A stretch of 52,927 nucleotides of DNA from Dehalococcoidia bacterium (GTDB taxonomy: Bacteria; Chloroflexota; Dehalococcoidia; UBA2979), in assembly GCA_009692705.1 (NCBI GenBank), contig SHYR01000006.1, positions 1 through 52,927 of the forward strand, written 5' to 3'. Below the pieces are notes generated by a model that saw only the letters and a program-made list of their open reading frames with translations, did not search any database and was not told the origin of the DNA. Positions within the stretch are counted from its first letter, which is position 1; every line of letters begins with the position of its first letter. A program made the position numbers and the translations under genes. Positions 1-52,927 of the stretch are shown here, piece after piece.

Positions 1-243
1 CGGGGCGTTGGCCAGCACCTCGTCGCGCGGCGCCGAGGGCTGCGGCTCGTCCGGCCGCTCCACGTTCGTCAGCTCGAACGTCTGCGCGGTCGGCTCCACG
101 CCATCGGTGTCGATCTGATTGAGGCTGCCGAAGTGCTCGAGGATGCCGGAGATCTGCTCGCGCAGCCGCTCCACCTCCTCGGGGGTGAGCGCGACCCGCG
201 CCAGGCGGGCGACGTGCCGCACCTCGTCGCCGGTCAACGCCAC
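1..243 (-). CDS. gatC: Asp-tRNA(Asn)/Glu-tRNA(Gln) amidotransferase subunit C, partial (3' end off window)
   Basis: Absent from the ORF track because it runs off the left edge. Translating the minus strand from GTG at 243 gives 81 codons with no stop. It contains the GatC hallmarks HVARLARVALTPEE near the N-terminus, a helical ILEHFGSLNQIDTDGVEPT stretch and the ending RPDEPQPSAPRDEVLANAP. GatC stabilises GatA in the GatCAB complex, which amidates misacylated Glu-tRNA(Gln) or Asp-tRNA(Asn) in the cytoplasm. A clear GGAGGG ribosome site lies just upstream of the GTG. GatC is usually 90-100 residues, so only the last few codons are missing. gatA probably follows beyond the edge. Tandem TATAGT boxes upstream may be its promoters. 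Confidence 0.9.
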   Translation of the reverse strand, partial: MALTGDEVRHVARLARVALTPEEVERLREQISGILEHFGSLNQIDTDGVEPTAQTFELTNVERPDEPQPSAPRDEVLANAP

Positions 244-323
244 GGGACCCTCCTGCCGCGGCCCGTCCGTGCGCCCGCGCGCGCGACGGCGTGATTTCCG
301 CGAATCATGCGACCATGGATCGG

Positions 324-329
324 ACTATA
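324..329 (-). promoter_or_regulatory. Candidate -10 box (proximal) for gatC
   Basis: TATAGT on the minus strand lies about 80 nt upstream of the gatC GTG. It sits inside a GACTATAGG repeat also found 29 bp away. No convincing -35 is visible. Confidence 0.4.
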
Positions 330-352
330 GGTGGAATCCGACCACAGGTGCG

Positions 353-358
353 ACTATA
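353..358 (-). promoter_or_regulatory. Candidate -10 box (distal) for gatC
   Basis: This is a second TATAGT on the minus strand, in the second GACTATAGG copy (352-360). Two copies 29 bp apart could be tandem promoters or a repeated operator. Confidence 0.35.
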
Positions 359-439
359 GGGAGGCTCCCCCCACCGCACCATGGCGTCATGGCCCGCCAG
401 CCCCGCGCACGCGGCTCGACCGCGCGCCGGGCACGCCGC

Positions 440-445
440 TACGAT
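440..445 (+). promoter_or_regulatory. Candidate -10 box for the methyltransferase gene
   Basis: TACGAT lies 8 nt before an in-frame TTG (454) and about 20 nt before a GGAGG (464-468). Together with gatC this makes 244-453 a divergent promoter region. I see nothing else in it except the GACTATAGG repeat. Confidence 0.35.
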
Positions 446-453
446 CATTGGCA

Positions 454-1254
454 TTGGGCGCGCGGAGGTATCGCATCATCTCCACGACCTCACCGGGGCA
501 GCCGCACGCCCTGCCGGCAAACGACCCGGCGCAGCGGCTGGGCAACCCCAGCTTCGTCTGGCGCTTCGGCCAGCAGCGCCGCATGGCAATCGTCCAGCGC
601 TACGCCGTGCTGTCCGGCCGTCGCGTGCTGGACCTCGGTTGCGGCGTGGGCGAATACGTGCGCGCATTCGAGCGCGCCGGCGCGCTGGCGCTGGGCTGCG
701 ACATCGAGCTGCCGCGGCTGGTGGAGGCGCGGCGGCGCGGCGCGACGGGCCTCGCCGCGGCAGCGGCGGAGTCGCTGCCGTACCGCGACGGCTCGCTGGA
801 CGTGGTCGTGCTGAACGAGGTGATCGAGCACGTGCGTGACGAGCGCGCGACGATGCGTGAGGTGCGCCGGGTGCTCGCCCCCGGCGGCGTGTGCATCGTC
901 TACGCCCCGAACCGGCTCTACCCGTTCGAGACCCACGGCATCCAGCTCCGCGGCCGCTACCGCTTCGGCAACTTCCCGTTCGTGAACTGGCTGCCGCGCC
1001 GCCTGCGCGACCGGCTGGTGCCGCACGCCCGCGTCTACGGTCGCGGTGACTGGCGCCGCGTGCTGGACGGCTCGGGGCTGGAGATCGTCGCGCACGGCTA
1101 CGTCTACCCGGGCTTCGACAACGTCGCCGCGCGCGCGCCGCGGCTGGCGCGCCTGCTGCGCGCCGTCTGCTACGCCGCCGAGTCCACACCGCTGCGCCGC
1201 TTCGGGCTCTCGCACCTGCTCGTGCTGCGGCGCGCCGCCGCGGGCACGCCGTGA
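454..1254 (+). CDS. Class I SAM-dependent methyltransferase
   Basis: The protein shows a Rossmann SAM-binding motif I, VLDLGCGVGEY, then an acidic strand (GCDIE) and LDVVVLNEVIEHV, followed by VRRVLAPGGVCIVYAPN, the usual post-motif strand of Methyltransf_11/25 proteins. The substrate is unknown. The conserved block GNPSFVWRFGQQRR before motif I shows that translation starts well upstream of the internal ATG at 583. The open frame reaches GTG 331, but that overlaps the gatC promoter region. I prefer TTG 454, just after a -10 box, although GGAGG at 464-468 points instead to an ATC codon at 475 or 478. Its stop overlaps the next start by 4 nt (GTGA), so it is coupled to the penicillin-binding protein and may act in envelope biology. 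Confidence 0.8.
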   Translation: MGARRYRIISTTSPGQPHALPANDPAQRLGNPSFVWRFGQQRRMAIVQRYAVLSGRRVLDLGCGVGEYVRAFERAGALALGCDIELPRLVEARRRGATGLAAAAAESLPYRDGSLDVVVLNEVIEHVRDERATMREVRRVLAPGGVCIVYAPNRLYPFETHGIQLRGRYRFGNFPFVNWLPRRLRDRLVPHARVYGRGDWRRVLDGSGLEIVAHGYVYPGFDNVAARAPRLARLLRAVCYAAESTPLRRFGLSHLLVLRRAAAGTP

Positions 1255-4200
1255 CCGGCGGAGCGCTGGCGCGACGCCGCCGCCGTCGCCAGGGCGGCGC
1301 GGTCCCGGGGCGCGGCTGGCGGGGCGGCTGGCGGCGTCTCGCGCTCCTGGGCGTGGTGGTGCTGGTGCTGCTGGCGGCGACGCTGGGCGGCGGCACGCTG
1401 CTCGTGCGGGCCCGCTACGACGCCTTCGTCAGCGGCGTGGCGCCGCCGGAGGAGCTGCTGTCGAAGCTGCCGCGCGGCGGCGCGCGCATCTACGACCGCA
1501 ACGGCGAGCTGCTCTACGAGTTCGTCGACGAGCTCGGCGGGCTGCGCCGCCCGGTACCGCTGGCGGAGATCTCGTCGTGGCTGGTGCAGGCGTCCGTGGC
1601 GACCGAAGACGCGACCTTCTGGGAGAACAACGGCCTCAACGTGAGGGGGCTGCTGCGCGCCGGGCTGGAGAACTTCTCGCCGATCCACGGCAGCGTCTTC
1701 GAAGGCTCGGGCGGCTCCTCGATCACGCAGCAACTCGCCAAGAACGTCTATATCCCGCGCAACGAGCGCACCCAGCGCAGCGTGCAGCGCAAGCTGAAGG
1801 AGACGGCGATCGCGCTCGAGCTGACGCGCCGCTACTCCAAGCAGCAGATCATGGAGTGGTACCTCAACTCGATCTCATACGGCGGCATCTACGTCGGCGT
1901 GGAGGCCGCGGCGCAGGGCTACTTCGGCAAGGCGGCCTCCACCCTCACGCTCGCCGAGTCGGCGCTGCTGGCCGGCATCCCGCAGCAGCCGGCGCTCTAC
2001 GACCCGTACCAGAACCTGGACTCCGCCGGACAGATCGACGGCGCGGCGAAGGCGCGCCAGCGCGAGGTGCTGAACCTGATGGTGCGCCAGCACGACATCA
2101 CCCAGAAGGAGGCCGACCGCATCGCCGAGCAGCCGCTCAAGCTGCAGGGCGGCCGCTTCGAGATCGAGGCCGCGCACTTCGTGCTCAACCGTGTCGCGCC
2201 CGAGATTCGCAAGCGCTTCGGCGACCGCGCGCTCTTCGACGCCGGCCTGGACGTCACGACCACGCTCGACCTCCCGCTCCAGCAGCAGGGCCAGAAGATC
2301 CTGGAGCAGTGGATCACGGAGTACGAGCAGCAGTCCGGAGGGCACAACGGCGCCATGCTCGCGCTGGACCCCCGCAGCGGCCAGATCCTCGTCTACATCG
2401 GAAGCCGAGACTACTTCCGCGATCAGATCGAGGGACGCAACGACAACATCGTCAGCGGCAACTCACCCGGCTCGACGCTCAAGCCGTTCACCTACATGAA
2501 CGCGTTTATGCGCGGCTGGAGCACCGGGACCGCGATCATCGACGCGCCGTTCGAGGTGATCGACGCCTCGACGGGCGATCCGTTCAGCCCAACGAACCCG
2601 ATCAAGGAGTACCAGGGCGTGATCACGGCCGAGAAGGCACTCGGCAACTCGCTCAACATCCCGGCGTTCAAGACCATCATCGCGGCCGGCGTGCCGGAGA
2701 CGGTGAGCCTGCTCAAGCAGGTGGGATTCACGACCCTGAACGACCCTCGCGGCTACGGGCCCGCGCTGACGCTGGGCGGCGTCGACATCACGCTGCTGGA
2801 CATGACAGTGGCCTACAGCGTGCTCGCCAACGGCGGCGTGATGCGCGGCCAGCTGCTGCTCGCGCCCGGCCGCGAGGGTGAGCGCCCGCTGGAGCCGGTG
2901 GCGCTGCTGAAGGTCACGAACTCAGAGGGCAAGGTGCTCTACGAGCTCAAGAACACTACCGAGCGGCGCGTGGTGCCCAGCAACTACAGCTACATCGTGA
3001 CCTCGATCCTCGCCAACGGCGACAACGAGTGCATCACCTTCGGCGTGTGCAGCGCGCTGGCCCTGCCCGACGGCCGCCCAGCGGCGGTGAAGACCGGGAC
3101 CAGCGCGCCTTTTGAATCCCAGTCCGGAAGCCTCACGACCAACATCGGCGACACCTGGGCGATGGGCTATACCCCCGAGCTGGTGGCCGGCGTGTGGGCC
3201 GGCAACTCCGACAACGCGCCGATGGTGAACATCCTGTCTACCTCGATCTCGTGGCACAGCTGGCGCGATTTCATGGTCGCCGCCTCGACGCGCCTGAAGC
3301 TCCCTCCCACCCCGTTCACGCGCCCGCCCGGCGTCGTCGAGCGCGAGCTGTGCTGGCCCTCCGGGCGCCTGCCGACCGATCTGTGTCCGAAGGTCAACCG
3401 CTACCCCGGCCTCTTCGCCGAGGACGTACTGCCCAGGAACAAGGAGGACGAGGCGAAGCTGGCGGACAACTGGTGGCAGCGGGTGCGCATCGACAACCGC
3501 ACCGGCCTGCTCGCGACCGCGTCGACGCCCGCAGGCGCGGTCTCCGAGGAGGTGCGGCTGGTGCTGCCCGCCGACGCCTACGTGGCGAGCGCGAAGCCCC
3601 CGGCCGCCGGCGCGGCCATCGCCACGGCTCCGAAGCAGATCTGGCCCGCCATGCAGGCGTGGCTCTTCGCCAACGGCCTCGCGAGCTCGCTCGCGCCGGC
3701 CGAGGCGAGCACCTCCGCCACGGCGCTGATCAGCGTCGCCGCGCCCACCGCCGGCCAGACCGTGCGCGAGCGCGTGTCGATCATGGGCCGCGCGGCGCCC
3801 CCCGCCTTCCAGCGCTACTCGCTCGAGTGGGGCCACGGCAGCGCCCCCACGCGCTGGGTGCGCATCCTCACCGCGAGTGCGCCGGTGGCGCTCGGGACGC
3901 TCGGCAGCTGGGACACACTCACCGTGCCGAACGGCGCTTACACCGTGAGGCTGGTGGTCACCGACCGCGAGCTCGGCGAGCTGCGCTACGCCGTCCCGGT
4001 CACCGTCGACAACGGCAGCCGCGCGCCCGCGACGGACCCCTCGCTGTGGGCGCAGATCGCCTCCCCCACGACGGGCACGACGGTCTCCGGTGAGGTCGTG
4101 GTGCGAGGAAGCGGGTTCTCCGCCAGCACGCTGCAGCTGACGGTGGAGTTCGGCGCGGGCTTCAGCCCCACGGAGTGGATCGCGCTGGACCGCTACGCCG

Positions 4201-4346
4201 GAGCGCGGATCGATGCAGCGCTCGCGCGCTGGGACACGAGCAAGCTGCCCAACGGCGCCTACACGTTGCGCCTCTCCGTGCTCGACCGGACACTGGGCAG
4301 CACCGAGGCCACCACCACCGTGACCGTCAAGAACAAGAAGAGCTAG
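1251..4346 (+). CDS. Class A penicillin-binding protein (glycosyltransferase 51 plus transpeptidase)
   Basis: This bifunctional peptidoglycan synthase has 1031 residues. An Arg-rich cytoplasmic tail is followed by one membrane segment (about 30-52). The GT51 domain has the catalytic Glu in ATEDATFW (about E119) and SSITQQLAKN near 156. The transpeptidase domain has all three motifs: SxxK in SPGSTLKP (S408/K411), SxN in GNSLN (about 467) and KTG in AVKTGTS (about 614). After about 820 there are two related beta-sandwich modules, each starting with a phrase like SPTTGTTVSGEV and ending in an NGAYTLRL-type strand. These extra modules make it longer than a typical PBP1a. It begins with GTG overlapping the methyltransferase stop. 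Confidence 0.93.
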   Translation: MTGGALARRRRRRQGGAVPGRGWRGGWRRLALLGVVVLVLLAATLGGGTLLVRARYDAFVSGVAPPEELLSKLPRGGARIYDRNGELLYEFVDELGGLRRPVPLAEISSWLVQASVATEDATFWENNGLNVRGLLRAGLENFSPIHGSVFEGSGGSSITQQLAKNVYIPRNERTQRSVQRKLKETAIALELTRRYSKQQIMEWYLNSISYGGIYVGVEAAAQGYFGKAASTLTLAESALLAGIPQQPALYDPYQNLDSAGQIDGAAKARQREVLNLMVRQHDITQKEADRIAEQPLKLQGGRFEIEAAHFVLNRVAPEIRKRFGDRALFDAGLDVTTTLDLPLQQQGQKILEQWITEYEQQSGGHNGAMLALDPRSGQILVYIGSRDYFRDQIEGRNDNIVSGNSPGSTLKPFTYMNAFMRGWSTGTAIIDAPFEVIDASTGDPFSPTNPIKEYQGVITAEKALGNSLNIPAFKTIIAAGVPETVSLLKQVGFTTLNDPRGYGPALTLGGVDITLLDMTVAYSVLANGGVMRGQLLLAPGREGERPLEPVALLKVTNSEGKVLYELKNTTERRVVPSNYSYIVTSILANGDNECITFGVCSALALPDGRPAAVKTGTSAPFESQSGSLTTNIGDTWAMGYTPELVAGVWAGNSDNAPMVNILSTSISWHSWRDFMVAASTRLKLPPTPFTRPPGVVERELCWPSGRLPTDLCPKVNRYPGLFAEDVLPRNKEDEAKLADNWWQRVRIDNRTGLLATASTPAGAVSEEVRLVLPADAYVASAKPPAAGAAIATAPKQIWPAMQAWLFANGLASSLAPAEASTSATALISVAAPTAGQTVRERVSIMGRAAPPAFQRYSLEWGHGSAPTRWVRILTASAPVALGTLGSWDTLTVPNGAYTVRLVVTDRELGELRYAVPVTVDNGSRAPATDPSLWAQIASPTTGTTVSGEVVVRGSGFSASTLQLTVEFGAGFSPTEWIALDRYAGARIDAALARWDTSKLPNGAYTLRLSVLDRTLGSTEATTTVTVKNKKS

Positions 4347-4386
4347 GCGCGGGGGCCGGACCGGCAGCCTCGACGGGAGCGCCACG

Positions 4387-5883
4387 GTGAGCGAACGGCG
4401 ACCCGGGCCGCGGTTGCGCGTGAGCCGCGGCCACCGCGCCGGGGACCTGCGCGTGATTCGACGCCGCGGCCCCCGCCGCGGCCTCGAGCGCGTGCTGGGC
4501 GTCGCCGGGGTCTTCTCTGCCTCCTACGGCAACGTCGGCTCGTCGATCTACTACGGACTCGGCGTGACCGCGCTCTACGCGCTGGGGCTGACGCCGCTGG
4601 TGTTCGTGATCTCTGGCCTGTTCTTCCTCTGCACCGCCCTCACCTATGCCGAGGGCTCAGCGGCGATGCCCGAGGCGGGTGGCGCGGCGTCATTCTCCAG
4701 GCGGGCCTTCGGGCAAGGCTTCTCGTTCATGGTCGGCTGGGCGCAGATCCTCAACTACCTGATCACGATCTCGATTTCAGCGTTCACCGTCCCGAACTAC
4801 CTCTCGGTCTTCTGGCCGTTGCTGAAGAGTTGGCCGGCGAACGCGATCGGCGGCGTTGGCGTCGTGCTGGCGCTTGGCACTCTGAACATCGTGGGCGCGC
4901 GCGAGTCAAGCCGGCTGAACATCGCGCTGGCGCTGATCGACCTCGCGACGCAGGCGCTGCTGGTCGTGATCGGACTGGCGCTGGTGTTCAACCTCGACCT
5001 GTTGCGGGCCGGAATTCACCTCGGCATCGCACCGACGTGGGACCGCCTGCTGCTGGGGATCGCGATCTCGATGATCGCCTACACGGGCATCGAGACCGCA
5101 TCGAACCTTTCGGAGGAGACGCGGAACGCTACGCGCGCCGTGCCGCGTGGCATCCTCACCACGTTCGTGGCCGTGCTGGTGATGTACACGCTGATCCCGC
5201 TGGTTGCGCTTTCGGCGATGCCGGTGCAGTTGGTCGACGGCGTCTACCAGACGCGCCTGGCCACTGAGTTCATCGAGGACCCGGTGCTGGGCGTCGTGCG
5301 CGAGCTCGGGTTCGTGGGGGTGACGAGCCGCGTCGTCGAGGCGTGGGTCGGCATCCTCGCCGCGACGATTTTGGCGCTCGCGACGAACGCCGGGATGCTG
5401 GGGATGTCGCGCCTCACCTACTCGATGAGCCGACATGGACAGCTCCCCGCGGCGGTCGGGGCGCTGCACCCCCGGCGCCGCACGCCCGTCACCGCGATCG
5501 TGCTCACGGTGATCCTCGCTTCAGCGGTGATCGTGCCGGGGAAGATCACGCTGCTCGCCAGCCTCTACGCCTTCGGCGCCATGCTCTCGTTCACCTTCGC
5601 GCACGCCTCCATCATCCGTCTGCGGGTGTCCGAGCCCGAGCTCGAGCGGCCCTTCCACATCCCCTGGAACTGGCGGCTGCGCGGGCGGCAGATCCCGGTC
5701 CCGGCGTTGATCGGCGGGGGCGCGACGCTCTTCTCGTGGTTCGTGGTGGTGCTCACACAGCCCACGGCGTGGATCATCGGCTTCCCGTGGCTCGGCGCCG
5801 GCCTGCTGTACTACCTCTGGCGGCGGCGCCGAGGCGAGGTCGACGACCCGCGCACGCGGCCGGACTCCGCGAGCACCGGCTAG
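4387..5883 (+). CDS. APC-superfamily amino acid/organocation permease
   Basis: This 498-residue, very hydrophobic protein has about 12 predicted membrane segments. A basic N-terminal tail precedes the first helix, which carries the broken-helix motif SYGNVGSSIYYGLG typical of APC transporters. Helix 3 shows PEAGGAASFSRRAFG, and a later loop has YTGIETASNLSEETRNATRAVPRGI, the usual APC 'E-x-A-x-N-x-EE' region. It probably imports an amino acid or similar cation, but the substrate cannot be read from sequence. It starts with GTG 40 nt after the PBP stop, with a weak ribosome site, so it may be in the same operon. Its TAG stop shares a GCTAGC palindrome with the convergent downstream gene (4-nt overlap). 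Confidence 0.88.
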   Translation: MSERRPGPRLRVSRGHRAGDLRVIRRRGPRRGLERVLGVAGVFSASYGNVGSSIYYGLGVTALYALGLTPLVFVISGLFFLCTALTYAEGSAAMPEAGGAASFSRRAFGQGFSFMVGWAQILNYLITISISAFTVPNYLSVFWPLLKSWPANAIGGVGVVLALGTLNIVGARESSRLNIALALIDLATQALLVVIGLALVFNLDLLRAGIHLGIAPTWDRLLLGIAISMIAYTGIETASNLSEETRNATRAVPRGILTTFVAVLVMYTLIPLVALSAMPVQLVDGVYQTRLATEFIEDPVLGVVRELGFVGVTSRVVEAWVGILAATILALATNAGMLGMSRLTYSMSRHGQLPAAVGALHPRRRTPVTAIVLTVILASAVIVPGKITLLASLYAFGAMLSFTFAHASIIRLRVSEPELERPFHIPWNWRLRGRQIPVPALIGGGATLFSWFVVVLTQPTAWIIGFPWLGAGLLYYLWRRRRGEVDDPRTRPDSASTG

Positions 5884-7007
5884 CGCGACGCCAGCGCCTC
5901 CACCTCGGCGCGGCTCGTCGTCCCGCGCACCGCCGCCAGGAACTGCGCAAGCGAGCTGGCGCGCTCGCGCAGCCCGCGCAGCTGCCCGCCCAGCGGGTCC
6001 ACGGCGTCGGAGCGCGCGGCATAGCTGCCGAACCACGCGAAGTAGGCCTGGTTGAGGCGCCGGATGTGCACGCCGCCGCGCTCCAGCTCCTGCCGCACCT
6101 GCTCCATGCGCGCCTCGGCGTCCGCCACGCGGTCCGCCGCCAGCAGCGCGTCGACCTCCAGGCGCAGCTCGCGCAGCACGCGGTCGCGATCGATGCCCGG
6201 CGGCGCGGTCGGTGGCGTGGCGGCTGGCGCGGCGCGCGCCGTGGGGTCGCCGAAGCGTTCGATCACCCTTCGCGCAATTTCCTCGCCGGCGAGGTCGGCC
6301 ACCGTCTCGTTGATCGTGAGCCGCGCGCCGTGCGGCTGGCCGAACCCCAGCGGGTAGAACGCGAGGTAGTGGTGCACCCACTCGTGCGCGGCCGTCTGCA
6401 CCGTCTGCGCGTAGCCCGAGCGGTTGCTCACCACCGCCGGGTACATCGAGAACCCGCCGGTGCCCACCACCAGCGCCGAGCGCGGCGGGTCGTCCGCCTC
6501 CGTGCGCGCCTCGAGCGCGACCGCCACCGCCGCGGGCACGTCGGCGCGCAGCAGCTCAATACGCACCAGCGCGATGCGCGCGCGGGGCGACACCGCGAGC
6601 ACCAGCGGCGAGCCGGCCAGCTCGATGTCCACCGGCGGCCACACCGCGAGCGGGCCCCCCGGCGCGAGCCGGCCGCGCACGCCCCGCTCGCGCAGCACGG
6701 CGTCGATGCGCCCCGCGATCGCCGCCTCGACGACGCCTTCGAGGCGCTGCCCCTCGGGCGACTCGCGGTCGGCGAGCGCGAAGTAGCGCGCGATCGCGGC
6801 GTCGGGGTCCGGGTCGGAACGCAACGGGGCGCCGAGCACGAAGAGCCACTTCCCCGCGACCGTGGAAAGCTCCCAGCGCACCGGGTCGAAGCGTATGCCC
6901 GCGTCGCGCCGGGCGAACAGCCCTGCCCACAGCGCGGAGGCGAGCAGGAACACGGCCGCGAGCACCAGCGGCGTGGAGTGGCGGGCGGCGCGCGCGCGCG
7001 ATCGCAT
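5880..7007 (-). CDS. Membrane-anchored zincin-like putative metallopeptidase
   Basis: One N-terminal membrane segment (about 12-33) suggests an extracytoplasmic, anchored enzyme. The C-terminal half has the zinc motif HEWVHHYL (HExxH, about residues 208-212) and, about 25 residues on, NETVADLAGEE, whose Glu is a plausible third ligand of a gluzincin. The middle part has no family I recognise. I chose ATG 7007 because TACCGT ends 6 nt before it, fitting the leaderless pattern here. The ORF track starts two codons earlier, at 7013, directly abutting that box. It is divergent from the RDD gene and ends convergently inside the permease stop. Substrate is unknown and peptidase activity is inferred. 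Confidence 0.65.
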   Translation of the reverse strand: MRSRARAARHSTPLVLAAVFLLASALWAGLFARRDAGIRFDPVRWELSTVAGKWLFVLGAPLRSDPDPDAAIARYFALADRESPEGQRLEGVVEAAIAGRIDAVLRERGVRGRLAPGGPLAVWPPVDIELAGSPLVLAVSPRARIALVRIELLRADVPAAVAVALEARTEADDPPRSALVVGTGGFSMYPAVVSNRSGYAQTVQTAAHEWVHHYLAFYPLGFGQPHGARLTINETVADLAGEEIARRVIERFGDPTARAAPAATPPTAPPGIDRDRVLRELRLEVDALLAADRVADAEARMEQVRQELERGGVHIRRLNQAYFAWFGSYAARSDAVDPLGGQLRGLRERASSLAQFLAAVRGTTSRAEVEALASR

Positions 7008-7013
7008 GCGCAT

Positions 7014-7019
7014 ACGGTA
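7014..7019 (-). promoter_or_regulatory. -10 box, leaderless start of the zincin-like gene
   Basis: TACCGT is followed by 6 nt and then ATG (7007). Confidence 0.4.
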
Positions 7020-7060
7020 GCGCCGCGACGCTCACGGCGGACGCTGGCATCGACGCTGCT

Positions 7061-7066
7061 TATAGT
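7061..7066 (+). promoter_or_regulatory. -10 box, leaderless start of the RDD gene
   Basis: TATAGT is followed by GGGCGG and then GTG at 7073, placing the predicted transcription start on the first base of the start codon. No -35 is evident. Confidence 0.5.
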
Positions 7067-7072
7067 GGGCGG

Positions 7073-7627
7073 GTGACCACAACGGTCCCGCTGAGCGACC
7101 CGCCAGACCGCGCCGGCGTGACCCGCCGGCGGCGCCTGCTGGCGCCCGCGATCGACGCCGCGATCGGGCTGCTGGCGCTCACCGCTGGACTCGTGGTGGC
7201 GGCGGTGTGGCTGCTCTGGCGCACCGACGCCGGCCGGCTCGACGCCCGCACAGGCGACGCGGTCGCCGCCGCCGCCGCGATCGGCGCCACGATCCCGACC
7301 TGGGCCGCGTGGCTCGCGCTGCGCACGGTGCGCGACCGCGCGACGCCGGGCCAGCGGCTTGCCGGGCTCGTCGTCGTCGAGCGCCGCCGGGGCCACCGCG
7401 CGGCGCTGCTGAGGCTCGCCGTGCACCCGCTCGCGATGCCGTTCTGGGGCTGGCTCGCGCTCACCGCGCTGCAAAGCGGCGTGCCCTGGCTGTGGCTGCC
7501 CCCGGCGCTGCTCGCCGCCGCGGTCGCCGCAGGCGGCGCGATCTCGCTGGCGGGCCTGCTCGCCGCGCCGCGTCGCCCCGCGATCCACGACCTGCTCGCG
7601 CGCACCACGCTCGCCTCGCGCCGGTGA
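7073..7627 (+). CDS. RDD-family integral membrane protein
   Basis: The protein has 184 residues and about four membrane helices. RDD features are the early Arg/Asp helix (LLAPAIDAAIGL), the cytosolic loop TPGQRLAGLVVVERR, and the C-terminal RRPAIHDLLARTTL, whose Asp closes the R-D-D pattern. RDD proteins are poorly characterised; some are linked to ion transport. The GTG start lies 6 nt after a TATAGT box, implying a leaderless transcript. The stop overlaps the next start by GTGA, so the next membrane protein is co-translated and may be a partner. Confidence 0.78.
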   Translation: MTTTVPLSDPPDRAGVTRRRRLLAPAIDAAIGLLALTAGLVVAAVWLLWRTDAGRLDARTGDAVAAAAAIGATIPTWAAWLALRTVRDRATPGQRLAGLVVVERRRGHRAALLRLAVHPLAMPFWGWLALTALQSGVPWLWLPPALLAAAVAAGGAISLAGLLAAPRRPAIHDLLARTTLASRR

Positions 7628-8436
7628 GCGAGGCACACCGCCGCCCGCTCGCCGGCGCGCTCGCGCCGGTAAGGGAGGCGCTGCGCCACGCGCTCGCCGG
7701 CGCGCTGGCGATCGCCGTGGCGCTGTGGCTCGGCGCGTTCAGCCTCGCACAGGCGAGCAGCGAGCGCGTCGCGCTGCCCGCGCTGGAGCGCACCGCGGCC
7801 GCGCTGACGCAGCTCGACGCGCTGGTCGAGCTGCACGCGCAGACGCTGCAGGAAGCCGCCGACAGCGGCGCGACGGCGCTGTTGCCGCCGGGCTTCCCGA
7901 TCCGGGACGCCGCCGTGCCCGCGCGTGCCGTCGTGCGCGACGGGCGCGTGGACCTCGCGCTGCTGCGCGACACGCTGCGCCGCAACGCCGCACGGCTGCT
8001 CTACGAGCGCGGCGCGGACGCTTTCACGCCGCCGGATGGCGACGGCGGGCTCCGTAGCACCGGGCTGCTGCGGGCGCTGCTGCGCATGGCGGGCAGCGGC
8101 ACGCACGAGCTCGCGCTGGCGCTGTCGTGGCTGCTGGGCGCGGTGGCGGCGACGCTCGCCGCCGCCCTGCTCGCCGTCACGCCCGGCCCGCGCCGCCTGC
8201 GCGCCCTCGGGCGCGCACTGCTCGGCGCCGCGGCGATCGTGTTCGCCGCGGCGCTCGTCGCCCGCGCCGCGCTGGCGCTGGGCAGCGCGGACGAGGGCGA
8301 CACGCTCTTCGCCGAGGCGCTGGCGATCGCGCAGGGGCTGCTCACGCTGCCGCTGCGTGACGCGCTCTGGGTGGCGCTGGCCGGGGCGGCGCTCACGCTG
8401 CCGGCGGCCCGGGGCGAACGTCTCATCCGATCCTGA
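7624..8436 (+). CDS. Integral membrane protein of unknown function
   Basis: A 270-residue protein starts at GTG 7624, 4 nt inside the RDD gene. It has one membrane segment near 24-44 (ALAGALAIAVALWLGAF), then a soluble, probably extracytoplasmic region of about 120 residues (ASSERVALPALE to LLRMAGSGT). At least three more hydrophobic segments follow in the C-terminal half. I recognise no family. The strong coupling with the RDD gene is the only functional hint. The in-frame ORF upstream of 7624 is a shadow of the RDD gene. Confidence 0.6.
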   Translation: MSEAHRRPLAGALAPVREALRHALAGALAIAVALWLGAFSLAQASSERVALPALERTAAALTQLDALVELHAQTLQEAADSGATALLPPGFPIRDAAVPARAVVRDGRVDLALLRDTLRRNAARLLYERGADAFTPPDGDGGLRSTGLLRALLRMAGSGTHELALALSWLLGAVAATLAAALLAVTPGPRRLRALGRALLGAAAIVFAAALVARAALALGSADEGDTLFAEALAIAQGLLTLPLRDALWVALAGAALTLPAARGERLIRS

Positions 8437-8467
8437 CCTGGCGCAGACCGGGCCGGGGCGCCCCGGT

Positions 8468-8496
8468 TTGACGGTGCCGCGCGAGGCCGCTAGCGT
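8468..8496 (+). promoter_or_regulatory. Sigma70-type promoter for the mcl operon
   Basis: TTGACG (8468-8473), a 17-bp spacer and TAGCGT (8491-8496) form one of the two best complete promoters in the window. It gives a leader of about 48 nt before the mcl GTG at 8551. Confidence 0.6.
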
Positions 8497-8550
8497 GCCG
8501 GTGCGCGCGCCCCGCGCGCGCCGACCCGTCCGCCGCGAACGGAGCCGCCG

Positions 8551-9618
8551 GTGCGTAGCCCCCGGGACTTTTTGAGGCCGCTCGCGGTCGGGGCGCCCGA
8601 CCCACCGCGCGAGATCCCGGTGCGCCCATCGCGGGTGATCCACTTCTTCCCGCCCCACCTGCCAAACGTGCGCGCCCGCATCCCCGCGCTGATCCCGCAG
8701 GTCGACATCCTGCTCGGCAACCTCGAGGACGCCATCGCCGCCGACGCCAAGGAGGCCGCGCGCGAGGGTTTGATCGAGGTCGCGAAGGCGAACGAGTTCG
8801 GCGACACCCAGCTGTGGGTACGCGTCAACGCGCTCGACAGCCCGTGGTTCCTCGACGACATGCTGCGGCTGGTGGCGGAAGCGGGCACGAAGCTCGACGT
8901 GATCATGCTGCCCAAGGTCGAGGGCGAGCAGGACATCCACTACCTCGACCGCCTGCTCGCGCAGCTCGAGGCGCGGCACCGCCTCCAGCGCCCGCTGCTG
9001 ATCCACGCCATCCTGGAGACGCCGCAGGGCGTCACGAACGTCGAGCAGATCGCGACCGCCAGCCCGCGCATGCAGGGCATCAGCTTCGGCCCCGCCGACC
9101 TCGCCGCGTCGCGCCGCATGAAGACCACGCGCGTGGGCGGCGGCCACCCCTCCTACCTCGTGCGCGCCGACCCCGACCCTGAGCACCCGGAGGCCGAGCG
9201 CCGCACCGCGCAGCAGGACCCCTGGCACTACACGCTGGCGCGCATGGTGGACGCCTGCACGATGGCCGGCATCCTCCCCTTCTACGGCCCGTTCGGCGAC
9301 ATCGCCGACCAGCTGGCGTGCGAGGACCAATTCCGCGCCGCCTTCCTGCTCGGCTGCGTCGGCGCGTGGTCGCTGCACCCCAGCCAGATCGAGATCGCTC
9401 GGCGCGTGTTCTCGCCCGCCCCCGCCGACGTGCGGGAGGCGAAGAAGATCATGGATGCGATGGGCGAGGGTTCGGGCGTGGTGATGCTCGACGGCAAGAT
9501 GCAGGACGACGCCACCTACAAGCAGGCGAAGGTGATGTGGGACAGCGCGCGCATGATGGCGCGGCGCGACCACGATCTGACCGCGGCCTACGGCATGACG
9601 CCCGCAGACCTCGGCTGA
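8551..9618 (+). CDS. mcl: L-malyl-CoA / beta-methylmalyl-CoA lyase (CitE-like, HpcH/HpaI superfamily)
   Basis: This 355-residue TIM-barrel lyase closely resembles, from memory, the Chloroflexus Mcl enzyme. Shared features include [12 protein letters not shown] near the start, [29 protein letters not shown], the block [29 protein letters not shown], and [10 protein letters not shown] with [14 protein letters not shown] at the end. It reversibly cleaves malyl-CoA to acetyl-CoA and glyoxylate, and beta-methylmalyl-CoA to propionyl-CoA and glyoxylate, using Mg2+. GTG 8551 has a GGAG upstream and lies behind a good promoter. The following ligase genes are 13 nt away, so its product or substrate is probably a CoA ester they handle. 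mch and mcd lie nearby on the other strand. Confidence 0.88.
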
Positions 9619-9631
9619 GGACCAGCTCACC

Positions 9632-10852
9632 ATGCGCCTCTACGAGCACGAGTCGAAGCAACTGCTGCGCCGCCACGGCGTACCGCTGCCGAAGAGCGCG
9701 CTCGCGCGCAGCGCCGAGGAGGCGGAGCGCGCCGCCGCCGGCCTCGGCGGCCCAGTCGTGCTGAAGTCGCAGGTGCTCACCGGCGGCCGCATGAAGGCGG
9801 GCGGCGTGCGGTTCGCCTCCTCGCCCGCCGAGGCAAAGAGCGCCGCCGCCGCGATCCTCACGCTGCCGATCAACGGGCAGCAGCCCGCGGGCGTGCTGGT
9901 GGAGGAGCGGCGCACGATCGCGCAGGAGTACTACGCCGCCGTGACGTGGGACACACGCGCGAAGCAGCCGGTGATCGTCTTCAGCGACATGGGCGGCATC
10001 GATGTCGAGGAGGTCGCGGTGCAGCACCCCGGCCACGTCGCGCGCGTGCACTTCTCCGCGCTCACGCCGTTCTCGGACTTCTTCGCCAAGGTCGCGGTGG
10101 CGAGCACCGGGGTGAGCGGCAACGAGTTGGGCGCGCTCACGCGCATCGTGGCGGCGCTCGCGCGCGCCTTCCTGCAGTACGACCTCACGCTGGCGGAGAT
10201 CAACCCCATCGGCCGCCTCGACGACGGCTCGATCGTCGCGCTCGATGCCCACCTCGACATGGAGGAGGAGGCCCGCGGCACCCATCGCGCGCTGCTCCAG
10301 GAGCTGGGGGTGCCGGAAGAGGACACGCGGCAGGCCCGCCCGCCGACCGCGTTCGAGATCGCCGGCGCGGCGGTGGACGCCTCCGACCCGCGCGGCGTCG
10401 CCGGGCGGGTGGTGGAGTTCGACGGCAACCTCGGCCTGATCATCGGCGCGGGCGGCGGCTCGCTGACGCTGTTCGACGCCATCCGCGCGGCCGGCGGCAA
10501 GCCCGCGAACTACTGCGAGATCGGCGGCAACCCATCGGTCGGCAAGGCCGCGGCGCTGACCAGGCTGGTGCTCTCGAAGCCCGGAGTGGAGCAGATCGCG
10601 GTGATGATGAACGTGGTCTCCAACACCCGCGTCGACATCATGGCGCGCGGCGTGATCAAGGGCGTGATCGAGGCCGGGCACGACCCCGCCGCCAAGATCG
10701 CGATCTTCCGCATCCCCGGCTCCTGGGAAGAGGAGGGCTTCGCGATCCTGCGGCGCTACGGCGTCGACTACGTGGACCGCTCGGTCTCGATGCACGAGGC
10801 GGCGCGACGCGCGGTCGCCAAGCTCGGCGCGCAACCGGGCCGGAAGAGGTAG
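9632..10852 (+). CDS. ATP-grasp acyl-CoA ligase beta subunit (malate-CoA or succinyl-CoA ligase)
   Basis: The 406-residue protein has the SucC/MtkA architecture. An N-terminal ATP-grasp domain begins RLYEHESKQLLRRHGVPLP and includes GGPVVLKSQVLTGGRMKAGGV and LTLAEINPIG. A C-terminal CoA-ligase domain follows with GLIIGAGGGSLTLFDAIRAAGGKPANYCEIGGNPS. The family makes a dicarboxylyl-CoA from ATP, CoA and the acid. Placement immediately after mcl favours malate as substrate (malate thiokinase, MtkA-like), but succinate cannot be excluded by eye. The alpha subunit follows 8 nt later. Residues after about 395 are a basic tail. Stop is TAG. Confidence 0.82.
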   Translation: MRLYEHESKQLLRRHGVPLPKSALARSAEEAERAAAGLGGPVVLKSQVLTGGRMKAGGVRFASSPAEAKSAAAAILTLPINGQQPAGVLVEERRTIAQEYYAAVTWDTRAKQPVIVFSDMGGIDVEEVAVQHPGHVARVHFSALTPFSDFFAKVAVASTGVSGNELGALTRIVAALARAFLQYDLTLAEINPIGRLDDGSIVALDAHLDMEEEARGTHRALLQELGVPEEDTRQARPPTAFEIAGAAVDASDPRGVAGRVVEFDGNLGLIIGAGGGSLTLFDAIRAAGGKPANYCEIGGNPSVGKAAALTRLVLSKPGVEQIAVMMNVVSNTRVDIMARGVIKGVIEAGHDPAAKIAIFRIPGSWEEEGFAILRRYGVDYVDRSVSMHEAARRAVAKLGAQPGRKR

Positions 10853-10860
10853 CGGGGGCG

Positions 10861-11787
10861 ATGTCGATCCTCGTCGACGAACGCACGGCCCTGATCATCC
10901 AGGGCATCACCGGCCGCGAGGCGGTGACGATGAGCCGCGAGCTGCTGGACTACGGCTCGCGCCTCGTCGGCGGCGTCACCCCCGGCCGCAAGGGCCGCGA
11001 GGTGCACGGCGTGCCCGTGGAGGACACCGTGCGCGCGTTCACGGAGCGCGGGCGCATCGACGCCTCGATCGTCGCCGTGCCGCCGGCCTTCGCCGCCGAC
11101 GCCGTGCTGGAGGCGATCGAGGCGGGCGTGAAGCTGATCGTGGTGGTGACGGAGCGCATCCCGCGCCGCCAGGTCGCGCAGTTCGTGGAGTACGCGCGGC
11201 TGCACGGCGCGCGCATCATCGGCCCAAACTGCCTGGGCGTGATCAGCCCCGGAAAGGCGAAGGTTGGCGGCGTGGGCGGCGCCGCTGACGCCACCCGGCG
11301 CGCGTTCCGGCCCGGCAGCATCGGCGTGATGTCGCGCTCCGGCGGCATGACCACCGAGATCGCAAACGCGCTCAGCGAGGCCGGCCTCGGCGTCTCCACC
11401 GCGGTCTCGATCGGGGGCGATGCCGTGATCGGCTCCACCTACGCCGAGCTGATGCCGCTGTTCGAGGCCGACCCGGAGACCCGCGGGATCGCGATCTACA
11501 GCGAGCCCGGCGGACGCGCCGAGGCGGAGCTGGCGGACTACCTCGCGGCCCACGGCTCGCGGCTGCCGGTGGTGGCGTTCATGGCCGGGCGCTTCATGGA
11601 CGCCATGCCCGGCATGCGCTTCGGCCACGCCGGCACGATCGTCGAGGGCCGCGCCGACACCGCCGCCGAGAAAGTGGCGCGCATGGAGGCGGCCGGGATC
11701 GCGGTCGCCGAGCGCATCGAGGACATCCCGCTGCTGCTCGCCGAGCGCATCGAGCAGGCGCAGCACAGTGACAACGGCGGCGGCTAG
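10861..11787 (+). CDS. Acyl-CoA ligase alpha subunit (malate-CoA or succinyl-CoA ligase)
   Basis: This 308-residue SucD/MtkB-type subunit has an N-terminal CoA-binding Rossmann domain (TALIIQGITGREAVTMSRELLDYGSRLVGGVTPGRKG). Further features are GPNCLGVISPGKAKVG, SRSGGMTTEIANALSEAGLG with VSIGGD, and the phospho-histidine loop RFGHAGTIVEG near residue 262. The active-site His is therefore present. It pairs with the upstream beta subunit to form the ligase. The start is ATG with a GGGGGCG spacer region. The next gene, a ferredoxin, begins 2 nt after the TAG, so all four genes look like one operon. Confidence 0.83.
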   Translation: MSILVDERTALIIQGITGREAVTMSRELLDYGSRLVGGVTPGRKGREVHGVPVEDTVRAFTERGRIDASIVAVPPAFAADAVLEAIEAGVKLIVVVTERIPRRQVAQFVEYARLHGARIIGPNCLGVISPGKAKVGGVGGAADATRRAFRPGSIGVMSRSGGMTTEIANALSEAGLGVSTAVSIGGDAVIGSTYAELMPLFEADPETRGIAIYSEPGGRAEAELADYLAAHGSRLPVVAFMAGRFMDAMPGMRFGHAGTIVEGRADTAAEKVARMEAAGIAVAERIEDIPLLLAERIEQAQHSDNGGG

Positions 11788-11789
11788 CG

Positions 11790-12011
11790 ATGGCGATGTT
11801 CATCCGCGTCGACGTGGACCCGGCGGTGCAGGCCGACCCCGCGCTCTGCAAACGGCTGGTCGAGCTCTGCCCGGTCGACATCTTCGCGCTCGACGGCGCG
11901 GGCCGCATCGCCACCGTCGAGCAGAACCTCGACGAGTGCACGCTCTGCGATCTCTGCATCGCCGCCGCCCCCGGCCGCGTGACCGTGGTCAAGCTCTACG
12001 CGGAGGGCTAG
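11790..12011 (+). CDS. Small single-cluster [4Fe-4S] ferredoxin-like protein
   Basis: This 73-residue protein has one Cys in LVELCPVDIFALDG and three in ECTLCDLC, enough for one [4Fe-4S] cluster. The second Cys-Pro of a two-cluster ferredoxin is replaced (IAAAPG). The CPVDIF...DECTLCDLC layout resembles FixX-like or polyferredoxin half-domains. It starts 2 nt after the ligase alpha subunit stop and ends the operon. A ferredoxin behind a CoA ligase suggests electron transfer in the same pathway, possibly to or from an ETF or an oxidoreductase outside the window. Its partner is unknown. Confidence 0.75.
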   Translation: MAMFIRVDVDPAVQADPALCKRLVELCPVDIFALDGAGRIATVEQNLDECTLCDLCIAAAPGRVTVVKLYAEG

Positions 12012-12014
12012 GCG

Positions 12015-12867
12015 CTACTCCGCACTCTGACCTTCAGCGACCTCGACGCCATACAGCCGCGCAAAGAACATGATCGCCGCGGCGCACTGGTGTAGACAGA
12101 ACTCAGCGATCGCGCGGTCTGCATTCGGTTCTCCGACCAGACCATGCCGCCCGCCTGCGTCCGATGCATAGCCGTAGAGGTTGCCCAGACCCTGCACAAG
12201 GGCGGGATGCAGGCCGCGCTCGCGCTGCATCCGCTTGACCGCATCGGCAGCGTGACGCCCTTGTCGTCGAGGGTGATACGTGCGACACACTCTGCGGCAT
12301 TGATCGCGTTGGAGACGGCAGCTTCATTACCCGGCTCCGGACGACGGTAGTACGCCTGCAACGCTTCCTGAAACTGCCGGTCCGGGCCAGCGAAACGTTC
12401 GTCGCGGAGAAGCGCGCGCGCCTCTTCGATCGCCTGTTCCGCTGGTTCGCCCCCCGGCTCAATGATCCGCCCGGAATCGTCCATGTGGTACGCGGAGTGG
12501 TGCCGCAGGAACCGCTCATTCAGGAAGTTGCGAAAGTCTATCGAAGTGAAACGCAATTCCCGTACTTGGGGTCGAAGTCCGTGAATCGCCTCGCAGAGAT
12601 CTAGGAAGTCAGACCAAGGCCTGGTTAGTAGTGCGGTCCGCAGTTGGTTCCCGTCATGAGCGCCGTATCCGGAACCCAGAACCAATGACGGTTCCCAGTC
12701 CAGACTACGCACACAGCGGCGCCACAGATCGTTTAGCGCGTCATAAGGTTCGTTTGCCATAAGGTTCGCAAGGGCATTCCTGAGGCGCTGAGGGATTTCC
12801 TCCCGGACAAGCCGTCTATGGGTGCCCGGAGCGCGTTGCGATCGCTGAAGTACAGCAGGTTGGTCAC
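12015..12867 (-). pseudogene. AbiJ-like abortive-infection protein, broken by at least two frameshifts
   Basis: Three minus-strand frames join into one protein. GTG 12867 begins VTNLLYFSDRNALRAPIDGL. It shifts near 12815 into VREEIPQRLRNALANL...FLNERFLRHHSAYHMDDSGRIIEP...AINAAECVARITLDDKGVTL. It shifts again near 12248 into ADAVKRMQRERGLHPALVQGLGNLYGYASDAGGRHGL...FFARLYGVEVAEGQSAE. The YFSDRN start and the C-terminal LHPAL..LYGY.SD..G.RH region resemble, from memory, AbiJ-NTD4 proteins with an abortive-infection C-terminal domain (phage defence). Both shifts look like loss of one base. Base composition is lower in G+C than the neighbours, suggesting transfer. The start lies 6 nt after TATCCT, so it was probably leaderless. 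Either a dead defence gene or a sequence error. Confidence 0.6.
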
Positions 12868-12873
12868 GCTTGC

Positions 12874-12879
12874 AGGATA
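12874..12879 (-). promoter_or_regulatory. -10 box, leaderless start of the AbiJ-like gene
   Basis: TATCCT, GCAAGC, then GTG at 12867. Confidence 0.4.
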
Positions 12880-12900
12880 CGGCGACCACACCCGGCTCGC

Positions 12901-13155
12901 CTACAACAACGGTCTCCCGTGCTCCGCGATCTCGGCGTCGCGTTCGAGGCGGCGCAGCGCCTCGCCGGAGCAGCCAAGCCGCCGCAGCTGCGCCTCGTAC
13001 TTGTCGCGCTCGCGCAACGCTTCGAGCACCTGCGGGCGCGTGAAGCGGCCGCCCGTGTCCTGCACCACGGTGTGGTAGCGCTTCCACTCGCGGTAGAGCG
13101 CCGCGCACTCCTCGCCGTGCTCGTGGCCCGCGGCGAAGCGCGCCTGCTCGGCCAT
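12901..13155 (-). CDS. Small hypothetical protein downstream of mcd
   Basis: This is the genuine tail of a much longer shadow ORF. ATG 13155 lies 23 nt after the mcd stop and encodes 84 residues: charged, helical, with two Cys (EECAAL, LGCSGEALRRL). The stretch EALRERDKYEAQLRRLGCSGEALRRLERDAEI looks like an antiparallel helical pair. There is no signal peptide, membrane segment or recognised domain, and no clear ribosome site. Its position suggests co-transcription with mch and mcd, but its role is unknown. It could also be a chance frame, since codon bias alone supports it. Confidence 0.45.
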   Translation of the reverse strand: MAEQARFAAGHEHGEECAALYREWKRYHTVVQDTGGRFTRPQVLEALRERDKYEAQLRRLGCSGEALRRLERDAEIAEHGRPLL

Positions 13156-13178
13156 CGACGCAGCGTCGCGGTCCAGGC

Positions 13179-14828
13179 CTAGGAGGCGGCGCCCGCGGCG
13201 GCGAGCAGCGCGCGGCCGATCACGCGCAGCTCCAGCACCGGCTTCACGCCCTCGAAGATCGGCAGCACGAGCGCGTCCACGACGTAGCGCGAGATCGGGT
13301 CCTCCTCCGAGTAGCCCCAGCCGCCGTGCAGCTGCTGCGCCTGCTGCGTGACCTCGACGGCGATATCGCTGGCGAGCAGCTTCGCCATCGCGGGCTCTAC
13401 GGCGCGGGAGTCGAAGTTGCGCGCGGCGGTGTAGGTGAGCTGGCGCGCGGCGGCGATCTGCGCCGCCATCACGCCGATGCGGTGCTGCGTGAGCTGGAAC
13501 TCGGCGAGTGTGCGCCCGAACTGCCGTCGCTGCGTGACGTACTGGCAAGCCTTCTCCAGCGCCGCCTGCGCCAGCCCGACGGCGCGGCCGCCGGTCTGCA
13601 GCCGCCCGGCCGCGAAGCCGCCCATCTGGAGAAAGAAGCCGCGGCCGACGCCGGCGTCGCCACCCACCAGCCGCTCGTGCGGCACCCACACGTCCTCCAG
13701 CGCGAGCGTGAAGGAGTGCATGCCGCGGTAGCCGGGCGTGGGGTTGGCGGTGCCGCTGATCACCCCGCCCTCCGGCTGCTCGTAGCGCCACTGGTGGCCG
13801 TTGAACGGCGCCTTCTCCACGATGAAGAGCGAAAGCCCACGGTTGCCCTCGCCGGGCCCGGTGCGCGCCAGCAGCGCCAGCACGTTGGCGCGGCCGGAGA
13901 ACGTGCTCCACGCCTTTGCGCCGTTGATGCGCCAGCCTCGATGCCTCGCGTACTCGGCGGGGGTGGCACGCGTCTGCAGCGAGGCGACATCCGACCCGAC
14001 ATCCGGCTCCGTGACCGCGATCGCGACCAGCGTCTCGCCCCACGCGATGCGGGGGAGCCACTCCACGCGCTGCTCCTCGGTGCCCCCACCCAGCAGCGCC
14101 TTGGAGAGGATCTCGGGCCGCGTGGTGAGCGACCCGGCGGCGGCGAGCGAGGCAACCGAGAGCTCCTCGGTGATCACGACCATCGAGAGGTCGCCGAGGC
14201 CGGAACCGCCGTACTGCTCGGGGATCGAGGAGCCGAAGAAGCCCTGCGCCGCGAACTTCGCGAGCAGGTCCTCCGGCACCAGCAGGTCCTCGCGGTGAAT
14301 CTGCTGCGCGCGCGGCGCCACCTCGCGCCTTGCGAAGTCGCGCGCGGTCTCGCGCGTCAGCGCCGCGACCTCGTCCTCGAGGTCGATGTGGTTCGCGCCC
14401 AGCGCGGCGATCACGCGGCTGCCCGCGGCGCGCAGGCGGGCCTCGTCCAGGCCGTCGCGCACCGCCCGCCGCACCGCGTCGCCGTACAGCGCCTCGCCCG
14501 CCGCGCCGGCGGCGAAGTCGTCCCACGACGCCTCGATGGCGGAGCGCAGCGCGTGCGTCGCCCCGGCGGCGTAGGCGCACGCGTGCGATTCGATCAGGTC
14601 GTCCGGCTTGCCGCGCGTATGCAGGCGCTCGGCGTAGGCCGTCAGCTCGGCGGCGGCGCGCACTTGCGTCGCCAGGTAGGCGAGCCGCTCCACGTGCACC
14701 TGGTGGTCGTCCACGGCCTCGCCGCCGCCCGTGAGCGCGGCGCCGTGCCGCAGCGCGACGTCGATCGCCGCCTGCGCGGCATCCAGAAGCCCGCGCGCCG
14801 TCGCCAGCGCGTCGCCGCCGGCGGTCAT
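13179..14828 (-). CDS. mcd: (2S)-methylsuccinyl-CoA dehydrogenase-like acyl-CoA dehydrogenase
   Basis: This 549-residue flavoenzyme is much longer than the usual 380-400 because of an N-terminal helical domain of about 150 residues. That extension is the distinguishing feature I recall for methylsuccinyl-CoA dehydrogenase (about 547 residues). The ACAD core follows with FFGSSIPEQYGGSGLG, AIAVTEPDVGSD, INGAKAWSTFSGRANV, QRRQFGRTLAEFQ, QQLHGGWGYSEED and the catalytic-Glu region LPIFEGVKPVLELRVIGRALL. It would oxidise methylsuccinyl-CoA to mesaconyl-CoA, passing electrons to ETF. It overlaps the upstream hydratase by 4 nt, and that hydratase acts on mesaconyl-CoA, which strongly supports the substrate assignment. 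Confidence 0.8.
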   Translation of the reverse strand: MTAGGDALATARGLLDAAQAAIDVALRHGAALTGGGEAVDDHQVHVERLAYLATQVRAAAELTAYAERLHTRGKPDDLIESHACAYAAGATHALRSAIEASWDDFAAGAAGEALYGDAVRRAVRDGLDEARLRAAGSRVIAALGANHIDLEDEVAALTRETARDFARREVAPRAQQIHREDLLVPEDLLAKFAAQGFFGSSIPEQYGGSGLGDLSMVVITEELSVASLAAAGSLTTRPEILSKALLGGGTEEQRVEWLPRIAWGETLVAIAVTEPDVGSDVASLQTRATPAEYARHRGWRINGAKAWSTFSGRANVLALLARTGPGEGNRGLSLFIVEKAPFNGHQWRYEQPEGGVISGTANPTPGYRGMHSFTLALEDVWVPHERLVGGDAGVGRGFFLQMGGFAAGRLQTGGRAVGLAQAALEKACQYVTQRRQFGRTLAEFQLTQHRIGVMAAQIAAARQLTYTAARNFDSRAVEPAMAKLLASDIAVEVTQQAQQLHGGWGYSEEDPISRYVVDALVLPIFEGVKPVLELRVIGRALLAAAGAAS

Positions 14829-15916
14829 CGCGGCGCCTTCGGCATCAGCACCGTGTAGTCGAGGTCCAGCACCACGCTCGGGTGGTAACGCTCGCGGCCG
14901 CCCGCATCGGTCTCCATCAACGGTGTCTCCTCGGTGGCGGGGTCGCGGTTCTTAGTCGCGACCAGGCGCAGGCGCAGCGCCCCGGCGTCGTCGCGGCCGA
15001 GCTCGATGCGCTCCAGTACGTCGGTCCAGGCGAAGAGCGTGTCGCCGGCGAAGGTGGGGTTGCTGTGCGTGCCGCCGTTCACCGCCAGCACCCGCAGGGC
15101 ATGCTCGCAGCCGTTGAACGCCAGCGCGCGCGCAATCGAGATCACGTGCCCGCCGTAGACCACGCGGCGCCCGAAGCGGCTGTCCTTGAGCGCGTAGGCG
15201 TTGAAATGCGCGCGCGCGACGTTCTGGTAGAGCCGGGCCGCCATCTGGTGCTCGGCCTCCTCCACCGCCATCCCCTCGACGTGGTGGATACGTTCGCCGG
15301 GCGCGTAGTCCGCCCACCAGGCGCGGCCGCCGGTGACCAGGGGCGCGAAGCGCGAGAGATCGAGTTGCGCCGGCACCACGAGCTGCGCGGGCGCGACCGC
15401 GGCCGGCGTCTGGGGGGCGTCATCGGCCACCGCGGGTGTCGCGGGGTCAAGCTTGGCCACCAGGAACCAGCGGATGTAGCTCAGCACCTCGTCGCCGCGC
15501 TGGTTGCGACCCACGGTGCGCACCCAGACCACGCCGGTGTCGCCGCGGGTGGACTCGCGCCGCCCCAGCACCGTGCTGCGGGCGCTCAGCGTGTCGCCGG
15601 GGTAGACCGGCACGCCGAAGCGCGCGTCGGCGTAGCCGAGGTTGGCTATCGCGTTCAGCGAGAGGTCCGGCACCGTCTTGCCGAACACGGTGTGGAACAC
15701 CAGCAGGTCGTTCACCGTCTCGCGCTCGAAGCCCAGCGAGCGCGCGAACTCGGCGTCGCAGTGCAGCGGGTGGCGGTCGGCGGTGAGGGCGATGTAGAGC
15801 GCGCAGTCGCCCTCGGTGAGCGTGCGGGGCACGGCGTGCGTGAACTCGCGACCGCTGGCGAAGTGCTCGAAGTAGTTGCCCGCGGTCGCCTTGCGGTTCG
15901 CCGTGACCTCGCCCAC
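14825..15916 (-). CDS. mch: Mesaconyl-CoA (2-methylfumaryl-CoA) hydratase, MaoC-like double hotdog
   Basis: About 363 residues with two MaoC-type hotdog halves. The first contains GNYFEHFASGREFTHAVPRTLTEGD and LTADRHPLHCDAEFARSLGF. The second contains the block EHQMAARLYQNVARAHFNAYA and VVYGGHVISIARALAFNG, which I associate with mesaconyl-CoA hydratase (beta-methylmalyl-CoA dehydratase). It hydrates mesaconyl-CoA to beta-methylmalyl-CoA, the substrate of Mcl. GTG 15916 is preferred over the long upstream extension, which has no coding character. TACAAT lies about 37 nt upstream. The stop overlaps the mcd start (4 nt), so both are one transcription unit. Confidence 0.82.
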   Translation of the reverse strand: MGEVTANRKATAGNYFEHFASGREFTHAVPRTLTEGDCALYIALTADRHPLHCDAEFARSLGFERETVNDLLVFHTVFGKTVPDLSLNAIANLGYADARFGVPVYPGDTLSARSTVLGRRESTRGDTGVVWVRTVGRNQRGDEVLSYIRWFLVAKLDPATPAVADDAPQTPAAVAPAQLVVPAQLDLSRFAPLVTGGRAWWADYAPGERIHHVEGMAVEEAEHQMAARLYQNVARAHFNAYALKDSRFGRRVVYGGHVISIARALAFNGCEHALRVLAVNGGTHSNPTFAGDTLFAWTDVLERIELGRDDAGALRLRLVATKNRDPATEETPLMETDAGGRERYHPSVVLDLDYTVLMPKAPR

Positions 15917-15952
15917 AGCCCCCCCCGTCCGCCTCGGTGCATGGCGCCGGCC

Positions 15953-15958
15953 ATTGTA
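15953..15958 (-). promoter_or_regulatory. Candidate -10 box for mch-mcd
   Basis: TACAAT on the minus strand lies about 37 nt upstream of the mch GTG. Confidence 0.4.
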
Positions 15959-16041
15959 CGGGCGAGGGCCGGTGACGGCATGGCGACGGCGCGCTCGGGG
16001 TGGCACGGTCGCGACGTCGCTGCCTCGCCGTGGGGGACCGC

Positions 16042-16047
16042 TATACT
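16042..16047 (+). promoter_or_regulatory. Candidate -10 box for the 74-residue protein
   Basis: TATACT lies 34 nt upstream of the TTG start. Confidence 0.4.
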
Positions 16048-16081
16048 GGCGCCCGACAGGTGGCGAGCGGGGGAGGCGGAG

Positions 16082-16306
16082 TTGGGCACGAAGGAGCTGG
16101 AGGCGCTGGTCGAGGTAATCCGTGCGCAACTCGCGCAGGGCACCGGCGGTCACGTGCTCGGCACGTGGGTGATTCGTTATGACAAGGACCGCGCCGCCTT
16201 CAGCTTCGACAAGTGCGAGAACGAGGTGTATTGCGAGGAGCGCCCGACCGTGATCGGCCTCGACCGCACCGTGATCGATCCCGGCGGGCCGCTCTTCGGC
16301 GGCTAG
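16082..16306 (+). CDS. Small conserved-looking hypothetical protein
   Basis: This 74-residue protein starts at TTG 16082 with an excellent GGGGGAGG ribosome site. A TATACT box lies upstream. The long ORF-track entry ending here begins far upstream in mch antisense, and only this end is real. The sequence is acidic, with a helix (KELEALVEVIRAQLAQG), a strand pair (VLGTWVIRYDKDRAAFSFDKC) and a CX6C pair in KCENEVYCEERP. The ending is GGPLFGG. No family is recognised. The Cys pair could bind metal or form a disulfide. A strong hairpin follows the stop. Confidence 0.6.
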   Translation: MGTKELEALVEVIRAQLAQGTGGHVLGTWVIRYDKDRAAFSFDKCENEVYCEERPTVIGLDRTVIDPGGPLFGG

Positions 16307-16322
16307 CATCCAGCGGGGGCTC

Positions 16323-16353
16323 GCGGCGTGGCGCGGGGCGCGCGCCACGCCGC
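16323..16353 (+). terminator. Strong GC hairpin after the 74-residue gene
   Basis: A perfect 12-bp stem (GCGGCGTGGCGC / GCGCCACGCCGC) with a 7-nt loop and no T-tract. Probably a terminator between this gene and the thioredoxin gene. Confidence 0.55.
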
Positions 16354-16407
16354 AGGCCACAGGTCGCACCGCACAGGTCATGCCGCATCGAGCGGAAGGG
16401 TCCCGAC

Positions 16408-17256
16408 GTGGCAACGGAGGCCGTGATCGAAGCCGGCGACGCCACCTTCGAGGCGGAGGTGCTGGAGCGCTCGCGCGAGCTTCCTGTAGTGGTTGATTTC
16501 TGGGCGCCATGGTGCGGCCCGTGCCGCCTGATCGGCCCCATCCTCGAGCGGCTGGCGACGGAGTACGCGGGCCGCGTGCGACTGGTGAAGATCAACGTCG
16601 ACGACAGCCCCGCCGTGGCCGGGCGCTTCAACATCCACAGCATCCCGGAAGTGATGGCGTTCCGGGATGGGCGCGCCGTGAGCCAGTTCACCGGCGCGGT
16701 ACCGGAGCCGCAGGCACGCGCCTTCTTCGAGGCGCTGCTGCCCTCCCCCGCCGACGCGATGGCGCTGGAGGGCGCGCGGGCCGCCGCCGCGGGCCAACTG
16801 GACGCCGCTGGCCGCCACTACGGCGCAGCGCTGAAGGCCGACCCCGACCACCGCGCCGCGACCACCGGCCTGGCGGCGCTGGCGCTCACGGGCGGCGAGC
16901 TGGAGCGCGCGGAAGAGCTGGCATCGCGCTGGCCGGCGGAGCCCGCGGCCATGCGTGTGCTCGCGCAGGTGCACTTCCGCCGCGCGGCGGGTGACGGCGC
17001 CGACCGCGCGGAGCTGGAGTCGCACGTAGCGGCGGACCCCCGGGCCGCGGCGGCGCACTACCGGCTGGGCAACCTGCTGGCCGCCGCCGGCGAATGGGAG
17101 CCGGCGCTTGAGCGCCTGCTCGCCACCGTACGGCTCGACCGTCGCCTCGATGGCGACGGCGGGCGCCTGCGCATGCTCGATGCCTTCGCCGTACTCGGCG
17201 ATGCGCACCCGCTCACCAAGGAGTACCGGCGCCGCCTCAGCAACGTGCTGTTCTAG
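16408..17256 (+). CDS. Thioredoxin-TPR protein (YbbN/CnoX-like)
   Basis: The 282-residue protein starts at GTG 16408 behind GGAAGGG. The first 110 residues are a thioredoxin fold with VVVDFWAPWCGPCRLIGP (C36-x-x-C39) and the cis-Pro loop SIPEVMAFRDG. From about 120 onward are TPR-like helical repeats (DAMALEGARAAAAGQLDAAGRHYGAALKADPDHRAA and similar). This is the architecture of CnoX/YbbN co-chaperones that protect proteins during oxidative stress and hand them to chaperonins; whether it is a reductase or chaperone here is not known. No signal peptide, so cytoplasmic. A bidirectional hairpin separates it from the convergent permease gene. Confidence 0.85.
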   Translation: MATEAVIEAGDATFEAEVLERSRELPVVVDFWAPWCGPCRLIGPILERLATEYAGRVRLVKINVDDSPAVAGRFNIHSIPEVMAFRDGRAVSQFTGAVPEPQARAFFEALLPSPADAMALEGARAAAAGQLDAAGRHYGAALKADPDHRAATTGLAALALTGGELERAEELASRWPAEPAAMRVLAQVHFRRAAGDGADRAELESHVAADPRAAAAHYRLGNLLAAAGEWEPALERLLATVRLDRRLDGDGGRLRMLDAFAVLGDAHPLTKEYRRRLSNVLF

Positions 17257-17299
17257 CCCCGCGCGCGAAGCTCGGCGCACAACCTCGGCGCACAGCAGA

Positions 17300-17324
17300 G
17301 CAGCCGCCCCGGCCGGGCGGCTGC
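17300..17324. terminator. Bidirectional hairpin between convergent genes
   Basis: A perfect 10-bp stem GCAGCCGCCC / GGGCGGCTGC with a 5-nt loop lies between the thioredoxin-TPR gene and the dppC-like gene. The T-tract is weak. Confidence 0.6.
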
Positions 17325-17352
17325 GTGATCTTCGTTCGACCCCGAACGGTCG

Positions 17353-18276
17353 CTAGCGGCTGCCGCGCAGCCGGGGATCGAGCAGGTCGCGCAGGGAGTC
17401 GCCAAACATGTTGAACCCGAACACGGTGAAGGCGATGGCGACGCCGGGATAGACCGCCAGGCCGGGCTGGACGCGGAAGTACTGCCGTCCGTCCGTGCTC
17501 AGCATCTGCCCCCATGACGGGGTGCCGGCGGGGCCGAAGCCCAGGAAGCTCAGGCTCGCCTCCGAGAGGATGATCCCGGGCAACTCCACCGTGGCGGTGA
17601 TCAGGAGCAGCGGAAGGATGTTGGGGAGCACGTGCCTGAGCATGATGCGCAACGTGCTCGCGCCGCTCGCGTGCGCCGCCTCGACGTACGGCCTGCCACG
17701 CACGTCCAGCACCAGCGAGCGGATCACGCGCGATTGCGGTGCGATCCGCAGCAAAGCAAGCGCGACCAGCATTGCCACAGCGAGGTTGGTGCTCGTGCGC
17801 CGGGCAATCCCCAGGATGGTGATCAGGACGACTAGGCCCGGCATCGCGATCCAGGCATCGACGAAGCGCTGGATGATGGTGTCCACCCAGCCGCCTAGGT
17901 AGGCGCTGGTGAGTCCGATCGTGATCGAGAACGTCTTGCTGATCGCGACCGCGCCAAAGCCCATCAGCATCGAGAGCCGCGCTCCATAGATCAGCCGCGA
18001 CAGGATGTCTCGCCCGATGGCGTCGGTCCCCAGCCGATGCGCCGCGGTCGGCCCCTCCAGCGGGTGCTGGATATCGATCTGTCTATAGTTGTAGGGCGCG
18101 ATCAGCGGCGCGAAGATCGCCAATACGAGGAAGCCGACGACGAGCACCCCACCGATTGCGCCCAGCGGCCGCTGACGGATGAAGTTCCACGTACCGATGT
18201 ACGTCCGCTCGAAGAAAGAGCGGTCCGAAACCGATGCGCGCTCGCCGAGCGCGCCTACCGCCCTGGAACCAGCCAT
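17353..18276 (-). CDS. Peptide/nickel-type ABC transporter permease (DppC/OppC family)
   Basis: The 307-residue protein has an N-terminal OppC-like segment (RQRPLGAIGGVLVVGFLVLAIFAPLIAPY), a loop with HRLGTDAIGRDILSRLIYGARLSMLMG and further membrane segments. The EAA-type cytoplasmic loop is YVEAAHASGASTLRIMLRHVLPNI, which contacts the ATPase. It ends with GFNMFGDSLRDLLDPRLRG, the usual DppC ending. It pairs with the DppB-like gene 50 nt upstream. No ATPase or binding protein gene accompanies them here, so substrate and function are open. G+C is slightly lower than in neighbours. Confidence 0.87.
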   Translation of the reverse strand: MAGSRAVGALGERASVSDRSFFERTYIGTWNFIRQRPLGAIGGVLVVGFLVLAIFAPLIAPYNYRQIDIQHPLEGPTAAHRLGTDAIGRDILSRLIYGARLSMLMGFGAVAISKTFSITIGLTSAYLGGWVDTIIQRFVDAWIAMPGLVVLITILGIARRTSTNLAVAMLVALALLRIAPQSRVIRSLVLDVRGRPYVEAAHASGASTLRIMLRHVLPNILPLLLITATVELPGIILSEASLSFLGFGPAGTPSWGQMLSTDGRQYFRVQPGLAVYPGVAIAFTVFGFNMFGDSLRDLLDPRLRGSR

Positions 18277-18326
18277 CGCGCGCTTCCCCTCCGCCGCTCC
18301 ACGTCCCGGCTATGCCCGCAGGCCCG

Positions 18327-19289
18327 CTAGCGCAGCCGGATGCGTGGATCGATGAAGCTGTAGGACATGTCCACCAGCGTATTCGCGGTGACGATCATCA
18401 GGGCGAACGTCACATTGATCGCCTGGATCACCGGGTAGTCGAGCGTGTTCGTCGCCTGCACCAGGTAATTCCCCATCCCCGGCAGCACGAAGATGATCTC
18501 GAACAGCGCGGTGCCGGCCACCAGGCCCGGCAGTCCCAGGCCAATGATGGTCACGATCGGGATCAGCGCGTTGCGGAGTGCGTGCTTCAGCACCACCGCG
18601 CGCTCCGTGAGGCCCTTCGAGCGCGCGGTGCGCACGTAGTCCTGCCTCAGTACCTCCAGCATCTGCCCCCGCATGATGCGCACCAGGCCGCCGGACGGCG
18701 TCAGCCCGATCAGCAGCGCCGGCAGCAGCATGATCTTGATGTGCGCGATCGGATCCTCCCACAGGTAGGCGAAGTGCAACGGGGGTGCCCACCTGAACCA
18801 TATTGATCCGAACACGATGATCATGATGGCCACCCAGAACGATGGCACGGAGGAACTCCCGACCGCATACATGCGCAGCGCGTAGTCCGGCCATCGGTTT
18901 TGCAGCAACGCAGCCGTGATCCCCATCGGGACGGCGATGAACACCGACGCCGTCAGCCCCACGAGGCCAAGCGTCAGCGATACCGGGAGCCGCTGCCGCA
19001 CCTCAAGCAAGATCGAGCGACCACTGCGCAGCGAGACCCCGATGTCCCCTGTCAGCATGCCGCCGACCCATCGCCCGTACTGCTCGACGACGCCCACCTT
19101 CAGCCCGTACTCCTCGCGCAGTTGCTCTTTGAGCGCGGGATCGCCCGAGCCGTACTCCGCCGTGAGCAGGTCCACGATGTCACCGTAGAAGAGCGGCACC
19201 ACCACCCGCAGCCCCGTGAACACGATCATGGTCACGATCCAGATCGTGACCGCACCCAGAACCACCCGCCGCAGGAGGTACTGTCCCAT
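18327..19289 (-). CDS. Peptide/nickel-type ABC transporter permease (DppB/OppB family)
   Basis: This 320-residue membrane protein has the DppB start YLLRRVVLGAVTIWIVTMIVF and a periplasmic region. It also shows GDIGVSLRSGRSILLEVRQRLPVSL, the EAA loop QDYVRTARSKGLTERAVVLKHALRNALIPI, and the end NTLVDMSYSFIDPRIRLR. It forms the permease heterodimer with the following DppC-like gene. The ATG lies behind an unclear ribosome site. A TAGAGT box and a 10-bp tandem repeat (CTACAGCAGC twice) lie 50-75 nt upstream. The operon lacks the usual substrate-binding and ATPase genes within the window. Confidence 0.87.
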   Translation of the reverse strand: MGQYLLRRVVLGAVTIWIVTMIVFTGLRVVVPLFYGDIVDLLTAEYGSGDPALKEQLREEYGLKVGVVEQYGRWVGGMLTGDIGVSLRSGRSILLEVRQRLPVSLTLGLVGLTASVFIAVPMGITAALLQNRWPDYALRMYAVGSSSVPSFWVAIMIIVFGSIWFRWAPPLHFAYLWEDPIAHIKIMLLPALLIGLTPSGGLVRIMRGQMLEVLRQDYVRTARSKGLTERAVVLKHALRNALIPIVTIIGLGLPGLVAGTALFEIIFVLPGMGNYLVQATNTLDYPVIQAINVTFALMIVTANTLVDMSYSFIDPRIRLR

Positions 19290-19342
19290 CGCACCTGCTC
19301 CCGGCCGCTCGCAGCCGGCACGGGGCCAGCTCGCGGATCACT

Positions 19343-19362
19343 CTACAGCAGCCTACAGCAGC
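19343..19362. repeat. 10-bp tandem repeat upstream of dppB-like gene
   Basis: CTACAGCAGC occurs twice in a row. The minus-strand TAGAGT at its edge may be the dppB -10. The rest of 19290-19512 shows only a short ACGCT...AGCGT inverted repeat and no gene I can support. Confidence 0.5.
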
Positions 19363-19512
19363 ACATGCCGCGCCGCGTGGATGCCGGTGGCGAATCTGCC
19401 GCGGTGCACGTACCGTTGGACGCTGATAACAGAGCGTTGGCGTACGTTGTAGCGTCCACGCATCGCCGCCGTCAACCTGGAACACCATCAACCGCGCAGT
19501 TGTGCTCGCGAA

Positions 19513-20401
19513 ACGAGCGGCCGCGGCGTCGCCCGCACGATCGAGGTGCCGCTGCTGATCAGCGCGGACGGCGTCCACTCGACGGTGGCACGCGTGCTCG
19601 GCCGGCGCTCTTCGCGCGAGGTCGTGCGTGCGCTCGGCGCCGAGCTGCGCATGGCGCCCGCGATGCCCGGCATGGTGGAGCTGGTCGTCGATCGCGAGCT
19701 GCTGCCGGGTTGGTTCGCATGGTCGATCCCGCTCGGCCCGGACCGCGTGCGCGTCGGCGTCGGCACCACCGCCGACATCCCGCCCGCCCGGCTGCTGGCT
19801 GCCCTGCGCGGCCTCTTCGCGGCCCAGTTCGCGGCCGAGCCGGAGCCCGGCAGCTACTCAGCGGGCCTGATCCAGCTGTGGGCGCCCGGCAACGTCATCA
19901 ACGACGGCGTGATGCTGGTGGGCGACGCCGCTGGGCAGGTCAAGCCATCCACGGGCGGCGGCATCCACAGCGGGCTCGTCGGCGCGCACCACGCCGCCCG
20001 CCAGGCGGTGCACGCCCATGCGCGCGGCGCCTTCGACCGCGGGGCGCTGCGCGACTACGAGCGCCGCTGGCACGTGGAGCTCGGCAGCGAGTTCCGCAAC
20101 CTCAACAGCCTGCGCTCGATCTACGTGCGCCTCGGCCAGCGCCGGTTCAAGGCCCTGGTCGGCGCGTTCGGACACCCTGCGCTCGGCCGCATCATCGCGG
20201 AGCAGGGCGACATCGACTTCCCCTCGCACATGTTCGGGAGCCTGGTGCGGGCCGCGCCCTCACTGCTCGCGCTCGCGGGCGGGCGAGCGGGCGCTGCACC
20301 CGCTCCGGCGCGCCTTCGAGGGCGACCTGCCACGCGCCCGGATGGCCGCGGGGGGCCCCGGCGCCGTCCCGCCCGCGGGCGCCGGTTCCACCGGCGGCTA
20401 G
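19513..20401 (+). pseudogene. Truncated, frameshifted geranylgeranyl reductase-family flavoprotein
   Basis: What remains starts inside the FAD domain (VPLLISADGVHSTVARVLG, the GD-like motif) and includes MVELVVDRELLPGWFAWSIPL. It also has the second FAD motif VMLVGDAAGQVKPSTGGGIHSGLVGA and a C-terminal helical cap. The N-terminal GxGxxG Rossmann region is missing: the sequence upstream of about 19513 shows no homology. Near 20277 a tandem GGGC duplication shifts the frame; the natural ending ERALHPLRRAFEGDLPRARMA...TGG then stops at TAG 20401. The intact family reduces isoprenoid double bonds, for example in menaquinone or lipid side chains. With no nucleotide-binding fold and a broken C-terminus it is very unlikely to work. 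Confidence 0.75.
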
Positions 20402-20421
20402 CGGGCTGCCGTGCCATCTTC

Positions 20422-20449
20422 GTATGATGCTCAGCATGTCAGTATGATG
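20422..20449 (+). repeat. GTATGATG direct repeats (candidate tandem -10 boxes or operator)
   Basis: GTATGATG at 20422-20429 and 20442-20449, a period of exactly 20 bp (two helical turns), upstream of the aldolase gene. Each contains a TATGAT -10-like box. Confidence 0.4.
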
Positions 20450-20496
20450 GTCGCCACGGGGGGCCAGCGCGGGGGAGCTGAGGACGTAGCAGCGCC

Positions 20497-21183
20497 ATGG
20501 ACATCTTCTTGGACACGGCCGACCAGCAACAGGTGCGCCGCTGGATGGACTACGGCGTAGTCGACGGCGTCACCACCAACCCCACGATCATGCGCCGCAA
20601 CGGCGTGGGCGACATCGAACGCCACAGCCGCGAGCTCGCCCGCCTGATCGACCCCCGCCCGCTCAGCGTCGAGGTCACGACCAATGACCACGACGAGATG
20701 CTGCGCGAGGCGCGCGTGCTGGCGAAGCTTGCGTCGAACATCGTGGTCAAGATCCCCGTCATCAACGAGCAGGGGCTGCCCTCGCTCGCCGTCATCCGCC
20801 AGCTCAGCGAAGAGCGCGTGCGCGTGAACGTCACCGCCATCATGTCGTTCGGCCAGGTCATGCTCGCGGCGAAGGCGGGCGCCACCTACGTCAGCATCTT
20901 CGCCGGCCGTGTCGCCGACGAAGGCGGCGACGCAGCCGCCGTGATCCGCCGCTCCGCCGCCTGGCTCGCACGCTGGAACACGCCCGCGCGCATCATCGTC
21001 GGCAGCGTGCGCGAGCCGGCGAACGTGCAGGACGCCGCCGAGGCGGGCGCGCACATCATTACGATTCCGCCCGCGCTGCTCGAGAAGCTGATCGACCACC
21101 GCTACTCGCGCGATACCGTGCGCGGGTTCAACGAGGATGCCCGGGCGGCGCTCGCGGAATCGGCGCTCCGCGCCTCCACCTAG
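20497..21183 (+). CDS. Transaldolase / fructose-6-phosphate aldolase-like protein
   Basis: The 228-residue protein matches the short transaldolase subfamily (TalC/FSA). It begins MDIFLDTADQQQVRRWMDYGVVDGVTTNPTIM, with the substrate-binding TTNP loop. The Schiff-base lysine is K85 in NIVVKIPVINEQG. Further motifs are VNVTAIMSFGQVMLAAKAGATYVSIFAGRVADEG and IIVGSVREPANVQDAAEAGAHIITIPP. It forms or cleaves a C-C bond between sugar or ketol units, but enzymes of this group differ in activity (transaldolase, FSA or sulfosugar pathways), so the true substrate is uncertain. ATG has a GGGGGAGCTGAGGA stretch upstream. The sugar nucleotidyltransferase follows 23 nt after its TAG. Confidence 0.82.
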   Translation: MDIFLDTADQQQVRRWMDYGVVDGVTTNPTIMRRNGVGDIERHSRELARLIDPRPLSVEVTTNDHDEMLREARVLAKLASNIVVKIPVINEQGLPSLAVIRQLSEERVRVNVTAIMSFGQVMLAAKAGATYVSIFAGRVADEGGDAAAVIRRSAAWLARWNTPARIIVGSVREPANVQDAAEAGAHIITIPPALLEKLIDHRYSRDTVRGFNEDARAALAESALRAST

Positions 21184-21206
21184 GGCGCGCGGCCGCGGGC
21201 GCATCG

Positions 21207-21934
21207 ATGCAGGCCGTGATCCTCGCCGGCGGGCTCTGCACCCGGCTGGGCCCGCTCACCACCGACCGGCCGAAGGCGCTAGTCGAGGTCTGCGGGCGGC
21301 CCTTCATCGACTACCAGCTGGCGCTGCTCGCGCGCTCCGGCGTGCGCTCGGTGGTGCTCTGCACCGGGCACCTCGGTGCGCTAATCGAGGCGCACGTTGG
21401 CGACGGCGCGGCGCACGGCCTCCGCGTCGCCTACTCGCGCGAGGGCGAGCAACTGCTCGGGATCCCGGGCGCGCTGCGCGCCGCCCTGCCGCTGCTGGGC
21501 GAGCGCTTCTTCGTCACCTACGGCGACGCCTACCTCGCACTCGACTACGGCACCGCGGCGCAGGCCTTCGAGCCGGGCACCGCGCTCGCGATGGTGGCGG
21601 TGACGCGCAACCGCGACCCTCACCATCGCAACGAGGTGCGCGTGGAGGCGAGGCTGGTCACCGCCTTCGACAAGCCGCACGCCGGCCCCGGCTTCCAGTT
21701 CCTGAACTACGGCGTCACCTTCATGCGCCGCGAGGCGCTGGCGCGGGTCCCCGCCGGTGGCGGATGGACGGAGCACAATCTCTACCGCAGCCTGATCGCC
21801 GAGCACTCGCTGCGCGCGTACGAAACCGACGCTCCCGTGCTGGAGATTGGACGGCCCAAGGGGCTCAGACGGTTCACGGGCTCGTGCGGCGAGGCGAGGT
21901 GGCGGCCCCGCCCGCCATCGGGGTGGAAGCATGA
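21207..21934 (+). pseudogene. Sugar-phosphate nucleotidyltransferase, frameshifted near its C-terminus
   Basis: The start MQAVILAGGLCTRLGPLTTDRPKALVEVCGRPFI is the nucleotide-binding signature of NDP-sugar pyrophosphorylases. FFVTYGDAYLALDYG carries the metal-binding Asp. Function would be activating a sugar phosphate for glycan synthesis. After LEIGRPKGLRRF (about 21875) the frame loses one base in a G-run. The natural end, LVRRGEVAAPPAIGVEA, stops at 21934. Read straight, the frame would run on to 22532 across an opposing gene, giving a 441-residue shadow. ATGA at 21931 could begin a further gene (MTVRDPGQSPVPAASSS) that dies within about 20 codons. Only the last 20 residues are affected, so activity may survive. 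Confidence 0.65.
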
Positions 21935-21994
21935 CGGTACGCGATCCCGGGCAATCGCCCGTGCCGGCCGCGAGCAGCTCGACGTGGCGAGCGG

Positions 21995-22697
21995 TCAATC
22001 GAGTAGGTCGAGCAGGTCGAGCAAGTCAGTCAGCCGCTCGATCACCGCGTCCGGCGGCGGCTCCACCGCGCCGTCATGCGCGGCGGCTCCGCGCCGCGGC
22101 AGCCAGACCGCCGCGAACCCGGCCGCCTGCGCGCCGGTGATGTCCGCCGACAGCGAGTCGCCCACGTGCAGCGCCGCCGCCGCCGGCACGCCGGCACGCC
22201 GGCCAGCGCGCTCGCACGATCGAAGATCGCGCGCTCCGGCTTGCGCGCTCCAATCTCCTCCGAGATCAGCACGTGGTCGACCAGCCGGTCGAGCGCGAAA
22301 CGCTCGACTTGGCGCGCTGCAACACCGCCGGCCCGTTGGTGACGATCGCCGTGCGGTGGCACCATCGCGCCCGCGCCAGCACCTCCAGCGCACCATCCAT
22401 GAGCGTGACGACTTCCAGCAGCCGGGAGTTGTAGGCGTCGCGGATCGCGCCGGCGTGGGTGTACTCGAAGCCAATGTCGAGTGCCGCGAACAGCGCCGGC
22501 AGCCGCCCGCCGACCACCGGGTCGACGCATAGCAGGCGGTCGCGCATGGCGCGCGTTGCCGCCGGGTCGCGCGGGCCCAGCAGCGCCGCGCGCTCGAGCG
22601 CGCAATCGAGCCGGGTGGGCGCGACGGCCTCAGTGTCGATCAGCGTGTCGTCAAGGTCGAAGCAGACCAGTCGCACGGTGCGGCGCAGGCGGCTCAC
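21995..22697 (-). pseudogene. HAD-superfamily phosphatase, two frameshifts
   Basis: GTG 22697 (overlapping the SDR stop by GTGA) begins a HAD hydrolase with the nucleophile motif VCFDLDDTLIDTE. It continues to TAIVTNGPAVLQRAK (motif II), shifts near 22310 to VERFALDRLVDHVLISEEIGARKPERAIFDRA (motif III Lys), and shifts again at 22185-22200 to LHVGDSLSADITGAQAAGFAAVWLPR (motif IV). The second break is an exact tandem duplication of GGCACGCC; the first is loss of one base. All catalytic motifs are still encoded but in three frames. The C-terminus ends in LTDLLDLLDLLD, a 9-nt repeat. Intact relatives dephosphorylate small metabolites. Confidence 0.72.
22185..22200. repeat. 8-bp tandem duplication causing a frameshift in the HAD gene
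   Basis: GGCACGCC twice in a row. Removing one copy restores the HAD reading frame. Confidence 0.7.
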
Positions 22698-23494
22698 CGC
22701 TCGAAGCCGCCCGGCTGGCGCAGCACCGCGTTCCACGACGCGGCGTCGAAGCCGCCATCGAGGTGGATCGTCTGGCCCACGAGCATCGGCGCCTCGTCTG
22801 AGCACAGCCACGCCACGGCCGCCGCCACGTCTTGCGGCCGCACGTTGCGCCCGGCCGGCACGTGCGGCCGCACGCGCCCGGCGACCTCCGTCCGGTAAGC
22901 GTGCTCACCTTCCGAACCTTCCACCCAGCCTGCGGAAACAGCGTTGACGCGGATGCCGCGTGGTGCCAGCTCAACCGCGAGGTAGATCGTCAGCGAGGCG
23001 AGGGCGCCCTTGCTGACGCCGACGGCGGCGTAGTCGGGCATGTAATGGAATGCCCCCGGGGAGAGCAGGTTCACGATCGCCCCGCCGCCCCGCCGCTCCA
23101 TCATCGCCACTGCCTGCTGGCTGGCCTGCCACGGCCCGAAGAGATTGACGTCCATCGTCGCGCGCAGGTGCTTCGGGCGCTGCTCCAGCGCCGGGCGCGG
23201 ACGCTCCAGCCCGCGCGCGGCGTTGTTGACCAAGATGTCCAGACCGCCCGCAGCCTCGACACGCTGGAAGAGCGCCGACAACTGGTCCGCGTCGCCGACG
23301 TCGGCGCGCATCACCAGCGCTTCCACCCCCAGCGCGCGGCACTCGGCGGCTGTAGCCTCGGCGGCCTGCTCCGAGCGCGCGTAGTTCACGACCAGGTGCA
23401 CACCCTCGGCTGCCAGCCGCAGCGCGATCGCGCGCCCGATGCCGCGCGAGGCGCCGAGCACGACCGCGCGCTTGCCCCGCAGCGAGGGATACAT
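22694..23494 (-). CDS. Short-chain dehydrogenase/reductase, enoyl-ACP reductase-like
   Basis: The 266-residue SDR has the cofactor motif VVLGASRGIGRAIALRL and NNAARG (NNAG-like). Its active site is less standard: Ser in NLLSPGAFHYMPDYAAVGVSKGAL, with Tyr-x6-Lys reading Y-AAVGVS-K. The C-terminus RVNAVSAGWVEG and MLVGQTIHLDGGF are typical. The pattern resembles FabL/FabI-like or 3-oxoacyl-ACP reductase proteins, but the substrate is open. ATG 23494 lies 6 nt after a GATACT box, so the transcript is probably leaderless. The HAD gene is coupled downstream by a 4-nt overlap. Confidence 0.82.
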   Translation of the reverse strand: MYPSLRGKRAVVLGASRGIGRAIALRLAAEGVHLVVNYARSEQAAEATAAECRALGVEALVMRADVGDADQLSALFQRVEAAGGLDILVNNAARGLERPRPALEQRPKHLRATMDVNLFGPWQASQQAVAMMERRGGGAIVNLLSPGAFHYMPDYAAVGVSKGALASLTIYLAVELAPRGIRVNAVSAGWVEGSEGEHAYRTEVAGRVRPHVPAGRNVRPQDVAAAVAWLCSDEAPMLVGQTIHLDGGFDAASWNAVLRQPGGFER

Positions 23495-23500
23495 GCACGC

Positions 23501-23506
23501 AGTATC
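23501..23506 (-). promoter_or_regulatory. -10 box, leaderless start of the SDR gene
   Basis: GATACT, GCGTGC, then ATG at 23494. Confidence 0.4.
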
Positions 23507-23716
23507 CGCCGCGGCCCGCGCGGGACGCCAGCGGCTGGGGCGTGCAGGCGCTGGGCGTTCCCGCGCTCTCCCGGGGGCCCTCCGCCCAGGTGCATCTCTC
23601 AGATACGCTTGAGAGCGCCGAGCATCGCAGGGATTGACAGTCGCGCGCGCGCGTTCCCAAGAATCGAACGCAAGCATTCGATCGTGCGCCCGCGCGCCCG
23701 GGCCGGAGGCCAGCAG

Positions 23717-24552
23717 ATGGGGTTCACCCGCTCGCGTCGCTCGTTCGGTGCGCTGCTCGCGGTGCTCGGTGCGCTGGTGCTGCTCGCGATCGCCCTGCGC
23801 CCGGCAGCTGGGGCACGGCCTACGGCCAGACCGCCGGCACCGCGACCCCGACACCGACGCCAACCCCGACCGCCACGACCGTGAGCGGGACCACAGGCGG
23901 CACGGTCAAGATCGACAACGCCGGCACGGTCGGGCTCGGCGTGATGCTGCCCCCCCCCGGCTCCAGTGACACCGCCGTGATCGTGGCGTTCACGCCGGTG
24001 TCGTCCTCCACCATGACCGCGGCGGGCATCCAGGCGGCCGTGCTGCCGCCCGGGGTCCTGTCCCTGCCCACCAGCGGCGCCGCCGCCAGCTTCTTCCAGC
24101 TCGAGATGAAAAGCGCCACCTCCGGCCAGACGGTCACGCTCGGCCAGCTCCTCTCCATCAACATCACGGTCCCCCCGGACGTGCTGGCGCTGGCTGGCGG
24201 CAACGCCGGGAACGTCGGCCTGGAGCGCTACAACGCCACCACCGGCCTGTGGGAGGCGGTGACGTGCACGTCGACCAGCGCCACCGAGCTGAACTGCCTC
24301 ACGGATCACCTCTCGCTATGGGCGGTGGTGATCAAGACCGTCAAGCCGGGCCAGACTACCCCGAGCCAGCCCGCCGTGACCCCGGCGGCGCCGGCGCTGA
24401 TCAAGCCCAACCAGACCACCACGCCACCATCGGCGCCGGCGCCGCCCACCGGCTTGGAGCCAAGCACGGGCCAACGCTCGTCGCCATACGCGCTGCTCGC
24501 GCTGGTCAGCGCCGCTGTGCTGCTCGCCGCCGCCGGTGGCGTCGCGCTGTAG
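23717..24552 (+). pseudogene. Secreted, C-terminally anchored surface protein with one frameshift
   Basis: ATG 23717 has GGAGG 7 nt upstream and encodes a signal sequence, RRSFGALLAVLGALVLLAIALRPAA. One base appears to be missing near 23806. The other frame then continues GTAYGQTAGTATPTPTPTPTATTVSG, a Thr-Pro linker, and a beta-rich domain (VKIDNAGTVGLGVMLPPPGSSDTAVIVAF onward) with a Cys pair in CTSTSATELNCLTDH. A Pro-rich stalk and a final membrane helix (LLALVSAAVLLAAAGGVAL) follow. The ORF track splits it. No family is recognised. It may be a single-base sequence error in a functional wall or membrane protein. Confidence 0.6.
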
Positions 24553-24618
24553 CGCCTGCACCACAGGCACCTGCGCCTGCACCACCGCTAGCGCGAACCC
24601 GCGTAGACACGCAGACCG

Positions 24619-24647
24619 CACGGGAGTGGGCGATCGCCCCTCCCGTG
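24619..24647. terminator. Bidirectional hairpin between convergent genes
   Basis: CACGGGAG and CTCCCGTG form an 8-bp stem enclosing GGGC-GATC-GCCC. It sits between the surface-protein gene (+) and the 96-residue gene (-). Confidence 0.6.
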
Positions 24648-24679
24648 TCGCGCTCAGCGCCCCGGCGCGAAACAGCCGA

Positions 24680-24970
24680 CTAGTCGACGAGCCGCCTCAG
24701 CAGCGCCTTCAGCCGCGGTGCGCGGTCCAGCTCGGCGCGCAGGCGCGACAGTTCGCGCTCGTTGACGATCAGCGGGCGCCGCTCCAGCTCTCCGTCTTCG
24801 CTGCTGTAGGCGGCGAAGCGGATCGCAAGCTGCCCGCGGCGCTCGCCCTGCTCGTAGCTGAGCAACTGCAGCGCGGGCTCGTGCAGCCCGCCCTCGATCG
24901 TGGCTTCCTCGATCACGTGGCCGGAGCCCCATGGCAAGGCGAAGGCCCGCGGTACGCGTCGCTCAGGCAT
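24680..24970 (-). CDS. Small hypothetical protein after the aminotransferases
   Basis: This 96-residue protein starts 23 nt after the upstream aminotransferase stop, so it is likely co-transcribed. It reads as a mixed alpha/beta domain: VIEEATIEGGLHEPALQLLSYEQGERRGQLAIRFAAYSSEDGELERRPLIVNERELSRLRAELDRAPRLKALLRRLVD. That is three strands with a charged C-terminal helix. No signal peptide or membrane segment. I do not recognise the family. Codon usage matches its neighbours. Confidence 0.65.
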   Translation of the reverse strand: MPERRVPRAFALPWGSGHVIEEATIEGGLHEPALQLLSYEQGERRGQLAIRFAAYSSEDGELERRPLIVNERELSRLRAELDRAPRLKALLRRLVD

Positions 24971-24993
24971 CGGCAGCCCCCTGGTGCGTGGCG

Positions 24994-26277
24994 CTACTGG
25001 TCACCGGCAACGCGAGCGCAGGCGCGCGCCAGGCGCTCTGCCCCGGCCCGTAGGTCGTCCTTGGAGGTCCACGAGTAGGCGAGGCGGATGTGCTCGCCAT
25101 CATCCCGTCCGTCGGGGTAGAACGCGGCGCCAAGCGGAAACGCCACCGCCTCCTCGGCGCCCGCCTGCTGCAACTCCGCCGCGCGCAGCCCGTCGCGCAG
25201 CCGCACCCAGAGGAAGAAGCCGCCGTGCGGCCGCTGGAACGCCAGGTACGGCTCCGCGAGCTCCACCAGCGATCCGGCAATGATCTCCAGCTTCTCGCGG
25301 TAGAGCGCGCGCATGCGCTTGAGGTGCTCGTCGAGGCGTCCGCCCTGCAGGTACTGGTACAGCATGTGGTGCAGGAGCGGACTGTTCCCCATGTCGAAGC
25401 GCATCCGGGCGATCAGCTCGATCAGCTCGGGCCGCGCGTGCACCCAGCCGACGCGGATGCCGGTGGCGATCACCTTGGAGAAGCTGCCGACCGTGATCAC
25501 GCCGTACCCGCCGGCCAGCGCGGAGAGCGCGGGCGGCGGCGGCGCGTCGAAGTAGATATCGCCGTAGGCGTCGTCGTCCAGCACCAGCGCGCGGTGCGCG
25601 GCTGCGATCCGCAACAGCTCCTGGCGGCGCTCCAGCGAGAGGCAGACGCCCATCGGGTTGTGGAAGTTCGCGATCGTGTAGATCAACTTCACCGTGCGGT
25701 GCTCCGACGCGAGGCGCTGCATCGTCTGCTCCAGCGCGTCGGTGCGCATGCCGTGCTCGTCCATCGGCACCGAGACGATCTCCGCGCCGCGGCCGCGTAG
25801 CGTGCGCAGCGAGCCTGAGAACGTCGGCGCCTCCGAGATCACGACGTCGCCCGGCTCGAGCAGCGCCGCGCAGATCGTCTCAATCGCGCCCGCCGAGCCG
25901 TTGGTGAGCATGAAGTGGTCGGCTTGCACCGGCAGCCCGCGGTCACGCGTGTAGCGCTCCGCGAGCGCGGCGCGCAGCGGCACGTAGCCGATGGCGCCGC
26001 CATAGCGCAGCGGGCCGTCATCGGAGACGGCGAGCGCGCGGCGCATGGCGTCCAACAACTCCGCACGCGGCAGCGTGGCGGGGTCCGGGATGCCGCCGCC
26101 GAGCGAGATCGTCGGGATCGCAGACTCGGAGGGAGCGGAGAGGCCCCAGTCCGTGGCGGTGCCCAGCGGCATCGCGCGCACGCCGGGGTTGGCCAGCTCC
26201 TTGATGTCGCGCTCTGCCCACAGGCGGGCGATGTCGTCGAGGCCTCCCTCGCCGGCGGTGGCGCGCTGTGCGGTCAT
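24994..26277 (-). CDS. PLP-dependent aminotransferase, class I/II (LysN/MocR-catalytic type)
   Basis: The 427-residue fold-type I enzyme shows ISLGGGIPDPATLP, LRYGGAIGYVPLRAALAERYTRDRG and MLTNGSAGAIETICAALLEPGDVVISEAPTF. IYTIANFHNPMGVCLSLERRQELL and LVLDDDAYGDIYFD carry the PLP-binding Asp. VITVGSFSKVIATGIRVGW carries the Schiff-base Lys in SFSK. It resembles 2-aminoadipate or valine-type aminotransferases and MocR catalytic domains. There is no DNA-binding domain, so it is an enzyme. It is a paralogue of the gene directly upstream, 32 nt away. The substrate is unknown. Confidence 0.85.
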   Translation of the reverse strand: MTAQRATAGEGGLDDIARLWAERDIKELANPGVRAMPLGTATDWGLSAPSESAIPTISLGGGIPDPATLPRAELLDAMRRALAVSDDGPLRYGGAIGYVPLRAALAERYTRDRGLPVQADHFMLTNGSAGAIETICAALLEPGDVVISEAPTFSGSLRTLRGRGAEIVSVPMDEHGMRTDALEQTMQRLASEHRTVKLIYTIANFHNPMGVCLSLERRQELLRIAAAHRALVLDDDAYGDIYFDAPPPPALSALAGGYGVITVGSFSKVIATGIRVGWVHARPELIELIARMRFDMGNSPLLHHMLYQYLQGGRLDEHLKRMRALYREKLEIIAGSLVELAEPYLAFQRPHGGFFLWVRLRDGLRAAELQQAGAEEAVAFPLGAAFYPDGRDDGEHIRLAYSWTSKDDLRAGAERLARACARVAGDQ

Positions 26278-26309
26278 CGGAGGCCCTTTCTGCGATCCTG
26301 CACGCGGTC

Positions 26310-27563
26310 CTAGGCTCCGCCGGTCCCCCCATCAACCGCGCGCTCGCCGCCATCGCTCGCGACCTCAGCGAGCGCCGCGCCGAGCAGCGCGATCGCCTCC
26401 TGCAGGCGCGCCACCGGGAGCGCCGAGTATACGAGTCGCAGGTTCCCCTCGCCGCCGCCGGCGGCGAAGTAGTTGCGGCCCGGCGTGACCGCGACCCCGC
26501 GCTGCGCGGCGGCGCGCGCCACCGCCACCGCGTCTAGGCCGTCGCGCAGGCGCAGCCAATGGAAGAACCCGCCGGCCGGCTTGCGGAACGTCAGGTACGG
26601 CTCGCACTGCTCCACGAGCGCCGCGGCCGCGGCGTCCCGCCGCTCGCGATAGAGGTCGCGCAGCATCGCGACGTGGCGCTCGTGCGCACCCGACTGCAGG
26701 TACGCCAGCACCATGCGATGCAGCAGCGGCGAGGAACCGTTGTCGAAGCGCATGTACACCAGGCGCTCGATCATCGCCGGCGAGGCCACCACCCAGCCGA
26801 CGCGCAGCCCAGTGGCGATGGTCTTCGAGAACGTGCCGATGCGCAGCATCCCCTGCCCACCGGCGACGCCGAAGAGCGAGGGCGGCGGGGGACCCTCGAG
26901 ATCGATGCCCGTGTAGGCGTCGTCCTCCACCACCAGCGCGCGATGGCGTGCGGCGATCCGCGCCAGCTCCTCGCGCCGGCGCAGCGGCAGCGTCGATCCG
27001 CTGGGGTTATCGTAGTTGGCGATGACGTAGATCAGCTTGGCCGGGGCGCCGCTCGCGCGTTGCCGCTCGAGCGCGGCGGCGAGCGGCGCCATCTGCAGCC
27101 CGTCGTCGTCCTGCGGCACCGCCACGAGGCGCGCGCCGCGGGCGCGGAACGTGCGCAGCGCGCCCGGGTACGTCGGCGCACCGACCACCACCACATCGCC
27201 GGGGGCCACGAAGGTGGCGGCGATGTTGTCGATCGCGTGCGCGCTGCCGGAGGTCAGCGTGATGTGCGCGGCGTCGAGCGCGAGGCCGGTCTCCTGCGCC
27301 TGGCGCGCGGCGATCCAGGCGCGCAGCGGCTCGTAGCCCTGCGCGCCGCCGTAGGTGAGCGCGCCGCCGGGATCGGCCTCCAGCACGCGCGTGGCCGCGG
27401 CGGCCAGCTCGCGCCACGGCAACGTCTCGCGGTCCGGCACGCCGGCGTTGAGGTCGTACGGCAGCGTCGAGAGCGCCGTCGGCGGCATCAGCTCGCGCAC
27501 CACGGGAGCCAGCAGCCGCTCGATCTCCGCCGCGGACCATTCGGGAACGGGTGGAGTGCTCAC
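26310..27563 (-). CDS. PLP-dependent aminotransferase, class I/II (paralogue of the next gene)
   Basis: The 417-residue protein has the same blocks as its neighbour: YDLNAGVPDRETLPWREL, LTYGGAQGYEPLRAWIAARQ, LTSGSAHAIDNIAATFVAPGDVVVVGAPTY, IYVIANYDNPSGSTLPLRRREEL, LVVEDDAYTGIDLEG and RIGTFSKTIATGLRVGW with the PLP lysine. The two clearly arose by duplication. I start it at GTG 27563 (VSTPPVPEWSAAEIERLL), about 9 nt after TACGCT; the track's longer start overlaps the opposite promoter. The order is this gene, its paralogue, then the 96-residue gene, as one operon. Confidence 0.85.
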   Translation of the reverse strand: MSTPPVPEWSAAEIERLLAPVVRELMPPTALSTLPYDLNAGVPDRETLPWRELAAAATRVLEADPGGALTYGGAQGYEPLRAWIAARQAQETGLALDAAHITLTSGSAHAIDNIAATFVAPGDVVVVGAPTYPGALRTFRARGARLVAVPQDDDGLQMAPLAAALERQRASGAPAKLIYVIANYDNPSGSTLPLRRREELARIAARHRALVVEDDAYTGIDLEGPPPPSLFGVAGGQGMLRIGTFSKTIATGLRVGWVVASPAMIERLVYMRFDNGSSPLLHRMVLAYLQSGAHERHVAMLRDLYRERRDAAAAALVEQCEPYLTFRKPAGGFFHWLRLRDGLDAVAVARAAAQRGVAVTPGRNYFAAGGGEGNLRLVYSALPVARLQEAIALLGAALAEVASDGGERAVDGGTGGA

Positions 27564-27572
27564 GTGCGGCCC

Positions 27573-27578
27573 AGCGTA
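27573..27578 (-). promoter_or_regulatory. Candidate -10 box for the aminotransferase operon
   Basis: TACGCT lies 9 nt before GTG 27563, giving a leader of only a few nt. Confidence 0.35.
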
Positions 27579-27647
27579 CGAGCGCACTCGGCGCAGGCAC
27601 AACCGGGCACCGCGAGGGCGGCGGGCTCGACGCGATATGCGGTCTGC

Positions 27648-27653
27648 TACGAT
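27648..27653 (+). promoter_or_regulatory. Candidate -10 box for the M1 aminopeptidase gene
   Basis: TACGAT lies 35 nt upstream of the ATG. It is divergent from the aminotransferase operon promoter. Confidence 0.35.
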
Positions 27654-27688
27654 CCCGCCTCGCATCCGCCGCCTGCGAGGGGAGCCCC

Positions 27689-30352
27689 ATGCCAGGGACC
27701 GACCGCGAACTGTTCGACCTCGAAGCGTTGCGCTGCGCCGGAGCGGCGCTCGGGGCCGGGCTGGCTGACCGCCGCCCCTTCGCGCTGCCCGGCGACCAGT
27801 CGGTGTGGGGTCGCGACCGGCCGATCGACGTGCAGCACCTCCGCGTCGAGCTGGACCTCGACGTGCGGGCGCGGCGCGTGCGCGGCCTCGCCACGATCAC
27901 CTTCCGCCCGCGCAACGACGGGCTGCGCGAGGCGGTGTTCGACGCCGTCGAGCTGGACGTGGAGGCGGTCACGGACGAGCGCGGGCGGGCGCTGCCGTTC
28001 AGCCTCGCGGACCGCACCCTGCGCGTCGACCTCGGCCGCGCGCGCTCCTCGCGCCGCGCGATCACGGCCGTGGTTCGCTACTCGTGCCGCCCCCGGCGCG
28101 GGCTCTACTTCAACCGCCCCGACGCCGGCTACCCCGATCGCCCGCAGCAGGTCTGGACGCAGGGCCAGGCGGAGGACAGCCCCTACTACTTCCCCTGCTT
28201 CGACTTCCCCGGCGCGAAGCAGACCACCGAGCTAATCGCGACCGTGCCCGCTGGCTGGTTCGCGCTGTCCAACGGCCGCCTCGCGGCCGTGCGCAAGGGC
28301 GCGCGCCGCTCCACCTACCACTGGGTGCAGGACCGCCCGCACCCCGCCTACCTCGTCACGCTCGCCGCCGGCGAGATGGACAGCGTCGAAGACGACGCCG
28401 ACGGCGTGCCGGTGCAGTACTACGGACCGAAGGGCAGCGCCGCGGGGCTGCGGCGCGCATTCGGGCGCACGCCGGAGATGATCCGCTTCTTCTCCGACAA
28501 GATCGGGGTGCCGTACCCGTGGGCGAAATACGCCACGGTCGCCGTCGCCGACTTCATCTTCGGCGGCATGGAGAACACCTCCGCCACCACGATGACCGAC
28601 ACGCTCCTGCACGACGAGCGCGCGCACCCCGACTTCCAGGAGAACGCCGACTCGATCACCGCGCATGAGCTCGCGCACCAGTGGTTCGGCGACCTGCTGA
28701 CCTGCCGCGAATGGGCGCACGGCTGGCTGAACGAGAGCTTCGCGACCTACTTCGACGCGCTCTTCGTGGAACATCAGCGCGGCTGGGACGCCTTCCGCTA
28801 CGACCTCTCGCAGAAAGCGCAGGTGTACTTCGAGGAGGACTCCAAGCAGTACCGCCGCCCGCTGGTGCAGCACGTCTACCGCGAGCCGATCGACATCTTC
28901 GACCGCCACCTCTACGAGCGCGGCGCGCAGGTGCTGGACATGATCCGCTACCAGCTCGGCGACGAGTTGTGGTGGAAGGCGATCCACCGCTACGTCGCAC
29001 AGCACGCCGGCAGCGACGTGATCACGGCGGACTTCCAGCGCGCGATCGAGGAGGCGACGGGCCGCAACCTCGACTGGTTCTTCGACCAGTGGGTGTGGAA
29101 GGGCGGCCATCCCGAGTTCAAGGCCACCTACTCATGGGACGCGGAGCACCGCGCCGCGACCGTGAAGCTGTCGCAGACGCAGACGCCGGACGAGCACCTG
29201 ACCTCCATCTACCGCACGCCGCTCGAGATCGGCTTCATGACCGCGCGCGGCTGGCGCGAGTTCCGCGTCGAGGTGAGCGAGCGCGAGCACGCCTTTGTGT
29301 TCCCGCTCGACGGCGAACCGCGGTTCGTGGCGATCGATCCCGCGAACCGCGTGCTGAAGTCGCTGAGCTTCGAGCCCGGCGAGCGCCAGCTCAGGGCGCG
29401 GCTCTCCGACGACCCGCAGGCGATGGGGCGCATCGAGGCCGCGAAGGGGCTCGCGAAGCTCGGCTCGCCAGCAGCGATCGACGCGCTGCACGACGCGCTG
29501 CAGCGCGACGCGGAGCTGTCGTTCGTGCGCGCCGAGATCGCGGCGGCGCTCGGCAGCACGCGGGCCGAGGCGGCGCGCGACGCGCTGATCGGCGCGGCCG
29601 CGGCGGAGCCGTCGCGCGTGCGCCGCGCCGTCGCCACCGCGCTCGGCAGCTTCCCCGACGCGAAGGCGGCACGCGCGCTCCAGCGCTACTTGGCGGGCGG
29701 CGGCGACCGCTCGTACTACGTGCAGGCGGCGGCCGCCGGCGCACTGGGGAAGACGCTCCAGCCCTCCGCGTTCGCCGCCCTGCGGCGCGTGCTCGACCGC
29801 CCGGCGCACAACGACGTGATCACGTCGGCGGCGCTCGGCGGGCTCGCCGCCCTGCGCGATGCGCGCAGCGCCCCCATCCTGCTCGACTACACGGCGTGGG
29901 GCCGCCACCAGAACGCGCGCCGCGCCGCAGTCGACGCCCTTGGCCGGCTAGCGCCGCTGCTTGAGGAGCCCGAGCGCACGCGGGTGCGCGAGCGCCTGGA
30001 GCAGCTGCTCGACGACCGCTGGCTGCGCGTGCAGCTGGGCGCAGCCTCCGCGCTGGCCGAGCTCAAGGACATCCGCTCCGCCGGACCGCTCGGCGCCGCC
30101 GCCGGGCGCGCGTTGGACGGCCGCCTGCGACGGCAGGCGCGCATCGCCGCGCGCGCCATCGCCGAGGGCGCGGACCGGGGCGAGGACGTGAAGCGGCTGC
30201 AGGATGAGATGGAGAAGCTGCGGCAGGCACACCAGCAGCTGAAGGACCGCTTCGCCACGCTCGAGGCCCGGCTCGGCGCGCGGCCCGCCGCCGCCGCCAG
30301 CGGCGGCCCCACCGGCGCCGCGCCGGGTGGCAGGCGCCGAGCCCGGCAGTGA
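27689..30352 (+). CDS. M1-family aminopeptidase with C-terminal HEAT repeats
   Basis: The 887-residue protein starts at ATG 27689 behind GAGGGGAGCC. The N-terminal beta domain precedes the catalytic domain. FGGMENTSATTM (about 291-302) is the exopeptidase motif, and HELAHQWFGDLLTCREWAHGWLNESFATY holds the zinc ligands (H326, E327, H330, second Glu about 349). The Tyr transition-state region follows. From about 575 the domain changes to HEAT-like helical repeats (AIDALHDALQRDAELSFVRAEIAAALGS and similar units). It ends with a coiled coil, LQDEMEKLRQAHQQLKDRFATLEARL, and a disordered tail. No signal peptide, so a cytoplasmic peptide-trimming enzyme is likely. The HEAT domain resembles TAF2-like M1 proteins. 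Confidence 0.92.
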   Translation: MPGTDRELFDLEALRCAGAALGAGLADRRPFALPGDQSVWGRDRPIDVQHLRVELDLDVRARRVRGLATITFRPRNDGLREAVFDAVELDVEAVTDERGRALPFSLADRTLRVDLGRARSSRRAITAVVRYSCRPRRGLYFNRPDAGYPDRPQQVWTQGQAEDSPYYFPCFDFPGAKQTTELIATVPAGWFALSNGRLAAVRKGARRSTYHWVQDRPHPAYLVTLAAGEMDSVEDDADGVPVQYYGPKGSAAGLRRAFGRTPEMIRFFSDKIGVPYPWAKYATVAVADFIFGGMENTSATTMTDTLLHDERAHPDFQENADSITAHELAHQWFGDLLTCREWAHGWLNESFATYFDALFVEHQRGWDAFRYDLSQKAQVYFEEDSKQYRRPLVQHVYREPIDIFDRHLYERGAQVLDMIRYQLGDELWWKAIHRYVAQHAGSDVITADFQRAIEEATGRNLDWFFDQWVWKGGHPEFKATYSWDAEHRAATVKLSQTQTPDEHLTSIYRTPLEIGFMTARGWREFRVEVSEREHAFVFPLDGEPRFVAIDPANRVLKSLSFEPGERQLRARLSDDPQAMGRIEAAKGLAKLGSPAAIDALHDALQRDAELSFVRAEIAAALGSTRAEAARDALIGAAAAEPSRVRRAVATALGSFPDAKAARALQRYLAGGGDRSYYVQAAAAGALGKTLQPSAFAALRRVLDRPAHNDVITSAALGGLAALRDARSAPILLDYTAWGRHQNARRAAVDALGRLAPLLEEPERTRVRERLEQLLDDRWLRVQLGAASALAELKDIRSAGPLGAAAGRALDGRLRRQARIAARAIAEGADRGEDVKRLQDEMEKLRQAHQQLKDRFATLEARLGARPAAAASGGPTGAAPGGRRRARQ

Positions 30353-30424
30353 GCGTGCGCGGCGCATGGCGCAGCCGTGCCGCGGGTAACCGTGCCGTCA
30401 CCGTAGTCGTGCCGTACCGTACCG

Positions 30425-30430
30425 TAGAGT
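30425..30430 (+). promoter_or_regulatory. Candidate -10 box before the leader ORF and HAD gene
   Basis: TAGAGT lies 8 nt before ATG 30439. It is preceded by reiterated CCGT/ACCGT units (about 30390-30425). Nothing else is seen in 30353-30438. Confidence 0.35.
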
Positions 30431-30438
30431 AGTCACAA

Positions 30439-30501
30439 ATGACGGAGGCGCTGCACGCCGTGCGACCTCTCGACCGGCAGCTGCTCGGGAAGCGGTCATG
30501 A
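30439..30501 (+). CDS. Possible 20-residue leader peptide upstream of the HAD gene
   Basis: ATG 30439 to TGA 30501 encodes MTEALHAVRPLDRQLLGKRS. It lies 8 nt after a -10 box and ends 1 nt before the HAD GTG, so it could couple translation of that gene. No regulatory amino-acid run is obvious. It may be chance. Confidence 0.3.
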   Translation: MTEALHAVRPLDRQLLGKRS

Positions 30502-30502
30502 C

Positions 30503-30946
30503 GTGCGACGGCTGAACATCTTCTTCGATGTCGACAACACCCTGATCATGTGGAACGGCACGCTGCGCAACCACACGCGGCACGTCTTCGAGCGCCTGCG
30601 CGACAGCGGCCACACGATCTACATCTGGTCCGGCGTCGGCATCCGGCGCTGGGAGATGGAGCGGGCCAACCTGGACGAGTTTGTCGCCGATTACTTCTGG
30701 AAGCCCTTGGACCGCCACCACCAGCGGCTGCCGGAGCTCGGCGTGACGCTGGTGCCCGACTTCGTGATCGACGATCACAAGACGGTCGTCGACGCCTTCG
30801 GCGGCTACCACATCTCGGACATGGCCGGCCCCGACGACAAGGAGCTGCTGGCCGTGCTGCGCGCGATCGAGGAGATGGCGCGCGGCGACGAGACCATCGG
30901 CGACACCGAGGAACCGCTCACCGACGAAGGCGTCGAGGTCGAGTAG
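30503..30946 (+). CDS. Small HAD-like hydrolase
   Basis: This 147-residue protein begins VRRLNIFFDVDNTLIMWNGTLR, with the DxD nucleophile pair D9/D11. HTIYIWSGVGIRRWEMER is the motif II region (Ser), and LVPDFVIDDHKTVVDAFGGYHI carries motif IV acids (DD). It lacks a cap domain and has an acidic tail (TEEPLTDEGVEVE). Likely a small cytoplasmic phosphatase or a domain used for protein contact; substrate unknown. The GTG start follows the short leader ORF directly. The convergent neighbour lies 32 nt away. Confidence 0.7.
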   Translation: MRRLNIFFDVDNTLIMWNGTLRNHTRHVFERLRDSGHTIYIWSGVGIRRWEMERANLDEFVADYFWKPLDRHHQRLPELGVTLVPDFVIDDHKTVVDAFGGYHISDMAGPDDKELLAVLRAIEEMARGDETIGDTEEPLTDEGVEVE

Positions 30947-30978
30947 GCCTCCGCGCGACGGCTGCTAGCGACCGGCCC

Positions 30979-31764
30979 CTAGCGGCTGGCCCCGTTCAGC
31001 GACCCGCCCCCGTGCCCGAGATAGGACCGCAGCAGCCCGGCGATGCGGTTGCGCTCCAGCATCGCCGCCGCGGGCGCGCGCTCGCGCGCCACGTCGCGCG
31101 CCTCCGCGAACTTCGCGAGCGCGGTGCGCGTGCGGCTATCGGGCTGGAACCGCAGCAGCGGCTCCACGATCGTCCAGACGGAGACGCCGGGGTGCCGCCG
31201 GGGATCCATGCTGACGTACATCGCCCAGTCCTGCGCGCGTTCGCGCATGTCGTAGTGCGAGACCAGCGGGTAGTCCGGGTCCCAGTGTTCGCCCTTGCGG
31301 AAGCAGTCCACTGACCAGTCGATCGGCAGCGGTCGGTCGGAGTTGGAGCGCTGGTCGAGCGCGACCAGCCAGAGCGAGAGCGCCAGCGCGAGCGGGGTGC
31401 GGCAGTGGTCGTCGCCGGCGCGGGCAGCCCAGGTGCGCGCGTAGGCATCGCACATCGCGCCCTCCACGCGCTCGTCGATGTCGAGCCCCACGACGAGCAA
31501 CGTGCGCGTCACCAGCAGGTGCGCGAGGAAGCGTGCCTCCTCGTCGGAGGCGGCGCGCTCGCCGGTCGGCAGCGTGAGCTCGGCGGGCGTGTCGGGCGGA
31601 AAGCAGGCGAAGGTGAATCGCTGGCCGCAGTCGTAGCCGGGCGCGCCCGGTCGCCCCTGCGCCTCCAGCAGGCGGTCGAGATCCGAGGGGTCGTCGACCG
31701 CGCCGCGGTCCCGCGCCTGCGCCCACAGCCGCAGGGCCAGCTCGAGGACCTCGCTCGCTGCCAC
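30979..31764 (-). CDS. Hypothetical protein, leaderless transcript
   Basis: This soluble protein of 261 residues is rich in Trp and Arg. Notable stretches are YDCGQRFTFACFPPDTPAELTLP, LPIDWSVDCFRKGEHWDPDYPLVSHYDMRERAQDWAMYV and a helical C-terminus. I recognise no domain, signal peptide or membrane helix. The start is unusually well supported: TTGACA, an 18-bp spacer, TAGCGT, 6 nt, then GTG 31764. It is separated from the cytochrome locus by a short hairpin. Confidence 0.7.
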   Translation of the reverse strand: MAASEVLELALRLWAQARDRGAVDDPSDLDRLLEAQGRPGAPGYDCGQRFTFACFPPDTPAELTLPTGERAASDEEARFLAHLLVTRTLLVVGLDIDERVEGAMCDAYARTWAARAGDDHCRTPLALALSLWLVALDQRSNSDRPLPIDWSVDCFRKGEHWDPDYPLVSHYDMRERAQDWAMYVSMDPRRHPGVSVWTIVEPLLRFQPDSRTRTALAKFAEARDVARERAPAAAMLERNRIAGLLRSYLGHGGGSLNGASR

Positions 31765-31770
31765 GCCTCG

Positions 31771-31800
31771 ACGCTACGCAGCGCGCAACGGGAGTGTCAA
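31771..31800 (-). promoter_or_regulatory. Complete promoter giving a leaderless mRNA
   Basis: TTGACA (31800-31795), 18-bp spacer, TAGCGT (31776-31771), CGAGGC, then GTG at 31764. Confidence 0.65.
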
Positions 31801-31825
31801 ACGCTGGGCACTGGAGTCACGGCAG

Positions 31826-31842
31826 CCGGAAGGATGTTCCGG
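31826..31842 (-). terminator. Short hairpin after the cytochrome c gene
   Basis: CCGGAA-GGATG-TTCCGG, a 6-bp stem with a 5-nt loop, 25 nt past the cytochrome stop. A weak candidate terminator with no T-tract. Confidence 0.35.
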
Positions 31843-31867
31843 TTTGCGTGATCGGTGAGTTGCGGAG

Positions 31868-32215
31868 CTAGGGGAACGGATCCTGACGGCTGACTTCCCC
31901 ATGAAACGCGCGCTCCTCCGCTCCCCAAAGCGATTTCAGGAACGTGACCACCGCGCGAATCTCCTCCGGCGATAGCCGGTCTCCCCACGCTGGCATCGCG
32001 CTCTTGAAGCCCTCGGATTCGTAGATAGCTCCACCGTCACGCACGATCCGATACAGCAGCCCGTCCGCGTGATGCCATGTGTGCCCCGTTGCATCATGCA
32101 GAGGGGGCGGCAGCGTCCCGTCGGGGAGCCGCGTTCGCCAGTTTGAGGCGCCTTCACCCTCGACTCCGTGGCATCGTGCACAGTTCGCCTGGTAGATCGC
32201 GCCCCCGCGCGCCAC
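31868..32215 (-). CDS. Cytochrome c domain protein (separated from its membrane anchor by an in-frame TAG)
   Basis: The frame from GTG 32215 encodes 115 residues of a class I cytochrome c. ARGGAIYQANCARCHGVEGEG has the CxxCH haem site. FKSAMPAWGDRLSPEEIRAVVTFLKSLW has the distal Met ligand and C-terminal helix. On its own it has no signal peptide, so it could not be exported for haem attachment. The preceding codons, in the same frame, are LTLDP-TAG-ACC, and further up lies a membrane anchor. The original protein was surely anchor plus cytochrome. Either the TAG is a recent nonsense mutation, an error, or it is read through. Confidence 0.75.
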   Translation of the reverse strand: MARGGAIYQANCARCHGVEGEGASNWRTRLPDGTLPPPLHDATGHTWHHADGLLYRIVRDGGAIYESEGFKSAMPAWGDRLSPEEIRAVVTFLKSLWGAEERAFHGEVSRQDPFP

Positions 32216-32218
32216 GGT

Positions 32219-32350
32219 CTACGGGTCAAGTGTCAGACTTTCCGTCTGATCGTCATCCGAAAGCCAGAGGATCGGACTGCCGAGCAGCCACCACACACCG
32301 ACTGCGAAGAGAATCAGGCTGGCGGGCAGGAGCAGACTGGACCAGTTCAT
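32219..32350 (-). CDS. Membrane anchor/signal segment in frame with the cytochrome c domain
   Basis: ATG 32350 encodes 43 residues: MNWSSLLLPASLILFAVGVWWLLGSPILWLSDDDQTESLTLDP, then TAG. One membrane helix is followed by an acidic linker. This is the normal N-terminus of a membrane-tethered cytochrome c. It starts 25 nt after the selenoprotein-candidate stop. The upstream part of the ORF-track entry (to 32422) overlaps that gene and is not coding here. Confidence 0.6.
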   Translation of the reverse strand: MNWSSLLLPASLILFAVGVWWLLGSPILWLSDDDQTESLTLDP

Positions 32351-32375
32351 GCCGCCGTCATTCGGCCACCAGCGC

Positions 32376-32795
32376 CTACACTCTCGGTCGCAGCGTCTCG
32401 TCCGTTTGCGTTCCCAGGACAAGCGGTTGTACTTGCCCTCTGCGGTCGATTAGCACGATCGTCGGATGGACGCGAACCCCTAGCGCCCGAATGGCTCGCT
32501 CGTTCTTCTTGTTGTTGAAATCCAGTCGCACCACCTGTAGCCGCCCGCGGTAATCCTGCTCGAGCCCATCCACGATGGGCTTCGTTTGCGCTCAGGGCAC
32601 TCAACCGTCGGTGTACACGAACACGAGCACCGGCTTGCCGACCTCCACAGCTGTCAGGCGCTGCAGCTCGGCGACCGCGCTCTGCCCGTCCGGCTTCGTG
32701 CCGGCGCAGCTCGCCATGACGAGCATCAGCCCGAGCAGGAGAACGACTGCTGCCGACTGCTGAAGGCTCCGCGCGCTTACGTTTCGCACTGGCAT
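32376..32795 (-). CDS. Candidate UxxU selenoprotein: thioredoxin-fold lipoprotein with two in-frame TGA codons
   Basis: From ATG 32795 (GGAGA 7 nt upstream) the frame runs 139 residues to TAG at 32376, interrupted only by TGA at 32603-32601 and 32594-32592. A lipoprotein signal (VVLLLGLMLVMASC, Cys30) precedes a thioredoxin domain: KPVLVFVYTDG-U65-VP-U68-AQTKPIVDGLEQDY, then LQVVRLDFNNKKNERAIRALGVRVHPTIVLIDRRGQ with the cis-Pro loop. The TGAs occupy exactly the two CxxC positions. A perfect 8-bp hairpin with loop GUG starts its loop 18 nt after the second TGA, fitting bacterial SECIS rules as I know them. The ORF track shows the two halves separately. It would act outside the membrane as a redox partner, perhaps of the cytochrome. 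Alternative: pseudogene. Confidence 0.7.
32563..32581 (-). promoter_or_regulatory. SECIS-like hairpin
   Basis: On the mRNA strand AGCCCAUC-GUG-GAUGGGCU forms a perfect 8-bp stem with a 3-nt loop beginning with G. The loop starts 18 nt after the second UGA and 27 nt after the first. It lies within the coding frame, as bacterial SECIS elements do. Confidence 0.65.
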
Positions 32796-32899
32796 CACTG
32801 TTCTCCGATCGCCGGCGGCGACGTCCATGATGAACCATGGAGTCGGGCCGCGCACGCCGGTGTGAGTCCCGTCGCTGGCGGCTGCCGCCGCTGCGAACC

Positions 32900-32905
32900 T
32901 ACGAT
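32900..32905 (+). promoter_or_regulatory. -10 box, leaderless start of the DUF192 gene
   Basis: TACGAT, CACACG, then GTG at 32912. The 32796-32911 gap is the divergent promoter region with the selenoprotein-candidate gene. Confidence 0.5.
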
Positions 32906-32911
32906 CACACG

Positions 32912-33499
32912 GTGAACACCCGCCCGTGCACGCTCGTGCTCGCGCCGCTGGCCGCGCTGGCGCTGCTGGCCGCGGCGTGCGGCGGCGGCTCGCCGTCGAG
33001 CGCCACGCCGCCGCCGGCGCAGGCACCGCGCGCGGACGTCGAGGCCTCGGCCACCGCCACCGCGTCCGCCAGCGCGCCGGCGGAGCCGACCGCCACCACC
33101 GGCGCGCTGCCGCTCGAGCGGCTAGGGGTGATCGAGTTCCTGCGCGCGGATGGCGTCGCTGTGCCGCTGCGCGTGGAGGTGCCGCCGCGCGCGGAGTACG
33201 GCATCGGGCTCTCCGGCCGCTACGCGCTGGGCGAGCGCGGCATGCTCTTTCACTACGACGATCCGCACACGCGCGTCGCGTTCTGGATGAAGAACACCCG
33301 CGTCGACCTCGCGATCGCGTTCGTCGACGGCTCATTCCGCGTGGTCGAAATCCGCGAGATGCAGGCCGAGTCGCTGGAGATCATCACGCCGCAACAGGAC
33401 TACCAGTACGCGGTGGAGGCGCCTGCGCGCTGGTACGAGCGCAACGGCATCCGCGCGGGCGACCAGGTGCGGCTGCGCTTCTCGCTGCGGTCCGACTAG
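32912..33499 (+). CDS. DUF192-family lipoprotein
   Basis: The 195-residue protein has a lipoprotein signal (LVLAPLAALALLAAACGGG), a Pro/Ala/Thr-rich linker and a DUF192 domain. The domain reads VPLRVEVPPRAEYGIGLSGRYALGERGMLFHYDDPHTRVAFWMKNTRVDLAIAFVDGSFRVVEIREM and ends YQYAVEAPARWYERNGIRAGDQV. The FWMKNT and GMLF motifs are the family's signature. DUF192 proteins are secreted small beta domains of unknown function found in many bacteria and archaea. GTG 32912 lies 6 nt after TACGAT, so the mRNA is probably leaderless. It is divergent from the selenoprotein-candidate gene. Confidence 0.85.
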   Translation: MNTRPCTLVLAPLAALALLAAACGGGSPSSATPPPAQAPRADVEASATATASASAPAEPTATTGALPLERLGVIEFLRADGVAVPLRVEVPPRAEYGIGLSGRYALGERGMLFHYDDPHTRVAFWMKNTRVDLAIAFVDGSFRVVEIREMQAESLEIITPQQDYQYAVEAPARWYERNGIRAGDQVRLRFSLRSD

Positions 33500-33515
33500 C
33501 CCGCGAGCGCGGCTG

Positions 33516-33553
33516 GTACCACCCTGCCTCGATTAGTACCACTCTATTTCGAT
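33516..33553. repeat. Imperfect 18-bp direct repeat at the end of the GAF gene
   Basis: GTACCACCCTGCCTCGAT is followed after 2 bp by GTACCACTCTATTTCGAT (14 of 18 matching). The second copy encodes the C-terminal residues and stop of the GAF gene on the minus strand. Confidence 0.45.
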
Positions 33554-34072
33554 CACCTTCGAGGCGTGGCCCGCGAGCGTGAGCAGCACGCGCTCGTCGC
33601 CGCCGCTGAACGGGCGCCCGCCGGCGCGGTCCGTGACGTAGAGCGAGCCGCGCACGACGCCCCGCGCCCAGATCGGCACGCCCAGCAGCGCCTGCATGCG
33701 CGGATGGCGGCGCGGGAACCCGAACGCCCGCGCGTGCTGCTGCACGTCGTCGTAGCGCACGGGGCGACCGTCGGCGCGCAGCGCGCCCAGCGGACCGTGG
33801 CCCTGCGGCGGGGCGCGCAGCCCCCGCAGCTCCTGCTCGCTGAGGCCCGCGGTGACGAAGCCGACGGTGCGGTCGTGCTCGTCGGTGACGGCGAGCGCGC
33901 CGTAGCGCGCCGCGGTCAGCCGCTGCGCGAGATCGACCACCACCTGCAACGCCTCGTCGGGGCGGTGCCGCGGCGGCAAACGGCGCAGCGCCTGCGCGAG
34001 CGCGCGCAGCGCCCGCGTCTCGGGATCGCGACGGAGCAGAGATAGTCGAGGAGATGGCAGCGCGGCACGCAT
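33533..34072 (-). CDS. GAF-domain protein
   Basis: In this 179-residue protein a short helical lead is followed by a single GAF domain: PDEALQVVVDLAQRLTAARYGALAVTDEHDRTVGFVTAGLSEQEL, PRMQALLGVPIWARGVVRGSLYVTDRAGGRPFSGGDERVLLTLAGHAS. This is the FhlA/GAF sensor fold that binds small ligands. It has no output domain. It starts 5 nt after the thiQ stop, so it is the last gene of the thiamine transporter operon. It might sense a ligand or be an unrelated passenger. Stop is TAA, unusual here. Confidence 0.78.
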   Translation of the reverse strand: MRAALPSPRLSLLRRDPETRALRALAQALRRLPPRHRPDEALQVVVDLAQRLTAARYGALAVTDEHDRTVGFVTAGLSEQELRGLRAPPQGHGPLGALRADGRPVRYDDVQQHARAFGFPRRHPRMQALLGVPIWARGVVRGSLYVTDRAGGRPFSGGDERVLLTLAGHASKVIEIEWY

Positions 34073-34077
34073 CGCCG

Positions 34078-35256
34078 TCAGGCTACGCCGGGGCCCCGCA
34101 CGCCGCCAGCCTGCGGCTCCGCGTCCTCGACCACCGCGACATCCTCGGCAGCCTCGACGCCGCCCACAGGCGCGGGCGCGCCGTGCCCGACCGGCTCCCA
34201 GTCATCGATCGTGCGAAAGAAGCGCAGCGTCCCCGGCCGCGCGGCGATCGCGACCGCGCTGCCCACCGGCGGCGGCGCGAGGTCCCACTCCCAGCGCACG
34301 CGCGAGACGGTGCGGCCCCCCAGCGCGATCTCGAGCACGTGTGCCGGGCCTTCCGGGCTGCTTCTGAGCACTGTGCCCTCGACGCCACTCCCGAGGCCCA
34401 TGCCGCCGGGCACCGCGAGCAGGCTCGCCGGATGCGCCAGCACCTGCGCCTGGCCGCCCGCGTCCGTCCCCGGCGGTACCGCGATCGCGCCCACGGACGG
34501 CTCGACGATCCGCCCGTGCTCGACCGGCCCCTGCGCCAGCGTGACCCAGCCGAGCAGGCGCGCGACCGCCACCGACGCCGGCGCCGCCAGCACCAGCGAC
34601 AGCGGCCCGGCCTGCAGCACCGCGCCGTCCGCCATCACCACCAGGTCGTCCGCCAGCGCGATCGCGTCGCGCAGGTCGTGGCTCACCACCACCGCCGTGG
34701 TATCGAGGCGCCGCAGCAGCTCGCCGAGCTGCGCGCGCAGCTCCTCCTTGCGCGGCTCGTCGAGCGCGCCCAGCGGCTCGTCCAGCAGCAGCAGCTTCGG
34801 CTCCGGCGCGAGCACGCGCGCGAGCGCGACCCGCTGCCGCTCGCCACCCGACAGCTCGTGCATGCGGCGCTGCCCGAGCCCGGGCAGCCCCACGAGTTGC
34901 AACAGCTGCATGACACGCGCCTCGCGCGCGCGCTTCGGCCACTTCGACATGCGCAGCCCGAACTCGATGTTGCGCCGCACGTCCAGGTGCGGAAAGAGCG
35001 CAAGCTCCTGGAACATCAGGCCCACGTCGCGCCGGTGCGCGGGGATCCGCAGCACATCGTGGCCGCCGATCAGCACCTCGCCGCCATCGGGCCGATCGAG
35101 CCCGGCAATCAGCCGCAGCACGGTGGTCTTGCCGCAGCCCGAGGGCCCGAACAGCGCCGTCACGCGCCCGCCGGGCACGTGGAAGGAGACGCCGCTCAGC
35201 GCCACCGCCTCGTCCTCGAAGCGCCGCTCGAGGCCGCGTACGGTCAGGCTCGCCAC
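34078..35256 (-). CDS. thiQ: Thiamine-type ABC transporter ATP-binding protein
   Basis: The 392-residue ATPase shows Walker A LFGPSGCGKTTVLRL, Q-loop GLMFQELALFPHLDV, signature ELSGGERQRVALARVL, Walker B KLLLLDEPLGALD and switch His VVVSHD. The C-terminal part after about 240 is a TOBE-like beta domain of the CysA/PotA type, longer than E. coli ThiQ. GTG 35256 has GAGGAG upstream. It follows the permease gene by about 67 nt in a TPP-riboswitch-controlled operon, which assigns thiamine (or a precursor) as cargo. The long upstream ORF-track start is not supported. Confidence 0.85.
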   Translation of the reverse strand: MASLTVRGLERRFEDEAVALSGVSFHVPGGRVTALFGPSGCGKTTVLRLIAGLDRPDGGEVLIGGHDVLRIPAHRRDVGLMFQELALFPHLDVRRNIEFGLRMSKWPKRAREARVMQLLQLVGLPGLGQRRMHELSGGERQRVALARVLAPEPKLLLLDEPLGALDEPRKEELRAQLGELLRRLDTTAVVVSHDLRDAIALADDLVVMADGAVLQAGPLSLVLAAPASVAVARLLGWVTLAQGPVEHGRIVEPSVGAIAVPPGTDAGGQAQVLAHPASLLAVPGGMGLGSGVEGTVLRSSPEGPAHVLEIALGGRTVSRVRWEWDLAPPPVGSAVAIAARPGTLRFFRTIDDWEPVGHGAPAPVGGVEAAEDVAVVEDAEPQAGGVRGPGVA

Positions 35257-35323
35257 GGGTGGACTCCTCGCATGCTGCGGCCTCGCAGGTGACGGGCTCG
35301 CACGTGACGGCAACGTGGCTCGC

Positions 35324-37036
35324 TCAGAACTCCGTCACCTCTCGATAGCGCAGGCGCTCGATCAGCAGGAAGCTCGCGGTGGTGACGGCGAGCAGCACGG
35401 TCGCCAGCGCCAGCGCACGCCCGAGATTCACATCGCCCGGGCGCCCCAGCGCCTCGAAGATCGCGATCGGCAGCGTGGCGAACTGCTGCCGCCGCAGCAA
35501 GACCGTGGCGCCGAACTCGCCGAGCGAGACCGCGACCGCGAACACCGCGCCCGCCAGCAGCGCGCGCGCCGCGATCGGCAGCTCCACAAACCGCCACACG
35601 CGCCAACCGGAGGCGCCGAGCGCGCGCGCGGCGTCGCGCAGGCCGGGATCGATGCTGCGCAGCACTGGCAGCACCGACCGCACCACGAACGGGTAGCCGA
35701 CCAGCGCGTGCGCGAGCAGCACCAGCCACGGCGATCCCCGCAGGTCGTAGGGGTCGCGGTTGAACGTAACGATGTAGCCGAAGCCCAGCACCACCGCCGG
35801 CACCGCCAGCGGCAGCATCAGCAGCGCGTCCACGACCAGCGCTAGGCGCCCGCGCGCGCGCGCGACCGCGGTCGCGCCGGCGGCGCCCACCACCAGCGCG
35901 ATCAGCGCCGCGCCCGCCGCGAAGGTGAGGCTCCAGCGCAGCGCGCGCAGCGGCGGCACGTAGGAGCTGCGCCCGGTGTCCTCGAAGAGGCGCGTGAAGT
36001 TGGCGGCGGTGACGCCGCCGTCCGCGCCGACGGTGAGCGCGCCGTGCACCAGCGCCGCCAGCGGCGCAAGCACCAGCACACCGAGCACCAGCACCACGAT
36101 CGCCAGCAGCAGCCGCTCGGCCGCCGAGGTCCGCCGCAGCGGACGCGCGCGGTCCGCGCGCAGCGCGAGCGCGGCGGCGCTGCGGCGCTGGAACAGCGCA
36201 TAGAGCATGAGCGCCGTGCTGGTCGCGACCAGCTGCACGAACGCCAGCACCGCGGCCTGCGGCAGCTGCACCAGCCGCGTCGCCAGCCGGTAGATCGCGA
36301 CCTCGAGCGTATCGAGCCCCGGCGCACCGAGCACCAGCACCACCCCGAAGGAGGTGAAGGTGAAGGTGAAGACCAGCGCCGCGGCCGAGCCGATCGCCGG
36401 CAGCAGCGCCGGCAGCGTGACGCGCCGCAGCACCGCCAGCCGCCCCCCGCCCAGCACCCGCGCGGCCTCCTCGGTGCGCGGATCGAGGTTCGCCCACACG
36501 CCCGCGACGATGCGGATCACGATCGCGACGTTGTAGAAGACGTGCGCCACCAGGATGATCCACAGCGTCCCCACCGCGCGCACCGGGCCGGCGTCGAAGC
36601 GCGCCAGCAGCGCGTTCAGCCAGCCCTGCGGCCCCAGCAACTGCTGGAAGGCGAGCGCCACCACCAGCGTCGGCAGCACGAACGGCACCGTCACGGCGGC
36701 ACGCAGCAGCGCGCGGCCGGGGAAGCGGATGTGCGCGAAGACGTAGGCACCGGGCAACCCGATCGCGACCGCGAACGCGGTCGAGAGCGCGGCCTGCCCG
36801 GCGGTAAAGCCCAGCCGCTCCCAGTAGTAGCGGTCGCCGAGCACCTCGCGCAGCGCGCTCGCGGAGAGCACGCCGTCGGGCGCGACGCCGCGCCACAGCA
36901 TCGCGCCCAGCGGCCACAGCAGGAACGGCGCCAGCAGCAGCAGCGCGGGCAGCGCCCAACGCCAGCCGCCGCCCCGCGCGGGCCGGGCCCGCGCGGACGC
37001 CGCACGCGCCGCTAGCGCTTCATGATGCTGGTCCAC
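35324..37036 (-). CDS. thiP: Thiamine-type ABC transporter fused permease (two permease domains)
   Basis: This protein of about 570 residues and 12 membrane helices carries two BPD_transp_1 domains in one chain, as in ThiP/FbpB-type permeases. Each half has an EAA-like coupling loop: EAARVLGGGRLAVLRRVTLPALLPAI and RDAARALGASGWRVWRFVELPIAARAL. GTG 37036 overlaps the thiB stop by 25 nt, implying coupled translation. No ATG exists between the thiB stop and the first helix. It forms the membrane channel with ThiQ. The start assignment is moderately certain. Confidence 0.85.
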   Translation of the reverse strand: MDQHHEALAARAASARARPARGGGWRWALPALLLLAPFLLWPLGAMLWRGVAPDGVLSASALREVLGDRYYWERLGFTAGQAALSTAFAVAIGLPGAYVFAHIRFPGRALLRAAVTVPFVLPTLVVALAFQQLLGPQGWLNALLARFDAGPVRAVGTLWIILVAHVFYNVAIVIRIVAGVWANLDPRTEEAARVLGGGRLAVLRRVTLPALLPAIGSAAALVFTFTFTSFGVVLVLGAPGLDTLEVAIYRLATRLVQLPQAAVLAFVQLVATSTALMLYALFQRRSAAALALRADRARPLRRTSAAERLLLAIVVLVLGVLVLAPLAALVHGALTVGADGGVTAANFTRLFEDTGRSSYVPPLRALRWSLTFAAGAALIALVVGAAGATAVARARGRLALVVDALLMLPLAVPAVVLGFGYIVTFNRDPYDLRGSPWLVLLAHALVGYPFVVRSVLPVLRSIDPGLRDAARALGASGWRVWRFVELPIAARALLAGAVFAVAVSLGEFGATVLLRRQQFATLPIAIFEALGRPGDVNLGRALALATVLLAVTTASFLLIERLRYREVTEF

Positions 37037-38043
37037 TCGCTGATCCAGCGCTCGATCTCCGGCTGGCTCGCGGCGATGGTCGCCGGCTTGACGTCGACCT
37101 GCGCCCATTTCCACCACTCCGGTGTGCTGAGGCCGGCGATCACAGGGTAGACGAACATCGTCTCAGGGATCTGAGCCTGGAAGCGATCAGAGAGCATGAA
37201 GTCGACGAACGCGCGTGCGAGCGCTTCGTGCCTGGCGCCCTTGAGCACGCCCACCGCCTCCACCTGGCGGAAGAGCGGTCCCGGGATCACGTTCACGGTC
37301 GGGGGCTCGCTGATCGGCTGCTTGGCGAAGAACACCTCCGCCGCCGGGCTCGTGGTGTAGGAAACCACCAGCGGGCGGTCGCCGCCGTTGGGGCTGAAGT
37401 CCCTGTAGTACGCCGTCTCCCAGCCGTCGGCCACGCGCACGTCGTTGGCGCGCAGCGCGCGCCAGAACGCCTGCCACTTGCCCTCGCCGAAGTGCGCGAC
37501 CGTGGAGGCGAGGAACTGCAGCCCCGGCGACGAGGTCGCCGGATCTTCGACCACGAGCTTGCCGCGCCACTTCGCGTCCGCCAGCTCGTCGAAGCTCTTC
37601 GGCGGCGCGCCCGCCTTCTTGTCGAAGTTGAGGGCCACGAAACCGTAGTCCACCGGCGTCAGCTCCGCCGCATCGCCGAACTGCGAGCGCAGCTCCGCCG
37701 CGACCTCGCCGCGCCGGACCGCGCGGTAGGGCGCGAACACGCCCGCCGCCAGCGCGCGCTGATAGCTGAGGTTGTCGACGCCGAAGAGCACGTCGGCCTC
37801 GGGCTTGCCGGCGCTGAGCACCGCGCGGTTCACCATCGCGTTGGCGTCGCCGCCCTTGAGGATGGTGACCTTCGCGTCATGCTCCCGCTCGAAGCCGGCA
37901 AGCAGATCCTTGTTGACGTCGAAGGAGTCGTGCGTGAGCACGACCAGCTCGGTGGGGCTGCCGCCACCGCAGGCTGATAGCGGCAGGGCGGCGGCCGCGG
38001 CAAGGCCGGCGACCGCGATCCACAGCCACGCGCGAACTCGCAT
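37012..38043 (-). CDS. thiB: Thiamine-binding lipoprotein of ABC transporter
   Basis: The 343-residue precursor starts at ATG 38043 with GGAGGG upstream. The lipoprotein signal ends LPLSACGGGS. The mature protein begins with the ThiB/TbpA-like block ELVVLTHDSFDVNKDLLAGFEREHDAKVTILKGGDANAMVNRAVLSAGKPEADVLFGVDNL. It continues with PVDYGFVALNFDKK and DGWETAYYRDFSPNGGDRPLVVSYTTSPAAE. It captures thiamine or its phosphates outside the membrane. A TPP riboswitch about 120 nt upstream supports the assignment directly. Confidence 0.92.
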   Translation of the reverse strand: MRVRAWLWIAVAGLAAAAALPLSACGGGSPTELVVLTHDSFDVNKDLLAGFEREHDAKVTILKGGDANAMVNRAVLSAGKPEADVLFGVDNLSYQRALAAGVFAPYRAVRRGEVAAELRSQFGDAAELTPVDYGFVALNFDKKAGAPPKSFDELADAKWRGKLVVEDPATSSPGLQFLASTVAHFGEGKWQAFWRALRANDVRVADGWETAYYRDFSPNGGDRPLVVSYTTSPAAEVFFAKQPISEPPTVNVIPGPLFRQVEAVGVLKGARHEALARAFVDFMLSDRFQAQIPETMFVYPVIAGLSTPEWWKWAQVDVKPATIAASQPEIERWISEWTSIMKR

Positions 38044-38113
38044 CGAGGACCCTCCCTCGTCGGCGAGACCGCTACCCGGACGTTCGGATCGAGGGCGTGG
38101 GCCGGCCCGGCCC

Positions 38114-38132
38114 GGCGAGCGCGATGCTCGCC
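38114..38132 (-). promoter_or_regulatory. Candidate expression-platform hairpin between the TPP aptamer and thiB
   Basis: A 7-bp stem GGCGAGC / GCTCGCC with a 5-nt loop, next to further self-complementary GGCCGG/CCGGCC sequence. No T-tract, so the control mode (termination or translation) is unclear. Confidence 0.4.
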
Positions 38133-38161
38133 AGTGGCCGGCGCCGTGGAGCGTGAACCGC

Positions 38162-38246
38162 ATTCCTACGCACGTACGAACGTGATCAGGTTCGAGGGGT
38201 TGGCGGCTGCCCGCCTCTCAGCCCCGAGGGGCACCCCCAGCGGTCT
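38162..38246 (-). ncRNA. TPP riboswitch (THI element)
   Basis: The minus-strand RNA reads GGGGGUGCCC...GGGGCUGAGAGGCGGGC...CCCCUCGAACCUGAUCACGUUCG...GUGCGUAGGAA. This contains the invariant CUGAGA and ACCUGAUC cores and the closing GUAGG of the thiamine pyrophosphate aptamer. It binds TPP and shuts off the thiBPQ operon when thiamine is plentiful. It lies about 120 nt upstream of the thiB ATG. Confidence 0.93.
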
Positions 38247-38275
38247 CCTTGCGGATGACGGCGCGAGCGTGCGCC

Positions 38276-38291
38276 ACGCCGCTGGCGGCGT
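38276..38291 (-). terminator. GC hairpin after the MFS gene
   Basis: ACGCCGC-TG-GCGGCGT lies between the MFS stop (38327) and the riboswitch. A possible terminator of the MFS unit. Confidence 0.4.
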
Positions 38292-38326
38292 CAAGCGTCC
38301 GCGCTGCCGGATCGTGCGAAGACGCG

Positions 38327-39835
38327 CTAGTCGACGTGGCGCAGCCGCGAGAAAGCGGAGAGCAGGCCCACCATCAGCAGCAGCGCGACCGCCATGCTGC
38401 CGAGGGCCACCCGCGGGCCGGCGACGCTGGCGAGGATGCCGACGAAGAACGTCCCGAACGAGATGATGTGCATCTCCATCATGTACACGCTCATCGCGCG
38501 GCCGCGGTACGCGTCCGCGACGTACGTCTGGACCAGCACCTGGCTGAGCGCCTGGCGGACCGTGGAGCCGAAGGCGATCACCACCATGGTGAGCGCGGTG
38601 ATCCAGAGCGCCTGCGCGAACGAGAACGCGATCAGCGAGACACCGATCACGACCGCGCCGCCGAGGAACAGCTTGCCCCGGTGACGGTTGGGGATCGACG
38701 CGACCATCATCGCACCGGCAAGCGCTCCGATCGCCGAGACGCTCTGCAGCGTGCCCAGCAACCCGGGCCCGCCCTTGAGTACGTCGAGCACGAAGCCCGG
38801 CAGCAGCATCTGGTACGGCATCGAGAACAGCGTGATCATGAGCGTGGCGCCCAGCAGCAACCGCATCATCGGATCGCGGACGACGTACGCGAGGCCAGCG
38901 CCAATGTCACGGAAGCTACTCGGGCCGCGGCGGCGCATCTGGTGCATCCCCGGCCCCGCAGCGTCCGACGCCTCGATCGCTCGCACCGGCTGGTCGTCCA
39001 CCTTGAAGAGCATGAGCACGGAGAAGATGTAGCAGGCCGTCATCATCATGTAGACCCAGCCAGCGCCGACCACGCCGAGCATGAAGCCGGCGAACGCAGG
39101 CGCAGACATCTGGGCCACCGTCATGCCGCCGGTGTTGAGCGCCGCGGCGTTCATGTAGCGCTGCATGCCCACGACCTCCGGCAGCATCGACTGCCGGGAG
39201 GGCATCATCAGCGAGAAGATCATGGCCTGCCCCGCCGCGCATACCAGCAGATGCCAGTACTTGAGCTCGCCGGCGAGCAGCAGCAGCCCGATGAGCAGCG
39301 CCAGGGCGGCGCTGCCCAGCTGGCCGGCCTGCACCACGCGCTTGCGGCGGAAGCGGTCCGCGATCAGCCCACCGGGCATCGTCATTATCAGCCCGGGCAG
39401 CGACCCGACCAGCGCGATCGTGCCGAGCGCGGCGTACGAGCCGGTGAGCGTGAACACCAGGTAGCCGCGCACGAGCATCTGCATGTTCATCGCGCCGAAC
39501 GAGCCGAGCGAGGAAAACAGGAACCAGCGGAACGCCGGCAGGCGCAGCGATTCGAAGGTGCGGATGTTGAACCGCCCGCCGCTCGCCATTCCGCCGTGAG
39601 GCACCGGCATCGGCAGCGGGACCGCCGCGTCCGTCGCGGCCGCAAGCCCCACCGCGGTCCTGTCGCCGGCCAGCGTCGCGACGGCGTGCGCGCCGTTGCC
39701 GCCGCGCCGGCCGGGGCGGCCGTTCGAGCGACTGTTGGCATTCGATGGCGCGCCGCCGCTGGTGTGCGAGGCGACGGACTGCTCCGCGGCGGCGGAAGGC
39801 TCGGCGGCGGGATCGGGCGAGCTGGCTGCGGTCAT
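38327..39835 (-). CDS. MFS transporter
   Basis: This 502-residue protein has a long disordered Gly/Ala/Arg-rich N-terminal tail of about 85 residues before the first membrane helix. Eleven or twelve helices follow. The MFS signature loop between TM2 and TM3 is GGLIADRFRRKRVVQAGQ. It resembles MFS_3/enterobactin-exporter-like (EntS/MDR) proteins. The cargo is unknown, probably export of a small molecule. The leader of about 80 nt from a TACGCT box (39920s) contains no gene. The 39836-40039 gap otherwise shows only GC-rich sequence. Confidence 0.85.
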   Translation of the reverse strand: MTAASSPDPAAEPSAAAEQSVASHTSGGAPSNANSRSNGRPGRRGGNGAHAVATLAGDRTAVGLAAATDAAVPLPMPVPHGGMASGGRFNIRTFESLRLPAFRWFLFSSLGSFGAMNMQMLVRGYLVFTLTGSYAALGTIALVGSLPGLIMTMPGGLIADRFRRKRVVQAGQLGSAALALLIGLLLLAGELKYWHLLVCAAGQAMIFSLMMPSRQSMLPEVVGMQRYMNAAALNTGGMTVAQMSAPAFAGFMLGVVGAGWVYMMMTACYIFSVLMLFKVDDQPVRAIEASDAAGPGMHQMRRRGPSSFRDIGAGLAYVVRDPMMRLLLGATLMITLFSMPYQMLLPGFVLDVLKGGPGLLGTLQSVSAIGALAGAMMVASIPNRHRGKLFLGGAVVIGVSLIAFSFAQALWITALTMVVIAFGSTVRQALSQVLVQTYVADAYRGRAMSVYMMEMHIISFGTFFVGILASVAGPRVALGSMAVALLLMVGLLSAFSRLRHVD

Positions 39836-40039
39836 GTGCTGGCTTGCGTTTCAGCCTGCCGCGGGCTGTGCGGTCGGGCACAGCAGTGGCCCGTACCGAC
39901 CATGACGTTCACGGCAGGGTGAGAGCGTAGCAGCCCGCGGGGCGCAGCGCCAGTGGGGGCGGTCAGCGATCGCCCTGATCTACGACCGGCCTGGCGGCGC
40001 GGCGCGCCCGGGCGCGCGCCGGCCTACCGGCCGGGGGCG

Positions 40040-41665
40040 CTACGACGCCGGCGGCAGCTCCCGCGCGATCGCGCGCGCCAGCGCCGCCGGCGTCTGCGTC
40101 GCATCAAGCACGAGGTGCGCCGGCGCCTCAGCGGCCGTCACCGCCTCGAACGCCTCGCGCTGCCGCTGATACAGCTCCCAGGTCGCGTCCGAAGTGCGCA
40201 GCGGATCGTCGCGCCGGGCCGCCATGCGTGCTCGCGCCTCGTCGTCGGTCAGCCGCAGCTCGGCGATCAGCGCCGGCACACCGCGCTCGGCCGCCAGCGC
40301 GAGCGCGGCCGCACGCTGCCGCGCGCTGGCGTAGGTGGCGTCCAGCACGACGGGCGCCCCCGCTTCGAGGTGCGCGGCGGCGCGACGCCGCAGCTCGGCG
40401 TAGGTGCGCTCCGTGATCGCGTCATCGTAAAGACCGCCGCGGAACGTGCCCTCCGCGCGCGCTCGCGGGTCGAGCCCCGCGAGCTGCTTGCGCACGGCGT
40501 CGGACGAGAGGTAGGCGGCGCCGGCGCGCGCGGCCAGCGTGCCCGCGACCGTCGACTTGCCGCTGGCTGGCAGCCCGGCGAGCAGCACCAGCGCCGGACC
40601 GGCCCGGCGCTGCGCGTAGGCCGCCGCGAGCCGGAAGTAGCGCGCCGCGGAATCGTGCAGCGCGCGGCGCTGCAACTCCGGCACCTCCTGCGCCTGCGCG
40701 CCGATCGATTCCACCTTGCCGCGCACGAACGCGCGCAGCGCGCGATGCAGCGGCTGCAGCAGTCCCATCGTCTCGTCGTGCGCCGCCGCCAGGTACCGCC
40801 CCGCGAGCTCGTCGCCGAGCTCGCCGTGACCGAGCGCTTCGAGGTCCATCGCCAGGAACGCGACGTCATAGCCGACGTCGAGGTAGCGGAACTGGAACCA
40901 GTCGCTGAACTCGATGCAGTCGACGATCGCCAGCGTGCCGGCGGCGTCGTCGAGCACGTAGACGTGCTTCGCCTGCAGGTCGCCGTGCCCCTCCACCACG
41001 CGCCCGGCGACCAGCCGCTCGTCGAGCAGGCGCTGCGACGCCTCGATCGTGCGCTCCACGAATTGGCGCGTGCGGCGCGCGTCCGCCTCCGCCCATGTCG
41101 AGCCGATGAAGCCCTGTGCCTCGCCGTACTCCCGCTCCCACCAGGCGCGCTCGGCTGGGCCGCCCGCGAACGTGGGAGGCTCCCTCACCACCCGCACCGA
41201 CTCGTGGAACGCGATCAACCGTCGTGCGAGCCGCTCGGCGATCCCCGGCGGCGCGGCGCCGGCCGCCAGCAGGCGGTCGAGCGTGCGATCGTCGGGGAGG
41301 CGGCGCATCTTCACCGCCCACTCCACCGGCTCGCCCTCGCGCTCCACGGCGAAGCCGCCGGCGGGCGTGCGCACGACCGGCGCCACGCCAAGATAGACAT
41401 CGAGCGCGAGGCGGCGGTTAAGCTCCACCTCGGCGCGGCAGAAGCGCTCGCGACGCTCGAGCGTGAGCTGGCTGATGAAGCCGAAGTCGACGGGCTTCTT
41501 CGTCTTGTAGACCAGCTCACCGGCGAGGAAGACGTACGAGATATGCGTCTGCCGCAACTCGACGGCGGCCGGATGGTGGGGGTATGCGGCCGGGTCGAGC
41601 AGGTCGCGCACGTACTCCGGCAGCGGCGAGGGTGGCGGAGGGCGGGCTTCGGCGTCGGCGGCCAC
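40040..41665 (-). CDS. Fused aminoglycoside-phosphotransferase-like / P-loop kinase protein
   Basis: A 541-residue fusion. Residues about 25-320 form an APH/kinase-like fold, with THISYVFLAGELVYKTKKPVDFGF (the ATP-binding Lys region), VEGHGDLQAKHVYV (catalytic HGD) and IVDCIEFSDWFQFRYLDVGYDVAFLAMDL (metal-binding Asp). Residues about 350-541 are an AAA_33-type P-loop kinase: LVLLAGLPASGKSTVAGTL, then DATYASARQRAAALALA and a lid. This two-domain family is widespread and uncharacterised, so aminoglycoside resistance should not be inferred. GTG 41665 lies 6 nt after CACTAT; the upstream extension in the ORF track overlaps the opposite gene. Confidence 0.83.
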   Translation of the reverse strand: MAADAEARPPPPSPLPEYVRDLLDPAAYPHHPAAVELRQTHISYVFLAGELVYKTKKPVDFGFISQLTLERRERFCRAEVELNRRLALDVYLGVAPVVRTPAGGFAVEREGEPVEWAVKMRRLPDDRTLDRLLAAGAAPPGIAERLARRLIAFHESVRVVREPPTFAGGPAERAWWEREYGEAQGFIGSTWAEADARRTRQFVERTIEASQRLLDERLVAGRVVEGHGDLQAKHVYVLDDAAGTLAIVDCIEFSDWFQFRYLDVGYDVAFLAMDLEALGHGELGDELAGRYLAAAHDETMGLLQPLHRALRAFVRGKVESIGAQAQEVPELQRRALHDSAARYFRLAAAYAQRRAGPALVLLAGLPASGKSTVAGTLAARAGAAYLSSDAVRKQLAGLDPRARAEGTFRGGLYDDAITERTYAELRRRAAAHLEAGAPVVLDATYASARQRAAALALAAERGVPALIAELRLTDDEARARMAARRDDPLRTSDATWELYQRQREAFEAVTAAEAPAHLVLDATQTPAALARAIARELPPAS

Positions 41666-41671
41666 GCGTCG

Positions 41672-41677
41672 ATAGTG
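41672..41677 (-). promoter_or_regulatory. Candidate -10 box, leaderless start of the kinase-fusion gene
   Basis: CACTAT, CGACGC, then GTG at 41665. Confidence 0.3.
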
Positions 41678-41761
41678 ATCGGCGCGCCCCCAGCCAGTCA
41701 AGACTGGTGCGCCTCCCGGCCGCCAGGTGATAGGCTGCCCCTCCGCAGGGAGGGAGCGCCG

Positions 41762-42697
41762 GTGCCGGAGCCCGAGCAGCACTTCTATCAGTCGCAGCGC
41801 TTGCGCCTCGCCTACTGGCAGTGGGGCGACCCGTCGGCACCCCCGCTCGTGCTCGTGCACGGCGGCCGCGACCACGCGCGCAGCTGGGACCGCGTGGCGC
41901 AGGCGTTCGCGCCCGGCTACCGCGTGGTGGCGCCCGACCTGCGCGGGCACGGCGACTCGCAGTGGGCGATCGGCGGCGAGTACTCGCTACGGCAGCAGGT
42001 GATCGACCTCGTGACGCTGATCGATCTGCTTGGCGGCCGCGCGGCGGTGATCGGCCACTCCCTGGGCGGGCAGATCGCTCTGCTGACCGCCGGCGCCTAC
42101 CCCGAGCGCTTCGAGGCGTTGGTCGCGGTCGAGGGCACCGTCGCCGGCGCCATCCGCTCGCAGAGCATCACCCCGCAGGCGATGCGCGAGGCCACCGACC
42201 GCCTGCGCACGCTCGAGCGACGCGTCCCGCGTCTCTACCCGACGCTGGAAGCGGCCCGCGACCGCATGATGGAGGCGAACAAGCGCCTCACGCCGGAGTT
42301 CGCGCTGCACCTGGCCACCTACGGCACGCGTCCCGTGGAGGGCGGCTATATCTGGAAATACGACGACTGGGCACGGATGGAGATGCGCGCCCACGACATC
42401 ACCGCCGAGGAGGCGCGCCACTTCTGGGCCGCGATCGCGTGCCCCGTGCTGCTGCTGATCGGCGGTAACTCCTTCGCCCGCCGTCGCACCGCCGACGACG
42501 AGCGCTTCTTCCAGCGCGCGCGCTCCGTCACCGTGCCGGATGCCGGGCACTGGGTGCAGCACGATCAGTTCGACGCGGCGCAGCGCACGATGCGCGCGCT
42601 GCTGGACGAGGCGTACCCGCCGCACGCGCTGAGCCTGCACCCGCGGACCGGGGCCGCGACGGGCACGCAGCAGGCGAGCAGGCCGCGGCCCGACTAG
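41762..42697 (+). CDS. Alpha/beta hydrolase
   Basis: The 311-residue protein starts at GTG 41762 with GGGAGGGAG upstream. The classical fold is visible: PLVLVHGGRDHARSWDRVAQAF (oxyanion HGG), VVAPDLRGHGDS, nucleophile elbow VIGHSLGGQIAL (Ser), a helical cap, and LLLIGGNSFARR with the catalytic His in VPDAGHWVQHDQ. It hydrolyses an ester, epoxide or C-C bond, but the substrate is unknown. No signal peptide. The C-terminal 20 residues are disordered. A hairpin follows. Confidence 0.88.
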   Translation: MPEPEQHFYQSQRLRLAYWQWGDPSAPPLVLVHGGRDHARSWDRVAQAFAPGYRVVAPDLRGHGDSQWAIGGEYSLRQQVIDLVTLIDLLGGRAAVIGHSLGGQIALLTAGAYPERFEALVAVEGTVAGAIRSQSITPQAMREATDRLRTLERRVPRLYPTLEAARDRMMEANKRLTPEFALHLATYGTRPVEGGYIWKYDDWARMEMRAHDITAEEARHFWAAIACPVLLLIGGNSFARRRTADDERFFQRARSVTVPDAGHWVQHDQFDAAQRTMRALLDEAYPPHALSLHPRTGAATGTQQASRPRPD

Positions 42698-42712
42698 CGC
42701 GGTAGGCGCTCC

Positions 42713-42744
42713 GCACCGGCGGGCGCGATCGTCGCGAGCGGTGC
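42713..42744 (+). terminator. Hairpin after the alpha/beta hydrolase
   Basis: GCACCG...CGGTGC encloses CGCGA-TCG-TCGCG, starting 16 nt past the stop. No T-tract. The remaining 42745-42870 shows no gene. Confidence 0.4.
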
Positions 42745-42870
42745 AGGGTTGCCCGGGGCAGCCGACACGCTGCCGACTGCGGCGGGCGCGCTCGACCCAC
42801 CCGCATAGGCAACTGGCGCCGGGGAGCAACGGGCGACGCCGCGAACCGCCTCATGGCGCGCCGGCCGGCG

Positions 42871-43515
42871 TTACTCGCCGGCGGTGCCGGAACTCGCGCC
42901 GCCGCTGCCGCCGCGGCGTCGCCCGCGGCCGCCACGACGCCCGCGCCGCCGGCGCTTCTCGCCGCCGGCGGTGGCATCGGGCTCGGGCGCGCCGCCATCG
43001 CCGGGCCGGCCGTTCGCACCGGCGCCCGGCTCGGCGCGCGGCACGCCGGCCCCGGGCTGTGCTCCGCGCCACTCCGCCTCCGGCTGCGCCGCGCCGGGGG
43101 CGGGGAAGCCCGTGACCGAGCGGCTGCCGCCGAGCAGCACGCGCTTGGTGGCGCGCAGCCCGGGGGGCTTCCGCCGCCGCCCGCCCAGGATCGAGTCATC
43201 GCCGCCCTCGGAGGCGGGACGGAACGCGATGTCCTCGGGCAGCGGGGCGTCCAGCTGGTCGCGCGGGATGGGGCCGGAGTAGCGCTGGCGCCCACGGGAC
43301 CGGTCGTCGTCGCGGAGGCGCTCGGCCTGGCCGCGCGCCGCTGGTGCCTGTGGCGCTGCCCCGTTGGTCGAGGCCTGACCGGACCCGCCGCTGCGGCCGC
43401 GGCCGCCACGCCGCCCGCGCCGGCGGCGCGGCTCCTCGCCAGACTGCGGTGGCCTCGCCGCGGGCTCGCCGCTGCGGCCGGCCAGCCGGGCCAGCACACG
43501 CGCCAACAGGCTCAC
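42871..43515 (-). CDS. Arg/Gly-rich, mostly disordered protein
   Basis: This 214-residue protein starts at GTG 43515. A short amphipathic helix (MSLLARVLARLAGR) leads. Two R/G-rich blocks of near-identical sequence follow, EEPRRRRGRRGGRGRSGGSG near 28-46 and GEKRRRRGRRGGRGRRRGGSGG near the C-terminus. They flank a more conserved-looking middle: RDDDRSRGRQRYSGPIPRDQLDAPLPEDIAF...DDSILGGRRRKPPGLRATKRVLLGG. RGG-type repeats usually bind RNA. The GC-rich antisense strand produces a 700-residue shadow ORF. Codon usage and the ordered core favour this frame. Function unknown. Confidence 0.55.
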   Translation of the reverse strand: MSLLARVLARLAGRSGEPAARPPQSGEEPRRRRGRRGGRGRSGGSGQASTNGAAPQAPAARGQAERLRDDDRSRGRQRYSGPIPRDQLDAPLPEDIAFRPASEGGDDSILGGRRRKPPGLRATKRVLLGGSRSVTGFPAPGAAQPEAEWRGAQPGAGVPRAEPGAGANGRPGDGGAPEPDATAGGEKRRRRGRRGGRGRRRGGSGGASSGTAGE

Positions 43516-43644
43516 GGGTGGGGCGCTCGCGGGGGGCAGGCCTGCGGGCCGGGGTCGCAGCTACCACGCCAGAACGGCGCGGCGATCAGTGTCATCACCG
43601 CGAGTATACCGAATCCGCGCCCCGCCCGCGAGCGCCCCGCGCGG

Positions 43645-44937
43645 CTAGCCTCCGCCCGCGGTCGCGGCGACGAGGTCGCGCTCGCGGCCCCAGCGCTCGG
43701 CGGCGCGGATCTCGTCGGCGGCCCGCCGCATCATCAGCAGGAAGAGCACCGCCCCGACCGCGGTCATGATGCTCGAGTAGCGAAAGACGTTCGCGATCCC
43801 GATCTCGGACACCACCGTGGCACCGATGAGCGAGCCGACGAGGAACCCGAGCGAGCTCGCCATCTGGTTGATGCCCATGATCGAGCCCATGCCGACGGAG
43901 CGCCCCACGGTGACGAAGATCGCGCTCTGCGCCGGCACCATCACCGCCTCGGCGGCGCCGATCGCGAGGTAGAGCGCCAGCAGCGACGGCAGGATCACCA
44001 CGCCATCGCCGAGCAGCGACACGCTCACCAATTGGCCCGGCACCGCAGGGATGAAGAACTGGCCGAGCGCCGAGAGCAGCAGACCGGCCACCACCAGCGT
44101 GATGCGGCTCATGCGGTCGGCAAACCGTCCGAACATTGGCTGCAAGACCGCGCTCGTGAGCGCGCGTGCCCCCAGCAACAAGCCGACGAAGGTGGCGCTG
44201 CCGGTGCCGAGGCCGTCGGCGCTGACGATGTAGACCGCCAGAAAGGCTCCGGAGGCCGAGAACGCCAGCGCAGTGACCGCGGTCACCGCGATCGCCGCCT
44301 GCACAAAGCGCCGCCGCAGCAGCTCGCTCCACGGCAGCGGCTCTACGTCCTCGTCCTCGACGTCCGCGAGCGCACCGCGGCGTCGCGGGTTGGCCGGCAA
44401 CGCGAGCAGGACGAACAACGCGGTGCATCCCAGCAGCAGCCCCATCGCGGCGAAGGCGACGTTCGAGCTGAAGAGGTCGCGCAAAGTACCGCCCAACAGC
44501 GGCCCGATCCCGAAGCCGGCGATCTGCGCCATCGCGAACGCGCCCATGTACGCGCCCTCGCGCCCGTTCGGCGCCAACCGGCCAACGTAGGCCATGCTCA
44601 TCGGGAAGACCATCGACACGCCGAGGCCGGAGAGCATGCGGAACGCGACCACCTCCTGCCAGCTGCCGGAGAACAGGTAGCCGAACCCCGCCACGGAGTA
44701 GACGACGAATCCGCCGACGATGAAGCGCTTCACGCCGTAGCGGTCGCCGAGCCGCCCCACGAACGGCGAGGCCACGAGCATCGCCACCGCGATCCCGGAG
44801 AAGGAGAGCGCGACCGCCGCCTCCGACCCGTGCAGCTCGTCGCGCACGTAGACCGGCAGCAACGGCGCCACCATGCCGATGCCGCACATGGCGACCAACA
44901 TCGCGATCCACAGGACCACGAATCCACGCGAGAGCAT
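43645..44937 (-). CDS. MFS transporter
   Basis: About 430 residues with 12 membrane helices. The start is ATG 44937 (LSRGFVVLWIAMLVAMCGIGMVAPLLPVYV) with AGGGG upstream. The MFS loop motif is ASPFVGRLGDRYGVKRFIVGG, and the second-half equivalent is LQPMFGRFADRMSRITLVVAG. The cytoplasmic middle loop is acidic (DVEDEDVEPLPW). The overall pattern is that of the MFS_1 drug/metabolite exporters. Cargo unknown. TAGAGT and related boxes in 44941-45115 could be its promoter. Confidence 0.87.
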   Translation of the reverse strand: MLSRGFVVLWIAMLVAMCGIGMVAPLLPVYVRDELHGSEAAVALSFSGIAVAMLVASPFVGRLGDRYGVKRFIVGGFVVYSVAGFGYLFSGSWQEVVAFRMLSGLGVSMVFPMSMAYVGRLAPNGREGAYMGAFAMAQIAGFGIGPLLGGTLRDLFSSNVAFAAMGLLLGCTALFVLLALPANPRRRGALADVEDEDVEPLPWSELLRRRFVQAAIAVTAVTALAFSASGAFLAVYIVSADGLGTGSATFVGLLLGARALTSAVLQPMFGRFADRMSRITLVVAGLLLSALGQFFIPAVPGQLVSVSLLGDGVVILPSLLALYLAIGAAEAVMVPAQSAIFVTVGRSVGMGSIMGINQMASSLGFLVGSLIGATVVSEIGIANVFRYSSIMTAVGAVLFLLMMRRAADEIRAAERWGRERDLVAATAGGG

Positions 44938-45103
44938 CACGAGCCCCTTGACTGAACACGGGACGCGGCGTCTCGGCGCGCCGTTCGAGCGCCCGCCGCC
45001 GCGCCCGCTCTACTCTACGGGACCGCTACACTACCGGACGGGGCGGGGGCGCGGGACCGCCCGGCTGCGCCGGCGCGGACACGGCCGGCCAGCGGCGTCG
45101 GGC

Positions 45104-45109
45104 TACACT
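45104..45109 (+). promoter_or_regulatory. -10 box, leaderless start of the globin-fusion gene
   Basis: TACACT, TCACGC, then ATG at 45116. Confidence 0.5.
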
Positions 45110-45115
45110 TCACGC

Positions 45116-45829
45116 ATGGTCGATCACACCCACGAAGCGTCGGGACTGGGGCTCTGCGGCGGCTGCCGCTGGGCGGGCATGGTCGTCAGCGGCAAGGGAT
45201 CGCGCTTCCTGCGTTGCGGGCGCTCCGACGCGGACGAGAGCTTCGCGCGCTACCCGCCGCTGCCCGTCACCGCCTGCCGTGGCTTCGAGGCACCGGCCGC
45301 GCCACGCCGCACCGCGAGGCGGCCCGCCAGCTCCGTGCTCGACGGCGCAGTCCCCGACGACGAGCTGATCACGTTCGTCGAAACGCCACCTCCGCCCGGG
45401 GGCGGTCCGCGCGCGGGCGGACCGACGCTGTTCGAGCGCGCCGGCGGCCGCGCAGCCGTTGAGCGCATCGTCGAGCGCTTCTACGACCGCATCGAGCGCG
45501 ACCCCGAGTTGCGACCGCTCTTCCCCGCCGACCTGGCCGCCGGGCTGGAGAAGCAGCGCCTCTTCCTCGAGCAGTGGCTGGGCGGCGAGGAGCGTTACTC
45601 GCAGCGCTACGGGCACCCGCGGCTGCGGCGGCGCCACTTCCCGTTCGTGATCTCGGAGCGCGCCGCCGGGCGCTGGCTGCGCCACATGGCGGAGGCGCTG
45701 CGCGAGGCCGGCGTGCCCGAGGACGCGCGCGCCGAGATGCTCGCCGGGCTGAGGCCGCTCGCGCATCACATGGTGAACGAAGGGCAGGACGTGCCGCGCG
45801 CGCCGCTGGATAGCGAACGCCTCGACTAG
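45116..45829 (+). CDS. Fusion of a four-Cys domain with a group II truncated haemoglobin
   Basis: A 237-residue protein. The N-terminal 60 residues carry four Cys: LCGGCRWAGMVVSGKGSRFLRCGRSDADESFARYPPLPVTACRGFE. I recall this as a small stand-alone family in several phyla; it may bind metal. A linker follows, then a truncated globin (about 112-225): LFERAGGRAAVERIVERFYDRIERDPELRPLFP, LEKQRLFLEQWLGGEERYSQRYGHPRLRRRHFPF. The proximal His is in RRRHFPF. It probably binds O2 or NO in the cytoplasm. ATG 45116 lies 6 nt after TACACT, and the ORF-track extension upstream is not real. It ends in a 4-nt convergent overlap with ubiE/menG. Confidence 0.85.
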   Translation: MVDHTHEASGLGLCGGCRWAGMVVSGKGSRFLRCGRSDADESFARYPPLPVTACRGFEAPAAPRRTARRPASSVLDGAVPDDELITFVETPPPPGGGPRAGGPTLFERAGGRAAVERIVERFYDRIERDPELRPLFPADLAAGLEKQRLFLEQWLGGEERYSQRYGHPRLRRRHFPFVISERAAGRWLRHMAEALREAGVPEDARAEMLAGLRPLAHHMVNEGQDVPRAPLDSERLD

Positions 45830-46599
45830 CCGCTCGCCGGGCCGCCCGCGCCGCCGTCCGCGCGCGGCACCTCCGCGACGTGCAGCGCCACCGTGCCGAG
45901 CATCATCACCCGCACCTGCGTGACCGCGAAGCCCGCGCGGCGCAGCGCGGCGGTCAGCTCCAACGGCGTCAGGAAGTGGTCCACCGACACCGGCAGGTAG
46001 GCGTAGGCGCTGGCGTGGCCGGAGATCACCCGCCCCAGCAGCGGCACGACGTAGCGCAGGTGCAGCCGGATCAGCGGCCGCAGCCACCCGCGCTCCAGCC
46101 TCGGGATCTCGAGCACCGCGAGCCGCCCCCCGGGCCGCAGCACGCGCCGCGCCTCCGCCAGCGCGACGTCGAGCGCGGGCACGTTGCGCAGCACGAACGC
46201 CGCGCACCACGCGTCGACGGAGCCGCCGGCGAGCGGCAGCCGCGTGGCGTCGCCGAGCGCGAACGCTGCCTCGCGCGCGCCCGCGCGCGCCGCCTTGCGG
46301 CGCGCGTGCGCGAGCATCGGCGCTGCGAAGTCGAGGCCCAGCACCATGCCGGCGCCGGCGCGTGCGCACGCCAGCGCGAGATCGCCGGTGCCGCTCCCGA
46401 CATCGACCACGCGGTCGCCGGGCCGCACCAGCAGGCGGGCGGCGAGCCGCCGCCAGGCGTGGTGGCGGCCGCCGGTGATCAGCGCGTTCATGAGGTCGTA
46501 GCGGGCGGCGATCTCGCCAAACATGCCGCGCACGTAGCCCGCGCGGTCCGCGCCCGCCTCGAACAGCCCGCTGGCCGGCTCCCCACCACGTTCGCTCAT
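45826..46599 (-). CDS. ubiE: Demethylmenaquinone/ubiquinone-type C-methyltransferase
   Basis: The 257-residue protein matches UbiE/MenG: GYVRGMFGEIAARYDLMNALITGGRHHAWRRLAARLL, SAM motif RVVDVGSGTGDLALA, DAWCAAFVLRNVPALDVALAEARRVLRPGGRLAVLEIPR, and SAYAYLPVSVDHFLTPLEL near the end (YxYLPxS). It methylates the quinone ring in the last steps of menaquinone synthesis; menaquinone is more likely than ubiquinone in this lineage (inference). ATG 46599 lies 7 nt after TACGCT, so probably leaderless. The stop shares a CTAG with the convergent globin gene. Confidence 0.88.
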   Translation of the reverse strand: MSERGGEPASGLFEAGADRAGYVRGMFGEIAARYDLMNALITGGRHHAWRRLAARLLVRPGDRVVDVGSGTGDLALACARAGAGMVLGLDFAAPMLAHARRKAARAGAREAAFALGDATRLPLAGGSVDAWCAAFVLRNVPALDVALAEARRVLRPGGRLAVLEIPRLERGWLRPLIRLHLRYVVPLLGRVISGHASAYAYLPVSVDHFLTPLELTAALRRAGFAVTQVRVMMLGTVALHVAEVPRADGGAGGPASG

Positions 46600-46606
46600 G
46601 CGCGCG

Positions 46607-46612
46607 AGCGTA
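46607..46612 (-). promoter_or_regulatory. -10 box, leaderless start of ubiE/menG
   Basis: TACGCT, 7 nt, then ATG at 46599. Confidence 0.45.
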
Positions 46613-46720
46613 CGGCAGGCGTGGGCAGCGGACACGGCTCGAATCGGCATCTGGCCGATTGTGGAACACTCGCTCAGGCGATTGCGCGGAACTGGTGTTC
46701 TGTTCTCCCCTACAGCTTGC

Positions 46721-46726
46721 TATACT
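46721..46726 (+). promoter_or_regulatory. -10 box for the nurA-herA-sbcDC operon
   Basis: TATACT, preceded by TTCTGT at the -35 distance (17-bp spacer). Leader of about 53 nt. Confidence 0.45.
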
Positions 46727-46785
46727 GCGCGCCGTATCGCGCCGTGCAGCACGCCGAACCCGCGTGCCCGCCCCCGGAAGCCGCC

Positions 46786-47808
46786 ATGCCGTTGCGCCTG
46801 CTGCCCTGGGCCCCCGAGTACGGCACCTCGATGCAGTTCGACGCCGACGAGGCCGCCGAGGCCACCGGCGCCGTCGATGCCACGGTCGAGCGCGCGCAGT
46901 GGGCCCCGGTCGACCCGGCGGGCGAGCCGCCGCACGCGCTACAGGTGGTCGACGGCGTGCGGCGCGCGGAGGCGCACGCGATGGACGACGACGCGAACGG
47001 CGAGCCGCTGTGCGGGCTGTTCGGCTCCTTCGCCGTCGGCGTGGTGCGCTGCGAGGACGGCCACGCCTCGATCCCGGAGCCGCAGCTGCGCGTCGAACGT
47101 CGCTACCTGCAGGCCGGCGGCGACCCGCGTCACCGCGAGGTTCCGGCCGGCGACGCCACGCTGCTGTTCCGCGCCGAGGTGCCGGAGGGCGCCCGCAGCG
47201 CCAACGCGCTCGTCGATGCGCTCAACCGCGCGATGCTCGACGAGGAGGCGAAGCTCGCCGAGGAGCTGTCGCGCGACGCCGCCACGCTCACGTTCGTGGA
47301 CGGTCCGCTGCGCACGCTGCGCGCGCCGGGCCAGCACGTGGTCGGCTACGTGAAGCGCATCCACAACTGGTACCTCGACGCCGAGCAGCTGCGCATCCTG
47401 CCGCGGCTGGCGGTGGGGCAGCGCACGCCGCTCTTCCGCATCACCAGCCACGACGGCCGCGAGCGCTACTCGTGGTACCTGCGGCTCGCGGACCTCGGCG
47501 ACCGCTACCACACCCTCGGTGGCGTGATGCGGCTGGAGGCGCCGGGCGCGCAGCCGCCGCACGCGGCGGTCGTGCTGGCGGACCAGTCGACGCTGGCGCT
47601 GCCGCGGCTCGCCTCCTCACCGGTGCGCGACCCGCGTGCGCCGCAGAACCTCACGCCGGTGGGCGCGCTGGAGCGGGTGCTCACGCACCGGCTCGGCGAC
47701 CGCCGCTGGCTGCGCCGGCTGCTCGCGGCCGCCGTCGGCGAGGGCGCCGACGCGGTCGCCGCGGCCTCGGCACTGGTGCACGCGAATGCGAAAGGTGGCG
47801 CGGCATGA
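46786..47808 (+). CDS. nurA: NurA-domain 5'-3' nuclease
   Basis: The 340-residue protein starts at ATG 46786 with GGAAG upstream. ALQVVDGVRRAEAHAM matches the first NurA metal-binding motif (DG-x-R), and CGLFGSFAVGVVR follows. A later acidic/His set includes HNWYLDAEQLRILPRLAVGQRTPLF and SWYLRLAD. NurA is a Mn-dependent nuclease that works with the HerA pump to resect DNA ends. It overlaps herA by ATGA, so the partners are co-translated. The 45880 and 46659 ORF-track entries covering it are extended or shadow frames. Confidence 0.87.
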   Translation: MPLRLLPWAPEYGTSMQFDADEAAEATGAVDATVERAQWAPVDPAGEPPHALQVVDGVRRAEAHAMDDDANGEPLCGLFGSFAVGVVRCEDGHASIPEPQLRVERRYLQAGGDPRHREVPAGDATLLFRAEVPEGARSANALVDALNRAMLDEEAKLAEELSRDAATLTFVDGPLRTLRAPGQHVVGYVKRIHNWYLDAEQLRILPRLAVGQRTPLFRITSHDGRERYSWYLRLADLGDRYHTLGGVMRLEAPGAQPPHAAVVLADQSTLALPRLASSPVRDPRAPQNLTPVGALERVLTHRLGDRRWLRRLLAAAVGEGADAVAAASALVHANAKGGAA

Positions 47809-49556
47809 CCGCTGCCGGCTCCCCCGGCTCCGCCAACGGCAGGCACGAGGCGGCCACGGCGACCGCCGACCAGCGCGCCGGGCTCGTGCTCGGCACGGAG
47901 CGCGAGGCCTCCACGCCGCTCGGCTTCTGGGTCTACGTCGACCCCGACCGCTACCTCCAGCTCGACGACGTCGTGCATGTACAGACCCCGCTACCGGACG
48001 GGCAGCTCGTCGATCTCTACGGCGTGGTGGACGAAGTGCGCGCACACCAGGAGGGCGTGAGCTTCACCTCCGACGTCGCGCTCGCCGTCGAGGGCGTGCT
48101 GCCGGTGCAGTCGGTGGTCTCCGCGCACGTCGCGGTGACGCGCGTGGAGCCCGAGATCTACGTGCCGCCGCTGCCCGGCCTGCCGGTCGCCATCGCCACC
48201 GGCGCGGTGCGCGAAACGGCGCTCTTCGCCGACCGCATGAAGCGGCAGCTCGCCTTCGGGCTCTCGCGCACGCTCGAGCCGGTGATCGGCAACCTCGATT
48301 TCCTCGACGGCACCAGCGGCGCGCACGTCAGCATCTCCGGCATCTCCGGCGTGGCGACCAAGACCTCGTACGCGACCTTCCTGCTCTACTCTCTGTTCGA
48401 GGGCAAGGCGCTGGGCGCGCGCGCGGCGAACGCGAAGGCCGTGATCTTCAACGTCAAGGGCGAGGACCTGCTGTTCCTCGACCAACCGAGCACCGAGCTC
48501 GACGACGGCGAGCGCGCCAAGTACGAGCGCCTCGGCCTGCCCGCGCGGCCGTTCGCCTCGGTCGCCTTCTTCGCCCCGGTGCGCCGCGGGCCGCACGCGC
48601 TGCCGGAGACCGGCACGCGGCAGGAGGGCGTCACCGGCTTCTTCTGGACGCTGCGCGAGTTCTGCGAGCGCGGCTACCTCCGCTACCTCTTCGCCGACGC
48701 CGACCCGGAGCTCTCGCAACTCACCTACGTCGTGGACTCCGTGGCGGCGCAACTGGCGAAGGCGGTGGCGGACCCCGGCCATCCTCGCGGGCCGAACGTC
48801 CTGATCGGCGGACGGCTGCGCCGCAACTTCGACGAGCTGATCAACGCGATCGAGGAGCAGACCGACCCCGACAAGGGCGGCGACTGGGCAGGGCACGGCA
48901 ACAGCGCCGCCACCCTCGGCACGATCCGCGCCTTCATGCGCCGGCTGCGCGCGGCCGGACAGCACGTCGGGCACCTGCTGCGAGGCGACGAGTTCGAGCA
49001 CCCGGACGAGCACCGCGTGGACCTCGCGCGCAAGCAGGTGACGGTGGTCGACCTGCACCGCCTGCACGACCGCGCGCAGCGCTTCGTCGTCGGTGTGCTG
49101 CTCAGCAACCTGATGGAGGAGCGCGAGGCGCAGGGCGGCGCCGATCGCCCGCCTCCGGTCTTCATCGTCGTCGACGAGCTGAACAAGTACGCCCCGCGCG
49201 ACGGGCACAGCCCGATCAAGGACGTGCTGCTGGACATCGCGGAGCGCGGGCGCTCGCTGGGGCTGATCCTGATCGGCGCGCAGCAGACCGCCAGCGAGGT
49301 GGAGCCGCGCGTGGTCTCCAACAGCGCCTTCCGCGTCGTCGGCCGCCTCGACGCCGCCGAGGCGCAGCGCAGCGAGTACCGCTTCCTCACGCCGCAAGCG
49401 CGCGAGCGCGCGCGGCTGCTCAAGCAGGGCTGGATGATCATGTACCAGCCGGAGCTGCCGGTGCCGCTGCTGCTGCAGTTCCCGCGCCCAGCCTGGGCGA
49501 CCAGGCCCTCCGAGGTGGAGGCCACCGCCGACGCCTTCGCCCGCTTCGACCGCTGA
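47805..49556 (+). CDS. herA: HerA-like hexameric DNA translocase ATPase
   Basis: A 583-residue protein. An N-terminal HAS-barrel-like beta domain (about 25-140) precedes the FtsK/HerA RecA core. Walker A is the variant SISGISGVATKTSYATFLL (GxxGxxxKT, about 178-187) rather than GxxGxGKS. Walker B is PPVFIVVDELNKYAP near 450. Then come a sensor block, LGLILIGAQQTASEVEPRVVSNSAFRVVGRLDAAEAQ, and a C-terminal brace. HerA threads DNA for NurA during end resection. Start ATG 47805 overlaps the nurA stop. A large minus-strand ORF across this gene is a GC-bias shadow. Confidence 0.87.
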   Translation: MTAAGSPGSANGRHEAATATADQRAGLVLGTEREASTPLGFWVYVDPDRYLQLDDVVHVQTPLPDGQLVDLYGVVDEVRAHQEGVSFTSDVALAVEGVLPVQSVVSAHVAVTRVEPEIYVPPLPGLPVAIATGAVRETALFADRMKRQLAFGLSRTLEPVIGNLDFLDGTSGAHVSISGISGVATKTSYATFLLYSLFEGKALGARAANAKAVIFNVKGEDLLFLDQPSTELDDGERAKYERLGLPARPFASVAFFAPVRRGPHALPETGTRQEGVTGFFWTLREFCERGYLRYLFADADPELSQLTYVVDSVAAQLAKAVADPGHPRGPNVLIGGRLRRNFDELINAIEEQTDPDKGGDWAGHGNSAATLGTIRAFMRRLRAAGQHVGHLLRGDEFEHPDEHRVDLARKQVTVVDLHRLHDRAQRFVVGVLLSNLMEEREAQGGADRPPPVFIVVDELNKYAPRDGHSPIKDVLLDIAERGRSLGLILIGAQQTASEVEPRVVSNSAFRVVGRLDAAEAQRSEYRFLTPQARERARLLKQGWMIMYQPELPVPLLLQFPRPAWATRPSEVEATADAFARFDR

Positions 49557-49578
49557 CTCTCCGGGAAGGACGACCGAC

Positions 49579-49965
49579 ATGACAACCAATTCCGCACTTA
49601 CTCCACCTGAACTCGCAGACATGTACGCACCGGTGATGGATCGCGACTGGTGCTCTGACGGGGAAGGGAAGACCAACCTTTGTGCGCAGATCGGGCTTGA
49701 GTTCCTGCCAGACGACGCTGGCGACCGAGTACTCCTGCACCTACTGCGGACGTTACCGCCAGTGATGCGCTGGACAGTGGAGGCACGCACCGGTGTGTGG
49801 CGTGGCCGGAGTCCAACGCGAGCCGAGCAGAGGTTCACCTCAATCGCCGAGGACATACCCGGGCTAGCCGCTTCCGACGTTGAAGTGCTGTACGACGCGG
49901 GGCTGATTCTCCTGCGAGCAGAAACCGCAGCTACCGGCGTGCGCTTCGCGCAGCACGCGAACTAG
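49579..49965 (+). CDS. Hypothetical protein inserted in the DNA-end-processing operon
   Basis: This 128-residue protein starts at ATG 49579 behind GGAAGGACGACC. It is visibly poorer in G+C and uses codons unlike the flanking genes (for example ACA ACC AAT TCC GCA CTT ACT). The sequence MTTNSALTPPELADMYAPVMDRDWCSDGEGKTNLCAQIGLEFLPDDAGDRVLLHLLRTLPPVMRWTVEARTG shows no domain I recognise. No signal or membrane helix. It fills the gap between herA and sbcD and would be co-transcribed. Likely acquired by transfer. Confidence 0.65.
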   Translation: MTTNSALTPPELADMYAPVMDRDWCSDGEGKTNLCAQIGLEFLPDDAGDRVLLHLLRTLPPVMRWTVEARTGVWRGRSPTRAEQRFTSIAEDIPGLAASDVEVLYDAGLILLRAETAATGVRFAQHAN

Positions 49966-49982
49966 GCGACCGGTAGACGGCG

Positions 49983-51161
49983 ATGCGCTTCCTGCACACC
50001 GCCGACTGGCACCTCGGCCGCACGATGCGCGGGCGCAGCCGCGCCGCCGAGTTCGAGGCCGTGTTCGCGGAGCTGGCCGCGATCGTGCGCGCCGAGCGCA
50101 TCGACGTGATGCTGGTGTGCGGCGACATCTGGGACACCGCCTCGCCGGCGCCGGAGTCGGACCGCCTGCTGTATGAGGCGCTGCGCGAGTTCATCGGCCT
50201 CCGCGTGCAGGTGGTGCTGATCGCCGGCAACCACGACAGCCCGCGCAAGCTGGAGGCGCTGGGGCGGCTCTCCGACCTGCTCGGCGTCTACACACAGCCC
50301 TACGTGAAGCGCCCCGACGGCGGCGGCGTGCTCCCGCTGCGCGCCGGCGAGGAGGTCGCGAGCATCGCCGCGATCCCGTGGATCCCGGAGGGCCGCCTGA
50401 TCGATGCCGAGGAGGTGCTGGGGCCGGAGGCCGAACGCCACCAGCAGTACGCCGACCGCGCCGCCGCGATCTACCGCGCGAGCTGCGCGGGGCTGACGCC
50501 GGAGACGATCAACATCGTCGCCGGGCACCTCTTCGTGGACGGCGCGCGGCTCGCCGCCACCGATCGCTCGGAGCGGCTGCTGCACATCGGCCGCGCCTAC
50601 GGGGTGAACGCCGCCGCCCTGCCCTCGACGCCGCAGTACATCGCGCTCGGGCACATCCACCGCCCGCAGCCGCTCGCCGCCGTCGCCGCGCCCGCGGCCT
50701 ACTCCGGCTCGCTGCTCCAGCTCGACTTCGGCGAGCTCGGCCAGCAGAAGAGCGTGCGCATCGTCGACGCGCACCCCGGCCGCCCGGTCGAGCAGCGCGA
50801 GCTGCTGCTGAGCGCCGGCCGCCCGCTCGTCGAGTTGCGGGGCAGCCTCGACGCCGTGCTGGCGCGCGCGCAGGAGGTCGCAGGCGCCTACGTGCGGGTG
50901 CGCCTGGAGATGGAGCGGCCGGAGCCCGGGCTGGCGCAGCGCGTGCGCGACGCGATCCCGCTCGCGGTGGAGGTGCGGCTGGAGTTCGCGGCGGCCCCTG
51001 AGCAGGCGCCGGGATCGCAGCTCGCGCACCTCAGCCCGGCGGAGCTATTCGCTCGCTACTACCGCTCGCAGCACGGCGCGGAACCGGCGCCGGAGTTGCT
51101 GGTGCTGTTCGCCAGGCTGTTCGAAGAGGCGACGCGCCTCGAGACCGGGGCGATCGCGTGA
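49983..51161 (+). CDS. sbcD: Exonuclease subunit SbcD (Mre11-like)
   Basis: A 392-residue calcineurin-fold nuclease with all metal motifs: MRFLHTADWHLGRTM (D-x-H), MLVCGDIWDTASP (GD), VVLIAGNHDSPRKL (GNHD), VAGHLFVDG (GH) and YIALGHIHRPQ (GHxH). After about 280 is the C-terminal capping domain. It resects and opens hairpin or protein-blocked DNA ends with the SbcC ATPase. It starts 17 nt after the inserted hypothetical gene. Its end contains one copy of a 14-bp tandem duplication shared with the sbcC start. Confidence 0.93.
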   Translation: MRFLHTADWHLGRTMRGRSRAAEFEAVFAELAAIVRAERIDVMLVCGDIWDTASPAPESDRLLYEALREFIGLRVQVVLIAGNHDSPRKLEALGRLSDLLGVYTQPYVKRPDGGGVLPLRAGEEVASIAAIPWIPEGRLIDAEEVLGPEAERHQQYADRAAAIYRASCAGLTPETINIVAGHLFVDGARLAATDRSERLLHIGRAYGVNAAALPSTPQYIALGHIHRPQPLAAVAAPAAYSGSLLQLDFGELGQQKSVRIVDAHPGRPVEQRELLLSAGRPLVELRGSLDAVLARAQEVAGAYVRVRLEMERPEPGLAQRVRDAIPLAVEVRLEFAAAPEQAPGSQLAHLSPAELFARYYRSQHGAEPAPELLVLFARLFEEATRLETGAIA

Positions 51162-51176
51162 AGGCGATCGCGTGAA
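51149..51176. repeat. 14-bp tandem duplication at the sbcD/sbcC junction
   Basis: GGCGATCGCGTGAA occurs twice in direct contact. The first copy holds the sbcD TGA, the second the sbcC GTG. With one copy the genes would overlap by GTGA. Confidence 0.75.
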
Positions 51177-52927
51177 ACCGCTGCGCCTCGAGCTGCGGGG
51201 GTTCACCGCCTTCCGCGAGACCGCGGTCGTGGAGTTCGGCGCGCGGCGGCTGTTCGTGATTACCGGCCCGACCGGCGCCGGCAAGTCCTCGCTGCTGGAT
51301 GCGATCACGTGGGCGCTCTACGGGCAGGTGCCGCGCGTGGGCACGGCCACGCTCCAGTTGATCACCCACGGCGAACGCTCAATGGCGGTGCGCTTCGACT
51401 TCACCGCGCGCGGCGAGACCTACCGCGTGAGCCGCCACGCGCCCGCCACCACCGGCACACGCCTCGAGCGGCTGACGGCGGACGGCGCGTGGACACCTGT
51501 CAGCGACCGCGCGCGCGACGTCACCGCGCAGGTGACCCAGATCCTCGGCCTCGACTACCAGACCTTCACGCGCACGATCGTGCTGCCCCAGGGCGCCTTC
51601 GATTCCTTCCTGCGCGGCGACGAGAAGGGGCGGCGCGCGATCCTCAGCCGCCTGCTCGGCCTCGATACCTACGAGGCGGTGCGACGCGCGGCGCAAGCCC
51701 GCGCGAAGCACGACGCGGAGCTGGGTGACGCGCTCAACCAGCTCATGGCCCGGCTCACGCTCGCCGCGCCCGGCACGCTGCAGCAGCTCGAGCGCGAGTG
51801 CGGGCAACTGGAGACGAGCGCCGCCGCGTTCGCCGCCCGCCGCCAGTCGTTGGCCGCGCTGCGCACGCTCGCCCGCGCAGCCGAGGAGGCGCAGCGCGCG
51901 CTCGATGCCACCAGCACGGCCGTCGCCGACGCGGCGTCCGGGCTGGCGACGGCGGAGCACGCCGGCGCGCAGTCCGCGGCAGCGCTCGCGGACACGCAGC
52001 AGCGACGCCACGCCCTCGCCGCCGAGCGCACCCGCCTCGACTACGACGTCGGGCAGCACCAGCGGCTGCGCGAACGGGTAGCGACATTGCGGCGCCGCGA
52101 CGCCGCGCGCACCGCGGCCGCCGCGGCGGTGCAAGCCCTCGCGGAGGCGGATACTGGCCAGCGCCGCGCGCTCGACGTGGTGCAGCGCCGGCACGCGCAG
52201 CGCTCGGCCGCCGCCACCGCGCTCGCAGACGCCGAGCGTGCGCTGGCGGCGGCCGCCGCTGGCGCGGAAGCCGTGGCGCGGCGGCTGCGGCGCGAAGCGG
52301 AGGAGGCGGAATCCGCGCGCGAGGCCGCCATCACCGCGGCGGCCGCCGGCGACCGCCGCGCGCAGGCGCTGCAGTCGCTCGCGACCCGGGCCGAGGAGGC
52401 GGCGCGCCAGCAGGTCGCGACGCAACAGACCGCGGCGAAGGCGCGCCGTGCCCTCGCCACCGCCGAGCGAGCGCACGCAGCCACCGTGCGCGCGCTGCAC
52501 GACGCGGAGGCCACGCTCGTCGCCCGGCGCGAGGCGCTCGACGCCGCGCGCGTGCGCGACGCCGCGGCGGCACTGCGCCACGTGCTCAAGCCCGGCGACC
52601 CCTGCCCCGTCTGCGGCGAGCCGCTGCTCCGCATCCCGCCCGCCGTCGCGGTCGACATCGACGAGGCGAGCGCGGCGTGCCAGCACGCGGAGCGCGATGC
52701 CGCCGCCGCGCGCGCGCAGCAGGCGGAGAGCAGCACGCGGCTCGTGCGCACCACCGCCTCGGCGGAGCACGCGCAGGACGCGCTCGACGCCGCGATCGTC
52801 CGGCTGACGGAGATCGACGCCGCGGTCGCCGCCCAGCGCGTCGAGCGCGCGCAGCTCGCCGCCGCAGTCGCAGTCGCGACCGCCGAGGCCGCTGCCGCGC
52901 GGCACGCCGCCACCGCGCAGCAGCGCG
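51172..52927 (+). CDS. sbcC: Exonuclease subunit SbcC (Rad50-like), partial (3' end off window)
   Basis: Missing from the ORF track because no stop is reached. GTG 51172 opens MKPLRLELRGFTAFRETAVVEFG, then Walker A FVITGPTGAGKSSLLDAITWALYG (about 30-40) and IVLPQGAFDSFLRGDEKGRRAILSRLLGLD. A long Ala/Arg/Glu coiled coil follows. The zinc hook CPVCGEPLL is at about 478-481 (DPCPVCGEP). The returning coil and the C-terminal ABC half are beyond the edge. SbcC is the SMC-like ATPase that drives SbcD. About 585 codons are visible of a usual 900-1050. Confidence 0.93.
   Translation, partial: MKPLRLELRGFTAFRETAVVEFGARRLFVITGPTGAGKSSLLDAITWALYGQVPRVGTATLQLITHGERSMAVRFDFTARGETYRVSRHAPATTGTRLERLTADGAWTPVSDRARDVTAQVTQILGLDYQTFTRTIVLPQGAFDSFLRGDEKGRRAILSRLLGLDTYEAVRRAAQARAKHDAELGDALNQLMARLTLAAPGTLQQLERECGQLETSAAAFAARRQSLAALRTLARAAEEAQRALDATSTAVADAASGLATAEHAGAQSAAALADTQQRRHALAAERTRLDYDVGQHQRLRERVATLRRRDAARTAAAAAVQALAEADTGQRRALDVVQRRHAQRSAAATALADAERALAAAAAGAEAVARRLRREAEEAESAREAAITAAAAGDRRAQALQSLATRAEEAARQQVATQQTAAKARRALATAERAHAATVRALHDAEATLVARREALDAARVRDAAAALRHVLKPGDPCPVCGEPLLRIPPAVAVDIDEASAACQHAERDAAAARAQQAESSTRLVRTTASAEHAQDALDAAIVRLTEIDAAVAAQRVERAQLAAAVAVATAEAAAARHAATAQQR

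Follow-up and report, generated by a model that had tools for sequence, protein, structure and literature searches.

Genes and features of the locus

The last part of the window, by which we mean the whole 52,927 nucleotide stretch analysed, carries the genes nurA, herA, x, sbcD and sbcC. The whole stretch corresponds to contig C12 of a MAG (1.18 Mb, 77% complete) whose closest named matches are MAGs labelled Dehalococcoidia, Chloroflexi or Thermoflexus, which puts the genome in Chloroflexota. An earlier note on this DNA had described nurA-herA-x-sbcD-sbcC as a single run with a 4-nt overlap of the first two genes, and both points hold: all genes lie on the forward strand between 46786 and 52927, and an ATGA at 47805..47808 (+), read directly from the sequence, is common to both genes as the nurA stop and the herA start (gap -4). 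A scan for promoter- or terminator-like sites between the operon genes, which has little power at 73% GC, detected none, and so gave no sign of the independent sbcDC transcription that the earlier note had named as an objection. The close spacing would suit a single polycistronic transcript. Nearby, 5' of a ubiE-type methyltransferase and of the repair operon, a frame of at most 318 amino acids (44873-45829), its start codon uncertain, has a truncated globin (PF01152) as its C-terminal portion.

The nurA gene (46786..47808, + strand) encodes a 340 amino acid protein predicted to be an RNase H-like 5'-3' nuclease. It matches PF09376 in the Pfam search with 25.2 bits against a cut-off of 21 bits, and resembles NurA of Deinococcus radiodurans (7f6d_H, E 1.5e-29) and the Thermotoga maritima protein 1zup (E 7e-8). 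Residues D56, E154 and D172 are invariant among the aligned relatives and are compatible with the family's acidic active site.

The herA gene (47805..49556, + strand) encodes a protein of 583 amino acids, predicted to act as a hexameric ATPase that translocates dsDNA and to be of the Deinococcus HerA type. No Pfam model matches it in the Pfam search; the similarity to D. radiodurans HerA (7f6d_B, E 2.9e-134, 452 bits) extends over residues 23-573. The alignment places a Walker A motif at GVATKT (K186) and a Walker B motif at DELNK (D457/E458), with K186, D457 and E458 invariant; residue roles are taken from PMC9960219. Homology of HerA over its full length, including the K/T of Walker A and the D/E of Walker B, and an adjoining NurA-domain partner with acidic catalytic residues assign the pair, by sequence, to the Deinococcus-type HerA-NurA group.

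The sbcD gene (49983..51161, + strand), the bacterial Mre11 gene, encodes 392 amino acids with a metallophosphoesterase domain (PF00149) and an SbcD_C domain (PF12320), both above the Pfam cut-off; TIGR00619 is matched with 160 bits, also above cut-off. Similarity is highest to Escherichia coli SbcD (E 6.7e-30), followed by the T. maritima protein (5e-15) and archaeal Mre11 (3e-11). The sbcC gene (51172..52927, + strand), the bacterial Rad50 gene, is represented by its first 585 amino acids, as the window stops inside it. Searching the genome with the bacterial model TIGR00618, which SbcC matches, located a second sbcC piece at C32:734-1360. The end of C12 and the start of C32 overlap by 80 identical bases, and joining the two contigs yields a frame for a 1015 amino acid SbcC ending at C32:1372, with the Walker A motif GPTGAGKSS, the CxxC zinc hook (CPVC, residues 478-481) and the LSGGE signature (919). 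With this frame full, no part of the operon is missing, and sbcC closes the series of resection genes; a frame that appears from its translation to be 2-hydroxyacid-dehydrogenase-like comes after it on C32.

Between herA and sbcD lies gene x (49579..49965, + strand), a putative coding gene with 128 open codons and a plausible ribosome-binding site, whose 128 amino acid product is an orphan. Its GC content is 62% and its GC3 67%, against a GC3 of 93-97% in the adjoining genes. No match was found in 60 relatives, nor in plasmids, phages or viral contigs; the sole match among 400 phylum genomes (20 bits, one genome) and a PHROG match (E 0.007) are weak, and the structure model (pLDDT 56) has a low-confidence fold too poor to use. 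In the same-genus relative x is missing, and at its junction herA and sbcD overlap by 1 nt (TAGTG). The gene is best read as a probably recent, lineage-specific acquisition inserted between two coupled genes. A role of x as a conserved fifth component was ruled out, since no relative retains it.

Linkage of the four genes in the family and in other phyla

In a search of 60 relatives the same HerA was found in 33 of 35 family members, the two without it being 76% and 67% complete. Where a family locus is long enough for the order to be judged, it is almost always nurA-herA-sbcD-sbcC; nurA and herA mostly overlap by 4 nt, the herA-sbcD junction mostly ranges from -4 to +40 nt, and sbcD and sbcC often overlap. 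When 200 other Chloroflexota genomes were sampled evenly, a full Deinococcus-type HerA (match below E 1e-70) was present in only 11, so that the module is patchy in the phylum and near-universal in the family.

A scan of GTDB species confirmed 542 stretches at E <= 1e-3, and the best 80 of these were analysed. HerA is 52-65% identical in these best 80 loci, which come from Chloroflexota, Actinomycetota (Micromonosporaceae, Acidimicrobiia, Nitriliruptorales), MAGs labelled Gemmatimonadota or Acidobacteriota, and others, with the reservation that MAG titles may be mislabelled. The order herA-sbcD-sbcC-nurA is found in 45 of the best 80 and nurA-herA-sbcD-sbcC in 12. All four genes are present in 46 of the 53 named loci among them with enough flank, mostly as herA-sbcD-sbcC-nurA in Actinomycetota. 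The loci of Micromonospora, Actinoplanes, Catellatospora and Acidimicrobiia share the four genes with the window (HerA 52-58% identical) and differ from it in having nurA last instead of first and no gene x.

Since it returns throughout the family and at named loci from other phyla, the arrangement is not a product of chance; a gene order unique to this contig, which the earlier note had considered as an objection, is ruled out by this survey of relatives. The same survey contradicts the view that the cluster is peculiar to one lineage, since other phyla carry it, as does Oceanithermus profundus according to PMC5448004. There the layout nurA-hepA(herA)-sbcD-sbcC is the same bacterial one, with a herA homologue and sbcD and sbcC downstream by the paper's description, and its authors proposed an archaeal-like repair system; O. 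profundus belongs to another phylum, and the passage on this locus does not mention an orphan separating herA from sbcD. With a layout widespread in bacteria and already published in one of them, the window's operon is a further good example of a known system rather than a novel one.

The description of the resection genes as co-directional, tightly packed and co-inherited is borne out by spacing and linkage. Across 79 loci the pairwise distances of HerA, NurA and SbcD are concordant (Mantel r 0.88-0.92, permutation maxima 0.13-0.18), and since this is also expected from common species history it speaks for co-inheritance and not for contact. A distance of about 2 kb lies between herA and sbcD in genus g10 (L036 4648-6740; L037 5500-7600), and further genes interrupt the cluster at some actinobacterial loci; the four genes are thus more consistently linked than co-transcribed, co-transcription not being universal.

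The split in g10 would also suit a cluster of neighbours without a common pathway, in which SbcCD deals with hairpins and HerA-NurA serves a separate purpose such as chromosome segregation or transfer. So would Thermus, where, according to PMC5448004, nurA-herA is surrounded by metabolic genes with no relation to it and sbcDC is not adjacent. Linkage in different phyla, in two gene orders and with tight or overlapping junctions, argues instead for joint function, and we consider independent roles unlikely.

Three further loci deserve description. In L036, of genus g10, a 591 amino acid frame on the opposite strand lies between herA and sbcD. L034 (G058) carries at 5524-7191 a HerA relative with 30% identity to the window HerA, nurA and sbcD being undetected in 12 kb. 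On contig C11 (locus L032, 1-3432), which is binned with the window in genome G000, there is a second, diverged nurA-herA-sbcD cluster whose sbcD runs off the contig end. The C11 HerA is 44% identical to the window HerA and 80% to that of genus g9; the tetranucleotide distance of C11 is 0.10 to the window versus 0.25 to g9, a composition in keeping with the window's genome. Other C11 genes are closest to several genera, and the contamination estimate of the MAG is 2.97%. This cluster may be either a second copy or contamination, for example from genus g9.

AddAB-type nucleases and RecJ

PF12705, a model which detects the RecB-family nuclease domain in 12 of 14 control genomes, gave no match in the window's genome (a 77%-complete MAG) nor in the same-genus relative. 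Among 35 family members, nine have a strong match (E <= 1e-30) alongside the operon, nine have weak matches only and 17 have none; all 11 HerA carriers of the wider phylum have a match of some strength. The absence of AddAB/RecBCD, suggested by the earlier note as a check, is thus seen in the window's genus, where the domain is undetected, and does not extend to the 9 of 35 family members that combine an AddAB-type nuclease with the operon. Loss of AddAB as a rule was ruled out, as it is frequent in the family and neither required nor general elsewhere.

RecJ was likewise not found in the window's genome. As 30 of 35 family relatives have RecJ and the MAG is 77% complete, this absence proves little, and it was rejected as a finding.

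Proposed role in end processing and bacterial character of the proteins

Four genes, ATPase and nuclease signatures, tight spacing, conserved linkage and concordant divergence are what is seen directly. From these we read the operon, with a probability of roughly 0.8, as a housekeeping one that processes double-strand DNA ends, SbcCD acting before HerA-NurA and x not being a conserved component. SbcC-SbcD would bind a broken, blocked or hairpin end, cut it endonucleolytically and so clear it, as SbcCD does in E. coli. A HerA hexamer would load next and pump the duplex towards a NurA dimer and into it; this dimer would separate the strands and degrade the 5' one, so that a 3' tail remains for RecA. 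This HerA6-NurA2 mechanism is known from the structure and assays of the D. radiodurans proteins (PMC9960219), and we infer by analogy that it may operate in the window's bacterium. The gene linkage suggests that a hand-off or physical contact between SbcCD and HerA-NurA may take place in this bacterium.

The D. radiodurans HerA and NurA (7f6d; PMC9960219) belong to the same families as those of the window, and nurA and herA are treated as one operon; authors from that body of work left a connection with SbcCD open (PMC4663267). As nurA and herA were reported to add little to radiation resistance in that species (PMC4663267), some bacteria may use them mainly for something other than resection.

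HerA-type ATPases paired with nucleases also act in phage defence (PMC11291478), and the cluster could be imagined as an anti-phage system with HerA and nuclease partners as in HerA-DUF4297/Sir2-type systems. In PADLOC, HerA and SbcC weakly matched models of defence systems. HerA scores 19.1 bits against the 800-bit cut-off of the NCBIfam anti-phage HerA, its top match is the Deinococcus repair HerA, and the six adjoining window proteins have no defence matches. The cluster is moreover near-universal in the family and co-diverging, whereas defence genes are patchy. A defence function is therefore very improbable, and DNA end processing remains our preferred reading.

Sulfolobus and Pyrococcus have the order herA-mre11-rad50-nurA, of which the window's order is a permutation and to which the actinobacterial herA-sbcD-sbcC-nurA corresponds. 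This correspondence, together with four functions identical to those of the archaeal cluster, would be accounted for by movement of the whole cluster from archaea. SbcD and SbcC, however, score highest with bacterial SbcCD, and HerA reaches 452 bits with Deinococcus HerA versus 12-17 bits with the NCBIfam repair-type HerA models, which makes such a transfer improbable. The Sulfolobus operon, co-transcribed in S. acidocaldarius (PMC2288612) and with genes essential in S. islandicus (PMC4351679), likewise gathers all four functions in one cluster; it has archaeal Mre11/Rad50 and an archaeal-type HerA, where the window has bacterial SbcCD and a Deinococcus-type HerA. The term archaeal-style, used in the earlier note, is apt for gene content and logic and not for the proteins, as SbcD, SbcC, HerA and NurA all have bacterial best matches. 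With SbcD and SbcC of bacterial type, it describes content and logic and not a demonstrated ancestry.

Both PMC9960219 and PMC4663267 describe HerA-NurA as restricted to a few bacteria. What the present analysis adds to these papers is breadth, the four genes being linked in other bacterial phyla, beyond those few. The named Micromonospora and Actinoplanes strains allow a genetic test of the coupling between SbcCD and HerA-NurA. Tentatively, HerA-NurA-SbcCD may represent a widespread bacterial end-resection module working as one pathway, and a main resection engine in lineages without AddAB/RecBCD such as the window's genus. If true, this would be contrary to the published view of a system confined to a few bacteria.
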